In this document: positions 1 through 64,000 of the stretch, piece after piece
How positions within the stretch are numbered: position 1 is the stretch's first letter
How the letters are laid out: each line of letters opens with the position of its first letter
Source of the DNA: Pseudooceanicola spongiae
GTDB taxonomy: Bacteria > Pseudomonadota > Alphaproteobacteria > Rhodobacterales > Rhodobacteraceae
Assembly (NCBI RefSeq): GCF_014899185.1
Contig: NZ_CP045201.1
Location: forward strand, 2,464,501 to 2,528,500
Length of the DNA stretch: 64,000 nt
Direction: 5' to 3'
Notes under the pieces: model-generated
Database searches by the model: none
What the model saw: only the letters and a program-made list of their open reading frames with translations
What the model was told of the DNA's origin: nothing
Translations under genes and position numbers: made by a program

Positions 1-25
1 TAACTGAGCCCGGAAAGGCCAAGAC

Positions 26-769
26 ATGGCAACTGAAGACACCCCCAAGACCATCGCGGTCCTCGGCGGCGCCGGTGGCATCGGCCGCACTCTGGTCGCC
101 AGCTTGCAGGACCGGGGCCATACGGTGACCGTCCTCGACCTACCCGTGTCGCTAAAGACCCATGACATCAACGGCATAGCCATCGATGCCGCTGACGAAG
201 CCGCCGTCACCCGCGCCATGGCCGAGCTGTCCGAGCGGCACCCGGATGGCATCGACGGCTTCGTCAACCTCGCCGGCTGGAACTCCGACATCCAGCCGCT
301 GAGCGAAACGCCCGCCTCCTATTTCGATGATGTCATCCAGGGCAACCTGCGCTCCACCTTCCTCGCCACCAAGGCCGTGGCGCCGCTGATCACTGACGGA
401 GGCGCAATTGTTCTGTGTTCCTCGGGGCTTGGCCAGTTCATCCGCCCCGGCTTCGGCCCCTATGCGGCCTCAAAGGCCGGTGTCATTGCCCTGACCAAGA
501 CCTTCGCGCTGGAGCTTGCGCCGCGTCTGCGCGTCAACGCCGTCGGTCCCGCCGTGGTCGATACCGCCTTCCTGCGCGGCGGCACCGGGCGCTCGGATGA
601 AAGTGCCGACAACGTGCTGGATATCGAACGTCACAAGGCGATGACGCCCCTTGGCCGCGTCGCCCAACCCGAAGATGTCGCTGGCCCGATCCGCTTTCTG
701 CTTGGCCCCGACGCCAGTTTCATGACAGGTCAGGTGCTCTGGATCAACGGCGGCGCCTACATGCCCTGA
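26..769 (+). CDS. SDR family NAD(P)-dependent oxidoreductase
   Basis: This is a classical short-chain dehydrogenase/reductase of 247 residues, the usual length for the family. The nucleotide-binding glycine motif GGAGGIG is at residues 14-20. A structural NLAG motif is near residue 81, Ser132/133 lies in CSSG, and the catalytic YAASK gives Tyr146 and Lys150. The C-terminal pattern (PEDVAGPIRFLLG, then TGQVLWINGG) is typical of the FabG-like subgroup. The substrate cannot be read from sequence. A purine-rich stretch, GGAAAGG, lies about 8 bases before the ATG. The window opens with taa just upstream, possibly the stop of a preceding gene. Confidence 0.9.
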   Translation: MATEDTPKTIAVLGGAGGIGRTLVASLQDRGHTVTVLDLPVSLKTHDINGIAIDAADEAAVTRAMAELSERHPDGIDGFVNLAGWNSDIQPLSETPASYFDDVIQGNLRSTFLATKAVAPLITDGGAIVLCSSGLGQFIRPGFGPYAASKAGVIALTKTFALELAPRLRVNAVGPAVVDTAFLRGGTGRSDESADNVLDIERHKAMTPLGRVAQPEDVAGPIRFLLGPDASFMTGQVLWINGGAYMP

Positions 770-820
770 GGGCGCATAGCCGCTTGCCCTGCCCCTTGAC
801 CCGTTCCGCCGCGAGATCCT

Positions 821-1960
821 GTGACCCTACAAATTGATATGACGCCCGCGACATCGCGGCACAGCCCCTCACGCCGGGCCATGGCAAAGCGCCTGTCGAT
901 CTGGCTGGCGCTTGTGCTGATGTCGGCGCTGCTGGCCATCGCGCTTGAGCTGGTGCATCTGCCCGCCGCCCTGCTGCTGGGGCCGATGATCGCCGCGATC
1001 ATCCTCGCCTCGTCCGGGCTGACGTCGCCCGTGCCGCCCATGCCCGCCATGGTCATCCCGCGCCCGGTGTTCGGGGTTGCGCAGGCGGCCATCGGCGCGA
1101 TGATCGCCACGACGATCCCCCCCGAAACCCTGCGCGATATAGGGGAGAACTGGCCGGTTTTTCTGTTCGGCGTTATCTCGGTGATCGTGGTGTCCACCAC
1201 ACTTGGCTACCTGCTGGCGATCCGACAGGTGCTGCCCGGGGCCACTGCCATCTGGGGGTCCACGCCCGGCGCGGCACAAGCCATGGTGTTCATGGCCGAG
1301 GCGCACGGCTCTGACATGCGCCTTGTCGCCGTCATGCAGTACCTTCGGGTCGGTCTTGTCGCGGCAGGTGCCTCGCTTGTTGCGCGCTTCTGGGTCGGCG
1401 TGCCCGACGTCGCACCAGAGCCGATCCTGTGGTTTCCTCCGCTGGAGATCGGCTTTCTGCACACCCTCGGCCTGATGGCCCTCGGCGTCGCCGTCAGCCG
1501 CATCATCCGCATACCGGCCGGCGAGTTTCTGGTGCCCCTTCTGGTTGGCGCCGTCGCTCAGGGCATGGGGCTGATCCACCCCATGGTGCCGCCGTGGTTT
1601 CTGGTCATCGCCTTTGCGCTCTGCGGCTGGATGATCGGCCTGCGTTTCACCCGTGAAATCCTTGTCCACGCCTGGAAGGCGCTGCCGCGTCTGGTCATGT
1701 CGATCCTGCTGCTGATGGCCCTCTGTGGCGCGCTGGCAGCGCTGATCTCATGGACCCTCGGGGTCGATCCGCTGACCGCCTACCTCGCCACCAGTCCGGG
1801 GGGCGCGGATTCCGTAGCGGTGATCGCGGCCTCCAGCGACGTCGACATGGCATTCGTGATGTCGATGCAGACGCTGCGCTTTGTCCTCGTCCTCATCTCG
1901 GGGCCCATCGTGTCACGCTGGTTCGCGCGGCGTCTGGCCGCCCGGACCGCCGCCGCCTAG
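821..1960 (+). CDS. AbrB-family membrane protein (duplicated AbrB domain)
   Basis: The protein is 379 residues, very hydrophobic, with about ten predicted membrane segments. It contains two AbrB-type repeats: LLLGPMIAAIILA near residue 50 and FLVPLLVGAVAQG near 235, each followed by similar glycine-rich helices. Despite the name, this family is an inner-membrane protein of unclear transport function, often annotated as ammonia monooxygenase or a transcriptional regulator by historical accident. The start is a GTG with GAGA about 8 bases upstream. An in-frame ATG at 839 is an alternative with a weaker ribosome site. It follows the SDR gene by 51 bases and may be co-transcribed. Confidence 0.8.
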   Translation: MTLQIDMTPATSRHSPSRRAMAKRLSIWLALVLMSALLAIALELVHLPAALLLGPMIAAIILASSGLTSPVPPMPAMVIPRPVFGVAQAAIGAMIATTIPPETLRDIGENWPVFLFGVISVIVVSTTLGYLLAIRQVLPGATAIWGSTPGAAQAMVFMAEAHGSDMRLVAVMQYLRVGLVAAGASLVARFWVGVPDVAPEPILWFPPLEIGFLHTLGLMALGVAVSRIIRIPAGEFLVPLLVGAVAQGMGLIHPMVPPWFLVIAFALCGWMIGLRFTREILVHAWKALPRLVMSILLLMALCGALAALISWTLGVDPLTAYLATSPGGADSVAVIAASSDVDMAFVMSMQTLRFVLVLISGPIVSRWFARRLAARTAAA

Positions 1961-1969
1961 AAGCTGGCG

Positions 1970-2003
1970 GGCCGGCACCACAGGCCGGCTCATCCGATTT
2001 TCC
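1970..2003 (+). terminator. possible terminator after the AbrB-family gene
   Basis: A GGCCGGC/GCCGGCT hairpin with a short loop lies 10 bases after the stop codon. A T-containing stretch (GATTTTCCCCC) follows. It may separate the upstream pair from the B12 riboswitch transcript. The T-run is imperfect. Confidence 0.35.
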
Positions 2004-2042
2004 CCCTTGCCCGGCAACGGTCGCCACCATAAGACGGGCACG

Positions 2043-2222
2043 CTTCGGTCCGACCAGCCTGCTGTTCGGATAATAGGGAATGTGGTGCGGGTTTGCCCCC
2101 AAGGCCACGACTGCCCCCGCAACTGTAAGTGGTGAGCGAAGCCGGAACATGTCACTGTCGCCCTGCGCGATGGGAAGACCCGGCCCAGCATTGACCCGCA
2201 AGTCAGGAGACCTGCCGAAGCC
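2043..2222 (+). promoter_or_regulatory. cobalamin (adenosylcobalamin-type) riboswitch
   Basis: The conserved core is easily read: AATAGGGAATGTGGTG near 2073, GACTGCCCCCGCAACTGTAA near 2108-2127, GTCACTG at 2151, GGGAAGACCCGGC near 2172, and the B12 box AGTCAGGAGACCTGCC at 2201-2216. It sits directly upstream of a TonB receptor and B12 ABC transporter, the normal target of this class. Binding of cobalamin to the leader should reduce expression of the uptake operon. The 5' boundary is approximate. Confidence 0.95.
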
Positions 2223-2267
2223 GATCACCCAGTTGCCGTGCGGGGCGCGCGTGTGACGGCGGACTGT

Positions 2268-2356
2268 CCGCAGAGGTGGCACTTGCACCGTCTGCGGCAG
2301 GGCTTCCCCCTCCAACGACATGATCGGACGTGCCGGACCCCCGGCAATTTTAGGAG
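2268..2356 (+). promoter_or_regulatory. expression platform of the B12 riboswitch (two hairpins before btuB)
   Basis: Two stem-loops lie between the aptamer and the btuB start. The first pairs CCGCAGAGGTG (2268-2278) with CACCGTCTGCGG (2286-2297). The second, TGCCGG/CCGGCA (2331-2346), is followed by ATTTT and then the ribosome site AGGAG at 2352-2356. The second can be read as a short terminator or as a structure that hides the ribosome site. Which applies cannot be decided from sequence alone. Confidence 0.5.
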
Positions 2357-2363
2357 ACGGGAC

Positions 2364-4220
2364 ATGAACACCCCCCGCCTTGCGGTACTTCGTGCCGCGA
2401 CAGCCATGACCACCCTTGCCCTCTGCGGCATCGCCCAGGTCGCCAGCGCACAGGACGCCCTCGACCTCGATGCGATCACCGTCACCGCCAACCGGGGCGA
2501 GGCGACGGACCTCACGCGCACAGGCTCCTCGGTCGCGGTGATCACGCAGGAGGATCTGAAAAACAGCGGCACCACGCGGCTGGCGGATTACCTGACCACC
2601 CTTCCCGGCCTCAGCCTCAGCGGCAATGGCGGCCTCGGCACCTCGACCAACCTGCGCATTCGTGGCGCAGATGGGCGCTATATCGGCGTCTATATCGATG
2701 GTATCGACGTCAATGACCCGGCCTCGACGCAGGTCAGCTTCGACTTCGGCTCGCTGACCACCCAAGGCATCAGCCGCATCGAGATCCTGAAGGGCGCGCA
2801 ATCCGCGCTCTATGGCGCCGATGCGATTGCCGGTGTCGTCAACATCACCACCAATCAGGCCACCAAGCCCGGCCTGAGCCAAGGCTATGCCGCCGAATAC
2901 GGCAGCTACAACACCGCGAAACTGGCCTATAACCTCAGCTATCTCGGCGCCCGCGGCAGCTTTGCGGCTACCCTGTCGCATGTCCGCACCGACGGGTTTT
3001 CCGTCGCCGATGAGAACGACGGCAACACCGAAGCCGACGGGCACGAGGCCACCCGCCTCAGCTTTTCCGGCGATTATGAGCTGACAGAGACAGTGACCAT
3101 CGGTGGTGCGGCCTTCTGGGCGACGGCGGAAACCGAGGTCGACGAATACTCCGGCGGGCCGACCGATGGGCTGATCCCCGATGACATGTCCGACCGGGAT
3201 CAGGTGGGCCTGCGTGCCTTTGCCCGGATCGATGCCGGTGCCATCCGCCATGAATTTTCGGCGCAATACTACCAGATCGACCGGCGCTTCTCGGGCACCA
3301 AGAAAGGCGTCCCCTATTCAGATCCGTCCAAAGGCCAGCGCTGGAGCCTTGCCTATCAGGGCCAGACGGAGCTTTCGGTGGCGACGCTGACCTTTGGTGC
3401 AGATGCCACCCGCGAAGCCTTCAGGAACACCGGAGACGACGGCCGCAACGACATCTTCGGTCTCTGGGCACAATCCGACTGGCACCTTGGCGACCAGCTT
3501 GAGATGGTCACGGTCCTGCGCCACGACGACCATTCGACCTTCGGCGGCAAGACCACGGGCCGCGTCTCGCTCGGCTGGCTGCCACAGCCCGATCTGACCC
3601 TGCGCGCTGCCATCGGCACCGGCTTTCGCGCCCCCTCGCCCTATGAGCTCTATTCCAGCACCTACGGCAACCCGGACCTGAGCCCCGAGACCTCGACCAG
3701 TTACGAACTGGGCGTCGAGAAACGCTTGGGCGAAAGCCGGCTCAATGCCACCCTGTTCCGGACCGAGATCACCGACCTGATCGCCTATGACAGGACCACC
3801 TCGGCCTATGACCAGACCACCGGGACCAGCTGGATGCAAGGCGTCGAACTCTCTGCCGAGACGCCCCTGACCGAGCGTATCGGCCTGACCGCTGCCTACA
3901 CCTGGACCGACAGTCAGGAGGCCGGGACCGGCAAACGTCTGGCGCGCGTGCCCCTGCATGACATCGCCCTTGGCCTGACCGCCGAAGTGACCCCCGATCT
4001 GACCAGCGCGCTGACCCTGCGCCATGTCGCGGGCGTCACCGAAAAGACCGGCGATATGCCAGACTACACGACCGTCGACCTCAGCCTGCGCTACGCCCTG
4101 TCCACCCAAACCGAGGTCTACCTGCGCGTCGAGAACCTGTTCGACGAAGAGTACCAGACCTCGCTCGGCTACGGCACCTCGGACCGCGCGGCCTACTTCG
4201 GCGTGCGGAGCAACTTCTGA
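2364..4220 (+). CDS. btuB: TonB-dependent vitamin B12 receptor
   Basis: An outer-membrane beta-barrel receptor of 618 residues for cobalamin. It has a Sec signal peptide (residues 1-29, ending VASAQ). A TonB-box-like DAITVTA follows, then a plug domain (VAVITQEDLKNSG, the LRIRGADGRY segment, and ILKGAQSALYGADAIAGVV). The barrel ends in the terminal aromatic residue F (YFGVRSNF) expected of outer-membrane barrels. The ATG at 2364 is preferred over upstream in-frame codons because AGGAG precedes it by 7 bases and because the signal peptide begins there. The B12 riboswitch and the downstream btuF/C/D genes support the cobalamin assignment. The stop overlaps the next start (TGATG). Confidence 0.92.
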   Translation: MNTPRLAVLRAATAMTTLALCGIAQVASAQDALDLDAITVTANRGEATDLTRTGSSVAVITQEDLKNSGTTRLADYLTTLPGLSLSGNGGLGTSTNLRIRGADGRYIGVYIDGIDVNDPASTQVSFDFGSLTTQGISRIEILKGAQSALYGADAIAGVVNITTNQATKPGLSQGYAAEYGSYNTAKLAYNLSYLGARGSFAATLSHVRTDGFSVADENDGNTEADGHEATRLSFSGDYELTETVTIGGAAFWATAETEVDEYSGGPTDGLIPDDMSDRDQVGLRAFARIDAGAIRHEFSAQYYQIDRRFSGTKKGVPYSDPSKGQRWSLAYQGQTELSVATLTFGADATREAFRNTGDDGRNDIFGLWAQSDWHLGDQLEMVTVLRHDDHSTFGGKTTGRVSLGWLPQPDLTLRAAIGTGFRAPSPYELYSSTYGNPDLSPETSTSYELGVEKRLGESRLNATLFRTEITDLIAYDRTTSAYDQTTGTSWMQGVELSAETPLTERIGLTAAYTWTDSQEAGTGKRLARVPLHDIALGLTAEVTPDLTSALTLRHVAGVTEKTGDMPDYTTVDLSLRYALSTQTEVYLRVENLFDEEYQTSLGYGTSDRAAYFGVRSNF

Positions 4221-5029
4221 TGTGGCGGCGCGCGCTTGGCCTCTTCCTGATGATCGCGGCCCCAGCTGCGGCGCAGGAGTCGCCGGCGCGCGTCGTCTCG
4301 ATGAACTTGTGTACCGACCAGATGGCGATGCTGCTGGCCGCCCCCGGTCAGTTGCTCTCGGTGTCGTCTCTGGCGCGGGATGCCCAAAGCTCGGCCATGG
4401 CGGAGCAGGCCAAAGCCTATCCGATCAACCATGGTCTGGCCGAGGAAATCTGGCTGCTGAAGCCCGATCTGGTGATCGCAGGCACCTTCACCTCGCGCGC
4501 CTCGGTCGACATGCTAAAGCGGCTCGGGGTGCAGGTGCTGACGGTGCCCCCGGCCTATTCCCTCGCCGATGTCACAGACCGCCTGCGTCTGATCGGGGAG
4601 GCCTTGGGGCGCAGCGCGACCGCCAATGCGGTGATTGCCGATTTCGAGGCCCGGCTGAGCACCTTGCGCGCCCGCACCGGCCGCCGCCCCTCTGCCGCGC
4701 TCTACTATGCCAACGGCTATACCACCGGCAATCAGACGCTGGCGGGCGAGATCCTGTTGACTGCGGGCTTTTCCAACATTGCGGGCGACGGCGGCGGCGG
4801 GCGCATGTCGCTTGAGGAACTGGCCATGGCCCAGCCCGAGGCGCTGATCACTGGCCAGCCCTATCCCGGGGCCTCGCGCTCCGAGGAGATCCTCGATCAT
4901 CCGGTCGTGCGCCAGATCCGTGCCGCGCAGGCCTCGCGCTCGGTCACCGACAGTGACTGGCTCTGCGGCACACCTTTCGTGCTACAGGCCATCGAACAGC
5001 TCTCACGTCTGCGACAGGATATCGAATGA
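4220..5029 (+). CDS. btuF: cobalamin ABC transporter substrate-binding protein (BtuF-like)
   Basis: A periplasmic helical-backbone binding protein of 269 residues. A short signal peptide ends AAPAAAQE near residue 19. The mature part has the class III binding-protein pattern: RVVSMNLCTDQMAMLLA at the start, LKPDLVIAGTFTS near residue 75, and a second lobe with ILLTAGFSNIAG. It should deliver B12 from the receptor to the BtuCD permease. It overlaps btuB by one base and btuC by four (ATGA), so translation is probably coupled. The B12 specificity comes from the riboswitch context; the same fold also binds haem and siderophores. Confidence 0.88.
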   Translation: MWRRALGLFLMIAAPAAAQESPARVVSMNLCTDQMAMLLAAPGQLLSVSSLARDAQSSAMAEQAKAYPINHGLAEEIWLLKPDLVIAGTFTSRASVDMLKRLGVQVLTVPPAYSLADVTDRLRLIGEALGRSATANAVIADFEARLSTLRARTGRRPSAALYYANGYTTGNQTLAGEILLTAGFSNIAGDGGGGRMSLEELAMAQPEALITGQPYPGASRSEEILDHPVVRQIRAAQASRSVTDSDWLCGTPFVLQAIEQLSRLRQDIE

Positions 5030-6009
5030 CCAAGGCCCTCGCCCTTCTGTTTGCACTGGTCCTCGTTCTGGCCATCGGCTCGCTTTCCATCGGCCCCGCG
5101 AACCTGCCCTTTGCCGACAGCATTCGGGCGTTGCTGGCGGGCGGCGACGGCCCCCTGACGCTGGTGATGCGAGAGATCCGCCTGCCCCGGATGCTGCTGG
5201 CCGTGATGATCGGCGGCACGCTGGGGCTGGCCGGGGCGGCGATGCAGGGATACCTGCGCAACCCGCTGGCCGAGCCGGGCCTGCTGGGCGTCTCGGGCTG
5301 TGCGGCCCTCGGCGCGGTGCTCGCGATCCAGACCGGCCTCTCGGCGGCTTTCTCACTGGCGTTGCCGTTGTCGGCGCTCGCAGGCGCGGTGATCGCCGTG
5401 CTGATCCTGCTGGTGCTGACAGGCCCGAGGGGCGAGACGCTGACCCTGATCCTCGGTGGGATTGCCATCTCGGCCATTGCCGGGGCGCTGACCTCTCTCG
5501 TGCTGAACCTGTCGCCGAACCCCTTCGCGGCGAACGAGATCATCTTCTGGATGATGGGCTCCCTCGCGGATCGTTCGATGCTGCACGTCTGGCTGGCGAT
5601 GCCCTTCATGATTGTCGGACTGGCGCTGCTGGCAGGTGTCGGACGCGGGCTGGACGCGCTGACCTTGGGCGAGGATGCCGCCGCCGCCATGGGCTTTGAT
5701 CTGCGGATGCTGCGCCTGCGCATCGTGCTGGGCACTGCCTGCGTCGTTGGCGCTGGCACCGCCGTGGCAGGCTCCATCGGGTTCATCGGGCTGGTGGTGC
5801 CGCATCTGCTGCGCGGCACGGTCGGTGGCCGCCCCGGCCCCTTGCTCTGGGTATCGGCTTTGGGCGGCGCGGCGATGCTGCTGAGCGCCGATATCGCTGT
5901 GCGCCTGATCGCGCCGGGGCGGGATCTTAAGCTCGGCGTCCTGACGGCCCTTGTTGGCGCGCCCTTCTTTCTGCACCTCGTCTGGCGCAGCCGGAGGCAA
6001 CGCGCATGA
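5026..6009 (+). CDS. btuC: cobalamin ABC transporter permease (FecCD family)
   Basis: An inner-membrane permease of 327 residues with about ten transmembrane helices. It carries FecCD hallmarks: IRLPRMLLAVMIGG near residue 48, GLAGAAMQGYLRNPLAEPGLLG near 65-87, and GSIGFIGLVVPHLLR near 250, the last matching the coupling region to the ATPase. It forms the B12 channel with btuD. It overlaps btuF upstream and btuD downstream by four bases each. Confidence 0.92.
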   Translation: MTKALALLFALVLVLAIGSLSIGPANLPFADSIRALLAGGDGPLTLVMREIRLPRMLLAVMIGGTLGLAGAAMQGYLRNPLAEPGLLGVSGCAALGAVLAIQTGLSAAFSLALPLSALAGAVIAVLILLVLTGPRGETLTLILGGIAISAIAGALTSLVLNLSPNPFAANEIIFWMMGSLADRSMLHVWLAMPFMIVGLALLAGVGRGLDALTLGEDAAAAMGFDLRMLRLRIVLGTACVVGAGTAVAGSIGFIGLVVPHLLRGTVGGRPGPLLWVSALGGAAMLLSADIAVRLIAPGRDLKLGVLTALVGAPFFLHLVWRSRRQRA

Positions 6010-6743
6010 CTTTGCTGCAGCTTGAAAACCTGTCTGTCACCCTGCGTAATCGCAGGGTGCTCTCCGATGTCAGCGTCAGCGTTGCGGCGGGCGAGGTCGT
6101 CGGCCTGATCGGGCGCAACGGTGTCGGCAAGACCACCCTGATGCGCGCCGCCCTCGGGCTGATCCCGGCGTCCGGGCACAGCTCCCTCGCCGCGATGACA
6201 CCTAACGCCCGCGCCAAGGCCGTCGCCTGGATGCCGCAAACGCGCGAGATCGCCTGGCCCGTCTCAGTCGAAGACCTCGTGGCGCTTGGCCGCCTGCCCC
6301 ATGACGACCGCGCCCGAGGCCCGGTTGAGGCCGCGCTGCGCCATATGGCCCTGGAACCCCTGCGCAACCGCCGCGCCACCAACCTGTCGGGCGGCGAACA
6401 GGCCCGCGCCCTGATCGCCCGCGCTCTGGCACAGGAAACCCCGCTGCTGATGGCGGATGAGCCGATAGCGGGTCTGGATCCAGAACATCAGATCGCGACG
6501 ATGGAGGTCTTTGCCGATATCGCCGCCGCAGGCCGCGGTGTGATGCTGACCCTGCACGACATCGCTCTGGCGGCACGTCACTGCACGCGCCTGATCGTCC
6601 TGTCGGAAAATAGCGTGCTGGCAGACGGAGCGCCCTCCGACGTTCTGACCGAAGGCACCCTCGCCCGCGCCTTCAGCATCACCGCCTATCACGCCCAGAG
6701 CGACGACGGCCCGGTTTTCCAGCCACTGCGCCGCGTCACATGA
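6006..6743 (+). CDS. btuD: cobalamin ABC transporter ATP-binding protein
   Basis: An ABC ATPase of 245 residues with all motifs intact: Walker A GRNGVGKTT near residue 37, signature LSGGEQARALIARAL near 129, Walker B LLMADEPIAGLD near 150, and the switch histidine in LTLHDIALA. It powers BtuC. It is the last gene of the riboswitch-controlled operon. The gap of 150 bases to the next gene suggests the operon ends here, although no strong terminator was seen. Confidence 0.9.
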   Translation: MTLLQLENLSVTLRNRRVLSDVSVSVAAGEVVGLIGRNGVGKTTLMRAALGLIPASGHSSLAAMTPNARAKAVAWMPQTREIAWPVSVEDLVALGRLPHDDRARGPVEAALRHMALEPLRNRRATNLSGGEQARALIARALAQETPLLMADEPIAGLDPEHQIATMEVFADIAAAGRGVMLTLHDIALAARHCTRLIVLSENSVLADGAPSDVLTEGTLARAFSITAYHAQSDDGPVFQPLRRVT

Positions 6744-6893
6744 GCCTCGCCAGTTGCTGCAAGCGACGGCATCCGTCTTGGTGCTGAGCGCAGCCCTGCC
6801 CATCACCTCCGCACGACAGCAAGGAAACGCTTGCAAGCGGCGCGTCTCAGCGCCATTCAGGGCGTCGTGAAGCATTCATCAGATCAGGCCACC

Positions 6894-7901
6894 ATGTCAT
6901 TGACCACCCTCGGCTGGTCGGCGTTTTTCGACACCCAGCTCGCCCCGGAAGAGGCTGCTCTGGTGCCCATGCGCATCGCAACCGTTCATCGCAGCAGGCT
7001 GACGGCGGAATCCGTCGACGGCCCGTCGCGGCTGACCCTGGCCCCCAACGTCAACACCACGGATTTCGCCGTCGGTGACTGGGTGCTGGTCGAGGCCGAG
7101 ACCCAGCTGCTGGTGCGCCGCCTCGACAGGCAGGCCCTGCTGCAACGTCATACCGAGGGCGGCCGGTCTCCCCAGTTGATCGCCGCCAATATCGACACGC
7201 TGTTCATCGTCACCTCCTGCAATGACGACTTCAATCCGGCCCGGCTGGAACGCTATCTGGCACTGGCGAACGAGGCTGGGACCAACCCCGTGATCGTTCT
7301 GACCAAGATCGACAAGATCGACGATGTCACGCCCTTCGTCGAACAGGCCGCTGCGCTGCAGGCCGGTCTGGTCGTCGTCACACTGAACGCAAAAGCCCCC
7401 GAAGCGACGCTGACGCTGAAGCCCTGGTGCGGGCCGGGTCAGACGGTTGCGCTTGTCGGCTCCTCCGGCGTGGGCAAATCGACGCTTCTGAACACGCTGA
7501 GCGGCAAGACGGACGAGGACGCTCAGGCGACCGGCAGCATTCGCGCGACCGACGACAAGGGGCGCCACACCACGACCTCACGCTCGCTGCATGCGATCGA
7601 GGGCGGCGGCTGGGTGATCGACACACCGGGGATGCGCACGCTGCACGTCAGTGACCTGTCGACCGGTCTGGATGTGCTGTTTGCCGAGATTGTCGCGCTG
7701 GCCCCCGACTGCCGCTTCCGCGACTGCACCCATGCACATGAGCCGGGATGCGCGGTTCAGGCCGCAATTGCCGCTGGTACGCTGGACGCTGCCCGCCTCG
7801 ATCGCTGGCGCAAACTGCACGAGGAAAACACCGCCAATACAGTGGTGCAGACCGGGCCGCGCGGCAACAAGATCCAGAAGCCACGCGGCAAACGACGCTG
7901 A
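6894..7901 (+). CDS. rsgA: small ribosomal subunit biogenesis GTPase RsgA
   Basis: A GTPase of 335 residues that acts in late 30S maturation. It has the circularly permuted motif order diagnostic of the family: G4 (LTKIDK, about residue 140), then G1 (GSSGVGKST, about 189), then G3 (DTPG, about 244). An N-terminal OB-fold precedes the GTPase. A zinc-binding knuckle, CRFRDCTHAHEPGC, follows near residue 273. The ATG at 6894 (MSLTTLGWS) is chosen as it matches the usual N-terminus; a TTG at 6831 in frame would add 21 residues. It converges with the next gene with only 7 bases between stops. Confidence 0.93.
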   Translation: MSLTTLGWSAFFDTQLAPEEAALVPMRIATVHRSRLTAESVDGPSRLTLAPNVNTTDFAVGDWVLVEAETQLLVRRLDRQALLQRHTEGGRSPQLIAANIDTLFIVTSCNDDFNPARLERYLALANEAGTNPVIVLTKIDKIDDVTPFVEQAAALQAGLVVVTLNAKAPEATLTLKPWCGPGQTVALVGSSGVGKSTLLNTLSGKTDEDAQATGSIRATDDKGRHTTTSRSLHAIEGGGWVIDTPGMRTLHVSDLSTGLDVLFAEIVALAPDCRFRDCTHAHEPGCAVQAAIAAGTLDAARLDRWRKLHEENTANTVVQTGPRGNKIQKPRGKRR

Positions 7902-7908
7902 GTTCAGG

Positions 7909-8619
7909 TTACTCTTCCTCGCAGTAGCTGCGCGGCGTTCCGTCGTCGCGCATGAACATCACGCAAGGCCCGGACGAGTTGCGCGGATCGTAGGAAAAGC
8001 CACGCTCGTTCATCGCAGCAAAGATGTCGCGCACCCCCGCCAGCCCGTAGAGGTGGTCGTGCAGCTCAAGAAAAACCCGCTCGATCCCGTCGAGCGAGGC
8101 GGCGCCCAGCAGCTCACGCTCAGCGCCTTCGATATCCATCACCAGCACGTTGATGCCCTGCGCGCCGATAAAGCTGTCGACGTTTTGAGAGCCGATCTCG
8201 ATCACATCCTCAAACGGCCCCTGACTTTCGATCATCGAGGACATCCAGAAATCGCGCCGAACGTAGAAGGAATACTGCTCCGGCGCGCCCGCCGTCAGAA
8301 GCCCCTGACGAAAGGTGACATTCTCAATTCCGTTCGCCGCCGCGACCCGCTCGGCCAAAGCCACGGTGTGCGGATTGGCATCAAAGGACCAGATCGTGAC
8401 CTGAGGAGTCTGCGCCATCACCGCCGTGATCACACCAATGCCCGAGCCAAGCTCCAGCACCCGGTCGCCGGACCGCAGCAGCCGCTGGACCTGACGGGCC
8501 TCCTTGGCTTCGTACTTGCCGCTCTCAAGCGCGTGCCAGATGATCGGCGATACGTCCTGAGCGGTGATCGGCAGGCGAATACCGTGAATAATCATGCCAA
8601 TGTCTGCTGCAGTGTCCAT
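7909..8619 (-). CDS. FkbM family SAM-dependent methyltransferase
   Basis: A methyltransferase of 236 residues. SAM motif I is VLELGSGIGVITAVMA. The FkbM signature region, VLVMDIEGAERELL followed by VFLELHDHLYG, is clear. Members methylate sugars, polyketides or other small molecules; the acceptor here is unknown. The ATG at 8619 has GAGG six bases upstream and is preferred to an in-frame ATG at 8715. The gene stands alone, convergent with rsgA. Its base composition, with that of the next three genes, is less GC-rich than the flanks, which hints at acquisition. Confidence 0.82.
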   Translation of the reverse strand: MDTAADIGMIIHGIRLPITAQDVSPIIWHALESGKYEAKEARQVQRLLRSGDRVLELGSGIGVITAVMAQTPQVTIWSFDANPHTVALAERVAAANGIENVTFRQGLLTAGAPEQYSFYVRRDFWMSSMIESQGPFEDVIEIGSQNVDSFIGAQGINVLVMDIEGAERELLGAASLDGIERVFLELHDHLYGLAGVRDIFAAMNERGFSYDPRNSSGPCVMFMRDDGTPRSYCEEE

Positions 8620-8806
8620 TAAACCCTCAAAATTGGTCAGTTCTTTTGCCGTCTTTAAATTGGAAACCCCCGGACAACATTCCAATTCGGGGACCTGCGG
8701 CGCTGCCTGCCCCATGGATATTGAGCCGCTGCAAATGGGTCAACCCCGCCCCTGCGAATGACCCGCAATCCTGTGGAACTGAGGTTTCATGGGCGCAGGC
8801 AAGCCC

Positions 8807-10747
8807 CTAGGAGGCACGCAGGAAACCAAGTTGCGACGCCGCGACGGGCCGCGCAAAAAGAAACCCTTGGGTGACAATACCACCCATGCGGCGGATGCTC
8901 TGATGCTGCGCCTCGGTTTCGATACCTTCAACAATCACCGTCTTGCCCAGATGCATGCCGACATCGATGACAAGCTTGACCAGCGCTTCGGCCTCAGGGC
9001 TGACGGCGATGTCACGCACGAAGGCCTTGTCGAGCTTGATCGTGTCAAAGGGGATGTCGCGCAGCACCGCCAGTGACGAATAGCCGGTGCCGAAGTCATC
9101 AATCGCGATCGTCACACCAAGCGCACGCAGGTCGTCGAGGATATGCACCACCCCGTTGCGATCGTTCAGAACCACGGTCTCGGTGATCTCAAGCTCAAGC
9201 CGCGCCGGGTCCAGGCCCGTCTCTTTCAGCACGTCCATGACTGTTTCCACGATCCGCGGCGCCTGCAGCTGGATCGGCGACAGATTGACGGCGATCTTGA
9301 CAGGCTTGACCCATGTCGTCGCCTCGCGACAGGCGCGCCTCAGGATCAGCTCCCCCAGCTCGACAATCACGCCAAGCTCTTCGGCAATCGGAATAAACGC
9401 AGCCGGTGAAATCTGTCCACGGGTGGGATGGTTCCAGCGCACCAGCGCTTCGACGCCGTGCACGGCAAGCGTCGTCACCTCTATCTGTGTCTGATAGACC
9501 AGCTCGAACTGATCGCGCTCTACGGCCAGCCGCAGGTCGTGTTCCAGCTCCTGGCGGTCATCAAACTCGGCCTGCATATAGTCTTCAAACAGGCAGATCC
9601 GCTCCTGCGCGGACGCCTTGGCACGGTAGAGGCCGATGTCCGCCCGCTTGAACAGCATCTGCGCGTCGTCACATTTGGGCTGATCCGCATTGGCCAGACC
9701 GACCGAGCAGCCGATAGTCACTTCACGGTTGAAAATCTTGTAAGGCAGCGCAATCCAGGATGCGAGGCCCCGGGCGAATGTCAGTGTCTCGTCAATCGTC
9801 TTGCCGATCAGCAGACAGGCAAATTCATCTCCGCCCAGACGGCAGAACATATGTGCCTCGGTTCCAAACTTCAGCATCCGCGCACTGACCTGATCCAGCA
9901 GCATGTCGCCCAGATCATGCCCCATCGTATCATTGACGCTTTTGAAATCGTCGAGGTCGAGAAGCAGCAAGGTCACGCTGGAGCCGACGGGCTGCGAGGT
10001 TTTCAGGGCAGTTTCCAGCTCCTCCCAGAACAGCACCCGGTTCGGCAGCTTGGTCAGCGAGTCGTAATGTGCCAGATATTCAAGCCGCCGGTTCTTATCG
10101 CGCAACTCCTGCCCTGCCGCGCTCAGACTGTTGTTGAGCGTTTCGGTCTTTTTCTGCGCCTGCTTGAGCAGCCGGTTATGGCGGAACACCAGAATGACCA
10201 GCAGCACAAAACAGAGGATCAGAAAGGCCACGACCAGACTGTAGACCAGATGCAGATTTTCCAGCGCCTCGAGGTTATCCTCGATCTCTTCCCAGCTCTT
10301 TTGTACGCTTTGAGCCGACAGATGAGTCAGCGGACCATTGAGTTCGCTCATCCGCTTCACGATGTCGATGACCTGATCGCGGTCCATCGTTTCGAGGTTC
10401 TGGTCGAGTTCATTTACCAGACTGACAAGCTCTGAGATGGTCTGCTGGCGAAACGCGATCGCCTCAAGGAAGACCTTCAGCGTCCCTTCCCTGAACGAAA
10501 CCAGGCGGCTGATGAAGATATCAAGGCGCAGTCGCACATCCTCGACCGGCGTGTCGTCCGACTCGATGGCATAGATCGCAAGCTTCGCTTCAAGGCGCAT
10601 GAATTCGGAAACGGTCTGGCTGATCGCCCAGGTGTCGTTGTGATGGGTCACATCACGCAGTACAGATTGTCTCTGCGACACAGTGCTCGACATATAGACC
10701 GTCGCGCCGATGAACATGCAGATCAGAACACCCAGAAGACGGGTCAC
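8807..10747 (-). CDS. membrane GGDEF-EAL c-di-GMP signalling protein
   Basis: About 646 residues in order: an N-terminal membrane helix (LLGVLICMFIGATVYM), a periplasmic helical sensor of about 150 residues, a second membrane helix (VVAFLILCFVLLVILVF), a coiled linker, GGDEF and EAL. The cyclase site is intact (CRLGGDEFACLL) but no RxxD inhibitory site precedes it. The EAL domain keeps EALVRW, DDFGTGYSSL and the downstream KLDKAF, so both activities are possible. The GTG at 10747 is chosen because AGGTG precedes it and it clears the upstream stop; a TTG at 10786 is possible. It pairs with the secreted gene just upstream. Confidence 0.88.
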   Translation of the reverse strand: MTRLLGVLICMFIGATVYMSSTVSQRQSVLRDVTHHNDTWAISQTVSEFMRLEAKLAIYAIESDDTPVEDVRLRLDIFISRLVSFREGTLKVFLEAIAFRQQTISELVSLVNELDQNLETMDRDQVIDIVKRMSELNGPLTHLSAQSVQKSWEEIEDNLEALENLHLVYSLVVAFLILCFVLLVILVFRHNRLLKQAQKKTETLNNSLSAAGQELRDKNRRLEYLAHYDSLTKLPNRVLFWEELETALKTSQPVGSSVTLLLLDLDDFKSVNDTMGHDLGDMLLDQVSARMLKFGTEAHMFCRLGGDEFACLLIGKTIDETLTFARGLASWIALPYKIFNREVTIGCSVGLANADQPKCDDAQMLFKRADIGLYRAKASAQERICLFEDYMQAEFDDRQELEHDLRLAVERDQFELVYQTQIEVTTLAVHGVEALVRWNHPTRGQISPAAFIPIAEELGVIVELGELILRRACREATTWVKPVKIAVNLSPIQLQAPRIVETVMDVLKETGLDPARLELEITETVVLNDRNGVVHILDDLRALGVTIAIDDFGTGYSSLAVLRDIPFDTIKLDKAFVRDIAVSPEAEALVKLVIDVGMHLGKTVIVEGIETEAQHQSIRRMGGIVTQGFLFARPVAASQLGFLRAS

Positions 10748-10755
10748 TTGGACAC

Positions 10756-11262
10756 CTATCTGACGATCAGTCGCGTCACTTGCCAAGCCGAACGGGCATA
10801 GTAGGCCTGGTTCTGAAAGGTCGGACTGCTGTCGAAGGGGTAAATCAGGAAGATCGGGCCTTTGTCACGAACTTCCAGGTCCTGACCATCAATTTTCGTA
10901 GCAAGAATCATGCCCGTTTCCTGGGCATCAGACATTGGAACCTCAGTTTCATAGTCGTTGAGAGCGACAGCATCTATGGTGGTGCCCTCTGCACCGACCA
11001 GGTCCATGATCACCTTCATCGGCACGCCTTCAAAGGTCTTAAGCTCATCGTACCAGGGTGTGTTGGTCGCGATTTTGACCATACCAATATCTTCGAGCAT
11101 CTTCCGGTCGAACTTGGCGGTATCACCATCATTTGTATTGGAAATATTGCCAGAAACCGTAAGAATCACGTCTCCTGTCGGCGTTGCAAGAGGCTCAGCA
11201 ACACTGGCGTTTGCGATGAAAACGCCTGCAAGCAAGACAGCGAGTGAGGGCAGTATTTTCAT
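10756..11262 (-). CDS. secreted molybdopterin-oxidoreductase-fold protein without cysteine
   Basis: A protein of 168 residues with a Sec signal peptide (MKILPSLAVLLAGVF to ASVAEP). The mature part resembles the sulfite-oxidase-like molybdopterin domain: LTVSGNISN, FDRKMLEDIG, then the region around TFEGVPMKVIMDLVG, and a C-terminal WQVTRLIV strand. No cysteine is present in the whole protein, so the usual molybdenum ligand is missing and catalysis is unlikely. It lies 8 bases upstream of the GGDEF-EAL gene and is probably its periplasmic ligand-binding partner (inference). The start at 11262 is chosen because the signal peptide begins there. Confidence 0.7.
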   Translation of the reverse strand: MKILPSLAVLLAGVFIANASVAEPLATPTGDVILTVSGNISNTNDGDTAKFDRKMLEDIGMVKIATNTPWYDELKTFEGVPMKVIMDLVGAEGTTIDAVALNDYETEVPMSDAQETGMILATKIDGQDLEVRDKGPIFLIYPFDSSPTFQNQAYYARSAWQVTRLIVR

Positions 11263-11627
11263 GGCAGCCTTCTGTATTCTGAGTTTTCGCCGACGGTCAA
11301 TATGCATGTAACCCTATATATACGGCGCTCATTCGCATTAAGTCCATTAACAAATAAGCTGGACAAAAATACGCAGCTTGTCCAGACCACGTCGTTCGCA
11401 CCATATTAATCGCTAAAGAGTCCGGTAAAATCGCACATGGTGTCTGACGTTGACACCCCTGCCTGCACACATCGCAGGCCTCACCACAAGGCAACAGAAC
11501 ACTGCGCCAGACTTTGACCAGCCAGGGTACACAACCAGGGCACAGTCATATCGGGACAGGGAAAGCTACCGCCACAGGCAACGATTTACAAATTACAACT
11601 GCGACGCCGTAGCGTCAGGTGTTGGCG
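11263..11627. other. AT-rich intergenic region with an 8-bp inverted repeat
   Basis: About 365 bases without a convincing gene, distinctly richer in A and T than the rest of the window. It should hold the promoter of the secreted/GGDEF-EAL pair. CTGGACAA (11359-11366) and TTGTCCAG (11378-11385) form a perfect inverted repeat with an 11-base centre, which could be an operator or a hairpin. The cyclic-nucleotide-binding gene ends at its far side. Nothing else was recognised. Confidence 0.4.
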
Positions 11628-12068
11628 TCAGTGCGTGGCAGACGCCATATCAGCGATCTTCGCATCCCGATCGCTCAGCACGCGCATGATCTGCGCCATG
11701 GTATGGGGGCAGCACGAAAGAAGCTGCTGAAAGAAGGAGCGCTTGATCCGCAGGGTCTCGATCGGAGTCTTGGCCCGCACGGAATACTGGCGTGGACGCT
11801 CCGACAGGATTGCGCCCTCACCCACAACGTCCTGCGTGCTCTTTTCCTCAAAGGTCACCAGGCCGTCATCCGTCTCCGTCATCATCTCGACGACGCCGGA
11901 CAAGATAACGTAAGCGTAATCGGAATTGTCGCCCTGACGGTACATGAACTGGCCCGGCCCAAAGCTCACCCGATCCGACGCGAAAGCAAGAAGCTTCAGT
12001 TTCGAGCCTTTCACGCCAGAGAATAGTTGCACCCGGCTCAGCAGATTCACTTCGTCAGTCAAGAGCAT
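11628..12068 (-). CDS. cyclic nucleotide-binding domain protein
   Basis: A single CNB/Crp-type beta-barrel domain of 146 residues with no helix-turn-helix after it. The pattern LFSGVKGSKLKLLA, FGPGQFMYRQGD, and YAYVILSGVVEM is clear. The phosphate-binding cassette region around VVGEGAILSERPRQYSVRAKT keeps G-E and the arginine. Lacking an output domain, it may act on a partner. It sits 86 bases downstream of the degenerate ABC protein on the same strand, so that protein is the natural candidate (inference). Confidence 0.82.
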   Translation of the reverse strand: MLLTDEVNLLSRVQLFSGVKGSKLKLLAFASDRVSFGPGQFMYRQGDNSDYAYVILSGVVEMMTETDDGLVTFEEKSTQDVVGEGAILSERPRQYSVRAKTPIETLRIKRSFFQQLLSCCPHTMAQIMRVLSDRDAKIADMASATH

Positions 12069-12154
12069 TGCAGCCTATCGCCCCCACGAAACTTCATCTT
12101 CAACAGACACGTCTTACGCGTCAATTGTAAACAGAAGCTAACAATTACCCCTAA

Positions 12155-14836
12155 TCAAGTCACGTTCTTTTCATCCGAGACGATCATACGCTCGTCAAAT
12201 ACGATAGTGCGCTGGAAATACTTGGCAAATGCCTGCGAGATAAGCACCCAGACAACGGCCGGTTCGTCGCCCTGTTCATGCAAAAACGCCAATGAGTCGC
12301 GCACGACCTCGTGCTGCTGCTGGGAATCGAGGGCCGACAAAGCCCTGTTGAAGACGTAGAAGTCGGATTTTCGGATCAGCGCGCGGGCGAAGTTCAGCTT
12401 TTGCCGCTGCACCACGGACAGCCGCCGCCCTGCAGCACCGAGGTTATAGTCCAGCCCGACTTTGAACACCCGTTTGAAGAGGTCAGGCTGCTGCTGCATC
12501 ATCTCGTTGATGACCTCGCGCACCTGACGTTCGGCGTCGTTCACGCGGCTGTTGATCTTGCCCAAGACGATATTGTCGATCATCGAGCCCGACGCGAGAT
12601 AGCTTTCAGGATCGTAGCGTTCAAAATAGGCGCGAAGATGGGGCGGAATCCCCTTATGGAAAAGCTCGCGCACTTCAATAATCCGGCGCATCAGCGGCTC
12701 TTGCAGAATACCGAAACGGTGATGCGGCTCGACGTACTGAAAGCTCAGGCGAATGAAGGCAATGCGATCAGGAAGCGCAATTTTATCATAGGCCTGCCCC
12801 CTGAGGCGCGACAGCAGCGTCTTGAATTTCGGGATCTCGTCGGCCTCCATGAAGCTGAGGCGTTCAAAGAACGGATGATCCGGCGGCAGATCCTCAAACA
12901 GATCCAGCGTGGTTTCCGCGATCGAGAACCCCATCTCGAACAGCAGCTTCCCGATGCCGGTGTCGCGGATCGTATTGTAGAGATAGGCCCGCCCCTCGTC
13001 CGCTTTCGCCTGATCCTTGACGTCGAGCAACACGCCGAACAGCAGGTTGTCGACGACGCTGGCTTCCATGTTGTAGCTGCCCGCCTCGAACGGCAGGATC
13101 AGATGGCTCAGGCCGCGTTGTTCCAGCTCGGCCCGCAGCGCCATGCGCATCGCCATAAGCCGATCCGCCAGACCAGGTTGCTGCGTGACGTCAAAGCTCG
13201 AATTCAAAGCAAATTCAAAGACCTGTTCGGACAGACGCACAACGTCAAGGACCTTCATCATGGCCCCGTCAAGACCATCGGGGCCCGTCGCCGCATTGGT
13301 CAGAGTCAGATCGATCCAGTCACTGTTGACGTTCAGCGCGCTGTTGCCCGACTTTTCCGCCTCGATCAGCCAGCGGCTCTTGCTGCCGGACATCTCCAGA
13401 GGTTTGGCAGCGGTTTCCATCGGATGATGCTTGAGACCGTAGAGCAGGTTTTCCCGCAGGCTGCCAAAGAAGAAGAAGGCATCCGACGCCGCATAGGAGA
13501 TGCGCCGCCCGGTCACCGACTCCGGCAGGCTCTGCAGATCGTGATCGCCCACGGTGACCTTGCCGCTGGCCGGGCGCACGATCCCGCCCAGCACTTCGGC
13601 CACGCTTTCGGCGCCACTGTTGGCATTGCCGATGATCGCCACGGTTTCCCCCGGCACCAGACGGAACGAGACATGGTCCAATGCCTTTCCGCCCGCGTCA
13701 TCTTCGACCACGAGGTTCTGGATGGTCATGGGCAGGTTGAGGCGCTCGATCGTAGGTGCTTCGTCGCCCTGCTGTTCGGGGCTCATCAGGTCGCCCTTGT
13801 CGAATTGATCGACGACCTGCTCGTACTTCACCTGCACGTCCTGACGGCTCAGATCCCAGTCGATCAGCTCTTTCAGCGGGCCCGGCAGCTCCTTGTAGGC
13901 ATTGATCACCGCGATCAGCTGGCCAACATCGAGCCGGCCCTCGATCGTCAGATAGCCACCGATCATGTAGAACAGGAAGGGCGTCAGCTGCGCCAGAAAG
14001 TTGTTGAGAAACTTGACGATGAACTTGCGCTGATAAATCTCGTAGCGGATTCCGAAGATCGCCCCCAGCCGGTTGGAGATATCCGCCCGCTCAAAGTTCG
14101 AGGTATCATTGGTGTGGATGGTGCTGATGCCGTCCGCGATTTCCGCAACCCGCCCGGACAGCTGGCGCGCCGTCAGCTGACGCTCGCGCCCCAGAACGAT
14201 AAGACGCCGCCGCAGCTTTGGGATGATCGCCAGCTGGATGGCGGCCATGAACAGCGCGATCACCCCAAGCCAGAAATGCTGCACGAAGATGAAGATCATC
14301 GCGGTCAGCGCCTGCCCGCCCAGCATGGCCGGCTGAACAAAGGCATCGCCTGTGAACCCGCCAAGCGGCTCCACCTCGTCCTTGACCATGCTGGAGATTT
14401 CGCCAGCCTTGATGTGCTTGAAATGCTGCGGCTGAAACCGCAGGATCCTGTCCACCAGCTCGAAGCGGATGCGCCGCAACAGACGCTCGCCCAGTAAGCC
14501 CTTGAACGTGTTGATATAATACTTGAACAGCCCGTTGATGACGACCAGACAGAGAAATGTCAGGCTCAGCCCGATCAGCATCGAAATCCGGTCCAGCTCC
14601 ATGCCGCCCACAAGATCGATCCGCCCGAAGAACGGCAGGCTGAAACTGGCAGGCATAAACGGCTGTGTCGCGCCCGGCGTCTCGAAGCCGACGCCCTGGA
14701 TCGGGCCGTTGACGATGTTCTTCGGCAGATCCAGCGCCAGATAATAGGGCAGCATCGACAGGATGACGACGCAGACGATCCAGATCTGCTGACGCTTGGT
14801 ATGCAACCAGATGTAGCGGGAGAAATTCGGTTCCAT
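12155..14836 (-). CDS. ABC exporter-like protein with degenerate, expanded nucleotide-binding domain
   Basis: About 893 residues: a type-I ABC exporter membrane domain (residues 1-330, about six helices) followed by an NBD spread over 370-890. Every ATPase motif is damaged. The Walker A position reads GNANSGAES (residues 403-411), with Ala for the lysine. The Q-loop glutamine is absent (YAASDAFFFF). The signature reads LSVVQ. The Walker B region reads FYVFNRALSALD, with Asn and Arg for Asp-Glu. No switch histidine is seen. Between the Q-loop and signature lies an insertion of some 300 residues. Within it, segments VVDNLLFG (about 593) and MIDNIVLG (about 751) echo RENLLYG (about 461), suggesting internal repetition. 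It follows three glycosyltransferase genes. ATP-driven export seems unlikely; a scaffold or regulated membrane role is more probable. Confidence 0.8.
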   Translation of the reverse strand: MEPNFSRYIWLHTKRQQIWIVCVVILSMLPYYLALDLPKNIVNGPIQGVGFETPGATQPFMPASFSLPFFGRIDLVGGMELDRISMLIGLSLTFLCLVVINGLFKYYINTFKGLLGERLLRRIRFELVDRILRFQPQHFKHIKAGEISSMVKDEVEPLGGFTGDAFVQPAMLGGQALTAMIFIFVQHFWLGVIALFMAAIQLAIIPKLRRRLIVLGRERQLTARQLSGRVAEIADGISTIHTNDTSNFERADISNRLGAIFGIRYEIYQRKFIVKFLNNFLAQLTPFLFYMIGGYLTIEGRLDVGQLIAVINAYKELPGPLKELIDWDLSRQDVQVKYEQVVDQFDKGDLMSPEQQGDEAPTIERLNLPMTIQNLVVEDDAGGKALDHVSFRLVPGETVAIIGNANSGAESVAEVLGGIVRPASGKVTVGDHDLQSLPESVTGRRISYAASDAFFFFGSLRENLLYGLKHHPMETAAKPLEMSGSKSRWLIEAEKSGNSALNVNSDWIDLTLTNAATGPDGLDGAMMKVLDVVRLSEQVFEFALNSSFDVTQQPGLADRLMAMRMALRAELEQRGLSHLILPFEAGSYNMEASVVDNLLFGVLLDVKDQAKADEGRAYLYNTIRDTGIGKLLFEMGFSIAETTLDLFEDLPPDHPFFERLSFMEADEIPKFKTLLSRLRGQAYDKIALPDRIAFIRLSFQYVEPHHRFGILQEPLMRRIIEVRELFHKGIPPHLRAYFERYDPESYLASGSMIDNIVLGKINSRVNDAERQVREVINEMMQQQPDLFKRVFKVGLDYNLGAAGRRLSVVQRQKLNFARALIRKSDFYVFNRALSALDSQQQHEVVRDSLAFLHEQGDEPAVVWVLISQAFAKYFQRTIVFDERMIVSDEKNVT

Positions 14837-14890
14837 GGCGCTCTGCTTTCCCTACCGGGCAATTCTGACGTTTGGCTGCGGCGAGCAGCC

Positions 14891-16060
14891 TCAGGTGGCC
14901 GCGGAGGTTGCTCTGCTCTCTGCCAGCAGAGCGCGCAGAATTTCGGCCGTTCGCGCGGCACCCCCTGTGGAAAGCTGCGGCGCCTCTGTGACAGGGGGCA
15001 ACGCCAGACTTTGGCGGATCGCCTGCGCCATCCCGGGGCCAGTCAGATCGGCATCCGACAGCACATTCGCACGCCCGAGTTTCTGCAAGCGTTCCGCGCG
15101 GTCCGACTGCTCGGTCTCGCCGCCGATGGAAAACGGGATCAGCAGCGCACGGCACCCGGCCTGCAAAATGTCACCCACGGTATTATAGCCCGCCTGCGAC
15201 ACCGAAAGCGTCGCATTGACCAGCAGGTTGGGAAAGTCGGTGCGGAACCGCACAAGACTGACATGCGCCGGAGCCTGCGCTGAAAAGCGGTCAAAATCGG
15301 CTTGTGGCAGGTTCGGCCCTGTGATCACACACCAGCTGGCAACGTCAGGCAACAGAAGCGCGGCCTCCAGCGCGGCCCCCACAAGTTCAGCGCCCACGGC
15401 ACCGCCCCCCGCCGAGACGACCACCTCGAACCGATCACTGGCCGGTTCCGGTGGCGTGCCACAAACCAGACCGGTGTAGTGGATGCGGTCCTCGATTTCG
15501 GAGGCGAGAGGGAATGTCTCCTCCAGCGCGGCAAAATCCCGATCGCCATGCACCAGAACACCATCGAAATGCTGCCGGATCAGCGCCACGGTTTCCTCGT
15601 CCCGCTTGGGTTTGCTGCGCCGCTGCAGGATATCGCGCAGCGAGGTCAGCAGCAGCGGGCGCGGTGTCGTCGTCCCGATCGCGTCGATCAGAGCCAGAAG
15701 CTCGACCCGGACCTGACGGCGACCGAAGGGAAAGGCCTCGATCAGCACGACATCAGGGCGCGCGACCTGATAGGCGGCCAGCAGTTGCGCCTGACGGCCT
15801 GCGCGAAAGGCGTCGTCCACCGGCTGCCCCTCCGCATCGACCAGACCCGAGAAATCGCCATCCGCGACCGCAACGGCGGGCAGCGCAACGTGCTCAATCC
15901 CCGGCCCCGGAAACCCCGCCACCGGCAGCCCGCCGGTGACAAGCGTCACGACAAAACCATCCGCCACCAGCGCATTGGCGATCCGGCTGGCACGGGCCAG
16001 ATGACCGATGCCCAGCAAATGCTGGACATAAAAAAACACGCGGGGCTTGGGCGCAGTCAT
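14891..16060 (-). CDS. MurG-like glycosyltransferase (second of two)
   Basis: A GT-B fold transferase of 389 residues related to GT28/MurG. The N-terminal domain opens VFFYVQHLLGIGHLARASR, with the HxxR pattern. The donor domain has VVVSAGGGAVGAELVG near residue 214 and the characteristic SVSQAGYNTVGDILQAG, then LIPFSIGGETEQSDRAERL. Donor and acceptor are unknown. No membrane helix is seen, so it is a cytosolic or peripheral enzyme. The ATG at 16060 overlaps the preceding stop by four bases (ATGA), indicating coupling. Confidence 0.82.
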   Translation of the reverse strand: MTAPKPRVFFYVQHLLGIGHLARASRIANALVADGFVVTLVTGGLPVAGFPGPGIEHVALPAVAVADGDFSGLVDAEGQPVDDAFRAGRQAQLLAAYQVARPDVVLIEAFPFGRRQVRVELLALIDAIGTTTPRPLLLTSLRDILQRRSKPKRDEETVALIRQHFDGVLVHGDRDFAALEETFPLASEIEDRIHYTGLVCGTPPEPASDRFEVVVSAGGGAVGAELVGAALEAALLLPDVASWCVITGPNLPQADFDRFSAQAPAHVSLVRFRTDFPNLLVNATLSVSQAGYNTVGDILQAGCRALLIPFSIGGETEQSDRAERLQKLGRANVLSDADLTGPGMAQAIRQSLALPPVTEAPQLSTGGAARTAEILRALLAESRATSAAT

Positions 16061-17313
16061 GCAATCACGGTCCACTCTTGCTCGAACAGATCGACGAGTT
16101 GCGCTACGCTAGCATGATAATCAAGCGTTTTACGCACCTTTTGCTGTGCGACTTTGCCGAGCTCGTTGCGCATTGCAGGATCGCAAATTGCATGAGCAAG
16201 CGCCTGCGACAGCGCGACAGAATCTTCAGGCGGCACCAGCAGGCCATTTTCGCCATCCCGGAACAGCTCCGGAATGCCGGAAATCGCGGTGGAGACGCAG
16301 GTCAGACCCTGGCTCGCGGCCTCGACCAGCACGTTGGGCAGCCCGTCGCGATCCCCGTCCGCCGTGATGCGGCAGGCCAGCGCGAACAGATCCGACTGAT
16401 CATAGAGCGCCAGAACCTCGCTCTGATCCAGCGCGCCGCGCCACTCGATCCGCTCGCTCAGCCCAAGCCGGTCCGCCTGCGCGCGCAGCTCGGTCGTGTC
16501 GCCGCCGCCGACATGGACAAACCGCCAGTGCAGGTCTTTTGGCAGCTGCGCCAGTGCGTCGAGCAGGACGTCATAGCCCTTTTTCGGCACCACACGCCCG
16601 ACGCTCAGCAGCTGCACGGGGTCCTCCGGCTGGCTGCCATCGCGCAGCGGGCGGGCCCGCTCATGCGGCGGAAAGCGTTCAAGGTTCAGGCCGTGATAGC
16701 TGAGGTGGACCCGCGACGCCGCCGCCGAGCCGGCCAGCTGCTGCAGGTGCGTGTGGCCGCTCTCCGTACAGGTCACCGTCCAGCGTGCCGAGCGCAGCTT
16801 TTGCGCAAGCTCCCAGTCCGGCGAGGTCCAGATATCCTTGGCATGGGCCGAAACCGTCCAGGGCAGCCCGACGATCCGCGCGGCATATTCCGCAACGGAT
16901 GCAGGCGTATGGATGAAATGGGCATGCAGCCAGCCCGCGCCCTCAGGCCACTCATGCGCCAGCACCAGCGCCTGCCCCAGACGCCGCACCCGGTTGCGGG
17001 TCCGATCGCGGCGCAGGTCGGCCAGAAAATCACGCCACAGCCCGCGCAGCCCAGGACGCCGCAGCCCGGACCAGAGCGCGCGCAGAACGCGGCCCGGCTC
17101 CTGATGCAGGTATTCGGGCAGATAGTGGACGGGAGCGGTGATCTCGGCATGCACCGCGTGCCGCTTGCGATCTGTCGGATGACGCAGGGCGACGATCTCA
17201 AGATCGAGGCCCGCCAACTCCAGCCCGCGGATCTCCTGCGCGATGAAGGTCTCGGACAGCCGAGGGTAGCCTTTGACGACGATCACCACCTTGCGCCGGG
17301 CGGCAAGGGTCAT
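16057..17313 (-). CDS. glycosyltransferase family 4 protein
   Basis: A GT-B glycosyltransferase of 418 residues. The N-terminus reads YPRLSETFIAQEIRGLE, typical of GT4 enzymes of exopolysaccharide loci. A middle HAHFIHTPASVAEYAA segment and the donor-site motif DGLPNVLVEAASQGLTCVST (the E-x7-E region) follow. It should transfer a sugar from an activated nucleotide. The start at 17313 overlaps the preceding stop by four bases (ATGA), and its own stop overlaps the next gene in the same way. Confidence 0.88.
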   Translation of the reverse strand: MTLAARRKVVIVVKGYPRLSETFIAQEIRGLELAGLDLEIVALRHPTDRKRHAVHAEITAPVHYLPEYLHQEPGRVLRALWSGLRRPGLRGLWRDFLADLRRDRTRNRVRRLGQALVLAHEWPEGAGWLHAHFIHTPASVAEYAARIVGLPWTVSAHAKDIWTSPDWELAQKLRSARWTVTCTESGHTHLQQLAGSAAASRVHLSYHGLNLERFPPHERARPLRDGSQPEDPVQLLSVGRVVPKKGYDVLLDALAQLPKDLHWRFVHVGGGDTTELRAQADRLGLSERIEWRGALDQSEVLALYDQSDLFALACRITADGDRDGLPNVLVEAASQGLTCVSTAISGIPELFRDGENGLLVPPEDSVALSQALAHAICDPAMRNELGKVAQQKVRKTLDYHASVAQLVDLFEQEWTVIA

Positions 17314-18521
17314 GGAAGAACCTTGCGCAGATCGGCACCGGGGCTTTTCACGCTCAGGCAATCGCCCACCACTTCGGCGATATTGGTCAGCCCGTCCAGC
17401 ATCAGCCCCGATCCCGCCTGCGAGGGCAGGCTCCGATGTGGCAGTGCTTTCAGCGCCGCAGCCATCTGCACGGGGTCGCGCGATTGCTCGGGCATCAGCA
17501 TGTCGATCATGCCAAGCTCGGCGGCGCGGCGGGCGCGCAGCAACTGCTCCTCACGCGGGGTGGTGCGCGGGATGATCAGCGCCGGTTTATCGAACGACAG
17601 GATCTCGCAATAGGTGTTGTAGCCCCCCATCGCCACCACGGCCCGGGAGCTGGCGATCAGCTCCTCCATCCGGGTGTCGAACTCGATCACCTCCATCGAC
17701 GGAATGCTCTGGCCCTTGCGCAGGAATTCGGCCCGCTGGTCGCCCGGCATATAGGGCCCCAGAACCACCAGCGCCTTATGGGTCAGCTCCGGGTCGGCGA
17801 GGTAGGCGTTCATCACGTCATTGACCAGATCCGCGCCATCGCCGCCGCCACCCGTGGTGACGAGGATGTAGTCGCCCTTGGGCCGGTGGGTCGACAGCGC
17901 CTCATGCAGGGCGCGCCGTTTCAGGAACCCCATGAAATGCATCCGCACCCGCACACTGTCGGGCACCTCCATGCCGGTCAGCGGATCATAGAAGTCCGGC
18001 GGGCCATAAACCCAGATGTCGTCATAGATCCGGTCGATCTTGGCCATGACATCGTTGCGCTTCCATTCGGCCTCCAGCAGATGCGGCGCATCCATGACCT
18101 CGCGCAGGCCCAGCACCAGACGGGTGCCGCGCCCCTTGAGGTAGGCCAGCGTCTCCTCGATCTCGCCGCGCAGGCCCATCGGCTCCTTGTCGACGATGAA
18201 GATGTCGGGCTGAAACGTCTCGGCCGTGTGGCGGATGATGGATTTGCGCATCTCGATGGTGTCGCGCAGATCGATGTGCTGTTCGAGCGAGCTGTATTCG
18301 CCATTGCGCAGCTTGATCACGCTGGGGATTTTCACGAAATCCACCCGTGAGCGATAATCGAAGGCCCCGGCGATCTGGGCGCCTGAAATGATCAGAACGC
18401 TCAGCCCGCGATAGGTTTCGACCAGCGCGTGGGCAATGGTACGGCAGCGGCGCAGATGCCCCAGGCCGAAGGTGTCATGGCTATACATCAGAATGCGTTT
18501 GCCGTCGAAGCGTGTCGTCAT
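17310..18521 (-). CDS. MurG-like glycosyltransferase (first of two)
   Basis: A GT-B fold protein of 403 residues with N-terminal MYSHDTFGLGHLRRCRTIAH, closely parallel to the other MurG-like enzyme in this operon. The donor half has YILVTTGGGGDGADLVND and AVVAMGGYNTYCEILSF, then LIIPRTTPREEQLLRARR, which are the GT28-type nucleotide-sugar contacts. The two paralogues flank a GT4 gene, so three sugar transfers may act in order. It begins 72 bases after the permease gene with GGAGGGG inside the gap, so it is probably still in the same transcript. Confidence 0.82.
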   Translation of the reverse strand: MTTRFDGKRILMYSHDTFGLGHLRRCRTIAHALVETYRGLSVLIISGAQIAGAFDYRSRVDFVKIPSVIKLRNGEYSSLEQHIDLRDTIEMRKSIIRHTAETFQPDIFIVDKEPMGLRGEIEETLAYLKGRGTRLVLGLREVMDAPHLLEAEWKRNDVMAKIDRIYDDIWVYGPPDFYDPLTGMEVPDSVRVRMHFMGFLKRRALHEALSTHRPKGDYILVTTGGGGDGADLVNDVMNAYLADPELTHKALVVLGPYMPGDQRAEFLRKGQSIPSMEVIEFDTRMEELIASSRAVVAMGGYNTYCEILSFDKPALIIPRTTPREEQLLRARRAAELGMIDMLMPEQSRDPVQMAAALKALPHRSLPSQAGSGLMLDGLTNIAEVVGDCLSVKSPGADLRKVLP

Positions 18522-18593
18522 TCGATGTCTTTCACTCTGCGGCACAGGCCGCAGGCCTCGCGGAAGGTCGGGATCACAGGTGTCCCCTCCGGT

Positions 18594-19775
18594 TTATTTA
18601 TAAGGATCGGCGGCATCGCGTAGACCGTCGCCAAGGAAATTAAAAGCTAAAATGACCATAATCACTGGTACGACCGGCACCATCAGCCATGGGTATAGTG
18701 CGATAATGTTGACGCTGCGCGCCTCGGTCAGCAAAATTCCCCAACTTGTGATCGGCGGTCGCAACCCGATGCCCAGAAAGCTGAGCGCGGTTTCGCCAAG
18801 GATCATGCCGGGGATGGTCAGGGTCGCGCTGGCAATCAGATGCGACATGAAGCCCGGGATCAGGTGCCGCCGGATGATCCGACCACTGCCCGCCCCCATC
18901 AGCTGCGCCGCCAGCACGTAATCCTCCTCGCGCAGCCCCAGGAGTTTTGAGCGCACCGCCCGCGCCAGCCCGGTCCAGTCCAGCATGCCGAGGATCACGG
19001 TGATGCCGATGAACACCAGGATCGGGCTCCACGTCACCGGAATGATCGCCGCCAGCGCCATCCACAGCGGGATGCTCGGGATCGATTGCAGCACTTCGAT
19101 CACCCGCTGCACCAGCAGGTCGAAGACGCCGCCGTGATAGCCCGCCAACCCACCGATGATGATGCCGAGCGCAAAGCTCATCGTGACGCCAAGGATCCCG
19201 ATGGTCAGGGAAATCCGCGCACCGTAGATCATCCGCGACAACACATCGCGGCCCAGCCTGTCGGTGCCCAGCAGGAACAGCTCTCCGCCCTCGGCAGGGC
19301 ATACGAGGTGCAGATCAGCGGGGACGAGGTTCCAGAACTCATAGGGATCGCCGCGGCAGAAGAACCGCAACGTCTGCACATCGCTGGTGTCGTCGCTGTA
19401 GATGCGCCGCAGGTTGTCCATGTCGAGCGTCATTTCACGCCCATAGGTATAGGGCCAGACCAGCTTGCCGTCGTGGATCACATGCACCGCTTGCGGCGGC
19501 GCATAGATAAAGTCCGTGTTGCGCCGGCTCAGGCTGTAGGGCGCCAGAAACTCGCAGATCAGGATTGAGGTATAGATCAGGCACAGGAAGACCCCGGACC
19601 AGAGCGCCAGACGATGCCGCTTGAACCGCCACCACATGATCTGGCCCGGCGTCGCCTGCGCGGCAGTGTCGGTCGCAGCCACCTGATCGGCCGCATAGGG
19701 GTCGAAGGGCGCGGTCGAGACGTAGTGCTCAAGCTCCGGGCCGTCGCTGTCGCGGGGATCATTCGGAGAGGTCAT
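18594..19775 (-). CDS. ABC transporter permease (OppC/DppC/YejE type)
   Basis: An inner-membrane permease of 393 residues. After the first helix (LALWSGVFLCLIYTSILI) comes a long periplasmic insertion of about 100 residues. Then come GTDRLGRDVLSRMIYGARISL, five further helices, and the ATPase-coupling loop GLREEDYVLAAQLMGAG. This long loop is like YejE and some sugar-importing members of the Opp family. Substrate unknown. It overlaps the OppB-type permease by four bases. Confidence 0.88.
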   Translation of the reverse strand: MTSPNDPRDSDGPELEHYVSTAPFDPYAADQVAATDTAAQATPGQIMWWRFKRHRLALWSGVFLCLIYTSILICEFLAPYSLSRRNTDFIYAPPQAVHVIHDGKLVWPYTYGREMTLDMDNLRRIYSDDTSDVQTLRFFCRGDPYEFWNLVPADLHLVCPAEGGELFLLGTDRLGRDVLSRMIYGARISLTIGILGVTMSFALGIIIGGLAGYHGGVFDLLVQRVIEVLQSIPSIPLWMALAAIIPVTWSPILVFIGITVILGMLDWTGLARAVRSKLLGLREEDYVLAAQLMGAGSGRIIRRHLIPGFMSHLIASATLTIPGMILGETALSFLGIGLRPPITSWGILLTEARSVNIIALYPWLMVPVVPVIMVILAFNFLGDGLRDAADPYK

Positions 19776-20770
19776 TTGCTGCTCCCTGCGCCCAGTCGGA
19801 TCCTTGGATCCAGCAATGCCAGCGCGATATCCGACACCAGAACCCCGATCACCGTCAGAACCGCGAGGAACATCAGGAACGACCCGGCCAGATACATATC
19901 CTGACTTTGCAACGCCTTGATCAGCATCGGCCCGGTGGTTTCAAGGGACAGCACGATCGCCGTCACCTCCGCCCCCGAAATGATCGCCGGCAGGATAGAG
20001 CCAATGTCGGAGATGAAAAAGTTCAGTGCCATGCGCAGCGGATATTTCAGCAGGATGCGCAGCGGATGCAGCCCCTTGGCACGGGCGGTGACGACATATT
20101 GCTTTTGCAGCTCGTCCAGCAGGTTGGCACGCAGACGCCGCACCATGCCAGCCGTGCCCGCCGTGCCGATGATCAGCACCGGAATCCACATGTGCTCCGC
20201 GATGGAGGCCGCCTTGGCCCAGCTCATCGGCTGGTCCAGAAACTCGCGCGCCATCATGCCGCCGATCGAGGTGCCGAACCAGATGTTGGCAAAGTACATC
20301 ATGATCAGCGCCAGCATGAAGTTCGGAATCGCGATGCCGATCAGCCCCAGAAACGTCAGCCCGTAGTCGCCCCAGCTGTATTGATGCGTGGCGGAATAGA
20401 TGCCGATGGGAAAGGCCAGCAGCCAGGTGAAGATGATCGTCACCGTCGACAGCAGGATCGTCAGCCACAGCCTGTCCCCCACCACTTCGCTCACCGGCAG
20501 GCGATACTCGAAGGAATAACCGAAATCCCCGACGAAGAAGCCCCCGACCCAATGCACATAGCGAATGATCATCGGCTGATCGAAGCCATAGCGGGCCTTG
20601 AGGATCTCGATCTCGGCCAGATCCGCCTGTTCGCCCATGGCGCGCAACTCCGAGACATAGCTCTCGAAGTAATCCCCCGGCGGCAGTTCGATGATGGTGA
20701 ACACCAGCGCCGAGATCAGGAACAGCGTCGGGATCATCGCGAGGATTCGCCACAGGATATAGCGCAGCAT
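19772..20770 (-). CDS. ABC transporter permease (OppB/DppB type)
   Basis: An inner-membrane permease of 332 residues with about six helices. The N-terminus (LRYILWRILAMIPTLFLIS) and the coupling loop (VVTARAKGLHPLRILLKYPLR) are standard for the peptide/nickel importer class. It forms the channel with the following OppC-type protein. It begins 2 bases after the solute-binding gene stop. Confidence 0.9.
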   Translation of the reverse strand: MLRYILWRILAMIPTLFLISALVFTIIELPPGDYFESYVSELRAMGEQADLAEIEILKARYGFDQPMIIRYVHWVGGFFVGDFGYSFEYRLPVSEVVGDRLWLTILLSTVTIIFTWLLAFPIGIYSATHQYSWGDYGLTFLGLIGIAIPNFMLALIMMYFANIWFGTSIGGMMAREFLDQPMSWAKAASIAEHMWIPVLIIGTAGTAGMVRRLRANLLDELQKQYVVTARAKGLHPLRILLKYPLRMALNFFISDIGSILPAIISGAEVTAIVLSLETTGPMLIKALQSQDMYLAGSFLMFLAVLTVIGVLVSDIALALLDPRIRLGAGSSK

Positions 20771-20772
20771 GC

Positions 20773-22686
20773 TCAGCCCTCCCCCTCGTACCAGAATGTG
20801 TCGGGCATATAGGCCCCGAGGTAGCTGGTCGGCTCAAACCCGAACAGGGCGTCTTCGGGGATATTGCGCAGCCGGCTGGCCTTCACCAAAGGCTGCTTCG
20901 TGCCATTGATCGTGCCGATGCTAAACACCTGATCGGCATGGATTTCCAGCATCTTGGTCCAGATCGCAAGCCGCTGGTCACTATGGGTGGTCTGGCGCCA
21001 CTTTTTCAGCAGCCCCAGCAGCTCCTGTGCCGCTGGCAGATCCGGTGCGGTGCCGCCGTTTTCGGCGGACATGTGGTGCAGACCCCAAAGCGGCCATTGC
21101 AACTGCGCGTCCGAGGTCGGGGCCAGCTCGTTCGGCGACATCTCGGATGTGGCGACACCATTGTCGAGGCCTTGGGCCACCGACATCATGATCTCGCCGC
21201 CGAGGGCACGGCTGCGGAAGATGTCGCGCTGCGAGGTCCGGATATAGAGCGGCAGACCCACCTCACGGAAGTGGTCGGTGATCAGCTCCAGCACATCCGT
21301 CTCCAGCGTGCTTTCCCCGGCGGTTTCCACCATGATGCCCGCCGTGCGCCCATCCGGCAGCAGCCGCGTGCCGTAGCGGTCGCGCTTGGCCAGCCCGACC
21401 TCGTCCAGCAGGGCATTGGCCTGATCGGGGTCGTGATAGGACCAGGCCGTCGCATATTCCGGTTTGAACAGCGGGCTTTCCGGCAGGATCGTATTGGCAC
21501 TTTCACGCGCCAGACCGTAAAAGATCACCTTGTTGATCTCGGCCCGGTCGATCGCCAGTGACAGCGCCCGGCGCATCCGCACATCCTGAAACAGCCCCCG
21601 CCAGACCGGATCCGAGCAGTTCAGGTTCGGCATCAGAGCGACGCTGGACCCCTGCGTCCGGGTCCAGAGCGACACCTTCTGCGGATAGATCTTCTGGGCA
21701 TGCCGCAGCAGCGTGTAGTCGGGAAAGCTGATCCCGAGGCTTTGAAGATCGCTCTCGCCCGTGGCGGTTTTCGCCGTGATGATCTCGGTCGAGGCGACGT
21801 TCAGCACCCAGTGGTTGATATAGGGCAGCTGCACCCCCGCCGTATCGACCCGGTGGAAATAGGCATTGCGTTCAAAGACGAATTGCTCGGCAGGCGGAGC
21901 GGTGCGCGGACGCCAGGCCTCAAGCGTTGGCAGATCGGGGTTTTCCGGTCGGTTCTGCCGCGACACCTTGGTGTGCAGCGATTGCCAGTCATCGACGCGG
22001 TATTTGACGATCAGATCGCCGAGCTTTTCCGGCGTCTGATAGCGCGCATGGAAACGGCGCAGATAGGCCCCGGGCAGCGCCAGAACCAGCGGCACCGGCG
22101 ACGCCAGTTGCGGCAGGAAGGCGGGCGCCGGGCTCGACCACGAATAGCGCACCGTCAGCGCGTCCAGCACCTCAAACTTCGCCACCTCGCCATCCACCTT
22201 CAGATCGGCGGGCGGGCCACCGCGCAGCAGATCGCGGTTCTGGATCACGTCCTCCCAGCAATAGCGGAAATCCTCGGACGTGAACGGGCTGCCATCAGAC
22301 CAGCGATGCCCCTCGCGCAGATGGAAGGTAAAGATCCGGTCATCCTCGACATCATAGCTTGCCAGAATATCGGGTTGCAGCTGTAACTTGGTGTCATAGC
22401 CGACCAGCCGGGAATAGCTGTTGATCGGCATCATGCGCACATCGCGCTGTCCCCCGATCAGCGTGCGCAGCCTGCCGCCCTTCTTGCCCAGCTGCCGCCC
22501 CATCGCCTCCAGATCAACGACGCGCGGGTTCTTGGGCAGCCGCCGCTCGGCAGACCAGCGTTCATACTCCAGCTCGGCCGGGTCGGTGATCCGCGTCTCG
22601 TATTCAAAGGCCCCGGAGGCGCGCGGCACCGCAGTCAGCGTCGCCGCCCCGCCCAGAAGCGACAGCATATGGCGGCGGTTGATCAT
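20773..22686 (-). CDS. ABC transporter solute-binding protein (SBP_bac_5, probable Tat export)
   Basis: A periplasmic binding protein of 637 residues from the Opp/Dpp class. The N-terminus [15 protein letters not shown] has the twin-arginine pattern, suggesting folded export by Tat. The family hallmarks [18 protein letters not shown] (about residue 129) and [17 protein letters not shown] (about 375) are present. At 637 residues it is longer than ordinary OppA proteins and resembles YejA/AgpA-type binders. The neighbours are glycosyltransferases, so an oligosaccharide or glycopeptide is as likely a ligand as a peptide. The start overlaps the ATPase stop (ATGA). Confidence 0.88.
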
Positions 22687-24581
22687 GGCCGTACCTCGCT
22701 GAGGGTCGCAGATGTCCGGGCCAGCACGAAATGCCCGCCGCCCAGATCGAAAGGCGCCATCCCCGGCCCCCCCGCCTCTTCGCGGAACGCCGGTGCCCAG
22801 CCCGCGCTGGAGGCCACGCTGCTCTCGCCCGCACTCTCAAAGTTCAGCGGCCGGTCGAGGTCGGGATAGGGCACCGCCTCAAGCAGCGACCGGGTATAGG
22901 GATGCGCGGGGGCGCGCATGATCACTTCGCGCGGGGCAAGCTCGACAATCCGGCCCGCCCACATCACCGCAACACGGTCCGCCATATAATCCACCACCGC
23001 GAGGTTGTGCGAAATGAACAGGTAGGTCAGACCGAGGTCCTTCTGCAAATCCTTGAGAAGGTTAAGGATTTGCGCCTGCACTGAAACATCCAGCGCCGAG
23101 ACAGGCTCATCACAGACGATCAGGCTGGGGGCCAGCGCCAGCGCCCGCGCAATGCCGATCCGCTGGCGTTGCCCACCGGAAAAGCTGTGCGGATAGCGCC
23201 GCGCGGCGGATGGATCGAGGCCGATGACCTTGAGCAGCGCCGCCACCGCCTCCTTGCGGGCCGCGCGGTTGCCGCGTTTGTGGATATCGAAAGGCTCGCT
23301 GAGGATGCTGCCGACGGACATGCGCGGCGACAGCGACGACACCGGGTCCTGAAACACCATCTGGATGCGGGTGCGCAGGGCCTGCAGATCGTCTCCGCTG
23401 GCCTCAAGCACGTCGATCGGGCCATGCCCGTCGTTGAAGGTGATCGAGCCGGTGTCGGGCGTGACCGCGCGCATCAGGATCTTGCTGACCGTGGTCTTGC
23501 CGCAGCCGCTTTCCCCCACCAGCCCGAGGCATTCACCGCGCCGGATGTCAAAACTGACGCCATCGACAGCGGGGGCCTGCGGCGCGGCGCGGCCCACCTT
23601 CCAGTCCTGATTGCGTGTCTTGAAGGTCTTGCTGAGGTTGCGCACCGACAGCAGCACCTCCGGTTGATCGGCGGCGGGGGCCACCGGCGCCGCCATGTTA
23701 CCCAGCAGCGTCTGGTGATCGACGACGATCTCGCGCAGCGGCTTCAGACGCTCGCCCGGAGGCATGTCGAAATGTGGCACAGCGGCCATCAGGCCCTTGA
23801 GGTAGGGATGCTGCGGGTCGCGGAAAATCGGGCCAACCGGGCCCGCCTCCATGATCTCACCCTGATAGATCACCACCACCTCATCCGCGATATTGGCCAC
23901 GACCCCCAGATCATGGGTGATCAGCAGAATGGCCATATCCATCTTTTCCTGCAGATCGCGCAGCAGCTTCAGGATCTGCGCCTGAATGGTCACATCCAGT
24001 GCCGTCGTCGGCTCATCCGCGATCAGCAGCGCCGGGCGGCAGATCAGCGCCATCGCGATCATCGCCCGTTGACGCATGCCACCAGACAGCTCGAACGGAT
24101 ACATGTCAAAGACGCGGGCCGGGTTGTTGAACCCGACAAGGCTCAGCATATCCTCGCATTGCTCGCGCCGCTCGGCCTTGCTGAGGGTCGTATGCACCCG
24201 CAAAGCCTCGCTGATCTGGTTGCCCACCGTATGCAGCAGCGAGAAAGACGTCATCGGCTCCTGAAAGATCATCCCGATACGGCTGCCACGGATCGCGCGC
24301 AACCGTCGCCCGTCGCGGGGCAGTTTCAGCAGATCTACCGGAGCGGCGGCCGTGGGATCGTTGAACAGCACCTGCCCCGAGACTTCAGTGATCGCCGGTT
24401 GCAGCCCCATGATCGTCTGACTGATCACCGACTTGCCTGACCCGGACTCGCCCACAAGGGCCGTCACCTTGCCCGGCAACACCCGGAGGCTGGCGTTTTT
24501 GACGGCATGCAGCTTTCCCTGCATCAGCGGAAAAGCGATGCTCAGGTCATTGATACGCAGCAGATCTGCCCCGTTGGTCAT
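22683..24581 (-). CDS. dual ABC ATP-binding protein for an Opp/Yej-type importer
   Basis: A fused pair of NBDs in 632 residues, like YejF or GsiA. NBD1 has [21 protein letters not shown] and [15 protein letters not shown]2 has [21 protein letters not shown] and [12 protein letters not shown]. Both sites are intact, so this importer is fully powered, unlike the exporter-like protein at the other end of the operon. The ATG at 24581 has GAGG upstream; an ATG at 24626 in frame would add 15 residues. It is the first gene of the minus-strand operon. Confidence 0.9.
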
Positions 24582-24787
24582 GTGCCTCAGGCCCCTTTCA
24601 TCAGATGCGGACCCTACGTCAGTCATTCGGGCTCATGTCAACCTATCGCGCGACGCTAAAGCAGGGGTAAAATGCTGTCCATATTGAACGGCCTAATTCC
24701 AGTGACCGCCATACCAACTAAGGTTGACTTGCGCTTTCTGAGCCATTGCCTCAGGTTGGCGCCAGAAAAAAGTGACCTCCGTGGAAA

Positions 24788-25741
24788 ATGATGTCTGACA
24801 AACAGCGGCTGAACCAGATCCTGGAAACAGCGGCCGCGCGGCGCATCGCGGGGGACCATGCCGGGGCGGCGCAGATTCTGGCGGGCGTGGCAGATGACCC
24901 CGGCGTCAGCGCCCTTGGGCCGCTGACCTCGCTGGGACTGCCCCGGCGTCTGCAGGCGGCCCTGCTCAAGCTCGCCAAGGCTGAGGGCGACGCGCTGCGG
25001 CGCAGTGGCTACCAGTTCCACCTCGTGCCGCCGCCCGACCAGCTGGCGCACTTTGCGCAGGTCACGCTGGAGGAGCGCCGCGCCCTCAACGCCGCCAACC
25101 GCCAGCCGGTGCCACATCTGCTGCACCAGATCTGGATCGGCGACCTGCCCCTGCCCCCCTCCTGCGCCGCTTGGGCCGATCACGCCCGCGCGCAGGGCTA
25201 CGAATACAGACTGTGGCGCGAGGCGGATCTGGCGCAACTCGACCTGCCCGACAGCTTTGCCCGGATGCTGGAGCGCGGCGACTATCCCGGCGCGGTGGAT
25301 GTCGCCCGCTATGCGATCCTGGCGCGACAGGGCGGGCTCTACCTTGATTGCGACTGGTATCCGGCGCGCGATGACATCGGCTTTCACGACCTGCTGCCCA
25401 TGATGGGCCTGACGGCATTGGGCGAGGATATCCCCCGTAACACCGGCATCGGCGGCCTGCTGCTGGCCAATTCGCTGATCGCGGTGCCCGCCGCACATCC
25501 CGCCCTGCTCCGCCTGAACAGCGTGCTGGGCGAGGTGATGTCCGCCATCCCCGGCGCCCCTGCGTGGTGGTCGACAGGCCCGCTGATCTTCACGCTGATC
25601 GCGCGCGCCGGTGCCGTGTCTCTGGCCGGGTCCGGCATGGTGGTCGGCAGCCTGCCGCAGGGCGCGCCTTTCTCGGACGTGCAGGCGCTGCGCGATGCGC
25701 CCGGCGGCACCGGCCTGCTGATCGCCTGGAAATCGTGGTAG
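24788..25741 (+). CDS. OCH1-like glycosyltransferase (DXD sugar-binding family)
   Basis: A protein of 317 residues with the GT32-type core: HLLHQIWIGDLPLP near residue 110, then GDYPGAVDVARYAILARQGG and the metal/nucleotide-binding LDCDWYP (DxD) near 185. An N-terminal helical domain of about 100 residues precedes the catalytic part. It should transfer a sugar from a nucleotide donor. It is transcribed divergently from the ABC operon. A second ATG, three bases later, is equally good. Confidence 0.82.
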   Translation: MMSDKQRLNQILETAAARRIAGDHAGAAQILAGVADDPGVSALGPLTSLGLPRRLQAALLKLAKAEGDALRRSGYQFHLVPPPDQLAHFAQVTLEERRALNAANRQPVPHLLHQIWIGDLPLPPSCAAWADHARAQGYEYRLWREADLAQLDLPDSFARMLERGDYPGAVDVARYAILARQGGLYLDCDWYPARDDIGFHDLLPMMGLTALGEDIPRNTGIGGLLLANSLIAVPAAHPALLRLNSVLGEVMSAIPGAPAWWSTGPLIFTLIARAGAVSLAGSGMVVGSLPQGAPFSDVQALRDAPGGTGLLIAWKSW

Positions 25742-25742
25742 G

Positions 25743-26471
25743 CTAAAGCAGCACCGGCAGGCCCACCCAGGTCGCCCCAGGATGCGGCGCTGTCGCCGTG
25801 AACAACCGCTCCAGAAACCGCCAGACCGCCGCGTCATGCACCAGATGATGCGTCAGCACCCCGATATCGAGACCCTGTTCCACCCGCGCAATGATCTCGG
25901 CCAGCAGCGCGGCTTCGGGCCGCCCGCCGCGTGTGCCGCGCCAGTCGATCACATCGACATGAGTGTTGATCTGGGGCAGAGCCGAGTCCGGCTGTTCGGC
26001 GCCAAAGACCGACAGCCCGCGAAATCCAAGCGCCCCCAGCCCCGCCACCACGCCCGGCGCAATCCGGTTCCAGGGCGGCACCAGCACATCGACCAGCTGA
26101 TCGCCATGGCGCGCCCGCAGATCCGCGCGCCCCTGCGCCAGCTGGTCCAAGACCACCTCGGCAGGGCGGTGCGCGCCCAGCTCCTGCTTCTTTTCCGTCG
26201 CGGGGGCGTGGTTGTGGTGCGACCAGCCATGCACCGCGATGCTCACCCCGGTCACGCCACGCACCCGCGCCGCCAGCAGCGTATCACTGAAGGCCGGGAT
26301 CACGGCCAACGTCAGGGCAACGCCATGCGCGCCGCTCAGCTGCAACAGATGCTCCAGCGCCGGGGTCGTCGTCACGGCATCATCATCGCGCAGCCAGAAC
26401 CGGATCGGCTGGCCCGCATGCGCCCGCCTGTCCAGCGCGCGCTGCAGGTCCGGCAGGGTGGCGTCACTCAT
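25743..26471 (-). CDS. polysaccharide deacetylase-like protein
   Basis: A protein of 242 residues with a NodB-like pattern. RFWLRDDDAV near residue 24 supplies the metal and base aspartates. HGWSHHNH near 101 gives the HxxxH metal motif. VPPWNR near 150 corresponds to motif 3, and LTHHLVHD near 208 to the last histidine motif. The order and spacing support a working de-N-acetylase or related hydrolase on a sugar, probably cytosolic since no signal peptide is seen. It overlaps the upstream GT4 gene by four bases (ATGA) and meets the OCH1-like gene tail to tail. Confidence 0.78.
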   Translation of the reverse strand: MSDATLPDLQRALDRRAHAGQPIRFWLRDDDAVTTTPALEHLLQLSGAHGVALTLAVIPAFSDTLLAARVRGVTGVSIAVHGWSHHNHAPATEKKQELGAHRPAEVVLDQLAQGRADLRARHGDQLVDVLVPPWNRIAPGVVAGLGALGFRGLSVFGAEQPDSALPQINTHVDVIDWRGTRGGRPEAALLAEIIARVEQGLDIGVLTHHLVHDAAVWRFLERLFTATAPHPGATWVGLPVLL

Positions 26472-27559
26472 GTCATCTCCTCAAGATGGCGGGACAGGAT
26501 GGCATCCAAAGCCGCCGCCGCCGCGCTCAGCGTGTGGTGGTGTTCGACCTGCCCGCGCGCGCCCCGCGCCAGAGCCGCGCGCCGGGGCGCATCCTGCAAC
26601 AACGCGGACAACGCGCGGGCATAGGCCGCGTCGTCGCCCTCGGGGGTCAGCACGCCGCTTGCGCCATCGACGACCACCTCTGGCACCCCGGCCGTGCGCC
26701 AGGCCAGCACCGGCAGCCCAGCGGCCTGCGCCTCAAGATAAGCCAGCCCGAACGCCTCGCCACAGCCGGGCCAGACGTAGACCGCCGCCCGCGACATCAG
26801 CGCCGCGATCCCCTCGCGGTCCTGCTGACCTGCCCAAAAGATGCGCTCTGGCGCGAAGCCGGCGAAAAGCGCCTCGACCTGTGGCCGCGCCGGACCATCC
26901 CCGACGAGGGTCAGCCGCCAGGGCTCGGGCACCTGCGCCAGCGCGGCGGCAAGATGGGCATAGCTGTCCAGTTTGTCGCCCGCGCGCATCATCGCCACGC
27001 AGATCAGATGCATCGGCTCGGACCGGGGCGTCTGCTGCAGAAAGGCCCCCGCATCCAGAAACGGCGCCAGCCGCGCCAGCCGCGCTTCAGGCTCGACCTC
27101 GCAGAGCCCGTGATGATCGCGCGCGGTCAGGCAGATGTTGACCAGCGCGGCCCGCACCCCGGCGCGCACATGCCCCTGCATCCCGGCCCAGATCCCCAGA
27201 TTGCGGCGCTCGGAGTAGGACGATTCCACCGTCACATAGGGCCGCGCGAATTCCGCGCAGAGCGCGGGCCCGATCAAATCCGGCGCTTTATAATAGGGAT
27301 GATAGCACAGCCACAGGTCCGCCGCGCCCTGCTGCCACTCATCCCGCAGGCGCGCATGCTCAGCCGCCGCGTCCTTTTGCAACGACGACAGCCCCGCCCA
27401 GTCCTGCGCATCACCGCGAAAGCTGCGCAGCTCGGAGGCAAGGTTGACCTCATGCCCGGCAAGGCGCAGCGCCGCCATCAGCAGCTGCGCCATCAGCCGA
27501 TCGCCCGACGGCACCGGATGGCTCGGCGATTTCAGCGGCGCATAAAACGCAATCTTCAT
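26468..27559 (-). CDS. glycosyltransferase family 4 protein
   Basis: A GT-B transferase of 363 residues. It opens MKIAFYAPLKSPSHPVPSG and has the donor motif GEAFGLAYLEAQAAGLPVLA with the usual two glutamates, followed by GVPEVVVDGASGVL. It is coupled by ATGA to the deacetylase-like gene, so the pair may add and then modify an N-acetylated sugar (inference). Confidence 0.88.
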   Translation of the reverse strand: MKIAFYAPLKSPSHPVPSGDRLMAQLLMAALRLAGHEVNLASELRSFRGDAQDWAGLSSLQKDAAAEHARLRDEWQQGAADLWLCYHPYYKAPDLIGPALCAEFARPYVTVESSYSERRNLGIWAGMQGHVRAGVRAALVNICLTARDHHGLCEVEPEARLARLAPFLDAGAFLQQTPRSEPMHLICVAMMRAGDKLDSYAHLAAALAQVPEPWRLTLVGDGPARPQVEALFAGFAPERIFWAGQQDREGIAALMSRAAVYVWPGCGEAFGLAYLEAQAAGLPVLAWRTAGVPEVVVDGASGVLTPEGDDAAYARALSALLQDAPRRAALARGARGQVEHHHTLSAAAAALDAILSRHLEEMT

Positions 27560-27813
27560 TGCGACGCTCTGCCCCCTGCGCCTTGCCCTGAGCCCTGCAC
27601 GGCCAGCCGTTCTAGCCTGCTCTGCATCCCGTCCTGCCCCAGTTTTCCAAAGCCGTCGGCGGGACGGCGGGTTGCGGTTTTGCGCACACTAGCATCGCCG
27701 ACCGTCTGGCAAAAGCGGGACTGTCCCGATCCCAGCCCCCCGGGGCGGACTTGACACACCCGGCAAATCCACCCATCTGGACCAAGCTACCAGCCCAGTA
27801 TGCGGAGCAAAGA

Positions 27814-29157
27814 ATGCAGCCCATCACCACCTCCTCCGACACCCTTCTGGACCTGATCCGCACGCGAAAAGCGCGCGTCGGCGTGATCGGTCTGGGATAT
27901 GTCGGCCTGCCGCTGGCCATCACCGTGGCCCGCGCCGGCTTCACCGTGCAGGGCTTTGACACCGACCCCGCCAAGATCGTCGCCATCAACGCCCACCAGA
28001 GCTATATTGAGGCGGTGCAGGATGCCGACCTTGCCAGCGAAGTCGACGCCGGGCGCTTTGGTGCCAGCTGCGACGTCTCGGGCCTCGGGCAGTGCGATGT
28101 CATCGTGATCTGTGTGCCGACGCCGCTGACCAAACACCGCGAGCCCGACCTCTCCTTCGTGTCGCGCACCTGCGCCGATATTGCCGCGACGCTGCGCCCC
28201 GGCCAGCTGATCGTGCTGGAATCCACCACCTATCCCGGCACCACCGATGGCATCGTGAAAACCATCCTGCAGGAAACCGGGCTGATCTCGGGGCAGGACT
28301 TCTTCCTCGGCTTCTCGCCGGAACGCGAAGACCCCGGCAACCGCGATTTTTCCACCTCCAGCATCCCCAAGGTCATCGCCGGAGACGGCGCCCCCGCCGG
28401 TGCCCTGATGGAGGCGTTCTACGGGGCCGTCGTCAAGACCGTGGTGCCCGTCTCCTCGACCGCCACGGCCGAGGCCGTGAAGCTGACCGAGAACGTCTTT
28501 CGCGCCGTCAACATCGCCTTGGTGAACGAACTGAAGGTGATCTACGAGGCAATGGGCGTCGACGTCTGGGAGGTCATCAAGGCTGCCAGCACCAAGCCCT
28601 TCGGCTATATGCCCTTCTACCCCGGCCCCGGCCTTGGCGGGCACTGCATCCCGATCGACCCCTTCTATCTGACGTGGAAATCGCGCGAATACGACATGAC
28701 CACGCGCTTCATCGAACTGGCAGGCGAGATCAACTCCGCCATGCCGGGCCATGTGGTGCAGCGTCTGGCGCTGGCGCTGGATCAGAAACGCGGCCTCGCC
28801 CTCAGCCGGTCAAAGGTGCTGCTGATCGGCCTCGCCTACAAGAAGAACGTCCCCGATATCCGCGAAAGCCCGTCGCTGAAACTGATCGAGCTGATTGAGG
28901 AACGCGGCGGCTCGGCCAGCTATCACGACCCCTTCGTCGCCGAGATCCCCCAGACCCGAGCCTATGGCGCGCTCAAGGGCCGGGCCTCGCAACCCTTTGA
29001 TGAGGCAACGATCCGCGGCTATGACGCCGTGCTGATTGCCACCGATCACGATGGTCTGGACTATGCCGCCCTGCGCGACTGGGCACCGCTGATCATCGAC
29101 ACCCGCAATGTCTTCGCGCGCCTCGGGCTCAGCGGCGATCACATCGTCAAAGCCTGA
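27814..29157 (+). CDS. nucleotide sugar dehydrogenase (UDP-GlcNAc/ManNAc type)
   Basis: An NAD-dependent UDP-sugar 6-dehydrogenase of 447 residues, closest in pattern to WbpA/WecC/TviB enzymes. The Rossmann motif is GVIGLGYVGLPLA. FSPEREDPGN and the active-site cysteine in LGGHCIPIDPFYLTWK follow. The C-terminal domain has GLAYKKNVPDIRESP. It makes a uronic-acid nucleotide sugar, which the nearby transferases could use. The ATG at 27814 is chosen since the Rossmann fold starts soon after; an ATG at 27751 would add 21 unrelated residues. Confidence 0.9.
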   Translation: MQPITTSSDTLLDLIRTRKARVGVIGLGYVGLPLAITVARAGFTVQGFDTDPAKIVAINAHQSYIEAVQDADLASEVDAGRFGASCDVSGLGQCDVIVICVPTPLTKHREPDLSFVSRTCADIAATLRPGQLIVLESTTYPGTTDGIVKTILQETGLISGQDFFLGFSPEREDPGNRDFSTSSIPKVIAGDGAPAGALMEAFYGAVVKTVVPVSSTATAEAVKLTENVFRAVNIALVNELKVIYEAMGVDVWEVIKAASTKPFGYMPFYPGPGLGGHCIPIDPFYLTWKSREYDMTTRFIELAGEINSAMPGHVVQRLALALDQKRGLALSRSKVLLIGLAYKKNVPDIRESPSLKLIELIEERGGSASYHDPFVAEIPQTRAYGALKGRASQPFDEATIRGYDAVLIATDHDGLDYAALRDWAPLIIDTRNVFARLGLSGDHIVKA

Positions 29158-29167
29158 GGCGGCTTCG

Positions 29168-30862
29168 GTGCGGCAGGCCACCAGCCCCCCCGCGGTGGCC
29201 GTGATCGCGGATGCCCATGTCCATGACATCCACGCCAGCTATGGCGGCACCCCCTTTGCGCTGAACGGCGTGCCGCTGACGCTGCGCAGCTGGGCAGACA
29301 CCCGTGCCAGCGCCCGGGCCTTCAACGAAAGTGCCGCCGCCCTGACCGCCGCCCTGACCGAGGTCTGCGCGCGCGGCATCCGCCATGTGGTGCTGCTGGG
29401 GGATTACAGCGACGACGGGCAGATCCTGTCGACGCAAAGCCTCGCCGCCCGCCTGCACCACTGGCGCCAGCGCGAAGGGCTCAGCTTTTACGCCCTGCCC
29501 GGCAACCACGATGTCTTCGGCCCCCTTGGCAGGCACAACACCAACCGCTTTGTCACCGCACCGGGCCAGTCGCAGCTGGTCACCAGCGACCCCAATGTCG
29601 CCGCGACCGAGCCGGGCTCGCGCCTCAGCCCGCAGATGTATCGCAAGGGCCAGCCGGCCGGTCTGAGGCCCATGGCCGCCTTCGGGCTGTTCCGCCAGCC
29701 CCAGTATCTGCATTGGGAAAGCCCCTTCGGCCTCGACGACCGCGCAGAGGCCCGCCTGTTCACCGCATCCTCCCCCGATGGCCTGATCCGCCACCAGCTG
29801 ATGGAGGCCTCCTACCTTGTTGAGCCGGTGCCCGGCCTGTGGCTGCTGATGATCGACGCCAATGTGTTCGAGCCCCGCGATGGCCGCCACGACCCCTCCC
29901 GCAAGAAAGCCTTTCTCGACCCCTCCGTCGCGGGCTGGAGCGCGCTTCTGCGGGTCAAACCCTTCCTGATCGACTGGATCGCGGATGTCTGTGCGCGTGC
30001 TGAACGTCTGGGCAAGCACCTGATGGCCTTTTCCCACTATCCCGCCGTCGATCCCTTCGACGACCATATCGGGGCAGAGGCCGCGCTGTTCGGCCAGACC
30101 GCCGTGGCGCGCCGCACCCCAACGCCCGCCGTCGCGCAGGCGCTGATCCGCGCCGGGCTGCAGCAGCATTTCAGCGGCCATATGCATGTGCATTCCGTGA
30201 CGCGCCGTCAGGACGCAGGCCGGCAGTTGACCAATATCTCGGTGCCCTCGCTGGTCTCCTTCCCGCCCGCTTTCGTCATCGCCACCCCGCAGGGGGCCAA
30301 TGCAGCGGTCGAAACCGTCAGCCTCGCGCATCTGCCGCTCGATCCGCAGCTGATGGGGTTCTACCGCTCCGAAGTGCCGCCAGAGGCACCCGAGGCCGGT
30401 CTGCACTCGGATCGCTACGGGGACTTCCTGCACGCGCAGCTCACCGCCCGCAGCTATCAGCGTATCTCGCGCCACTGGCCTGCCGAGCTTGCCCGCGCCG
30501 TCTTCACCGCCAGCGCCGCAGATCTCGCCTGCCTGTTGCTGTCGCCCGAGGGAGGCACCGCCGGTCTAGGCGATCCCCCGCCCGAAACCCGCGCGCTCTG
30601 CGACAGTCAGGCCGCCCTGCACGGGCTGACCGCGACCGACCTCACCGCAACGCCTCTCTCCCTCGTCGTGGCCGACTGGTACGCCCTGCGCCAGGCCGGA
30701 GCCCTGCTGACGCCGCATATCCCCCAGCTCAGGCTACAGATCCTGCGATTTCTGGCCACGCTCGCGCCCGCACCGCACCCCACGCAAACCGACACGCAGC
30801 GCGGCTTTTTCAGCCTGTTCCTGCAGATTCTCGCCACATCCCTGTCCCGGCTCGCGCCCTAG
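29168..30862 (+). CDS. metallophosphoesterase with helical C-terminal extension
   Basis: A calcineurin-like phosphoesterase of 564 residues. All metal motifs are seen: IADAHVHD (D-x-H), LLGDYSDDG (GD), LPGNHDVFG (GNHD), AFSHYPA and FSGHMHVHS (GHxH). After about residue 400 comes a largely helical region of some 150 residues without a recognised family. No signal peptide is seen with the GTG start at 29168, which lies 10 bases after the dehydrogenase stop; an upstream ATG at 29108 would overlap that gene. A phosphodiesterase acting on a phosphorylated sugar or lipid would fit the setting (inference). Confidence 0.82.
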   Translation: MRQATSPPAVAVIADAHVHDIHASYGGTPFALNGVPLTLRSWADTRASARAFNESAAALTAALTEVCARGIRHVVLLGDYSDDGQILSTQSLAARLHHWRQREGLSFYALPGNHDVFGPLGRHNTNRFVTAPGQSQLVTSDPNVAATEPGSRLSPQMYRKGQPAGLRPMAAFGLFRQPQYLHWESPFGLDDRAEARLFTASSPDGLIRHQLMEASYLVEPVPGLWLLMIDANVFEPRDGRHDPSRKKAFLDPSVAGWSALLRVKPFLIDWIADVCARAERLGKHLMAFSHYPAVDPFDDHIGAEAALFGQTAVARRTPTPAVAQALIRAGLQQHFSGHMHVHSVTRRQDAGRQLTNISVPSLVSFPPAFVIATPQGANAAVETVSLAHLPLDPQLMGFYRSEVPPEAPEAGLHSDRYGDFLHAQLTARSYQRISRHWPAELARAVFTASAADLACLLLSPEGGTAGLGDPPPETRALCDSQAALHGLTATDLTATPLSLVVADWYALRQAGALLTPHIPQLRLQILRFLATLAPAPHPTQTDTQRGFFSLFLQILATSLSRLAP

Positions 30863-31059
30863 CGCACCCGCCCCTTCGGAACGGTCCTGCCGAAACGCCA
30901 GCGCCATCTTCCAGCCCAGAGATTCGGTCATCCCAGAAGCTGCGCGACAGGTCTGTTGCAGAAACAGCCCCACAATCCGCCGTCGCGTGGTCCAACATGG
31001 ACAACAACGTCTCGCAGATCAGGCGCATGGCCCTGTCGTATCAAAATATAAAGGTAAGG

Positions 31060-31149
31060 TGGCGGAGACGAAGGGATTCGAACCCTCGAGACCCTTCCGG
31101 GCCTGCACCCTTAGCAGGGGTGTGCCTTCGACCACTCGGCCACATCTCC
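31060..31149 (-). tRNA. tRNA-Ser (anticodon GCU)
   Basis: A 90-base class II tRNA. On the minus strand the acceptor GGAGATG pairs with CGTCTCC. The anticodon loop reads CTGCTAA, giving GCU. A long variable arm and the GGTTCGAATCC T-arm follow, and the CCA end is encoded (31060-31062). It decodes AGC/AGU serine codons. Confidence 0.97.
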
Positions 31150-31622
31150 GCTGGCGTGTCTATGCGGCAGCCGGACGAGAAACAAGTGAAAAAATGCCCC
31201 GGCCGCCGCTAAAAGAAATTTCCTGCCGCCGCGCCCTGCCGCACTCACGCCGCCACAGCAAACAGCCGCCCCGTTCCATCGGATCCAGCCCTCTGCGCAC
31301 CCAAAACGCCCCCCTGCCGCCGTCAATACCCGCGCAACACAGCCCGCCCCTCCCGTTTTCACGCACAATCGTAACACTTCGACACACCGCGTGATCGCCA
31401 AAAGCGCCCTTGTTTTTCAGACATCCCATGGCCCGCGCCACCTGCATACAGGCGATGCGCCGCTGATCCGGCGTCAGCCTCAGGAACGATTCACAGCGGC
31501 GCCCCGTTATCTCACCACAGCGAGGACAGGTCATACCGGCCGCCCCTCGAACACTCCGGCCCGCAACAGGGAAAGAAACGTTTCCCTCCGTGGTCTCCCG
31601 GAATTGATTAGGAGTTACAACG
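31150..31622. other. intergenic region between tRNA-Ser and the SH3 gene
   Basis: About 470 bases. It should hold the tRNA promoter (minus strand) and that of the SH3 gene (plus strand). The only candidate gene is a small cysteine-rich frame on the minus strand, listed separately with low confidence. Nothing else was recognised. Confidence 0.4.
31160..31534 (-). CDS. possible small cysteine-rich protein
   Basis: An ATG at 31534 with GAGGGG about 8 bases upstream opens a frame whose first 45 residues look protein-like. They include a CPRCG zinc-ribbon half, and further cysteines in RRCESF, RIACMQ and MGCLKN. The rest of the frame (to residue 124) is low quality and runs up to the tRNA-Ser gene, where a promoter would be expected. 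The true product, if any, may be shorter. Not recognised as any known family. Confidence 0.22.
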   Translation of the reverse strand: MTCPRCGEITGRRCESFLRLTPDQRRIACMQVARAMGCLKNKGAFGDHAVCRSVTIVRENGRGGLCCAGIDGGRGAFWVRRGLDPMERGGCLLWRRECGRARRQEISFSGGRGIFSLVSRPAAA

Positions 31623-32273
31623 ATGTACGCCAAGATTTTTAGCCTCAGCACCGCCGCCCTCCTGACCGCAACCAGCGCCATGGCCGCCACAGACGCCACG
31701 GCCACCACGGACCTCAACCTTCGCGCCGGCCCCGGCCCGATGGCCGAGATCCTGACAGTCATTCCGGGCGACGAAATGGTATCGGTCGAAGAATGCGCCA
31801 CCGGTCTGGAATGGTGCAAAGTCACCTATGACGGGACCGAGGGCTGGGCCTACAGCCCCTACCTGACCGCCTCGATCGACAGCCAGCCCGTCGTTGTCTA
31901 CGACAACGTCCAGCGGCTTGAGATCCAGTCCGTCGACGTCAACGAGGATGAGCGCGCGGCCTCCGCGACTGTTGGGGGCCTGTCGGCTGGTGCCCTCGCC
32001 ATGTCGCTGATCGGTGGACCCGCCGCCGTGGCCGCAGGCGTGCTGGCCGGGACCGCGCTCGGCGCCGCAGCTGTACCTGAGAAAACCGTGACCTATGTCA
32101 CCGAGCACCCGGTTGAGCCCGTCTATCTGAACGGTGAAGTCGCGGTCGGCGCCGGCATCCCGCAAGAGGTCACCCTCGCCGCGATCCCCGACACCACCGA
32201 AAGCTATGCCTATATCAACGGCCAGCCGGTGATCGTCGACCAGGACCGTACCATCGTCCACGTCGTGCGCTAA
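31623..32273 (+). CDS. secreted SH3-domain protein (DUF1236-like C-terminus)
   Basis: A protein of 216 residues. A signal peptide (to AMAATDATA, about residue 22) is followed by a bacterial SH3 domain: LNLRAGPGPMAEILTVIP, then CATGLEWCKVTYDGTEGWAYSPYL. A glycine/alanine-rich hydrophobic segment (GGLSAGALAMSLIGG onward) resembles a glycine zipper. The C-terminal part repeats short beta segments such as YAYINGQPVIVD, like DUF1236 proteins. It probably acts in the cell envelope. GATTAGGAGTT supplies the ribosome site, and a strong terminator follows. Confidence 0.85.
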   Translation: MYAKIFSLSTAALLTATSAMAATDATATTDLNLRAGPGPMAEILTVIPGDEMVSVEECATGLEWCKVTYDGTEGWAYSPYLTASIDSQPVVVYDNVQRLEIQSVDVNEDERAASATVGGLSAGALAMSLIGGPAAVAAGVLAGTALGAAAVPEKTVTYVTEHPVEPVYLNGEVAVGAGIPQEVTLAAIPDTTESYAYINGQPVIVDQDRTIVHVVR

Positions 32274-32297
32274 GCTAAGCTGAGAGCCAAAAAAACT

Positions 32298-32329
32298 GGC
32301 CCGCCCCTGTTCCCGGGGGCGGGCCTTTT
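32298..32329 (+). terminator. rho-independent terminator after the SH3 gene
   Basis: A perfect 10-bp stem, GGCCCGCCCC (32298-32307) with GGGGCGGGCC (32316-32325), is followed by TTTT. It lies 25 bases after the stop codon. Confidence 0.88.
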
Positions 32330-32357
32330 GCCTGTCACGAAGATCGCGCGCAAGCGA

Positions 32358-33455
32358 TCAGGTGTTGAAGAGGAAGTGCAGAACATCCCCGTCCTTGACG
32401 GTATAGGCCTTGCCTTCCGAGCGCATCTTGCCCGCTTCCTTTGCCCCGCTCTCGCCCTTGCAGGTGACGAAGTCGTCATAGGCAATGGTCTCGGCGCGGA
32501 TGAAGCCCTTCTCGAAATCGCCGTGAATGACCCCGGCGGCCTGCGGTGCACTGGTGCCCTGACGGATTGTCCAGGCGCGGGCTTCCTTGGGGCCGACGGT
32601 GAAATAGGTCTCAAGGTGCAGCAGTTCATAGCCGGCGCGGATCAGACGATCCAAGCCCGGCTCCTCCAGCCCCATCTCGCCGAGGAACATCTCGGCCTCG
32701 TCGTCTTCCAGCTGGCTGATCTCTTCCTCGATCTGGGCCGAGATGATGACATGCGAATTGCCCTGCGCCGCCGCCATCTCGGCCACAGCTGCGGAATGGG
32801 CATTGCCACTGGCCGCATCGGCCTCGGAGACGTTGCAGACATACAGAACTGGCTTGCCGGTCAGCAGCTGCAAAAGCTTCCAGGCGCGAATATCCTCGGG
32901 ATCGACCTTGACGGTGCGCGCGGGCTGCCCCTCTTCCAGAGCGGCCTGCGCTGCGGCCAGCAAACGGTCCTGCTGAGCGGCGTCCTTGTCATTGCCCTTG
33001 AGCTTGCGCACCAATCCGGCGCGCCGCTTCTCGACGCTCTCCAGATCCGCCAGCATCAGCTCGGTCTCGATGGTCTCGGCATCGGCGACGGGCGAGACGC
33101 GGCCCTCGACGTGAGTGACATCATCATCCTCGAAACAGCGCAGCACATGGGCGATGGCATCCGTCTCACGGATGTTGGCCAGAAACTGATTGCCCAGCCC
33201 CTCGCCCTTGCTGGCGCCCTTCACCAGACCGGCGATATCGACGAAAGTCATCCGCGTCGGAATGATCGACTTGGACCCGGCGATCTTGGCCAGCATATCC
33301 AGCCGCGCATCCGGCACGTTCACTTCACCGACATTCGGCTCGATGGTGCAGAAGGGAAAGTTCGCCGCCTGCGCCGCCGCGGTTCTGGTCAGCGCATTGA
33401 ACAGGGTCGACTTGCCGACATTCGGCAGCCCCACGATGCCCATCTTGAATCCCAT
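32358..33455 (-). CDS. ychF: redox-regulated ATPase YchF (Obg family)
   Basis: A protein of 365 residues, the exact family length. P-loop GLPNVGKST starts near residue 8, G3 is DIAGLV, and the ATP-specific NVSE replaces NKxD (VCNVSEAD), all diagnostic of YchF/OLA1. A TGS domain ends the protein (IRAETIAYDDF to DVLHFLFNT). It binds ribosomes and is linked to stress response. The ATG at 33455 (MGFKMGIVG) is chosen as the P-loop is next to it. Confidence 0.96.
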   Translation of the reverse strand: MGFKMGIVGLPNVGKSTLFNALTRTAAAQAANFPFCTIEPNVGEVNVPDARLDMLAKIAGSKSIIPTRMTFVDIAGLVKGASKGEGLGNQFLANIRETDAIAHVLRCFEDDDVTHVEGRVSPVADAETIETELMLADLESVEKRRAGLVRKLKGNDKDAAQQDRLLAAAQAALEEGQPARTVKVDPEDIRAWKLLQLLTGKPVLYVCNVSEADAASGNAHSAAVAEMAAAQGNSHVIISAQIEEEISQLEDDEAEMFLGEMGLEEPGLDRLIRAGYELLHLETYFTVGPKEARAWTIRQGTSAPQAAGVIHGDFEKGFIRAETIAYDDFVTCKGESGAKEAGKMRSEGKAYTVKDGDVLHFLFNT

Positions 33456-33816
33456 AACGACGCTCCTTTGAATGATCCCGCGCGTCATAGTTTGCCAAAG
33501 GCCACACCGCAAGCCGAACCATGCCCGGATGCCCCATATCTGCAAGGCATTTTCACGGTGCAGGCCTCAGCAGACGACCAGATCGGTTCGCCAAAATCCA
33601 GACCGCAGCGTTCCCCGAACCATCAGGAGCCTCCGGCGGAAGTATTTAAGGCAAGATGACAGGGGTGCGACAGCTCCCTCATCTTGCCGGAAATACTTTG
33701 GGGGAGCGCCGCAAGGCGCGGGGGCAAAGCCCCCTCTGCTTCCGCCTGTCCACTCCACCATTGCCTTCGCGACCCATTTCAGCCAAACCCTAGGGAAAAT
33801 CGCACAGGGACAGGAC
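33456..33816. other. intergenic region with a Rhodobacterales-type repeat
   Basis: About 360 bases between the divergent ychF and trpA genes. It must contain both promoters. Its centre is occupied by an interspersed repeat with a long hairpin, described separately. No gene was seen. Confidence 0.5.
33629..33725 (+). repeat. interspersed repeat with long imperfect hairpin (GCCTCCGGCGG type)
   Basis: AAGTATTTAAGGCAAGATGA (33640-33659) pairs with TCATCTTGCCGGAAATACTT (33679-33698), 18 of 20 positions, around a 19-base loop. It is preceded by GCCTCCGGCGG and followed by GC-rich small palindromes (GCGCCGCAAGGCGC and GGGGCAAAGCCCC). A related copy of the left part lies at 63550-63583. Repeats of this kind are common between genes in Rhodobacterales (family knowledge). 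Confidence 0.7.
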
Positions 33817-34608
33817 ATGAGCCGTATCGACGCTACTTTCGCCGCGCTGAAGGATCAGAACCGCAAGGGCTTTGTGGCCTATATCATGGCGGGCGACCCG
33901 GACGAGGCACGCTCGCTTGCCGTGATGAAGGGCCTGCCCGCCGCGGGCGTCGATGTGATCGAACTGGGCGTGCCCTTTACCGATCCGATGGCTGACGGGC
34001 CGACCATCCAGCTGGCGGGTCAGCGCGCGCTTGAGGCGGGCATGACGCTCGAGAAGACCCTCGCCATGGCCCGGGCCTTTCGCGCCGAGGACACCACCAC
34101 CCCGATCGTGCTGATGGGCTATTACAATCCTATCTATTCGCGCGGCGTCGATAAATTCCTCGTCGACGCGCAGGAGGCTGGGATCGACGGGCTGATCGTT
34201 GTCGACCTGCCTCCCGAAGAGGATGACGAGCTCTGTCTGCCCGCGCAGGCGGCCGGTCTCAACTTCATCCGCCTTGCCACACCGACCACCGATGCCAAGC
34301 GCCTGCCCAAGGTGCTGACCAATACCTCGGGCTTTGTCTATTACGTCTCGATCACCGGCATCACCGGCGCAGCCGAAGCCAATGCCGCCGCTGTCGCCCC
34401 TGAGGTGGCCCGCATCAAGGCCTCGACCGATCTGCCGATCATCGTCGGCTTCGGCGTCCGCACCCCCGAGACCGCGAAGGCCATTGCCGGGATTGCCGAT
34501 GGCTGCGTTGTCGGGTCGGCCATTGTCGAGCAGATTGCCTCTGGCAAGCCCGTCGACGAGATCCTGAGTTTTGTCAAAAGCCTCTCGGATGGCGCCCATT
34601 CCGCCTGA
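33817..34608 (+). CDS. trpA: tryptophan synthase alpha subunit
   Basis: A TIM-barrel lyase of 263 residues that cleaves indole-3-glycerol phosphate to indole and passes it to Trp[19 protein letters not shown] carries the catalytic glutamate and aspartate. VVDLPPEE, the [11 protein letters not shown] loop and the phosphate-binding [13 protein letters not shown] are all present. It is separated from trpB, which lies 9 kb away on the other strand; in Rhodobacterales these genes are often split. ACAGGACATG supplies the start context. Confidence 0.96.
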
Positions 34609-34642
34609 CGGCGGAGCCACGCCGAGGCCACTGCCCTGCCCG

Positions 34643-34680
34643 ACCGCGCGCCAACATCTCCTTGGCGCGCGGTGCTTTTT
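34643..34680 (+). terminator. rho-independent terminator of trpA
   Basis: A perfect 12-bp stem, ACCGCGCGCCAA (34643-34654) with TTGGCGCGCGGT (34662-34673), is followed by GCTTTTTCT. It lies 34 bases after the trpA stop. Confidence 0.9.
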
Positions 34681-34754
34681 CTGGCACCCTTGATCCAAAT
34701 GCGCCGTGGCACAAGCTGCGTGCGGGGTCGAAAAGAACCATGAGGCAGGCACAT

Positions 34755-35900
34755 ATGATCATCACCAGACGCACTTTCGGGGCGGGGCTGACCGCCCTTG
34801 GCCTCTCCGCCTGTGGCGGCGTCAGCACGAGCGCCATGCGCGGCTCCAACGCCACGACAGAGCTGGCGGAGGATCTGCGCCCGGTGCCGAACTCCGGCTA
34901 CACTACCTGGGTCGCCGCCTTTCGCGACCGCGCCGGGGGTCAGGGGATCTCCGACGCCACGCTGTCGCGCGCGTTCCGGCACGCGGGCTATCTGCCCGGC
35001 GTCGTCAAGCGCGACCGCAACCAGACCGAATTCACCCGCACGCTGGAGGATTACCTCTCCATCGCCGCCTCGGACGAGCGTGTCTCCAAGGGCCGCGCCG
35101 CCTTTGCCCGCCATCGCAGCACGCTGAGCACGCTGCAGGCCAAATACGGTGTCGACGCCGAGGTGATCACCGCGATCTGGGGGCTGGAGAGCTTTTATGG
35201 CGAGCGGCGCGGCAATGTGCCGGTGATCTCCTCGACCTCGACGCTGGCCTATGACGGGCGGCGCGGCGCCTTCTTCGAGAAGCAGCTCGTCGCCGCTCTG
35301 CGCATCGTTCAGAACGGTGATGTCGATGCTGATCGCATGACGGGCAGCTGGGCCGGGGCGATGGGGCATACCCAGTTCATCCCGACCTCCTATCAGGCCT
35401 TCGCGGTGGATTTCACCGGCGACGGGCGGCGCGATATCTGGTCGGACGATCCGACCGATGCGCTAGCCTCGACCGCCGCCTACCTCGCCCGCAACGGCTG
35501 GAGCCGGGGCACCCGCTGGGGTGGCGAGGTCGGCAACGGAGCGCCTGCGGGCGACATCATCCAGCCGCAGGCCGGTGGTCCGCGCTTTGCCGTCACCGGC
35601 AATTTCCGGGCGATCAAGCGCTATAACAACTCCGATTCCTATGCCATCGGCGTCGGTCATCTGGCCGACCGTATCGGCGGCGCCGGCCCACTGCGCGCCA
35701 GTTTCCCGCCCGATGCCAATGGGTTGACCAAGGACGACCGCATTGCCCTGCAGAAAGGCCTGACAGCGCGCGGTTTCGACACCGGCGGCACCGACGGCGT
35801 CATCGGTCCGAAAAGCCGCGAGGCGATCAGCGCGTATCAGGCCCGGCAGGGCTTGCCCGCCACCGGTGATCCCTCCCGCGCTATTCTGACCAGCCTCTAG
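34755..35900 (+). CDS. lytic murein transglycosylase (MltB type) with peptidoglycan-binding domain
   Basis: A cell-wall lytic enzyme of 381 residues. The N-terminus ITRRTFGAGLTALGLSAC combines a twin-arginine pattern with a lipobox (LSAC), so it is probably a lipoprotein. The SLT_2 domain has the catalytic glutamate in IWGLESFYG and the GSWAGAMGHTQFIPTSY block. A C-terminal PG_binding_1 domain (from IALQKGLTARGFDTGG) anchors it to peptidoglycan. The ATG at 34755 gives the cleanest signal; an ATG at 34740 is also possible. Confidence 0.9.
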   Translation: MIITRRTFGAGLTALGLSACGGVSTSAMRGSNATTELAEDLRPVPNSGYTTWVAAFRDRAGGQGISDATLSRAFRHAGYLPGVVKRDRNQTEFTRTLEDYLSIAASDERVSKGRAAFARHRSTLSTLQAKYGVDAEVITAIWGLESFYGERRGNVPVISSTSTLAYDGRRGAFFEKQLVAALRIVQNGDVDADRMTGSWAGAMGHTQFIPTSYQAFAVDFTGDGRRDIWSDDPTDALASTAAYLARNGWSRGTRWGGEVGNGAPAGDIIQPQAGGPRFAVTGNFRAIKRYNNSDSYAIGVGHLADRIGGAGPLRASFPPDANGLTKDDRIALQKGLTARGFDTGGTDGVIGPKSREAISAYQARQGLPATGDPSRAILTSL

Positions 35901-35974
35901 CCCTCGCGAAGCGTCTTGCCCCTCGCCCCCCGGATTGGTAAAAAATCCTAACCACAGTCCGGGGGACACCTGCG

Positions 35975-37141
35975 ATGCCTGTCATCACCGATATCAACGA
36001 CCTCAAGCGCCTGCACAAGCGCCGCACGCCGAAGATGTTCTACGATTACTGCGAGAGCGGATCGTGGAGCGAACAGACCTTCCGCGAGAACACCTCGGAT
36101 TTCGACAAGATCCGTCTGCGTCAGCGGGTGGCCGTCGACATGGCTGACCGGACGCTGGCGACCGAGATGATCGGCCAGAAGGTGAAGATGCCCGTCGCCC
36201 TCGCCCCCGTCGGGCTGACCGGCATGCAGCGCGCCGATGGCGAGATCAAGGCCGCCCGCGCTGCGGAGCAGTTTGGCGTGCCCTTCACCCTCTCGACCAT
36301 GTCGATCTGTTCGATCGAGGATGTGGCCGAGAATTCCTCTGCCCCCTTCTGGTTCCAGCTCTATACGATGAAGGATCAGGACTATCTGCGCCGACTGATC
36401 CAGCGCGCCAAGGATGCGAAATGCTCCGCCCTTGTGATCACGTTGGATCTGCAGGTGCTCGGGCAGCGGCACAAGGATCTGAAGAACGGCCTCTCTGCCC
36501 CGCCCAAGTTCACCCCCGCCGTGCTGGCCGACCTTGCGACCAAGTGGTCCTGGGGGCTTGAGATGCTGCAGACCAAACGGCGCGGCTTCGGCAATATCGT
36601 CGGCCATGTGAAGGATATCTCCGACCCCTCCTCGCTGATGTCCTGGACGGCCGAGCAGTTCGACACCCAGCTCGACTGGAAAAAGATCGAGCAGATCAAG
36701 GACATGTGGGGCGGCAAGGTGATCCTCAAGGGGATCAACGACCCCGAGGATGCGGTGATGGCGGCCAAGGTCGGCTGCGACGCGATCCTTGTGTCGAACC
36801 ATGGCGGGCGGCAGCTCGATGGGGCGCTGTCCACCATCCGGATGCTCGATCCGATCCTGCAGGCGGTCGGCGATGACGTTGAGGTGCATCTCGACAGTGG
36901 CATCCGCTCGGGTCAGGACATCCTCAAGGCCGTCGCCATGGGCGCCAAGGGCACCTTCATCGGGCGCGCCTTCATCCATGGCCTCGGCGCCATGGGGCAG
37001 GACGGCGTCACCAAGGCGCTTGAGGTGCTCTATAAGGAAATGGACACCTCGATGGCGCTCTGTGGCAAGCGTGACATCACGGAGGTCGGCCGCGATATCC
37101 TGCTGATCCCCAAGGATTTTTCCGGCGACTGGCAGGACTGA
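35975..37141 (+). CDS. lldD: FMN-dependent alpha-hydroxy acid dehydrogenase (L-lactate dehydrogenase family)
   Basis: A TIM-barrel flavoenzyme of 388 residues. It opens with VITDINDLKRLHKRR and YCESGSWSEQT. FMN and substrate sites are seen in PVALAPVGLTG, WFQLYTMKD, and the active-site histidine segment VSNHGGRQLDGA. GIRSGQDILKAVAMGAKGTFIGR follows. It most likely oxidises L-lactate to pyruvate at the membrane. Other 2-hydroxy acids are possible, since this family varies in substrate. Confidence 0.9.
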   Translation: MPVITDINDLKRLHKRRTPKMFYDYCESGSWSEQTFRENTSDFDKIRLRQRVAVDMADRTLATEMIGQKVKMPVALAPVGLTGMQRADGEIKAARAAEQFGVPFTLSTMSICSIEDVAENSSAPFWFQLYTMKDQDYLRRLIQRAKDAKCSALVITLDLQVLGQRHKDLKNGLSAPPKFTPAVLADLATKWSWGLEMLQTKRRGFGNIVGHVKDISDPSSLMSWTAEQFDTQLDWKKIEQIKDMWGGKVILKGINDPEDAVMAAKVGCDAILVSNHGGRQLDGALSTIRMLDPILQAVGDDVEVHLDSGIRSGQDILKAVAMGAKGTFIGRAFIHGLGAMGQDGVTKALEVLYKEMDTSMALCGKRDITEVGRDILLIPKDFSGDWQD

Positions 37142-37153
37142 CAGCCCCCCTTG

Positions 37154-37182
37154 CGGGCCCCGCGACAGGGGCCCGTCCATTT
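37154..37182 (+). terminator. probable terminator after lldD
   Basis: CGGGCCCC (37154-37161) pairs with GGGGCCCG (37168-37175) around a 6-base loop 13 bases after the stop. The following TCCATTT is a weak T-run. Confidence 0.5.
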
Positions 37183-37225
37183 AAGGCGAGCGAAAACGCT
37201 GGGAATATAGGGCAAATTTTATCGC

Positions 37226-37240
37226 TTAACCGACCGTAAA
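37226..37240 (+). promoter_or_regulatory. possible CtrA-type binding site upstream of the chemoreceptor
   Basis: TTAA-CCGACCG-TAAA matches the TTAA-N7-TTAA CtrA consensus with one mismatch and ends 45 bases before the chemoreceptor ATG. CtrA controls motility and chemotaxis genes in many Rhodobacterales (established knowledge). Binding here is inference. Confidence 0.35.
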
Positions 37241-37285
37241 GTGACCGGCCGTAGTGTCACCTCATCGCGGATCGGAGGCGACCAT

Positions 37286-39367
37286 ATGCTCAAACTATTT
37301 TCCCGGCGACCGGCTGCGGCCACCATCGACAGCGCGGCTGAGGTGCAGGCCATTTCGCGCTCGCATATCATCGTGCGCTACGAGATGGACGGCACCATCC
37401 GGGAGGTGAACGATCAGTTCACCCGCGTCACCGGATATGCCGCCGAAGAGGTGGTCGGCAAACCCTACCTGATGATGGTGCGCGAAAAGGATCATGACCT
37501 CACCGAGGTGCGCACCCTCTGGCGCGACATGGCCGCCGGCAAGATGATCAACCGTATCGTCCCCCGCCTCGACAGCGACGGCGAAGAAATATGGTTCGAC
37601 GTCACCTATGCCCCTGTGACCAACGACGCGGGCGTCCCCGATCACGTCCTCTCCATCGCGCGCGAAATCTCCAGTACCCATTTCCGCCGCCGCGACAACC
37701 GCAGCCAGGTCGATGCCATCCGCCGCACCCTGGCCGTTGTCGAATTCGACCTTGAGGGCAATATTCTGGACGCGAATGAGCTTTTCCTCACCTCGATGGG
37801 CTATCGTCTGGACGATCTGACGGGCAAGCATCACCGCATGCTGCTCTCCCCTGAGGATGCTGCCAAGCCCGAATACAGGACCTTCTGGGAACGCCTCGCC
37901 AAGGGCTCTTCGGAGAAGGGCGAGGTCCGCCGCCTCGACAAACGGGGCAAATTCCGCTGGCTCGACGCCACCTATGAAACCCTTCTCGACCCCGAGGGGC
38001 GGCCCTTCAAGGTCGTCAAATACGCCTTCGACATCACCGACTCCAAGAACCTTGCCGCCGATGCCGCCAGTCAGATCGAGGCGATCAACCGGGTTCAGGC
38101 GGTGATCGAATTTGACACGCAGGGCAATGTGCTCAGCGTCAATAAAACCTTCTGCGAGGCCTTGGGCTACAGCGCCGACGAAATTCGCGGCAAGCATCAT
38201 CGCATGTTTGTCACCAGCGATTTTGCCAATTCCCCCGCCTATGAGGAATTCTGGAAAACCCTGCGCAGCGGCAAGGAGCATGCGGGCAATTTCACCCGCG
38301 TCGGCAAGGGCGGCAAAACGGTCTATATCCGCGCCAGCTACAACCCGATCCGCAATGCCGCGGGCGAAGTCGTCAAGGTCGTCAAATACGCCATCGACAC
38401 CACCGAACTGCAACTGACCGTCGACACCATGCAGACCGGGCTTGATCGCATGGCCGATGGCGATCTGTCGGTGCGTCTGGATCAGAACCTGGGCGAAATG
38501 GATGCCATCCGGCAGAAATTCAACATCGCCGTCACCAAGGTAGACGAGGCGATGCAGGCCGTTCTGGAACGCGCCACGCAGGTGCACACCGAAACCGGCG
38601 CCATCATCAGCGCTTCGAACGAACTCTCCAAGCGCACCGAAACCCAGGCCGCCACGCTGGAGGAAACCGCCGTGGCGCTGAACGAACTTGCCGGATCGGT
38701 CAAACAGGCCGCCGAAACCGCCACCGTGGCACAGAAGAAAGCCGATCAGGCAAAGTCTCAGACCGAGGATTCGGGCCGCATCGTGCGCAATGCCGTCAGC
38801 GCCATGGAAGAAATCGAGGAATCCTCCAGCAAGATTTCCTCTATCACCAAGGTGATCGACGACATCGCCTTCCAGACCAACCTGCTGGCCCTCAACGCCG
38901 GGGTCGAGGCCGCTCGCGCGGGCGAGGCAGGCCGTGGCTTTGCGGTTGTCGCGCAGGAGGTCCGCGCGCTGGCGCAACGCTCCTCCGAGGCCGCCAAGGA
39001 GATCGCCTCGCTGATCTCTGAATCCACGACACAAGTGGGCAAGGGTGTCACCCTCGTCGGGCAGGCCGGCCAGTCGATCACGACAATCGACGGCATGGTG
39101 CGCGACATCCACGACAGCGTCTCGCAGATCGCGATCTCCGCCCATGAACAGGCCAATGGCATCACCGAGATGAACATGGCGATGAACCAGCTTGATCAGG
39201 TGACGCAGGAAAACGCGGCCATGGCAGAAGAGACCAACGCCGCGACGCACAACCTCGCCACCGGCATCGCCGAGGTCCAGGAAGCCGTCTCCTTCTTCAA
39301 CGCCAGCGGTCCGCATCCGCGCAGCCGCTCCCGCCGGGCCGCAGGTCGCATCCGCGCCACCGGATGA
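37286..39367 (+). CDS. soluble methyl-accepting chemotaxis protein with three PAS domains
   Basis: A chemoreceptor of 693 residues without any membrane helix. Three PAS domains in tandem (about residues 25-140, 150-265 and 272-390) each begin with a similar VxFDxxGNI/VLxxN phrase. A short HAMP-like segment ([15 protein letters not shown]) follows. The signalling domain has the conserved hairpin tip [24 protein letters not shown] split around residue 540. The tail is arginine-rich and lacks a CheR pentapeptide. It probably senses an internal redox or ligand signal through PAS. GGAGG lies 7 bases before the ATG. No other chemotaxis gene is near. Confidence 0.92.
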
Positions 39368-39424
39368 TCCACCGCAGCAAGTCGCATCGACCGCCCGGTT
39401 AACCCGCGCCACGGCCCGAATTGG

Positions 39425-39470
39425 GCACCGTTCAGATACCGTTCAGATACCGACGCAATACCGACATCCC
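39425..39470 (+). repeat. four-unit 11-bp tandem repeat array (copy 1)
   Basis: Units in order: GCACCGTTCAG, ATACCGTTCAG, ATACCGACGCA, ATACCGACATC, then CC. The period is exactly 11 bp, about one helical turn, so the invariant ACCG cores face the same side of the DNA. The first and last units are identical to those of copy 2 at 63451-63496. It lies 58 bases after the chemoreceptor stop and about 260 bases before rplY. Function unknown; a protein-binding array is the natural reading. Confidence 0.75.
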
Positions 39471-39684
39471 GTTTCGGTCCCTTTTGCCTTATTAACCTGA
39501 GGCAGGGGGCCGATTCGTCTCTGCGCGGCACCGGGGCATCTCCCTCTTTGCACAGAGGACCCTAACCCCAGCCGAGCACGGCAAAAAGGGCTCTGGCGCT
39601 GGGGTTGACCCCTGCAAAATAACCGGTTTTCACGGTTTTTCCTTTCCAACCCACCAGAATCCCTCTAAACGCGCGAGACTTAAT

Positions 39685-39713
39685 GCGGGCATACAGCCTT
39701 GGAGGATGCCCGC
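39685..39713 (+). promoter_or_regulatory. hairpin in the rplY leader
   Basis: GCGGGCAT (39685-39692) pairs with ATGCCCGC (39706-39713), ending 8 bases before the ribosome site AGGAGAG. Ribosomal protein genes are often controlled by such leader structures. A link to L25 is inference. Confidence 0.35.
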
Positions 39714-39732
39714 CCCATTTAGGAGAGATCAA

Positions 39733-40356
39733 ATGGCTGGAGAAATTCCAGACTTCGTAGCCCAGGAACGTGCGGGGACAGGCAAGGGCGCCGCTCGCGC
39801 AGCACGTCGTGCTGGCATGGTTCCGGGTGTTGTTTACGGTGGTGACGTCGCCCCCCTGGCGATTCAAGTTCCCTTCAACGCGCTTCTCAAGCAGTTGAAA
39901 CAAGGGCGTTTTCTTGCGACCCTCTTCAACCTCAAGGTTGAAGGTCACGACGATGTGCGCGTCATCTGCCGCAGCGTTCAGCGTGATGTCGTGAAAGACC
40001 TTCCGACCCACCTCGACCTGATGCGCCTCAAGCGGACCACCCGCGTCAACCTGCACATCCCCGTTGAGTTCATCAACCACGCCGAGGCCCCTGGCCTGAA
40101 GCGTGGCGGTGTTCTGACCGTTGTGCGCGCAGACGTTGAACTGTCTGTTATTGCTGGCGATATTCCGGATCACATCACTGTCGATCTGGCTGGCAAAGTG
40201 ATCGGCGACACGCTGACCATCAGCCAGGTTGACCTGCCGAAAGATGCCGTGCCGACCATCGACCGTGACTTCGTGATTGCAAACATCACTGCACCGTCCG
40301 GCCTGCGCTCGTCCGACGATGCAGAAGCAGCAGAAGAAGACGCAAGCGAAGAATAA
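39733..40356 (+). CDS. rplY: 50S ribosomal protein bL25 (TL5/Ctc form)
   Basis: A two-domain bL25 of 207 residues. The N-terminal 5S-rRNA-binding domain has [21 protein letters not shown]. The C-terminal TL5-type domain runs from about residue 95 ([13 protein letters not shown]) and ends in an acidic tail ([10 protein letters not shown]). AGGAGAG precedes the ATG by 5 bases. It is followed by pth, a common pairing. Confidence 0.95.
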
Positions 40357-40381
40357 TTCGCTCCGTTTTCAGTATGTTACG

Positions 40382-40412
40382 AAACGGCCTCCGCCTCGCG
40401 GGGGCCGTTTTG
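40382..40412 (+). terminator. rho-independent terminator after rplY
   Basis: AAACGGCC (40382-40389) and GGCCGTTT (40403-40410), extended by inner CCGC/GCGG pairing, form a strong stem. TTTTGCTTTGC follows, 25 bases after the stop. Confidence 0.8.
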
Positions 40413-40500
40413 CTTTGCGCCCGCAGCTTCAAGACGCGGCACTGGCTGGACCCGCGCCGGTCCCTCGGTTAAGTCCTGAGAGACCAAGCAGGAGGGTCTC

Positions 40501-41208
40501 ATGCAGCTTTTCGTCGGCCTCGGGAATCCCGGCGCGAAATACGCCGCCAACCGTCACAACATCGGCTTTATGGCTCTGGACCGGATCGCGTCCGATCACG
40601 GCTTTGCCCCGTGGAAATCCAAGTTCCAGGCAGAGCTGTCTGAGGGGACATTGGGCCGTGAAAAAGTGTTGCTCCTCAAGCCGATGACCTTCATGAACCT
40701 GTCTGGCCAGTCAGTGGGCGAGGCCATGCGGTTCTATAAATTGACCCCCGCCAACATCACCGTCTTTCATGACGAGCTGGACCTCGCCCCCGCCAAATGC
40801 CGCCTCAAACAGGGCGGCGGACATGCTGGGCACAATGGCTTACGCTCGATTCACCAGCATATCGGCGAGCGCTACGACCGCGTCCGTCTCGGCATCGGCC
40901 ACCCCGGTCACAAGGATCGCGTCGCGGATTACGTCCTGTCGGATTTCGCCAAGGCCGAGCAGGACTGGCTCGACGACATGATGCGCGGTATTTCCGATGG
41001 GGCGGCGTCGCTTGCCGCAGGCGACGGGCCAAAGTTCCTCAACGCCGTGGCGCTGCGCGTGAACCCGCCCCGTAGCTCTGGTGGCACAAAGGGGCCCAGC
41101 CCGAAACCGGACGAGCCTGCGCAAGTCGTTGTCAAGAAAGACAAACCCGCCCCAGAACCTGATGACACCCGCAGCCCGCTGGAGCGCCTGAAGGACAAAT
41201 TCAAATGA
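40501..41208 (+). CDS. pth: peptidyl-tRNA hydrolase
   Basis: A hydrolase of 235 residues that frees tRNA from stalled peptidyl-tRNA. FVGLGNPGAKYAANRHNIGF holds the active-site asparagine and catalytic His near residue 20. FHDELDLAP holds the aspartate near 92, and GGGHAGHNGLRSI the tRNA-binding region. About 45 extra residues at the C-terminus, rich in Pro and Lys, exceed the usual 190-residue length; such tails are seen in Rhodobacterales. GGAGGG precedes the ATG. It overlaps the DUF2332 gene by four bases. Confidence 0.95.
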   Translation: MQLFVGLGNPGAKYAANRHNIGFMALDRIASDHGFAPWKSKFQAELSEGTLGREKVLLLKPMTFMNLSGQSVGEAMRFYKLTPANITVFHDELDLAPAKCRLKQGGGHAGHNGLRSIHQHIGERYDRVRLGIGHPGHKDRVADYVLSDFAKAEQDWLDDMMRGISDGAASLAAGDGPKFLNAVALRVNPPRSSGGTKGPSPKPDEPAQVVVKKDKPAPEPDDTRSPLERLKDKFK

Positions 41209-42227
41209 CATTGCGCGATCATTTCCGCGCTCAGGCCAACAGCTGCCGTGAGCTTGGCAGCCCGTTCACCGCGCAGTTGCTGACGCTTCTGGCCGACCGA
41301 CTGCAGCCCGGACTGCCGGTCGCTGATCACCTCTTCGCCTGGTCCGCGGATCTGCTCGGCCCCGATGCCGTCGCCCTGCGCCTTGCCGGGGCATTGCATG
41401 CGCTGGTCCTGCAGCGGCGTGACGCAGCCTTGGTGGCCGTCTATCCGCCGCAGGCTTCCAGCGACGAAGCGCTCTGGCAGGCCGTTGAACCCGCGCTCCG
41501 TCAACACGCGACGCATATCCTGCACTGGCTGGAAAATGCGCCTCAAACCAACGAGGTACGCCGCGCGACCGCTCTGATCCTCGGGGCCTCGCGCGCCGCG
41601 CAGAGCTTTCCCGGTCTGCCCCTCAGGGTCAGCGAACTTGGCGCCTCTGCCGGTCTCAACCTGCATTTCGACCGCTTCGCGCTGGACGCCCCCAACGCCG
41701 CCTATACCCCCGAGACCGCCATCATCACCCTCGCGCCAGAGGTGACCGGCGCGCTTTCCGCCCCCGCCCCCTTCACTGTGGCAGACCGGCGCGGCATCGA
41801 CCTGAACCCGCTCGATCCGCGCGCGCCCGAGGATGTCTTGCGGCTGCGCAGCTATATCTGGGCGGATCAGTCGGACCGGATGGCACGTACCGATGCCGTG
41901 CTCGCCGTCGCCGAGGCGCTGGTGGATCGCGGCGATGCCGCCGACTGGCTGACCGAGCGCCTGTCCGCCCCCGTCCCGGGTCAGATTGATTTCCTCTACC
42001 ACACAATTGCCTGGCAATATTTCCCGCCCGCCACCAATGCCATCTGTCTGACCGCGATCGAAACCGCCGCCCTCCGCGCCACGCCCGAGGCCCCCTTTGC
42101 CTGGCTGTCGTTCGAGGCGGATGGCGAAAGTCCGGGGGCTCCGGTGGTGCTGCGTCTCTGGCCGGGCGATCTGACCCTGCCTCTGGGGCGGATGGACTTC
42201 CACGGGCGCTGGTTTCACGCGCAGTAA
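41205..42227 (+). CDS. DUF2332 domain-containing protein
   Basis: A protein of 340 residues matching the DUF2332 pattern: an N-terminal helical part (FRAQANSCRELGSPFTAQLL), then SELGASAGLNLHFDRF near residue 140, and YHTIAWQYFPPATNA near 265. The LGASAGLNL segment looks like a Rossmann/methyltransferase-type loop. No biochemical role is established. It overlaps pth by four bases and is probably in the same transcript. Confidence 0.85.
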   Translation: MTLRDHFRAQANSCRELGSPFTAQLLTLLADRLQPGLPVADHLFAWSADLLGPDAVALRLAGALHALVLQRRDAALVAVYPPQASSDEALWQAVEPALRQHATHILHWLENAPQTNEVRRATALILGASRAAQSFPGLPLRVSELGASAGLNLHFDRFALDAPNAAYTPETAIITLAPEVTGALSAPAPFTVADRRGIDLNPLDPRAPEDVLRLRSYIWADQSDRMARTDAVLAVAEALVDRGDAADWLTERLSAPVPGQIDFLYHTIAWQYFPPATNAICLTAIETAALRATPEAPFAWLSFEADGESPGAPVVLRLWPGDLTLPLGRMDFHGRWFHAQ

Positions 42228-42353
42228 CCGCGTTCTTTGCGCCGCGATCCCGGCCCGATGCACCAGAGCACCTCGCGCCGCGTGGCAAAGTTTGCTAACC
42301 TGTTCGCAGCACTCGCCCTTTTTCGCCCCGCGACCAGCCAGAGGAGCTTTGCC

Positions 42354-42740
42354 ATGGTCCAGAAAGATCCGTCCACCAACGTCCTAGGCACACCGCTGGA
42401 GCTCGCCTCGCTCGACCCGCTGACCGGGTTTTTCCGCGACGGCCACTGCAACACCTGTGTCGAGGACAGCGGCAGCCACACGGTCTGTGCCGTGATGACC
42501 GACGAATTCCTCGCCTTCTCGAAATACGTCGGCAATGACCTGTCGACACCGCACCCCGAGTTCCGCTTTCCCGGCCTCAAGGCTGGCGACCGCTGGTGCC
42601 TCTGCGCCGCGCGGTTCCTGCAGGCTCATGACGAGGGCTGCGCGCCGCTGGTCAGCCTGCAGGCGACGCATCTCCGCGCCCTTGAAATCGTGCCGCTCGA
42701 GGTGCTGGAACTCTACGCCCAGGATCCGGCTGAGGGCTGA
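42354..42740 (+). CDS. DUF2237 family protein
   Basis: A small protein of 128 residues with the family pattern: NVLGTPLELASLDPLTGFFRDG, CNTCVEDSGSHTVCAVMT, FSKYVGNDLSTPHPEF and GDRWCLCAARF. Five conserved cysteines are spread through it, and function is unknown. GAGGAG precedes the ATG at 42354 by 7 bases, which decides the start over a longer in-frame option at 42237. Confidence 0.88.
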   Translation: MVQKDPSTNVLGTPLELASLDPLTGFFRDGHCNTCVEDSGSHTVCAVMTDEFLAFSKYVGNDLSTPHPEFRFPGLKAGDRWCLCAARFLQAHDEGCAPLVSLQATHLRALEIVPLEVLELYAQDPAEG

Positions 42741-42750
42741 AGCCCAACAA

Positions 42751-42781
42751 AAAAGGCAGGGCGTGGCGGCCCTGCCTTTTT
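42751..42781 (+). terminator. bidirectional terminator between the DUF2237 gene and trpB
   Basis: GGCAGGGC (42755-42762) pairs with GCCCTGCC (42769-42776). It is flanked by an A-run on the left and a T-run on the right, so it can stop transcription from both converging genes. Confidence 0.88.
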
Positions 42782-42799
42782 CAATCTGCAAACAGCGTC

Positions 42800-44038
42800 T
42801 TAGCCGCCGGTGTTGATTTCCACGCCGAGGTGCTTGGCGACGGTAAAGATATCCTTGTCGCCGCGCCCACACATGTTCATCACGATGATATGGTCCTTCG
42901 GCAGATCGGGCGCGATCTTCATGACATGGGCCAGCGCGTGGCAGGGTTCCAGCGCGGGGATGATGCCTTCGGTCGCGCAGGAGAACTTGAACGCCTCCAG
43001 CGCCTCGCGGTCGGTGATAGAGACATATTCGGCGCGGCCGATGTCGTGCAGCCAGGAATGCTCCGGCCCGATGCCGGGATAGTCGAGACCCGCCGAGATC
43101 GAGTGCCCTTCCAGGATCTGCCCGTCGTCGTCCTGCAGCAGATAGGTGCGGTTGCCGTGCAGCACGCCGGGGCGGCCACCGGTCAGACTGGCGCAATGCT
43201 CCATCTTTTCGTCGACACCGTGGCCCCCGGCCTCAACCCCGATGACACGCACGCTGGGGTCATTGAGGAACGGATAGAACAGACCCATGGCATTGGAGCC
43301 GCCGCCGATCGCCGCGATCACGGTGTCGGGCAGACGGCCTTCGCCTTCCTGCTCGGGCAGCTGCCAACGGACTTCCTTGCCGATGATCGACTGGAAATCG
43401 CGCACCATCGCCGGATAGGGATGCGGGCCCGCCACGGTGCCGATGCAGTAGAAGGTATCCTGCACGTTGGTCACCCAGTCGCGCAGCGCGTCGTTCATCG
43501 CGTCCTTCAGGGTGCCGCGGCCACTGGTGACCGGCACGACCTCAGCGCCCAGCAGGCGCATCCGGAACACGTTCGGTGCCTGACGCTCGACATCCGTCGC
43601 GCCCATGTAGACGACGCATTTCAGCCCGAACTTGGCACAGACCGTGGCCGTCGCGACGCCGTGCTGGCCCGCGCCGGTTTCGGCGATGATGCGTTCCTTG
43701 CCCATGCGGCGCGCCAGAATGATCTGCCCCAGCACGTTGTTGATCTTGTGGGCGCCGGTGTGGTTCAGCTCGTCCCGCTTGAGGTAGATCTTGGCGCCAC
43801 CCAACTGTTCGGTCATGCGGGGCGCGAAATACAACGGGCTGGGACGGCCGACATAGTGTTTCCACAGGTCTTCCATCTCGGCCCAGAAGGTATCGTCGGT
43901 CTTGGCCTTCTCATACTCGGCCTCAAGGTCGAGGATCAGCGGCATCAGGGTCTCACTGACGAACCGCCCGCCGAACTGGCCAAAGCGGCCTTTCTCGTCG
44001 GGGCCGCTCATGAAGCTGTTCAAAAGGTCTTCAGGCAT
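42800..44038 (-). CDS. trpB: tryptophan synthase beta subunit
   Basis: A PLP enzyme of 412 residues joining indole and serine. The PLP lysine lies in [21 protein letters not shown], the phosphate-binding GGGSNAMG, and [13 protein letters not shown] are present. It is the last gene of a minus-strand group with trpF, though a small gene intervenes. TrpA, its partner, is encoded 8 kb away. Confidence 0.97.
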
Positions 44039-44135
44039 GGCGTCGCTCCCTCTCTGGTCAGCCCGGGTTTACGGGGTTTGCGGGGGCCGGACAAGCCACC
44101 GCGTGCCGCCCGGACGTGCACTCCGGCCCATTTGA

Positions 44136-44483
44136 TCAGCTTTCACGCTCTCGCTGGCGCGCCTGCCACAGCTGCAAGGCCTCCTGCGGGGTGGGAACTG
44201 TCGCGCAGTCAAAGATGTGGAAGGGAAAGACCACCGCCACCCGCGCCGATGCGGCCATCGCCCGCCGGTGCGCCCCCGACATTGCAAAGCGCTTCATCGA
44301 CGCCGCGCTGTCCCAGACCGAGAGCGAGAAGAACATGTTCTCAGCCGGGAACACCTTGGCCGCGATCACACCTTCGGCCCGGCGGGCCTGCAACAGCGAT
44401 CTCAGGCTGTGAAAGAAGAACTCAGGTCGACGGAGGCCGGCTTTCACACGCAAGCCGCCGATCGCTGCTATAGGCATCGCCAT
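44136..44483 (-). CDS. small ferredoxin-fold (monooxygenase-like) protein
   Basis: A protein of 115 residues. It begins with GLRVKAGLRRPEFFFHSLRS, then EGVIAAKVFPAENMFFSLSVWDSAASMKRF and AHRRAMAASARV. This resembles the dimeric alpha-beta-barrel proteins related to antibiotic-biosynthesis monooxygenases and spheroidene monooxygenase, but no catalytic assignment is possible. AAGGAAGA lies directly before the ATG at 44483; an ATG two codons later is equally likely. It sits between trpF and trpB. Confidence 0.6.
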   Translation of the reverse strand: MAMPIAAIGGLRVKAGLRRPEFFFHSLRSLLQARRAEGVIAAKVFPAENMFFSLSVWDSAASMKRFAMSGAHRRAMAASARVAVVFPFHIFDCATVPTPQEALQLWQARQRERES

Positions 44484-44550
44484 TCTTCCTTTTGGAGGTA
44501 TCAAAAGAAGTTACGGGCAGAGCGCCGCCTTGGATCACACGAACAGACTG

Positions 44551-45225
44551 CTAGCGACGCGCGAGGGCAGCGCGCACGAACGCCGCGATCAACTCTGCAT
44601 CCTTGACGCCCGGCGCGGCTTCCACGCCGGAGGACACATCGACCTGCTGCGCCCCTGTCAGGCGGATCGCCTCGGCGACATTGTCGGGGGTCAGGCCACC
44701 CGCAAGCATCCAGGGCGCTTTCCACTGACGCCCGGCAATCAGCCGCCAGTCAAACGACAGCCCATTGCCGCCGGGCAGATCAGCGTCTTTCGGCGGCTTG
44801 GCATCGACCAGGATCTGATCGGCCACCTCGGAGTAGGTGTCGAGCGCCGCGAGATCGTCGGCGCTGGCAACCCCGACCGCCTTCATCACCGGCAGGCCGG
44901 TCAGCGCCTTGACCTCGGCCACACGCTCAGGGCTTTCAGAACCGTGCAACTGGATCATGTCGAGCGGCACAGCGCTGTTCACCGCCATCAGCAACGCATC
45001 ATCCGGGTTGACCAGCAACGCCACCTTGGCCAGCCCGAGAGGGGCCTCAACTGCCAAAGCACGCGCCTGCTCGATCGAGATATTGCGCGGCGATTTCGCG
45101 AAAAACACGAATCCTGCGTAAACCGCACCGGCGCTGGCCGTGGCAAAGACGTCCTCAGGACGGCTCAGACCGCAGATCTTGACGCGCACAGAGGGCGCGC
45201 GGTTGGGCTGTATCAGAACAGGCAT
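44551..45225 (-). CDS. trpF: phosphoribosylanthranilate isomerase
   Basis: A TIM-barrel isomerase of 224 residues for the third step of tryptophan synthesis. The catalytic cysteine is in [12 protein letters not shown] and the aspartate in [19 protein letters not shown] and [10 protein letters not shown] supply the phosphate site. It follows lapA by 21 bases and lies upstream of trpB. Confidence 0.95.
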
Positions 45226-45246
45226 GGGTCAGGGCGGGTCCGGCGC

Positions 45247-45588
45247 TCAGTCGAGCAGCGCCAGAACCTCGTCCTTGCCCTTGTGCTTCTCGCCCTTGAG
45301 CCGCTTCACTTCACGTTCCAGCTGATGCGCCTCGCGGGTTTTGCGCCGCGCATCGGCCCGGTGTTTGTGTTCGCGCATCCATTCCCAGAAGAAACCGATC
45401 AGCAGGCCAACGACGATGCCGGCAAAAATCACCACGAACAGTGGCAGGCTGATCGCCTGGTTCACGCCGGCGATTTCCGCCAGCCCTTCGGGCAGCAGGT
45501 TCAGCGTGACAAGGTCCCTGTTGGCCAGCGCGACCGAAACGAGCGCGACGGCGATCAGACCCATGAAGGCGTAGCGGATGTATTTCAT
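45247..45588 (-). CDS. LapA family membrane protein
   Basis: A protein of 113 residues with two membrane helices (YAFMGLIAVALVSVAL and LPLFVVIFAGIVVGLLIGFFW). They are followed by a highly charged helical tail (EREVKRLKGEKHKGKDE), the LapA/DUF1049 layout. Its neighbours ihfB upstream and trpF downstream match the usual alphaproteobacterial order. In gammaproteobacteria related proteins help lipopolysaccharide assembly. Confidence 0.88.
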   Translation of the reverse strand: MKYIRYAFMGLIAVALVSVALANRDLVTLNLLPEGLAEIAGVNQAISLPLFVVIFAGIVVGLLIGFFWEWMREHKHRADARRKTREAHQLEREVKRLKGEKHKGKDEVLALLD

Positions 45589-45589
45589 G

Positions 45590-45871
45590 TTACTTCCCGT
45601 TCAGGCGGTCACGCAGCAGCTTGCCGGTCTTGAAGAACGGCACGTGCTTCTCATCAACGTCAACGGCCTCCCCCGTCCGAGGGTTCCGGCCCGTGCGCGA
45701 CTCGCGCTGTTTCACCGAGAATGCGCCAAAGCCGCGCAGTTCGACCCGATGACCACGGGCCATGGCTTCCGTGATTTCTTCGAAAATCGTGTTCACGATA
45801 CGCTCTACATCACGCTGATATAGGTGCGGGTTTTCGTCCGCGATTTTCTGGATCAATTCCGAGCGGATCAT
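45590..45871 (-). CDS. ihfB: integration host factor subunit beta
   Basis: A DNA-bending protein of 93 residues. [16 protein letters not shown] starts the protein. The DNA-intercalating arm [16 protein letters not shown] carries the conserved proline region, and [15 protein letters not shown] ends it. The ATG at 45871 gives the standard length. The stop is one base from the lapA start. Confidence 0.96.
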
Positions 45872-46208
45872 TGTTTTCTGTCTCCCCAGGCACTGGTCTT
45901 CTAAGGTCACCAATTCACAGGACTATATGGGCTTTGAGTGCTTTCGGGAACAACCTCTCTGTTGCGTGAACGGCGGAATATTCATGATTTTGTCCTTCTG
46001 ACACATTTCCGCCGACCCGAAGAGCGCCTTTTCACCGCGTGAGACGCCGGAAGTCGGTCCAGTGAGCCATCCGCCAAGGAATTGATTCGCAACGCTTTCG
46101 CAGGCGCGGCATTCCAGAGCGCCGCCAGATGGCCCCCTCCAGCATGCAAAACGGCCCCGGATTGCTCCGGGGCCGTCTGCAAGGTCTCAGCCGTTTGAGG
46201 GGCTGTTC
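45872..46208. other. intergenic region between rpsA and ihfB
   Basis: About 340 bases. It holds the rpsA terminator (46151-46176) and, presumably, the promoter of ihfB and the genes after it. No coding frame of quality was seen. Confidence 0.45.
46151..46176 (-). terminator. rho-independent terminator of rpsA
   Basis: A perfect 10-bp stem, ACGGCCCCGG (46151-46160) with CCGGGGCCGT (46167-46176). On the minus strand it is followed by TTTGCAT, a short T-run, about 32 bases after the rpsA stop. Confidence 0.75.
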
Positions 46209-47891
46209 TTACTCGTCGTCGCCTTTCAGCGCCGCACCAAGGATATCGCCAAGCGATGCGCCCGAGGCAGAGGAGCCATACTGTTCGACGGCCTCTTTCT
46301 CTTCTGCAATCTCACGTGCCTTGATCGACAGACCCAGACGACGCGACTTGCTGTCAACGTTGGTCACGCGGACGTCGATCTTGTCACCGACCGAGAAACG
46401 CTCAGGGCGCTGCTCTGCACGGTCACGCGACAGGTCGGAGCGACGGATGAAGGACTTCATGCCTTCAAACTCGACTTCGACGCCGCCATCTTCGATGGCC
46501 GTCACGGCCACGGTGATGATGGCACCACGTTTCACGCCGCCAACGGCCTCAGCGAACTTGTCGCCGCCGACGTTCTTGATGGAGAGCGAGATACGCTCTT
46601 TCTCGATGTCGACTTCCGAAACCATCGCCTGGACCATGTCGCCCTTGCGGTAGTTCTGGATGGCATCTTCGCCGCGCTCGTCCCAGGACAGGTCGGAGAG
46701 GTGAACCATGCCGTCGATGTCGCCGGGCAGACCCACGAACAGACCGAATTCGGTGATGTTCTTGACTTCGCCTTCGACAACAGCGCCCTCGGGGTGGGTC
46801 TCGGAGAAGACTTCCCACGGGTTGCGCATGGTCTGCTTGAGACCGAGCGAAACGCGGCGTTTCGCGCTGTCGATTTCCAGAACCATGACTTCGACTTCTT
46901 GCGAGGTCGACACGATTTTGCCGGGGTGCACGTTCTTCTTGGTCCAGGACATCTCGGAGACGTGGACCAGACCTTCAACACCGGGCTCAAGCTCAACAAA
47001 TGCGCCGTAGTCGGTGATGTTGGTGACACGACCGGTATGTGTCGATTCCATCGGGTACTTGGCGGCAACCAGATCCCACGGATCTTCCTGCAGCTGTTTC
47101 ATGCCGAGAGAGATACGGTGGGTTTCTTTGTTGATCTTGATGACCTGAACCTTGACCGTCTCGCCGATCGCAAGGATCTCGGAGGGGTGGTTCACACGAC
47201 GCCAAGCCATGTCGGTGACGTGCAGCAGGCCGTCCACACCGCCCAGGTCGACGAATGCGCCGTACTCGGTGATGTTTTTGACGACGCCGTCAACAGCCTG
47301 ACCTTCGGTCAGGTTGGCGATGACTTCAGCACGCTGTTCGGCACGCGATTCTTCCAGAATGGCACGACGGGACACAACGATGTTGCCACGACGACGATCC
47401 ATTTTCAGGATCTGGAAGGGCTGCTTCAGACCCATCAGCGGGCCAGCGTCGCGCACGGGGCGGACGTCGACCTGGCTGCCGGGCAGGAACGCAACGGCAC
47501 CGCCGAGGTCGACAGTGAAGCCACCCTTGACGCGGCCGAAGATAGCGCCGTCGACACGTGCGTCGTCGGCATAGGCTTTTTCCAGGCGATCCCAGGCTTC
47601 TTCGCGGCGGGCCATCTCACGCGAGATGACAGCTTCGCCACGGGCGTTTTCAGCCGAGCGCAGGAAGACTTCGACTTCGTCGCCGACAGCGATTTCAGCC
47701 GTTTCACCAGGATTTGCGAATTCTTTAAGGTCGACGCGGCCTTCCATCTTGTAGCCGACGTCGATAATGGCCTGGCCCGCTTCGATCGCGATAACCTTGC
47801 CTTTGACAACCGAACCCTCGTCCGGTGTGTCCATTTCGAAGCTTTCGTTCAGAAGGGCTTCGAACTCCTCCATCGATGTGTTTTGAGCCAT
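46209..47891 (-). CDS. rpsA: 30S ribosomal protein bS1
   Basis: An mRNA-binding ribosomal protein of 560 residues with six S1 (OB-fold) repeats. These are seen as repeated phrases such as GVVKNITEYGAFVDLGGVDGLL, GRVTNITDYGAFVELEPGVEGL and GEVKNITEFGLFVGLPGDIDGM, each followed by a VSEMSW or LSDLSW type end. The length and count are normal. It lies between cmk upstream and ihfB downstream, as in most proteobacteria. Confidence 0.97.
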   Translation of the reverse strand: MAQNTSMEEFEALLNESFEMDTPDEGSVVKGKVIAIEAGQAIIDVGYKMEGRVDLKEFANPGETAEIAVGDEVEVFLRSAENARGEAVISREMARREEAWDRLEKAYADDARVDGAIFGRVKGGFTVDLGGAVAFLPGSQVDVRPVRDAGPLMGLKQPFQILKMDRRRGNIVVSRRAILEESRAEQRAEVIANLTEGQAVDGVVKNITEYGAFVDLGGVDGLLHVTDMAWRRVNHPSEILAIGETVKVQVIKINKETHRISLGMKQLQEDPWDLVAAKYPMESTHTGRVTNITDYGAFVELEPGVEGLVHVSEMSWTKKNVHPGKIVSTSQEVEVMVLEIDSAKRRVSLGLKQTMRNPWEVFSETHPEGAVVEGEVKNITEFGLFVGLPGDIDGMVHLSDLSWDERGEDAIQNYRKGDMVQAMVSEVDIEKERISLSIKNVGGDKFAEAVGGVKRGAIITVAVTAIEDGGVEVEFEGMKSFIRRSDLSRDRAEQRPERFSVGDKIDVRVTNVDSKSRRLGLSIKAREIAEEKEAVEQYGSSASGASLGDILGAALKGDDE

Positions 47892-48241
47892 GTGGTCTCT
47901 GATTTCCTAACGTTTGGTTTTGCTGGCCGAGCGGTTGTCTCCGCCGGTCTTGAAATTTGGTCTCTCGAGCCGCCGCGCGTTAAAGAGCACACAAACAAAC
48001 GGGTGGAATAGAAACAGGGCCGGTAGAATCCCCGACCCGTGCCCGTCTCTTTCATGCGTGGCGTTTGTGCCTTGTCGACGCGGGCGTGATTAGACCTCAT
48101 ACGCCCACAAATCAAGGCCTAAAGGCATCCGGCACGTTGCATCGCCGCTTTAGGTCCTGACGCGGGGCCGCAAAATCGGCCCCCAAAAGCAGCGGGGCGG
48201 GCAGGCATGACACCCACCCGCCCCGAAAGTCTTTGGCCAGA
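47892..48241. other. rpsA leader and upstream intergenic region
   Basis: About 350 bases. The rpsA-proximal half is comparatively rich in T and A and should hold the promoter and leader; S1 commonly represses its own mRNA through such leaders. The far end has the terminator of the nitroreductase gene. No gene was seen. Confidence 0.45.
48194..48224 (-). terminator. probable terminator after the nitroreductase gene
   Basis: GGGGCGGG (48194-48201) pairs with CCCGCCCC (48217-48224) 18 bases after the stop. On the minus strand GCTGCTTTTGGG follows, so the T-run is displaced by a few bases. Confidence 0.6.
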
Positions 48242-48871
48242 TCAGTTGATCTCGGTCAGGAAGTCTTCGTCCGACTTGCGGACTTTCTTCATGTTGACCA
48301 GCCAGTCATTGTCGGCGTCGCGATGGCCCAGAGCCAGCATCACGACCGATTTCAGGCCGTGCCCTTCGAGGCCCAGAATTTCGTCGAACTTGGCAGGCTC
48401 GAAGCCCTCCATCGGGGTGCTGTCGACACCCAGTTCGGCAGCGGCGGCCAGCGCGAAACCAAGCGCGATATAGGCCTGACGCGAGGCGTGCTCGAAGTTC
48501 ACTTCCTGCGTGCGCGGCAGGTACATGTTCTTCAGGTTCTGGTAATAAGCGACCATGCCTTCGTTCGCGCCGCGCTCTTCCTGGACCTGATCCAGCACTG
48601 CATCGATGCGCGCGTCGGAGTAGTTGTCCCACGCTGCGAACACCAGAACATGCGAGCCGTCGGTCAGCTGGCTCTGGCCATAGGAGGCCGCCTTGAGCTG
48701 CTCACGCACTTCGGGGTTTCTCACCACGATCAGTTTGAACGGTTGCACACCGCTGGAGGTCGGCGCCATGCGCACGGCATGAATGATCTTTGCGACGTCC
48801 TCTTCCGAAACCGGCTTGGAGGGGTCCATTTTTTTGGTGGCATAACGCCAGTCGAGCTTTTCGAGGAACAT
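48242..48871 (-). CDS. NAD(P)H-dependent nitroreductase family protein (NfsB-like)
   Basis: A flavoprotein of 209 residues of the nitroreductase superfamily. The FMN-binding arginine pattern is near the start (RYATKKMDPSKPVSEED). It is followed by MAPTSSGVQPFKLIVV, ASRQAYIALGFALAAAAELG, and the C-terminal VVMLALGHRDADND. It probably reduces quinones or nitro compounds with NAD(P)H. The ATG at 48871 is chosen; the in-frame sequence upstream is not conserved-looking. It sits between cmk and rpsA, which are usually adjacent. Confidence 0.88.
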   Translation of the reverse strand: MFLEKLDWRYATKKMDPSKPVSEEDVAKIIHAVRMAPTSSGVQPFKLIVVRNPEVREQLKAASYGQSQLTDGSHVLVFAAWDNYSDARIDAVLDQVQEERGANEGMVAYYQNLKNMYLPRTQEVNFEHASRQAYIALGFALAAAAELGVDSTPMEGFEPAKFDEILGLEGHGLKSVVMLALGHRDADNDWLVNMKKVRKSDEDFLTEIN

Positions 48872-49062
48872 GAGTGTGGTCCTTGGCTGAGGAATTCTAT
48901 GCCCCCGCATATGGCCATGCGCCCCCGGCTTACAACTGACACCCGCAAACCGGCTCCTCTGGGCCGCTTTTCGCAAGCCCTTGAAATCAATTACATCTTA
49001 TGGGCAAGGACATTCGGTTGCGCATAGATGCGCAGCCCCTGCGCGCCAGTACACGTAGGATT

Positions 49063-49671
49063 TCAGCGCCGTGCCGCAGAAATGATCTCGATCGCCTTCG
49101 CAACCGCGTCCTCGATGCTCATCTGCGAGGTGTCCAGCATCACCGCATCCTCTGCCGGCTTCAGCGGCGCCGCCAGCCGTCCCGAATCGCGCACGTCGCG
49201 TTCGCGCAGATCGGCCAGCACGCCCTCGGGGGTCACATCCATGCCGCTGCCCTTCATCTCGCGATAGCGCCGGTCAGCGCGCACATTGTCCGAAGCGGTG
49301 ACGAACAGCTTCACCTGCGCCTCCGGGCAGATCACCGTGCCGATGTCGCGCCCGTCCAGCACCGCGCCGCCCTGACGCTGTGCAAAGGCGCGCTGAAAGG
49401 TGACCAGTGCCGCACGCACCTCGGGGATCGCCGCCACCTGGCTGGCAGCCCGCGCCACGTCACCGGTGCGCAGATCGTCGCGCTTGAGATCCTCGGCGCG
49501 CAGGGCCTCGGCGGCGGCCAGCGGTTTCATCCCGTCCAGCACCTTGGCCCCGGTCGCACGATAGAGCAGCCCGGTGTCCAGATGCGCCAGCCCGAAACGC
49601 TCCGCCACCGCGCGGCTGATCGTGCCCTTGCCAGCGGCTGCCGGCCCATCAATGGCGACTGTAAAGCTCAT
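49063..49671 (-). CDS. cmk: cytidylate kinase
   Basis: A kinase of 202 residues that phosphorylates CMP and dCMP. The P-loop is GPAAAGKGT near residue 8, followed by [12 protein letters not shown], and the CMP-binding [14 protein letters not shown], then DRRYREMK. The ATG at 49671 is chosen because the P-loop follows at the usual distance. It lies just downstream of aroA, as is typical. Confidence 0.95.
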
Positions 49672-49750
49672 GTTCTGCCCTTCCCTGCGCCCCGCCCCAA
49701 CAGCGGAGGCATTCAGCCTGTCACTAAACAAAGCCGACTTCCAGTCGAGA

Positions 49751-51094
49751 CTAGCGCTCCAGCACCGCCCCGAGTTCCGTCATGAGGCTCTCAAAAATCG
49801 GGAAGGAGGTCAGGATCGGGCCACTGTCATCCACCTGCACGGCATCCTTCGACGCCATCCCGAGGCACAGGAACGACATGGCGATTCGGTGATCCAGATG
49901 AGTCTCGACCGTCGCGCCGCCCTCGACGCCACCTGCGCCACAGCCCTCGACGCTCCACCAGTCCTCGCCGGTCACGACGTTGACACCATTGGCCAGAAGG
50001 CCGGTCGCCATCGCCTCGATCCGGTCGCTTTCCTTGACGCGCAGCTCGCGCACGCCGCGCATCTCAGTAACGCCCGTGGCATTGGCCGCGACAACCGACA
50101 GGATCGGGTATTCGTCGATCATGCTCGCCGCGCGATCCGGCGGCACGACGACGCCCTTCATGTTCGGCGAATACCGCGCCCGCAGATCCGCGACAGGCTC
50201 GCCGCCCTCTTCGCGCGGGTTCTCATAGGTCAGATCCGCCCCCATTTCGCGCAGCGTGGTGAACAGCCCGGCCCGCGTCGGGTTCAGCCCGATATTGGGC
50301 ACCAGCACATCCGATCCGGGCACGATCAGCGCCGCACAGACCGGAAAGGCCGCACTCGAGGGATCGCGCGGCACCGCAATCACCTGCGGCTTCAGCTCCG
50401 GCTGGCCCGTCAGCGTGATCACCCGACCTTCGTTGGTCTGCTCCACCGTGATCTCGGCGCCAAAGCCCGCCAGCATCCGCTCGGTATGATCGCGGGTCGC
50501 TTCCTTCTCGATCACCACGGTCTTGCCCGGTGCATTCAGCCCCGCCAGCAACACCGCCGATTTCACCTGCGCCGAGGGCACCGGCACCACGTAATGCACC
50601 GGCACAGGCTCACGCGCGCCGACGATCGTCATCGGCAGCCGCCCGCCCGAGCGTCCCACCGTCTGCGCGCCAAACAGCGCCAGCGGGTCGGTCACCCGCG
50701 CCATGGGCCGCGCATTCAGGCTGGCATCGCCGGTGAAGGTGACCGTGATCGGACAGGTCGCCATCGCGCCCATGATCAGCCGCACCCCGGTGCCGGAGTT
50801 GCCACAGTCGATCACACCATCGGGCTCGGCAAAACCACCGGTGCCAACGCCCTGCACGCGCCACTCGCCGCCGCCCAGATCCTCGACGACAGCGCCAAAC
50901 GCGCGCATCGCGCGGGCGGTATCCAACACGTCCTGCCCCTCCAGCAACCCCGAGATGCGGGTCTCGCCAATCGCCAGAGCGCCAAGGATCAGCGACCTGT
51001 GGCTGATCGACTTGTCGCCGGGCACATGCGCCTCGCCCGTCAGAGGGCCTGAGGCACGGGCGGTCAGGGGAACGGGGTCTCCATGGGTCGACAT
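49751..51094 (-). CDS. aroA: 3-phosphoshikimate 1-carboxyvinyltransferase (EPSP synthase)
   Basis: A shikimate-pathway enzyme of 447 residues that joins PEP to shikimate 3-phosphate. The binding motifs are [37 protein letters not shown] and [12 protein letters not shown]. The chosen ATG at 51094 has AGGAGC upstream; a start nine codons earlier is possible. The motif after SGTGVR reads LIMGAMA, with alanine in the conserved LxxGLL area, as in class II-like enzymes. Class was not tested. Confidence 0.95.
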
Positions 51095-51179
51095 CGGGCA
51101 GGGCTCCTCGGGACTGGTCAAAGTTCAGCGCCCGCGTGATAGCGCAGCCCCGCCCCTGCGTCACGCCCAAATCCGCCGC

Positions 51180-51845
51180 TCACCAGGGCACCACATCGCC
51201 GCGCCAGTCAAAGAAACCGCCCGTATCCTCGCCACGCAGGCCCTCGATCACCCCCAGCAAATGCCCCGCCGCGTCCTCCGGGCTGACCCGCGGATGCCGC
51301 CCCGCATATTTCGCGGTAAACTCCGTCGCCACAGTCCCGGGATGCAGCGCCACGCAGATCGCACCCGCATGGCTGCGCCCCAGCTCGATCGCCGCGCCAT
51401 GCACGATCTGGTTCACCGCCGCCTTCGCCGCGCGATACGAATACCACCCGCCAAGCCGGTTGTCCCCGATGGATCCGACCCGCGCCGACAGCACCGCCAT
51501 CACCGACCGCCCGTCCCGCGGCAGCAACCGCACCCCATGCTTGATCACCAGCGCCGGCCCGATGCAGTTCAGCGCAAACTGATCCGCCATCGCCCTCGCA
51601 CTCAGCGCATTCAGGCTCTTTTCCGGCACGGCCCCGTCAATCTCCAACGCCCCCGTCGCGCAAAGGATCAGATCGAACCCCGGCTCCAACGCGCCAAGAT
51701 GGGCGGCCACGCTCGCCTCATCCGTCACATCCAGGCCATTGTCCGACCGCGACACCCCGACAACACCGACTCCCCGCGCTTCAAGCGCACGCACGACAGC
51801 GGCGCCGATCCCGCCACTCGCTCCAATGATCAATGCTTTTTTCAT
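51180..51845 (-). CDS. SDR family oxidoreductase (C-factor-like)
   Basis: A short-chain dehydrogenase of 221 residues. The cofactor motif is GASGGIGAAVV near residue 8. The catalytic YRAAK follows WYSYRAAKAAVN near 150, and ARVGSIGDNRLGG resembles the C-factor/YciK-like subgroup. LHPGTVATEF is conserved downstream. The substrate is unknown. The ATG at 51845 is chosen since the Rossmann fold begins there. It diverges from the leuA leader. Confidence 0.88.
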   Translation of the reverse strand: MKKALIIGASGGIGAAVVRALEARGVGVVGVSRSDNGLDVTDEASVAAHLGALEPGFDLILCATGALEIDGAVPEKSLNALSARAMADQFALNCIGPALVIKHGVRLLPRDGRSVMAVLSARVGSIGDNRLGGWYSYRAAKAAVNQIVHGAAIELGRSHAGAICVALHPGTVATEFTAKYAGRHPRVSPEDAAGHLLGVIEGLRGEDTGGFFDWRGDVVPW

Positions 51846-52021
51846 AAATCCACTACGCCCCCGCAGCGCACCCGGATCAAAATCCGCGCGCGCCCACCCC
51901 GTTTCCCTGTTATAAATATCCAATTCCGCCCCCTCCACATCCCCCGACGCCCGCCCTCTTCGCACCTGCAGCGTGTTTTCCGGGTTCCCATCCCGCACCG
52001 CTTTGGGTAAAGACTGCTCCC

Positions 52022-52105
52022 ATGATGACCCAGGCCCATATCCTCACTGCACAGCGCCCCACCGGGGTTCTTCGTGCTGGCCTGCTGCTCCTAATCCGCC
52101 TCTGA
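52022..52105 (+). promoter_or_regulatory. leucine-rich leader peptide upstream of leuA
   Basis: A 27-codon frame begins with two ATG codons and ends LLLLIRL before TGA, so five of its last seven codons are leucine and four are consecutive (CTG CTG CTC CTA). It lies 79 bases before leuA. Ribosome stalling on these codons during leucine shortage would change folding of the downstream hairpin. Leucine attenuation of leuA is known in proteobacteria; this particular leader is read here from sequence. Confidence 0.65.
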
Positions 52106-52137
52106 GCGGTGCCGCATCGGCGCGACTCGCTCAGGGG
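52099..52137 (+). promoter_or_regulatory. hairpin at the end of the leu leader (attenuator element)
   Basis: CCTCTGAGCG (52099-52108) pairs with CGCTCAGGGG (52128-52137), with one G-U pair, enclosing a smaller GCCG/CGGC helix. The left arm covers the leader stop codon, so a translating ribosome blocks it. No T-run follows directly, so it may not be a simple terminator. It may be an alternative structure or affect leuA translation. Confidence 0.5.
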
Positions 52138-52184
52138 GACAGCCTTTCGCGCCACGGCTTCAGGAGATTAGAAAGAGACATCCA

Positions 52185-53771
52185 ATGACCAAGACACATC
52201 CCATCCCCCCCGCAAAACAAGACCGCGTCGTCATCTTCGACACCACGCTGCGCGACGGCGAGCAGAGCCCCGGCGCGACCATGTCGCACGAGGAAAAGCT
52301 CGAAATCGCCGCCATGCTCGATGAGATGGGCGTCGACATCATCGAAGCGGGCTTCCCGATCGCGTCCGAAGGCGACTTCAACGCCGTCGCCGAAATCTCG
52401 AAACGCTCGAAGAACTCGGTGATCTGCGGCCTCAGCCGCGCCAACTTCAAAGACATTGATCGTTGCTGGGAGGCCGTGAAACACGCCGCCAAACCCCGCA
52501 TCCACACCTTCATCGGCACCTCGCCGCTGCACCGCGCGATTCCCAACCTCGACATGGACCAGATGGCCGAGCGGATCCACGACACCGTGACCCACGCCCG
52601 CAACCTCTGCGCCGATGTGCAATGGTCGCCGATGGACGCCACCCGGACCGAACATGACTACCTCTGCCGCACGGTCGAGATCGCCATCAAGGCCGGGGCC
52701 ACCACGATCAACATCCCCGATACCGTCGGCTACACCGCGCCCCGCGAATCCGCAGCGCTGATCCGCATGCTGCTCGAACGCGTCCCCGGCGCGGACGAGA
52801 TCATCTTCGCCACCCACTGCCACAACGACCTCGGCATGGCGACGGCGAACTCCCTCGCCGCGGTCGAAGCCGGTGCGCGTCAGATCGAATGCACCATCAA
52901 CGGCCTCGGCGAACGTGCCGGCAACACCGCGCTGGAAGAGGTCGTCATGGCCCTCAAGGTGCGCAACGACATCATGCCCTACACCACCGGCGTCGACACC
53001 ACCAAGATCATGAACATCTCGCGCCGCGTTGCCGCCGTCTCGGGCTTCCCGGTGCAGTTCAACAAGGCCATCGTCGGCAAGAACGCCTTCGCGCATGAAA
53101 GCGGCATCCACCAGGACGGCATGCTCAAGAACGCCGAAACGTTCGAGATCATGCGCCCCGAGGATGTCGGCCTCGCCGCCACCTCTCTCGTCATGGGCAA
53201 GCACTCGGGCCGCGCCGCGCTGCGTTCCAAGCTGCGTGACCTCGGGGTCGAGATGGCCGACAACCAGCTGGCCGACGTCTTCGTGCGCTTCAAGGAACTC
53301 GCCGATCGCAAGAAAGAGGTCTATGACGACGACCTCCTCGCGCTTGTGCGCGTCACCGAAGATGCCACCCCGGACTTCCTGATCCTCAAGGATCTGCGCG
53401 TCGTCTGCGGCACCGGTGGTCAGTCCGCCGATATGGTGATGACCGTGGAGGGCGTCGAGAAGACCGCCTCCACCACCGGCGACGGCCCCGTCGATGCGGC
53501 CTTCAACGCCGTAAAGCAGATCTTCCCGCACGAGGCCCGGCTTGAGCTGTATCAGGTCTCTGCCGTGACCGAGGGCACCGATGCACAGGCCACCGTTTCG
53601 GTGCGCCTGAACGAGGCGGGGCGTATCGTCACCGGCTCCAACGCCGACACCGATACGGTCGTCGCCAGCGTGAAGGCCTATATCCACGCCCTCAACCGCC
53701 TGCTCGTGCGGCGCGGCAAGGTCGGCGCCGGTGCCGACGCGCGTGAGATCAACTACAAAGACGCCGGCTGA
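52185..53771 (+). CDS. leuA: 2-isopropylmalate synthase
   Basis: An enzyme of 528 residues that condenses acetyl-CoA with 2-ketoisovalerate, the first step specific to leucine. The N-terminal HMGL-like barrel has DTTLRDGEQSPGATM near residue 14, the metal-binding HCHNDLGMATAN near 206, and NGLGERAGNTALEEV near 243. The C-terminal LeuA dimerisation domain (about 390-520) is where leucine inhibits. The leader peptide upstream adds transcriptional or translational control. Confidence 0.96.
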   Translation: MTKTHPIPPAKQDRVVIFDTTLRDGEQSPGATMSHEEKLEIAAMLDEMGVDIIEAGFPIASEGDFNAVAEISKRSKNSVICGLSRANFKDIDRCWEAVKHAAKPRIHTFIGTSPLHRAIPNLDMDQMAERIHDTVTHARNLCADVQWSPMDATRTEHDYLCRTVEIAIKAGATTINIPDTVGYTAPRESAALIRMLLERVPGADEIIFATHCHNDLGMATANSLAAVEAGARQIECTINGLGERAGNTALEEVVMALKVRNDIMPYTTGVDTTKIMNISRRVAAVSGFPVQFNKAIVGKNAFAHESGIHQDGMLKNAETFEIMRPEDVGLAATSLVMGKHSGRAALRSKLRDLGVEMADNQLADVFVRFKELADRKKEVYDDDLLALVRVTEDATPDFLILKDLRVVCGTGGQSADMVMTVEGVEKTASTTGDGPVDAAFNAVKQIFPHEARLELYQVSAVTEGTDAQATVSVRLNEAGRIVTGSNADTDTVVASVKAYIHALNRLLVRRGKVGAGADAREINYKDAG

Positions 53772-53800
53772 TCCCAGGCCCGTCCCGCTGAAATGACGAA

Positions 53801-53828
53801 AGGCCCGGAACATTTTCCGGGCCTTTTT
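53801..53828 (+). terminator. rho-independent terminator of leuA
   Basis: A perfect 9-bp stem, AGGCCCGGA (53801-53809) with TCCGGGCCT (53816-53824), is followed by TTTT. It lies 29 bases after the leuA stop. Confidence 0.9.
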
Positions 53829-53856
53829 CATGTCTCCAGACGATCAGGGTCTCCGG

Positions 53857-54825
53857 TCAGTGCTCGGCCTCTTCCTTGCCGCCACCGAACAGCCCCATCA
53901 CCGGCGTCACCACCATCAGCAGCACCGCACCCAAGGCCAGACCGACAACACCGTCCAGCGCCGCCGTCACGATCCATTCGACCGCAGCGACCAGCGCCTC
54001 AGGCACCATCGCCCCCGCCGAAACGGCGGCATGATGAATGACCTCCTGCGGCAGGTGCCAGCCCAGCTCATGCAGCCCGTGCACGATGATATTGCCGCCA
54101 ACCCAGATCATCGCCGCCGTCCCGACCACGACCAAAATCTCCAGAAACACCGGCATGGCCCGCACGATGAAGTGCCCCAGCCAGCGTGTCAGGCCAAGCC
54201 GGCCTTTCTGCGCCATCGCCAGCCCGACGTCATCGGCCTTCACGATCACGCCGACCGCGCCGTAAACCACGAAGGTGATCAGCACACCGGCCACCGCCAT
54301 GGCGGCGGCCTCCATCCAGATGTTCATGTCCTGCGGCATGGCCGACAGGGTGATGGTCATGATCTCGGCGGACAGGATGAAGTCGGTCTTGATCGCGCCC
54401 TTCACCTTCTTTTGCTCAAGGTGCGGGTCGGCCTTCTTCTTCTCGACCAGCTCGGCGCCCTCGTGATGGGCGGGCGACACCGCGTGCCAGACCTTCTCGG
54501 CCCCCTCGTAGGTCAGATAGGCGCCCCCGACCATCAGCAGCGGCGACACCGCCCAAGGCGCAAAGTTCGCCAGCAACAGCGCGATCGGCAGCAACAGCAC
54601 CAGCTTGTTGAACAGCGACCCCCGCGCGATTTTCCAGACGATGGGCAGCTCACGCTCGGCCGAAAAGCCCTGCACGTATTTCGGCGACACGGCGGCGTCA
54701 TCAATCAGCGCCCCCGCAGCCTTGGAGGAGGCCTTGACCGCCTGCCCGATCACATCATCGACCGAGGCCGCCGCCACCTTGGCAATCGCCGCCACGTCAT
54801 CGAGAAGTGCGAGTAATCCGCTCAT
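53857..54825 (-). CDS. DUF808 family inner-membrane protein
   Basis: A membrane protein of 322 residues like E. coli YedI. It begins SGLLALLDDVAAIAKVAAASVDD, has the conserved DDAAVSPKYVQGFSAEREL near residue 40 and FILSAEIMTITLSAM near 150, and contains about six to eight helices. The role is unknown; a transport function is often suggested. It converges with leuA. Confidence 0.9.
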   Translation of the reverse strand: MSGLLALLDDVAAIAKVAAASVDDVIGQAVKASSKAAGALIDDAAVSPKYVQGFSAERELPIVWKIARGSLFNKLVLLLPIALLLANFAPWAVSPLLMVGGAYLTYEGAEKVWHAVSPAHHEGAELVEKKKADPHLEQKKVKGAIKTDFILSAEIMTITLSAMPQDMNIWMEAAAMAVAGVLITFVVYGAVGVIVKADDVGLAMAQKGRLGLTRWLGHFIVRAMPVFLEILVVVGTAAMIWVGGNIIVHGLHELGWHLPQEVIHHAAVSAGAMVPEALVAAVEWIVTAALDGVVGLALGAVLLMVVTPVMGLFGGGKEEAEH

Positions 54826-54961
54826 AACCGTCCTCTGTCCATCTTTTCAGGTCCCGATATTTTCAGGGTCCCATATTTTCAGGGCCAGAGCATCGCTCCG
54901 GCCCAGTCCTGATCAAGGATAGCGCGCGCCGCCCCGGTTGCCAGTTCGCCGCGCCGCTTGT

Positions 54962-56962
<2,001 letters not shown>

Positions 56963-57062
56963 GACTCACAGGCTGGCGTCATACCGCACTGCGGGGTCCC
57001 GACGCGGGGCCTCGCGGGAAGTTTTCTGACCGTTTGACTGACGGAGTCACCGACGGGGACGC

Positions 57063-58031
57063 ATGGCCAAAGACCGGACACAGGACGACGATTATGTCAC
57101 CCCGCTGCGGCGTATGCTGGTCAGCGTGCTGGTGCTGGTGCTGATTGCCATCTTCCTCGTCTGGCGCATCGATTCGCCACGCGTCGAACGCTTTCGCGCT
57201 CAGGTGATCGACCGGGTGATCCCGCAGATGGACTGGGCCATGGCCCCCGTCACCGGCACCATCAACCTGCTGCGCGATTTCCAGAGCTACAACCGCATCT
57301 ACGACCAAAACCAGGAGCTGCGCCGCGAGCTGCAGCAGATGAAAGCCTGGCGCGAGGCTGCTCTGCAGCTGGAACAGGAAAACGCCCGCCTGCTCGACCT
57401 CAACAACGTCCGCCTCGATCCGCGCCTGACCTATATCACAGGCGTGGTGATGGCCGATTCCGGCTCTCCCTACCGCCAGTCCGTGCTGCTCAACATCGGG
57501 TCGCGTGACGGTATCGTCGATGGCTGGGCGGCGATGGACGGCATCGGGCTGGTGGGGCGTATTTCGGGCGTCGGGCACCAGATTTCCCGCGTCATCCTGC
57601 TGACCGACACGTCCTCGCGGCTGCCCGTGACGATCCAGCCCTCGGGGCAGACGGCGATGATCATGGGCAACAACACCTCAGCACCGCCCATTGACTTCCT
57701 TGAGAACCCCGACCTCGTGCGCCCCGGCGACCGGGTTATCAGCTCGGGCGACGGCGATGTCTTTCCCGCCGGTCTGCTGGTGGGACAGGTGGCGCAGGAT
57801 GCCAATGGCCGCCTGCGCGTCCGCCTCGCCGCCGATTACGAACGCCTCGAATATCTGCGCGTGCTGCGCCATCTCGGCACCGAAGACCTCACCGACCCCG
57901 GCTCTCTGATCGCCCCGCCCGCCGGCACGCTGGCCCCCCTGCCCGCAGAGCCCGCGTCCGAGGGCCAGTCCGAAGGCCGCCCCGCACAACCCGCCGCCGG
58001 AGCACAGGCGACCGGGGGCACCGATGGCTGA
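57063..58031 (+). CDS. mreC: rod shape-determining protein MreC
   Basis: A protein of 322 residues. It has one N-terminal membrane helix (LVSVLVLVLIAIFLVW), a coiled-coil near residues 78-115 (QNQELRRELQQMKAWREAALQLEQENARL), and the periplasmic beta domain with GSRDGIVDGWAAMDGIGLVG. The C-terminal 50 residues are rich in Pro and Ala. It links MreB to the wall synthases. It follows mreB by 100 bases and overlaps mreD by 8. Confidence 0.93.
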   Translation: MAKDRTQDDDYVTPLRRMLVSVLVLVLIAIFLVWRIDSPRVERFRAQVIDRVIPQMDWAMAPVTGTINLLRDFQSYNRIYDQNQELRRELQQMKAWREAALQLEQENARLLDLNNVRLDPRLTYITGVVMADSGSPYRQSVLLNIGSRDGIVDGWAAMDGIGLVGRISGVGHQISRVILLTDTSSRLPVTIQPSGQTAMIMGNNTSAPPIDFLENPDLVRPGDRVISSGDGDVFPAGLLVGQVAQDANGRLRVRLAADYERLEYLRVLRHLGTEDLTDPGSLIAPPAGTLAPLPAEPASEGQSEGRPAQPAAGAQATGGTDG

Positions 58032-58572
58032 GGCCATCCGCGCCTCCCTGCCGCGCATCTGGGGCCTGCGCGCCGCCTACGCCGCCCTGTTCATCGTGCT
58101 GATGATGTTCAGCCTGCTGCCGCTGGAAACCATGCCGCGCCTCTGGGCAGGGCCCGACCTGATGCTGTCGCTGACCGTGGTCTGGGCGATCCGACGCCCC
58201 GAGCTGGTGCCGACGCTGCTGATCGCGGCGCTGTTTCTGCTGTCGGACCTGCTGCAGATGCGGCCACCGGGGCTGATGGCCGCCATCGCCGTCTTCGCGC
58301 TGCACCGCCTCAAACGCCGCGCCCGCGCCATGCGGGATCGCAACTTTCTGGCCGAATGGATGGCCGCCGCCTTCACCACGGCCATCGTCCTGCTCGGCTA
58401 CCGGCTGGCGCTCGGGATGTTCCTGCTGGACCGCCCTCAGCTCTCCGTCACGCTCAGCCAGCTGGTGATGACCGTGGCCTTCTATCCAATCACCGCCGCC
58501 TTCTCGATCCTGTTCTTCGGCCTGCGCCGCGCCGCCGTGGGCGAGGTTGACTCGCTGGGACACCGCCTATGA
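58024..58572 (+). CDS. mreD: rod shape-determining protein MreD
   Basis: A membrane protein of 182 residues with about five helices. The conserved GPDLMLSLTVVWAIRRPELVP stands near residue 42 and a hydrophobic segment follows. The family is poorly conserved, so the call leans on its position between mreC and the PBP2 gene, with overlaps on both sides (8 and 4 bases). Confidence 0.88.
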   Translation: MAEAIRASLPRIWGLRAAYAALFIVLMMFSLLPLETMPRLWAGPDLMLSLTVVWAIRRPELVPTLLIAALFLLSDLLQMRPPGLMAAIAVFALHRLKRRARAMRDRNFLAEWMAAAFTTAIVLLGYRLALGMFLLDRPQLSVTLSQLVMTVAFYPITAAFSILFFGLRRAAVGEVDSLGHRL

Positions 58573-60512
58573 AACGCACCCCCAAAGACGCCGCCACCGG
58601 CTCCCGTCGTCTGACCCGCCGCACGCTGTTCATCGGCGGGCTGCAGGCCAGCTTCATCGGCGTCCTCGCCTGGCGGATGCGGTTTCTGCAGGTCGATCAG
58701 GCCGATGAATTCCGCATGCTGGCGGAAGAGAACCGCATCAACATCCGCCTGATTCCCCCCGCGCGCGGCGAGATCTTCGACCGCAACGGCGTCGCCATCG
58801 CGCGCAACGAACCCGCCTATCGCATCACCATCGTGCGCGAGGATGCCGGGGACGTCGAAACCGTGCTGGGCCGCCTGTCGCAACTGATGAAGCTCGACCC
58901 AGAAGAGATCGAGCGCGCGATGACCGAGATGAAGCGCTCCGCCCCCTTCCTGCCGATCACCCTCGCGGACCGGGTCAGCTGGGAGGACGTCTCGCGCATT
59001 GCCGTCAACACCCCTGCCCTGCCCGGCATCACCCCTGAGGTCGGCCTGTCGCGCGGCTATCCACTGGCGCAGGATTTCGCCCATGTCGTCGGCTATGTCG
59101 GGCCGGTCTCCGATTATGACCTCGCCAAGCTGGAAGACCCCGATCAGCTGCTGCGCATCCCGCGCTTTCAGATCGGCAAGGTCGGGCTTGAGGCCAAGAT
59201 GGAGGAAAAGCTGCGCGGCTCCGCCGGGGCCCGCCGGGTCGAGGTCAACGCCGTGGGCCGCGTCATGCGCGAACTCGACCGCCGCGAAGGCGTGCCGGGT
59301 GCCAATTTGCAACTGACCACCGACTACCGCCTGCAGAACTACGTGCAGGCGCGGCTCGCCGGTGAAAGCGCCGCCGCCGTGGTGATCGACTGCGAGCACG
59401 GCGATCTGCTGGCCGTCGGCTCGGCCCCCACCTTTGACCCCAACCTGTTTGTCGAGGGCATCTCGGGCACCGACTACCGCGCCCTGACCGAGAACAAGTA
59501 CCGCCCCCTCGCCGCCAAGGCAGTGCAGGGGATCTACCCCCCCGGCTCGACCTTCAAGATGGTCGTCGCGCTCGCCGGGCTGGAGGCGGGCGTGATCGGC
59601 CCCGAGGATACCTTCTACTGCCCCGGCTATCTTGAGGTCTCCAACCGCCGCTTTCACTGCTGGAAGCGCGGCGGCCACGGCAGCGTCAACCTTGAAGGCT
59701 CGCTGCAACACTCCTGCGACGTCTATTATTACGAATTGGCCATGCAGGTCGGGATCGAGAAGATCTCCGAGATGGCGATGAAGCTTGGCATCGGCGTGCA
59801 TCACGATCTGCCGATGTCGGCCGTCGCCACCGGCCTTGCCCCCACCAAGGAATGGAAGCGCACCGTGCGCGGACAGGACTGGGTGATCGGCGATACCGTC
59901 AACTCGGCCATCGGTCAGGGCTTCGTGCTGGCCTCGCCTCTGCAACTGGCGATCATGGCGGCGCGCGTGGCCACCGGGCGCAACGTGACGCCCCGCATCA
60001 TCAAGAGCATCGACGGTGTCGAACAGCCCTCCGGTTCGGGCGAAAGCCTCGGGCTGAATCCCAACAACCTGCGCCACGTCCAGCAGGGCATGTTCGAGGT
60101 CTCCAACAACCGTCGCGGCACCGGCTACGGCGCCCGCATCATCGCCGAGGGCTTCCGCATGGCGGGCAAGTCCGGCACCTCTCAGGTCCGCAACATCTCG
60201 GCGGCCGAGCGCGCGGCGGGCGTGACCAGCAACGCCGATCTGCCGTGGGAGCGCCGGGACCATGCCCTCTGGGTCGACTTCGCGCCCTTCGACAACCCCA
60301 AGGTCGCGGTCTGCGTCGTCGTCGAACACGGCAGCGGCGGCTCCTCCACCGCCGCCCCGATCGCCCGCGACATCACCCTTCAGGCCCTGTTTGAGGGCGA
60401 CCCGCCCCTGGATGCCTACCCCGCGAAAGACCGCGAGGCCGTGCGCGAACGTCAGGAACGCCTGCGCGCCCTGCGCCCCGATGTCGAACGTGAAAAGAAG
60501 AGCCGCGCATGA
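58569..60512 (+). CDS. mrdA: penicillin-binding protein 2 (elongasome transpeptidase)
   Basis: A class B PBP of 647 residues. After an N-terminal helix (RTLFIGGLQASFIGVLAW) come the dimerisation segment (ARGEIFDRNGVAIARN) and the transpeptidase domain. Its active-site serine lies in PPGSTFKM near residue 330. The second motif reads HSCD, with Asp in place of Asn. The third reads KSGTSQ near 535. It cross-links lateral wall peptidoglycan together with RodA, whose gene overlaps by four bases. Confidence 0.95.
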   Translation: MKRTPKDAATGSRRLTRRTLFIGGLQASFIGVLAWRMRFLQVDQADEFRMLAEENRINIRLIPPARGEIFDRNGVAIARNEPAYRITIVREDAGDVETVLGRLSQLMKLDPEEIERAMTEMKRSAPFLPITLADRVSWEDVSRIAVNTPALPGITPEVGLSRGYPLAQDFAHVVGYVGPVSDYDLAKLEDPDQLLRIPRFQIGKVGLEAKMEEKLRGSAGARRVEVNAVGRVMRELDRREGVPGANLQLTTDYRLQNYVQARLAGESAAAVVIDCEHGDLLAVGSAPTFDPNLFVEGISGTDYRALTENKYRPLAAKAVQGIYPPGSTFKMVVALAGLEAGVIGPEDTFYCPGYLEVSNRRFHCWKRGGHGSVNLEGSLQHSCDVYYYELAMQVGIEKISEMAMKLGIGVHHDLPMSAVATGLAPTKEWKRTVRGQDWVIGDTVNSAIGQGFVLASPLQLAIMAARVATGRNVTPRIIKSIDGVEQPSGSGESLGLNPNNLRHVQQGMFEVSNNRRGTGYGARIIAEGFRMAGKSGTSQVRNISAAERAAGVTSNADLPWERRDHALWVDFAPFDNPKVAVCVVVEHGSGGSSTAAPIARDITLQALFEGDPPLDAYPAKDREAVRERQERLRALRPDVEREKKSRA

Positions 60513-61648
60513 GCTATCTTGAGTACGCCGTCAAAACCACGCCCTCGGGCTTTCGCAAGGTGCTCTATCTGAACTGGCCACTGGCCCTGCTGCTGTCGGC
60601 TGTCGCCTGCGTCGGCTTCCTGATGCTCTACTCGGTCGCGGGCGGCAGCTTCACGCCTTGGGCGGAGCCGCAGATGAAGCGGTTCGCGCTCGGCCTTGCC
60701 GTCATGTTCACCGTCGGCATGGTGCCGATCTGGTTCTGGCGCAATATCTCGGGGCTGGCCTATTTCATCTCGCTGGTGCTGCTGGTCGCGGTCGAACTGT
60801 TCGGCACCATCGGCATGGGCGCACAGCGCTGGATCGACATCGGCCCGCTGCGCCTGCAACCCTCCGAGCTGATGAAGATCGCCCTCGTGATGTTCCTCGC
60901 CGCCTATTACGACTGGCTGCCTGCGCGCAAGGTTTCCAACCCGATCTGGGTGACCATCCCTGTGCTGATCATCCTCGTGCCGACGTTTCTGGTGCTGAAA
61001 CAGCCCGACCTCGGCACTGCCATCCTGCTGCTGACGGGGGGCGGCGCGGTGATGTTCATCGCCGGGGTCCACTGGGCCTATTTCGTTGCGGTGATCGCGG
61101 GGGCCGTCGGCCTCGTCTCGGCGGTGTTTGAAAGCCGGGGCACCGACTGGCAGCTGATCAAGGACTACCAGTTCCGCCGCATCGACACCTTCCTCGATCC
61201 CTCCTCCGACCCGCTCGGCGCGGGCTACCACATCACCCAGTCCAAGATCGCCCTCGGCTCGGGCGGCTGGGCGGGGCGCGGCTACATGCAGGGCACGCAA
61301 TCGCGCCTGAACTTCCTGCCCGAAAAGCACACCGACTTCATCTTCACCACCTTGGCAGAGGAGTTCGGCTTTCTCGGCGGCATCTCCCTGCTGGTGCTCT
61401 ATGCGCTGATCATCATGTTCTGCGTCTCCTCCGCGATGACCAACCAGAACCGCTATGCCGCCCTGCTGACCCTTGGCATCACGACGACATTCTTCCTGTT
61501 CTTCGCGGTGAACATGTCGATGGTGATGGGCCTCGCCCCCGTGGTCGGCGTGCCGCTGCCGCTGGTCAGCTACGGCGGCTCGGCCATGGTCGTGCTGATG
61601 CTGGCCTTCGGACTGGTGCAAAGCGCGCATATCCACAAACCACGCTGA
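60509..61648 (+). CDS. rodA: rod shape-determining protein RodA (SEDS glycosyltransferase)
   Basis: A membrane glycan polymerase of 379 residues with about ten helices. Conserved blocks are GAQRWIDIGPLRLQPSELMKI near residue 108 (split), KQPDLGTAILLL near 165, FLPEKHTDFIFTTLAEEFGF near 270 (this contains the catalytic Asp region), and the end block PLPLVSYGGSAMV. It works with PBP2. It is the last gene of the shape operon. Confidence 0.95.
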   Translation: MSYLEYAVKTTPSGFRKVLYLNWPLALLLSAVACVGFLMLYSVAGGSFTPWAEPQMKRFALGLAVMFTVGMVPIWFWRNISGLAYFISLVLLVAVELFGTIGMGAQRWIDIGPLRLQPSELMKIALVMFLAAYYDWLPARKVSNPIWVTIPVLIILVPTFLVLKQPDLGTAILLLTGGGAVMFIAGVHWAYFVAVIAGAVGLVSAVFESRGTDWQLIKDYQFRRIDTFLDPSSDPLGAGYHITQSKIALGSGGWAGRGYMQGTQSRLNFLPEKHTDFIFTTLAEEFGFLGGISLLVLYALIIMFCVSSAMTNQNRYAALLTLGITTTFFLFFAVNMSMVMGLAPVVGVPLPLVSYGGSAMVVLMLAFGLVQSAHIHKPR

Positions 61649-61738
61649 ACGGACAAGCGGCGGGGTGAACCCCGCCCTACACCTCCGGCCAGCAGCCTGT
61701 TACGCTGCCCGAAACTCACGCAGATTTTCGGGGATATC

Positions 61739-62668
61739 ATGATCAACGTGCTCTACGCCACGACCGCACCCGCCTGGGCAGACTACGAAACACCGCTGCG
61801 CCGCGCCTTTGACGCCGCCGGTCTGCAGGTCCACCTCAGTCAGGACATCGCGCCCGAAAAGGTCGACTACATCGTCTATTCCCCGAAATCCGCGTTGACC
61901 GATTTCACCCCCTATACCAACACCAAAGCCGTGCTGAACCTCTGGGCCGGGGTCGAGGCGATCGTTGGCAACACCACCCTGACCCAGCCGCTCTGCCGCA
62001 TGGTCGATCACGGGTTGGAGCGGGGCATGGTCGAATGGGTCGCCGGCCACACCCTGCGTCACCACCTCGACATCGACTACTTCCTCGCCCGCCAGTCGGG
62101 CTCGTGGGAGCCGATGGTCCCCCCCCTCGCCCAGGACCGCCCCATCACCATCCTCGGCCTCGGCGAACTGGGGCGCGCCTGCGCCAAAGCCCTGCATCAG
62201 CTCGGCTTTCCCGTCACCGGCTGGAGCAGGACCGAGAAACAGATCGACGGCATCACCTGTCTGCACGGCACCGAGGGTCTGGAACAGGCGCTCTCCAGCG
62301 CGCAGATCCTCGTCCTGCTGCTGCCCCTGACAGAGGAAACGACAGACCTGCTCGACGCCTCCCGCCTCGCGCAGCTGCCAAAGGGTGCCACGATCCTCAA
62401 TCCCGGTCGCGGTCCGCTGATCGTTGACGAGGCTCTGATTGCAGCGCTCGACAGCGGCCAGATCTCGCGTGCCACGCTGGATGTCTTCCGCGCGGAACCG
62501 CTGCCGGCCGCGCATCCCTTCTGGGCACACCCCCGCGTCACCGTCTGCCCGCATATCGCCTCCGAGACGCGCGCCAGCACCGCCTCCGAGGTCATTGCCG
62601 AAAACATCCGTCGCGGCGAAGCAGGCGAGGATTTCCTGTTCCGCGTCGATCGCGCGCGCGGTTACTGA
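61739..62668 (+). CDS. glyoxylate/hydroxypyruvate reductase (GhrA-like)
   Basis: A D-2-hydroxyacid dehydrogenase of 309 residues. The NAD(P) motif is LGLGELGRACAKAL near residue 139. The catalytic arginine is in NLWAGVEAIVGN or NPGRGPLIVDEAL, the glutamate in RAEPLPAAHPFW, and the histidine in CPHIASET. This pattern, with WAGVE, is like GhrA, which reduces glyoxylate and hydroxypyruvate. The gene has its own leader of 90 bases after rodA. Confidence 0.9.
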   Translation: MINVLYATTAPAWADYETPLRRAFDAAGLQVHLSQDIAPEKVDYIVYSPKSALTDFTPYTNTKAVLNLWAGVEAIVGNTTLTQPLCRMVDHGLERGMVEWVAGHTLRHHLDIDYFLARQSGSWEPMVPPLAQDRPITILGLGELGRACAKALHQLGFPVTGWSRTEKQIDGITCLHGTEGLEQALSSAQILVLLLPLTEETTDLLDASRLAQLPKGATILNPGRGPLIVDEALIAALDSGQISRATLDVFRAEPLPAAHPFWAHPRVTVCPHIASETRASTASEVIAENIRRGEAGEDFLFRVDRARGY

Positions 62669-62684
62669 GCGGTTACTGCGAAAT

Positions 62685-63374
62685 TCACTGGGGCCGCCGC
62701 AACGGCGGCTCCACACCGCCCCGGCGCACCTTCGGGGCCGAGCGGCGCAGCGGCGGCTCGGCCCGCCCCGCCACTTTAGGAAAGGTCTCAACCGGGGCTG
62801 CACTGCGCGTCAGGCTCGGCCCCGCGGCTTTGGCCCCCGACCGCCCGCCAGCTTTGCGCCGTTTTCTGGTCTTTGCGCGCGCCTTGCCGCGAAACGGCCA
62901 GACCACAGCCCGCAGCAGCCCCGCCACCAGCGCCAGCAACAGCCCACCCAGAACAAACCCGGCCCCGGCAAACGTCACACCCTCGAAGGTCACGGGCATC
63001 GCCGGCTCGAAGTCCTCAAACGCCCGCCGCGCGATCTCCCGGTCGGTCATGTGGCTGGCGTAATAGACCCGCTCGAACGCCCCGGCAGTGCTCAGCAACG
63101 CCAGATCCGCCCGCAGATCTTCGAGCCGGGTAAAGGCCCGCGCCATGTCCTGATGCCGACGGCCGATAAAGCCCTCCGCCCCCATGCTCGCCAGCGCCGC
63201 CTCACGGCTCAGACCTTCTGCCGCCGCCGAAGCGTCGAAATCCGCCGTCACGACGCTCAGCTCATCCACAGCCCCGGCAAGGCGCTGCCGGTACTGCTGG
63301 GTGAATTCTGGAAATTGCGACAAGCCCGCCGCGCCAAGGACACCGCCCGCCAGCACAATCATGCGCAAAAACAT
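62685..63374 (-). CDS. DUF2937 family membrane protein
   Basis: A protein of 229 residues. An N-terminal helix (MFLRMIVLAGGVLGAAGLS) is followed by a periplasmic helical part (FPEFTQQYRQRLAGAVDEL), a second helix (AGFVLGGLLLALVAGLLRAVVWPF), and a strongly basic tail of about 70 residues. DUF2937 proteins of this layout occur in alphaproteobacteria, and their function is unknown. The basic tail suggests contact with nucleic acid or lipid head groups (inference). The start at 63374 is chosen for the helix. Confidence 0.78.
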   Translation of the reverse strand: MFLRMIVLAGGVLGAAGLSQFPEFTQQYRQRLAGAVDELSVVTADFDASAAAEGLSREAALASMGAEGFIGRRHQDMARAFTRLEDLRADLALLSTAGAFERVYYASHMTDREIARRAFEDFEPAMPVTFEGVTFAGAGFVLGGLLLALVAGLLRAVVWPFRGKARAKTRKRRKAGGRSGAKAAGPSLTRSAAPVETFPKVAGRAEPPLRRSAPKVRRGGVEPPLRRPQ

Positions 63375-63450
63375 GCCCTGCCTCCTGTTTCTTCCCAGCC
63401 TAGCGCGCGGCGCGGCCAGCCGCAAATGCCGCGCCCAAACCGCGAAAATC

Positions 63451-63496
63451 GCACCGTTCAGTTACCGACGGAATACCGACCGGATACCGACATCCC
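63451..63496 (+). repeat. four-unit 11-bp tandem repeat array (copy 2)
   Basis: Units in order: GCACCGTTCAG, TTACCGACGGA, ATACCGACCGG, ATACCGACATC, then CC. Period, first unit, last unit and the trailing CC are the same as in copy 1 at 39425-39470; overall 37 of 46 positions agree. It lies 77 bases upstream of the DUF2937 start and just beyond the proS terminator. Confidence 0.75.
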
Positions 63497-63518
63497 AAAT
63501 CCCGGTTTTCAGCCGACA

Positions 63519-63548
63519 TAAAAAGGGGCCCCGATGACCGACGCCCCT
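63519..63548 (-). terminator. probable terminator of proS
   Basis: On the minus strand AGGGGC and GCCCCT pair around a 13-base loop, followed by TTTTTATG, 58 bases after the proS stop. The stem is short (6 bp). Confidence 0.5.
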
Positions 63549-63549
63549 C

Positions 63550-63583
63550 TTCTTCTTGCTTCATATTCCCGCCGGAGGCATCC
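63550..63583 (-). repeat. interspersed repeat, GCCTCCGGCGG type (second copy, left part only)
   Basis: On the minus strand this reads GCCTCCGGCGGGAATATGAA then GCAAGAAGA, closely matching the left arm of the repeat at 33629-33660. The right arm and hairpin are not present. It overlaps the region just after proS. Confidence 0.6.
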
Positions 63584-63605
63584 TCAGATGCCACCAAGCG
63601 CAGTC

Positions 63606-64000
63606 TCAAAGGTTGGCGTAGATCGCCGCAACCTTTGCCACAGCCTCTTCGGGGGGCAGCTCTTCGCTCTCGCCCGTGCGCCGGCTGGTCAGCTCGACAA
63701 TCCCGTTTTTCAATCCGCGCGGCCCGACAGTGATCCGCCAGGGCAGACCGATCAGATCCATCGTGGCAAATTTGCCGCCCGCCCGCTCATTGCGGTCATC
63801 ATAAAGCGGCTCCAGACCCAGCTTGGTAAAGCTGTCGTAAAGCGCCTCGCAGGCCGCATCCGCCTCGGCGTCGCCGCTCTTGAGGTTGACGATCCCGACG
63901 TGGAACGGCGTGACACCCTCCGGCCAGATGATGCCCTTGTCGTCGTGGCTGGCCTCGATGATCGCGCCCAGCAGACGGCTGACACCGATGCCGTGGCTGC
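63606..64000 (-). CDS. proS: prolyl-tRNA synthetase, C-terminal part (cut by window edge)
   Basis: The last 131 codons of a gene whose start lies beyond the window. Translation gives [19 protein letters not shown] (the class II motif 3 arginine region), then [37 protein letters not shown] and [10 protein letters not shown]. These are typical of the bacterial ProS anticodon-binding domain. The end ATGEAN-like tail reads AAIYANL before TGA. It is intact as far as seen. Confidence 0.95.

Follow-up and report, generated by a model that had tools for sequence, protein, structure and literature searches.

What is an ABC exporter for once the machinery that would let it use ATP is gone? The question is raised by a gene, here called ABC*, in a 64,000-nucleotide stretch of DNA from Pseudooceanicola spongiae (the window, from whose first letter all positions are counted). 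Where public annotations of such genes are present, they read "ABC transporter transmembrane domain-containing protein" or "ABC transporter ATP-binding protein"; many of the listed public records carry no annotated feature at ABC*, and a search of the open-access PMC literature found no description of the family.

12155 to 14836, minus strand: ABC*, an ABC-exporter-like pseudo-ATPase (open reading frame of 893 codons, 893 aa)
13787 to 14836, minus strand: membrane half of ABC* (residues 1–350), about six long helices predicted at low model confidence

ABC* has the domain order of the exporter (ABCB/type IV) lineage, with a Pfam PF00664 match at residues 86–311 followed by an ABC nucleotide-binding domain (NBD) fold, which PF00005 matches over two separate stretches (best, residues 386–484). 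The initial annotation, made from the sequence alone, had assigned the membrane half to the exporter type, in agreement with the PF00664 match. The full-length structural model is weak (mean pLDDT 65.6), and its best PDB match, PCAT1, extends over 888 columns with a TMt of 0.49 and an rmsd of 16 Å. A model of the NBD only has a mean pLDDT of 76 and matches the NBD of TAP1 (TMt 0.76, 537 alignment columns including gaps), suggesting that the exporter-NBD core fold around the insert described below seems to be kept. PCAT1, MsbA, and the TAP1 NBD, all of the type IV (ABCB-type) exporters, are the best sequence and structure matches and resemble ABC* in membrane domain and NBD fold. ABC* differs from them in having lost its catalytic motifs, in carrying extra copies of the helical subdomain between the Q-loop segment and the signature, and in having a cyclic-nucleotide-binding domain (cNBD) as a partner.

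The motif losses were read from an alignment with active exporters.

13607 to 13630, minus strand: degenerate Walker A, GNANSGAE (residues 403–410)
12407 to 12421, minus strand: degenerate signature, LSVVQ in place of LSGGQ (residues 806–810)
12344 to 12349, minus strand: degenerate Walker B, Asn830-Arg831 in place of Asp-Glu

In Walker A (G403-NANSG-A409-E410), the Lys of GxxxxGK[ST] is replaced by Ala and the Ser/Thr by Glu. The Q-loop Gln is replaced by Ser451, and the motif alignment shows no switch His in ABC*. The initial annotation had described all nucleotide motifs as altered, and the alignment bears this out for Walker A, Walker B, the Q-loop, the signature, and the switch His. The same alignment contains six rows of exporters encoded in this genome, from five different proteins (L003 and L016 being the same gene), and all seven scored features are canonical in every row; the motif loss in ABC* is thus no alignment artifact.

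The loss is common to the family. Motifs were scored in 98 of 99 distinct members, the remaining one (L081) being a partial open reading frame without the Walker A columns. The number of features kept out of seven is zero in 30 members, one in 26, two in 23, three in 12, and four in 7, such that the complete set is found in 0/98 and the best members reach 4/7. The Walker A Lys is present in 28/98 and is combined with Ser/Thr in 3/98; the Walker B DE is found in 5/98, the Q-loop Gln in 12/98, LSGGQ in none, and LTGGQ in one. There is therefore a gradient of loss, with Lys, Gln, or the switch His retained by some members from the class. Among the 98 scored, which come from family, class, and phylum samples and a scan of genome contigs, there is no active close homologue. 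GKS together with DE occurs only in a distant trio from the genus f156 (L123, L103, and L104), whose proteins are without the signature, the Q-loop Gln, and the switch His. A tree built by a quick method, with some forks open, places these three inside the family, and this position suggests that loss of the Walker motifs probably occurred more than once, following that of the signature. One part of the initial annotation does not hold: SALD had been taken for a family-wide feature, but the D-loop also reads SGLD, TGLD, AGAD, and others.

The change from exporter to pseudo-ATPase is neither recent nor confined to a single lineage; it is spread over the Alphaproteobacteria. Within the taxonomic family of P. 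spongiae, 62 of the 295 genomes searched yield ABC* relatives in a protein search at E 1e-60. A profile of the insert matches 113 of the 337 alphaproteobacterial genomes sampled, roughly one in three, and 31 of 398 genomes of the phylum, all 31 of them Alphaproteobacteria (own genome and family included). The 99 members are the best-scoring loci from each search rather than every match, and for many relatives the frame was taken between stop codons, with no start codon chosen. The family tree, which is without L027, L081, and L116, was made by the quick method and leaves 30/99 inner branches open; the groups drawn from it here are therefore broad ones. Group A, that of the window, comprises proteins of 890–910 aa with 46–86% identity. 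Group B comprises proteins of about 1035 aa with about 30% identity from Rhodobacteraceae, with a fused cNBD and often two copies per genome, and group C comprises the remaining members from the class. Group A members are also found in two metagenome-assembled Granulosicoccus genomes; the tree nests them within Rhodobacteraceae, and one of them (L053) has the ABC* locus in the same gene order, which suggests transfer as a unit. A member is also found on pSymB of Sinorhizobium meliloti; the msbA homologue named in PMC10945364 is SMb20813.

The second unusual feature of ABC* is its expanded NBD, for which the best current description is an α-helical subdomain segment that is present three times.

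13169 to 13549, minus strand: H1, the Q-loop segment without Gln (xENLLYG) and first helical-subdomain copy (residues 430–556)
12872 to 13159, minus strand: H2, second helical-subdomain copy (residues 560–655)
12401 to 12703, minus strand: H3, third copy (residues 712–812), running into the degenerate signature

In profile comparisons with hhalign, H2 matches H3 with a probability of 99 over 78 columns, and H1 matches H2 and H3 with probabilities of 93 and 94 (79–92 with tails included); the best of 18 control windows scored 0.95 and the best of 51 tail controls 6.6. In the first repeat test, 4 of 60 control pairs scored 64–98 and the other 56 at most 5.4; all four high-scoring pairs involve windows 514–571 or 678–735, which overlap or adjoin the repeats. 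The third xxDNIVLG segment, together with the residues that follow, aligns to the entire canonical helical region up to the signature (76 columns, probability 97; six controls at most 0.4). Compared directly with canonical exporters, H2 gives a weak match (probability 62, 16 columns), and it is assigned as a helical-subdomain copy because of its match to H3. The initial annotation had seen here a 300-residue insertion with two further copies of a short xxDNLLFG-like segment. Extra NBD-like copies are indeed present, but the third lies outside the insertion and matches the canonical region, and the extra stretch from copy 1 to copy 3 is 274 aa long. The repeat is also longer than the segment noted before. 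In a 38-row alignment this stretch measures 262–277 aa; over the 99 members it ranges from 230 to 345 aa, with 90/99 at 255–285 aa, compared with 9–10 aa in active exporters. The six members with the shortest stretches (230–246 aa) are five of the family f70 and L107.

The protein, its insert included, is under strong purifying selection. The ratio of nonsynonymous to synonymous rates (omega) for ABC* against Pseudooceanicola sediminis is 0.084, with 0.039 for the membrane half and 0.097 for the insert, at a dS of about 1 that is near saturation; for S. meliloti 2011 against S. medicae it is 0.038, with 0.031 for the insert. Across nine genomes, the mean pairwise identity of ABC* is 0.71 in the membrane half and 0.38–0.47 in the NBD parts. 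Active exporters show the reverse, with membrane and NBD values of 0.61 and 0.80 in one set and 0.49 and 0.72 in another, each from seven of the nine genomes. Catalytic constraint is lifted from the motor, and the membrane half is tightly held. Of 221 Sinorhizobium records, 60 were listed; the gene keeps its length of 2661 bases in 44 of these and departs from it in 16. In each of the three length variants inspected, the difference is a single base at one run of 7 bases; three records of unchanged length aligned without gaps, and the two of these checked for stops have none. Judged from the three inspected, homopolymer slippage or an assembly error looks a better explanation of the length variants than decay. 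No stops were found inside the matches listed in the family and class searches.

If ABC* is maintained without catalysis, what might control it? The gene downstream offers a candidate.

11628 to 12068, minus strand: stand-alone cNBD (146 aa, Pfam PF00027), 86 bp downstream of ABC*

PF00027 is the sole Pfam match above cut-off in this protein, with no DNA-binding domain above the same cut-off. A cNBD fused or adjacent to the membrane protein, the arrangement by which we would recognize a cyclic-nucleotide-regulated protein, is found in 85/99 members (fused in 30, at most 500 bp downstream in 55); in 2/99 the cNBD lies further downstream, and in 12/99 none was found in the locus DNA examined. 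The initial annotation had proposed a regulated protein, and this partner, absent from it, is a concrete candidate for the regulator.

Cassettes were scored as intact if they follow GE...R[TSA], which we take, from CRP, to be the rule for the phosphate-binding cassette. By this rule the cassette is intact in 46/50 members outside groups A and B, in 6/12 of group A, and in 3/26 of group B, where cassettes are mostly of a GD[LM] type. The window cNBD reads GEGAILSERPRQYS and departs from the rule, as do those of P. sediminis (L050), L051, L058, and L059. No PF00211 cyclase was found in the genomes of four of these five eroded-cassette members, namely G000 (window), G231 (L051), G979, and G980, and all five tested group A genomes with an intact cassette have cyclases. 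Cassette integrity therefore tracks cyclase presence in 9 of 10 tested group A genomes, a comparison that left out L050 and L057, as well as L028, L052, L055, and L056, which have no cNBD in their locus DNA, and in which the G273 cassette was read from L054, a record with an identical ABC* protein. The exception is the Granulosicoccus member L053, which has an altered cassette and 15 genomic cyclase matches and could reflect a recent transfer from Rhodobacteraceae. The lineage of the window may have lost its nucleotide input, given its eroded cassette and the finding of no class III cyclase.

Class III cyclases are also enriched beside the gene. They occur in 19 of 70 loci as 25 domains in 1.33 Mb, each at most 7 kb from ABC*, where about 3 would be expected at a background of 351 matches in 35 genomes of about 162 Mb (a sum of rounded sizes); the locus domains were counted with an in-house profile (E 1e-5) and the background with Pfam (1e-3), over genome sets that overlap and are not identical. 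The background itself is high, with class III cyclases in 32 of the 35 genomes and up to 38 matches in one. A cyclase is close by in nine of 29 group B loci, and these nine in part represent one ancestral arrangement. L055 and L056 are near-duplicates. Seven cyclases were confirmed as PF00211, as was a further one of L055. For L130, the protein submitted to Pfam came from another reading frame and is an FkbM methyltransferase; the cyclase there is called by the in-house profile. The other domains of the seven are HAMP, Fer2, DUF5939, CHASE2, or none, and this variety suggests that the pairing of ABC* with a cyclase probably arose more than once.

The genes upstream of ABC* suggest a setting of glycan metabolism.

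14891 to 16075, minus strand: GT28a glycosyltransferase, conserved neighbor
16057 to 17361, minus strand: GT4 glycosyltransferase, conserved neighbor
17310 to 18545, minus strand: GT28b glycosyltransferase, conserved neighbor
18594 to 24626, minus strand: Opp-type importer (OppC, OppB, SBP_bac_5 binding protein, and OppDF), conserved neighbor
27751 to 29157, plus strand: nucleotide-sugar dehydrogenase, also in the wider locus of several relatives

A GT28-type neighbor (at least 38% identity) is found in 30 of 41 loci of groups A and C together, and GT28 or Opp in 32/41. In group B, a GT28-type neighbor is found in 0/29 loci and an OppDF match (43%) in one. The S. meliloti pSymB locus holds a cyclase, a polysaccharide lyase, OppDF, a binding protein, OppB, OppC, glycosyltransferases, ABC*, and a cNBD. 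A UDP-sugar dehydrogenase, a polysaccharide-deacetylase-like protein, and a polysaccharide lyase recur in the loci, suggesting a glycan that contains uronic acid.

ABC* is very probably a maintained pseudo-ATPase. The proposal that an exporter here gave rise to a membrane protein that is regulated or structural is supported by the shared motif loss, by selection, and by the NBD-like modules. As to what it does, we favor an ATP-independent, gate-type membrane protein whose pseudo-NBD relays a cyclic-nucleotide signal, to which we assign a probability of roughly 0.45. ABC* would form a dimer, as do other exporters of this fold, and the enlarged pseudo-NBD would burn no ATP and serve instead as a coupling platform. 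The cNBD would dock on it, and nucleotide binding would shift the coupling helices, opening or closing the membrane half with no need of ATP. The neighboring glycosyltransferases could make the ancestral cargo, a glycan or glycolipid that would pass through a gate or scramblase; alternatively, the open state could control those enzymes. In the lineage of the window, where input has apparently been lost, the protein would be a constitutive or differently controlled version.

For the gate we count the ceiling of 4/7 catalytic features in 98 members, the omega values of 0.084 and 0.038 with a membrane half more conserved than the NBD, the extra helical-subdomain copies in an exporter-NBD fold that is kept in the model, the cNBD in 85/99 members, the cyclase enrichment, the tracking of cassette and cyclase, and the GT28 neighbors. 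Against it we count the altered cassette of the window and the finding of no PF00211 in its species, the 3/26 intact cassettes and the absence of GT28 neighbors from 29/29 loci in group B, the 12/99 members with no cNBD, and the weak full-length model. Whether the gate applies across the class, with cyclic-nucleotide-gated, ATP-independent ABC-fold proteins that pass or scramble a glycan or glycolipid across the inner membrane and with some branches, that of the window included, later cutting the input, is doubtful; we consider it a tentative extension.

The same losses could also be read in terms of signaling without transport. ABC* could be a non-transporting scaffold or receptor in which the exporter fold only anchors the protein in the membrane and provides a docking surface, through which the state of the cNBD would switch the neighboring glycosyltransferases or the Opp importer. 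The loss of catalysis, the conserved neighbors, and the link to the cNBD would all fit. However, it is the membrane half and not the docking half that is most constrained (0.71 versus 0.38–0.47), for which a working membrane pathway is the better explanation, and group B does without GT28-type neighbors altogether. We regard the scaffold as possible but unlikely.

Less likely still is that transport remains ATP-driven, with a half-exporter from another locus pairing with ABC* and supplying the competent ATPase. Exporters that are heterodimers with a single degenerate site are common, and canonical exporters are present in the genome. TM287/288 and TmrAB, in which one subunit lacks part of the catalytic machinery, share the fold of ABC*. 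In profile searches, one group B locus (L132) has a half-exporter beside a HlyD-type gene 1.6 kb from ABC*. This is, however, the only such locus in 70, and no partner half-exporter is labeled in the two annotated loci read, so that a competent partner alongside is not what these loci generally show. Moreover, the degenerate subunits of heterodimers usually retain nucleotide-binding residues, whereas in ABC* the tested motifs, Walker A, Walker B, and signature among them, have all been replaced.

About as improbable, or slightly more so, is that the altered P-loop binds a nucleotide or other ligand without hydrolysis and is used as a sensor. Asp or Glu follows the Walker A Lys position, whether or not the Lys itself is kept, in 53/98 members, and Lys followed by Asp or Glu occurs in 22/98, a pattern that does not look like random decay; yet the loop differs greatly from group to group, and the Gly pattern has disappeared in group B. 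A decaying pseudogene or sequencing artifact, for which the 16/60 listed Sinorhizobium records that deviate from 2661 bases might speak, is ruled out by the open frame, the omega of 0.04–0.08, the absence of stops within the matches listed, and an insert length of 255–285 aa in 90/99 members, as the initial annotation had surmised.

In CFTR and SUR, the ABC-exporter fold has been reused as a regulated channel or a regulator, and both still bind ATP; they may serve as analogues of ABC*, for which the regulator would be different, a cNBD. The cyclic-nucleotide-gated channel SthK and the regulatory subunits of PKA contain cyclic-nucleotide-binding domains homologous to the window cNBD. Unlike in these proteins, the cNBD here is joined to, or encoded next to, an ABC-exporter fold, a combination for which we found no earlier report in the open-access PMC literature; the association of the ABC* family with cNBDs and cyclases is new here. 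If the proposal is correct, this would be a natural family of ABC exporters that has abandoned ATP as its drive, with the membrane half under stronger constraint than the motor. Class III cyclases would be linked to a membrane protein, often in a glycan locus, with no transcription factor between them, and the presence of the family on S. meliloti pSymB would place it where genetics is easy.

The loop joining the first two membrane helices of the ABC-exporter-like pseudo-ATPase carries a motif characteristic of group A, the clade of the window protein, and short strands are predicted there by the structural model, albeit with low confidence.

14594-14698 (residues 47-81): loop joining the first two membrane helices; group A motif NGPIQGxGFExPxATQxF

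In the pSymB copy of Sinorhizobium meliloti 2011 (L200), the pseudo-ATPase gene contains a 7-base single-letter run at about codon 134, and three inspected records, including that of strain 1021, differ by one base at this run, being either longer or shorter. Such a length change could represent phase variation or an assembly error. Single-letter runs of 6 or more bases are absent from the window gene.

The stand-alone cyclic-nucleotide-binding domain (cNBD) gene of the window is followed closely by two further genes.

8807-11307: GGDEF-EAL protein and molybdopterin-domain-like protein, shortly downstream of the cNBD gene

Of the loci compared, only those of the window and P. sediminis have this pair shortly past the cNBD gene; a GGDEF-EAL homologue (40%) is also found near a group B pseudo-ATPase at L117. 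Another group B member, at L132, has transport genes 1.6 kb upstream.

L132:4776-7810: half-exporter, canonical in appearance, and HlyD-type gene

At eight Rhodobacteraceae group B loci (L160-L168 except L166), a class III cyclase gene, of the HAMP type in L160, sits close upstream of the fused pseudo-ATPase–cNBD gene on the same strand.

Family f70 (L109/L124 and L111-L114) is the most divergent branch of pseudo-ATPases. Its members have a Walker B motif without the acid pair and a shorter insert (230-245 residues), most have additional residues close to the signature, and no cNBD was found in the locus DNA examined for them.

In two uncultured Granulosicoccus (Gammaproteobacteria; L052 and L053), the pseudo-ATPase and its adjoining glycosyltransferases nest inside Rhodobacteraceae, and L053 also has Opp-type importer genes and a cNBD. 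These data suggest that the locus was transferred as a unit.
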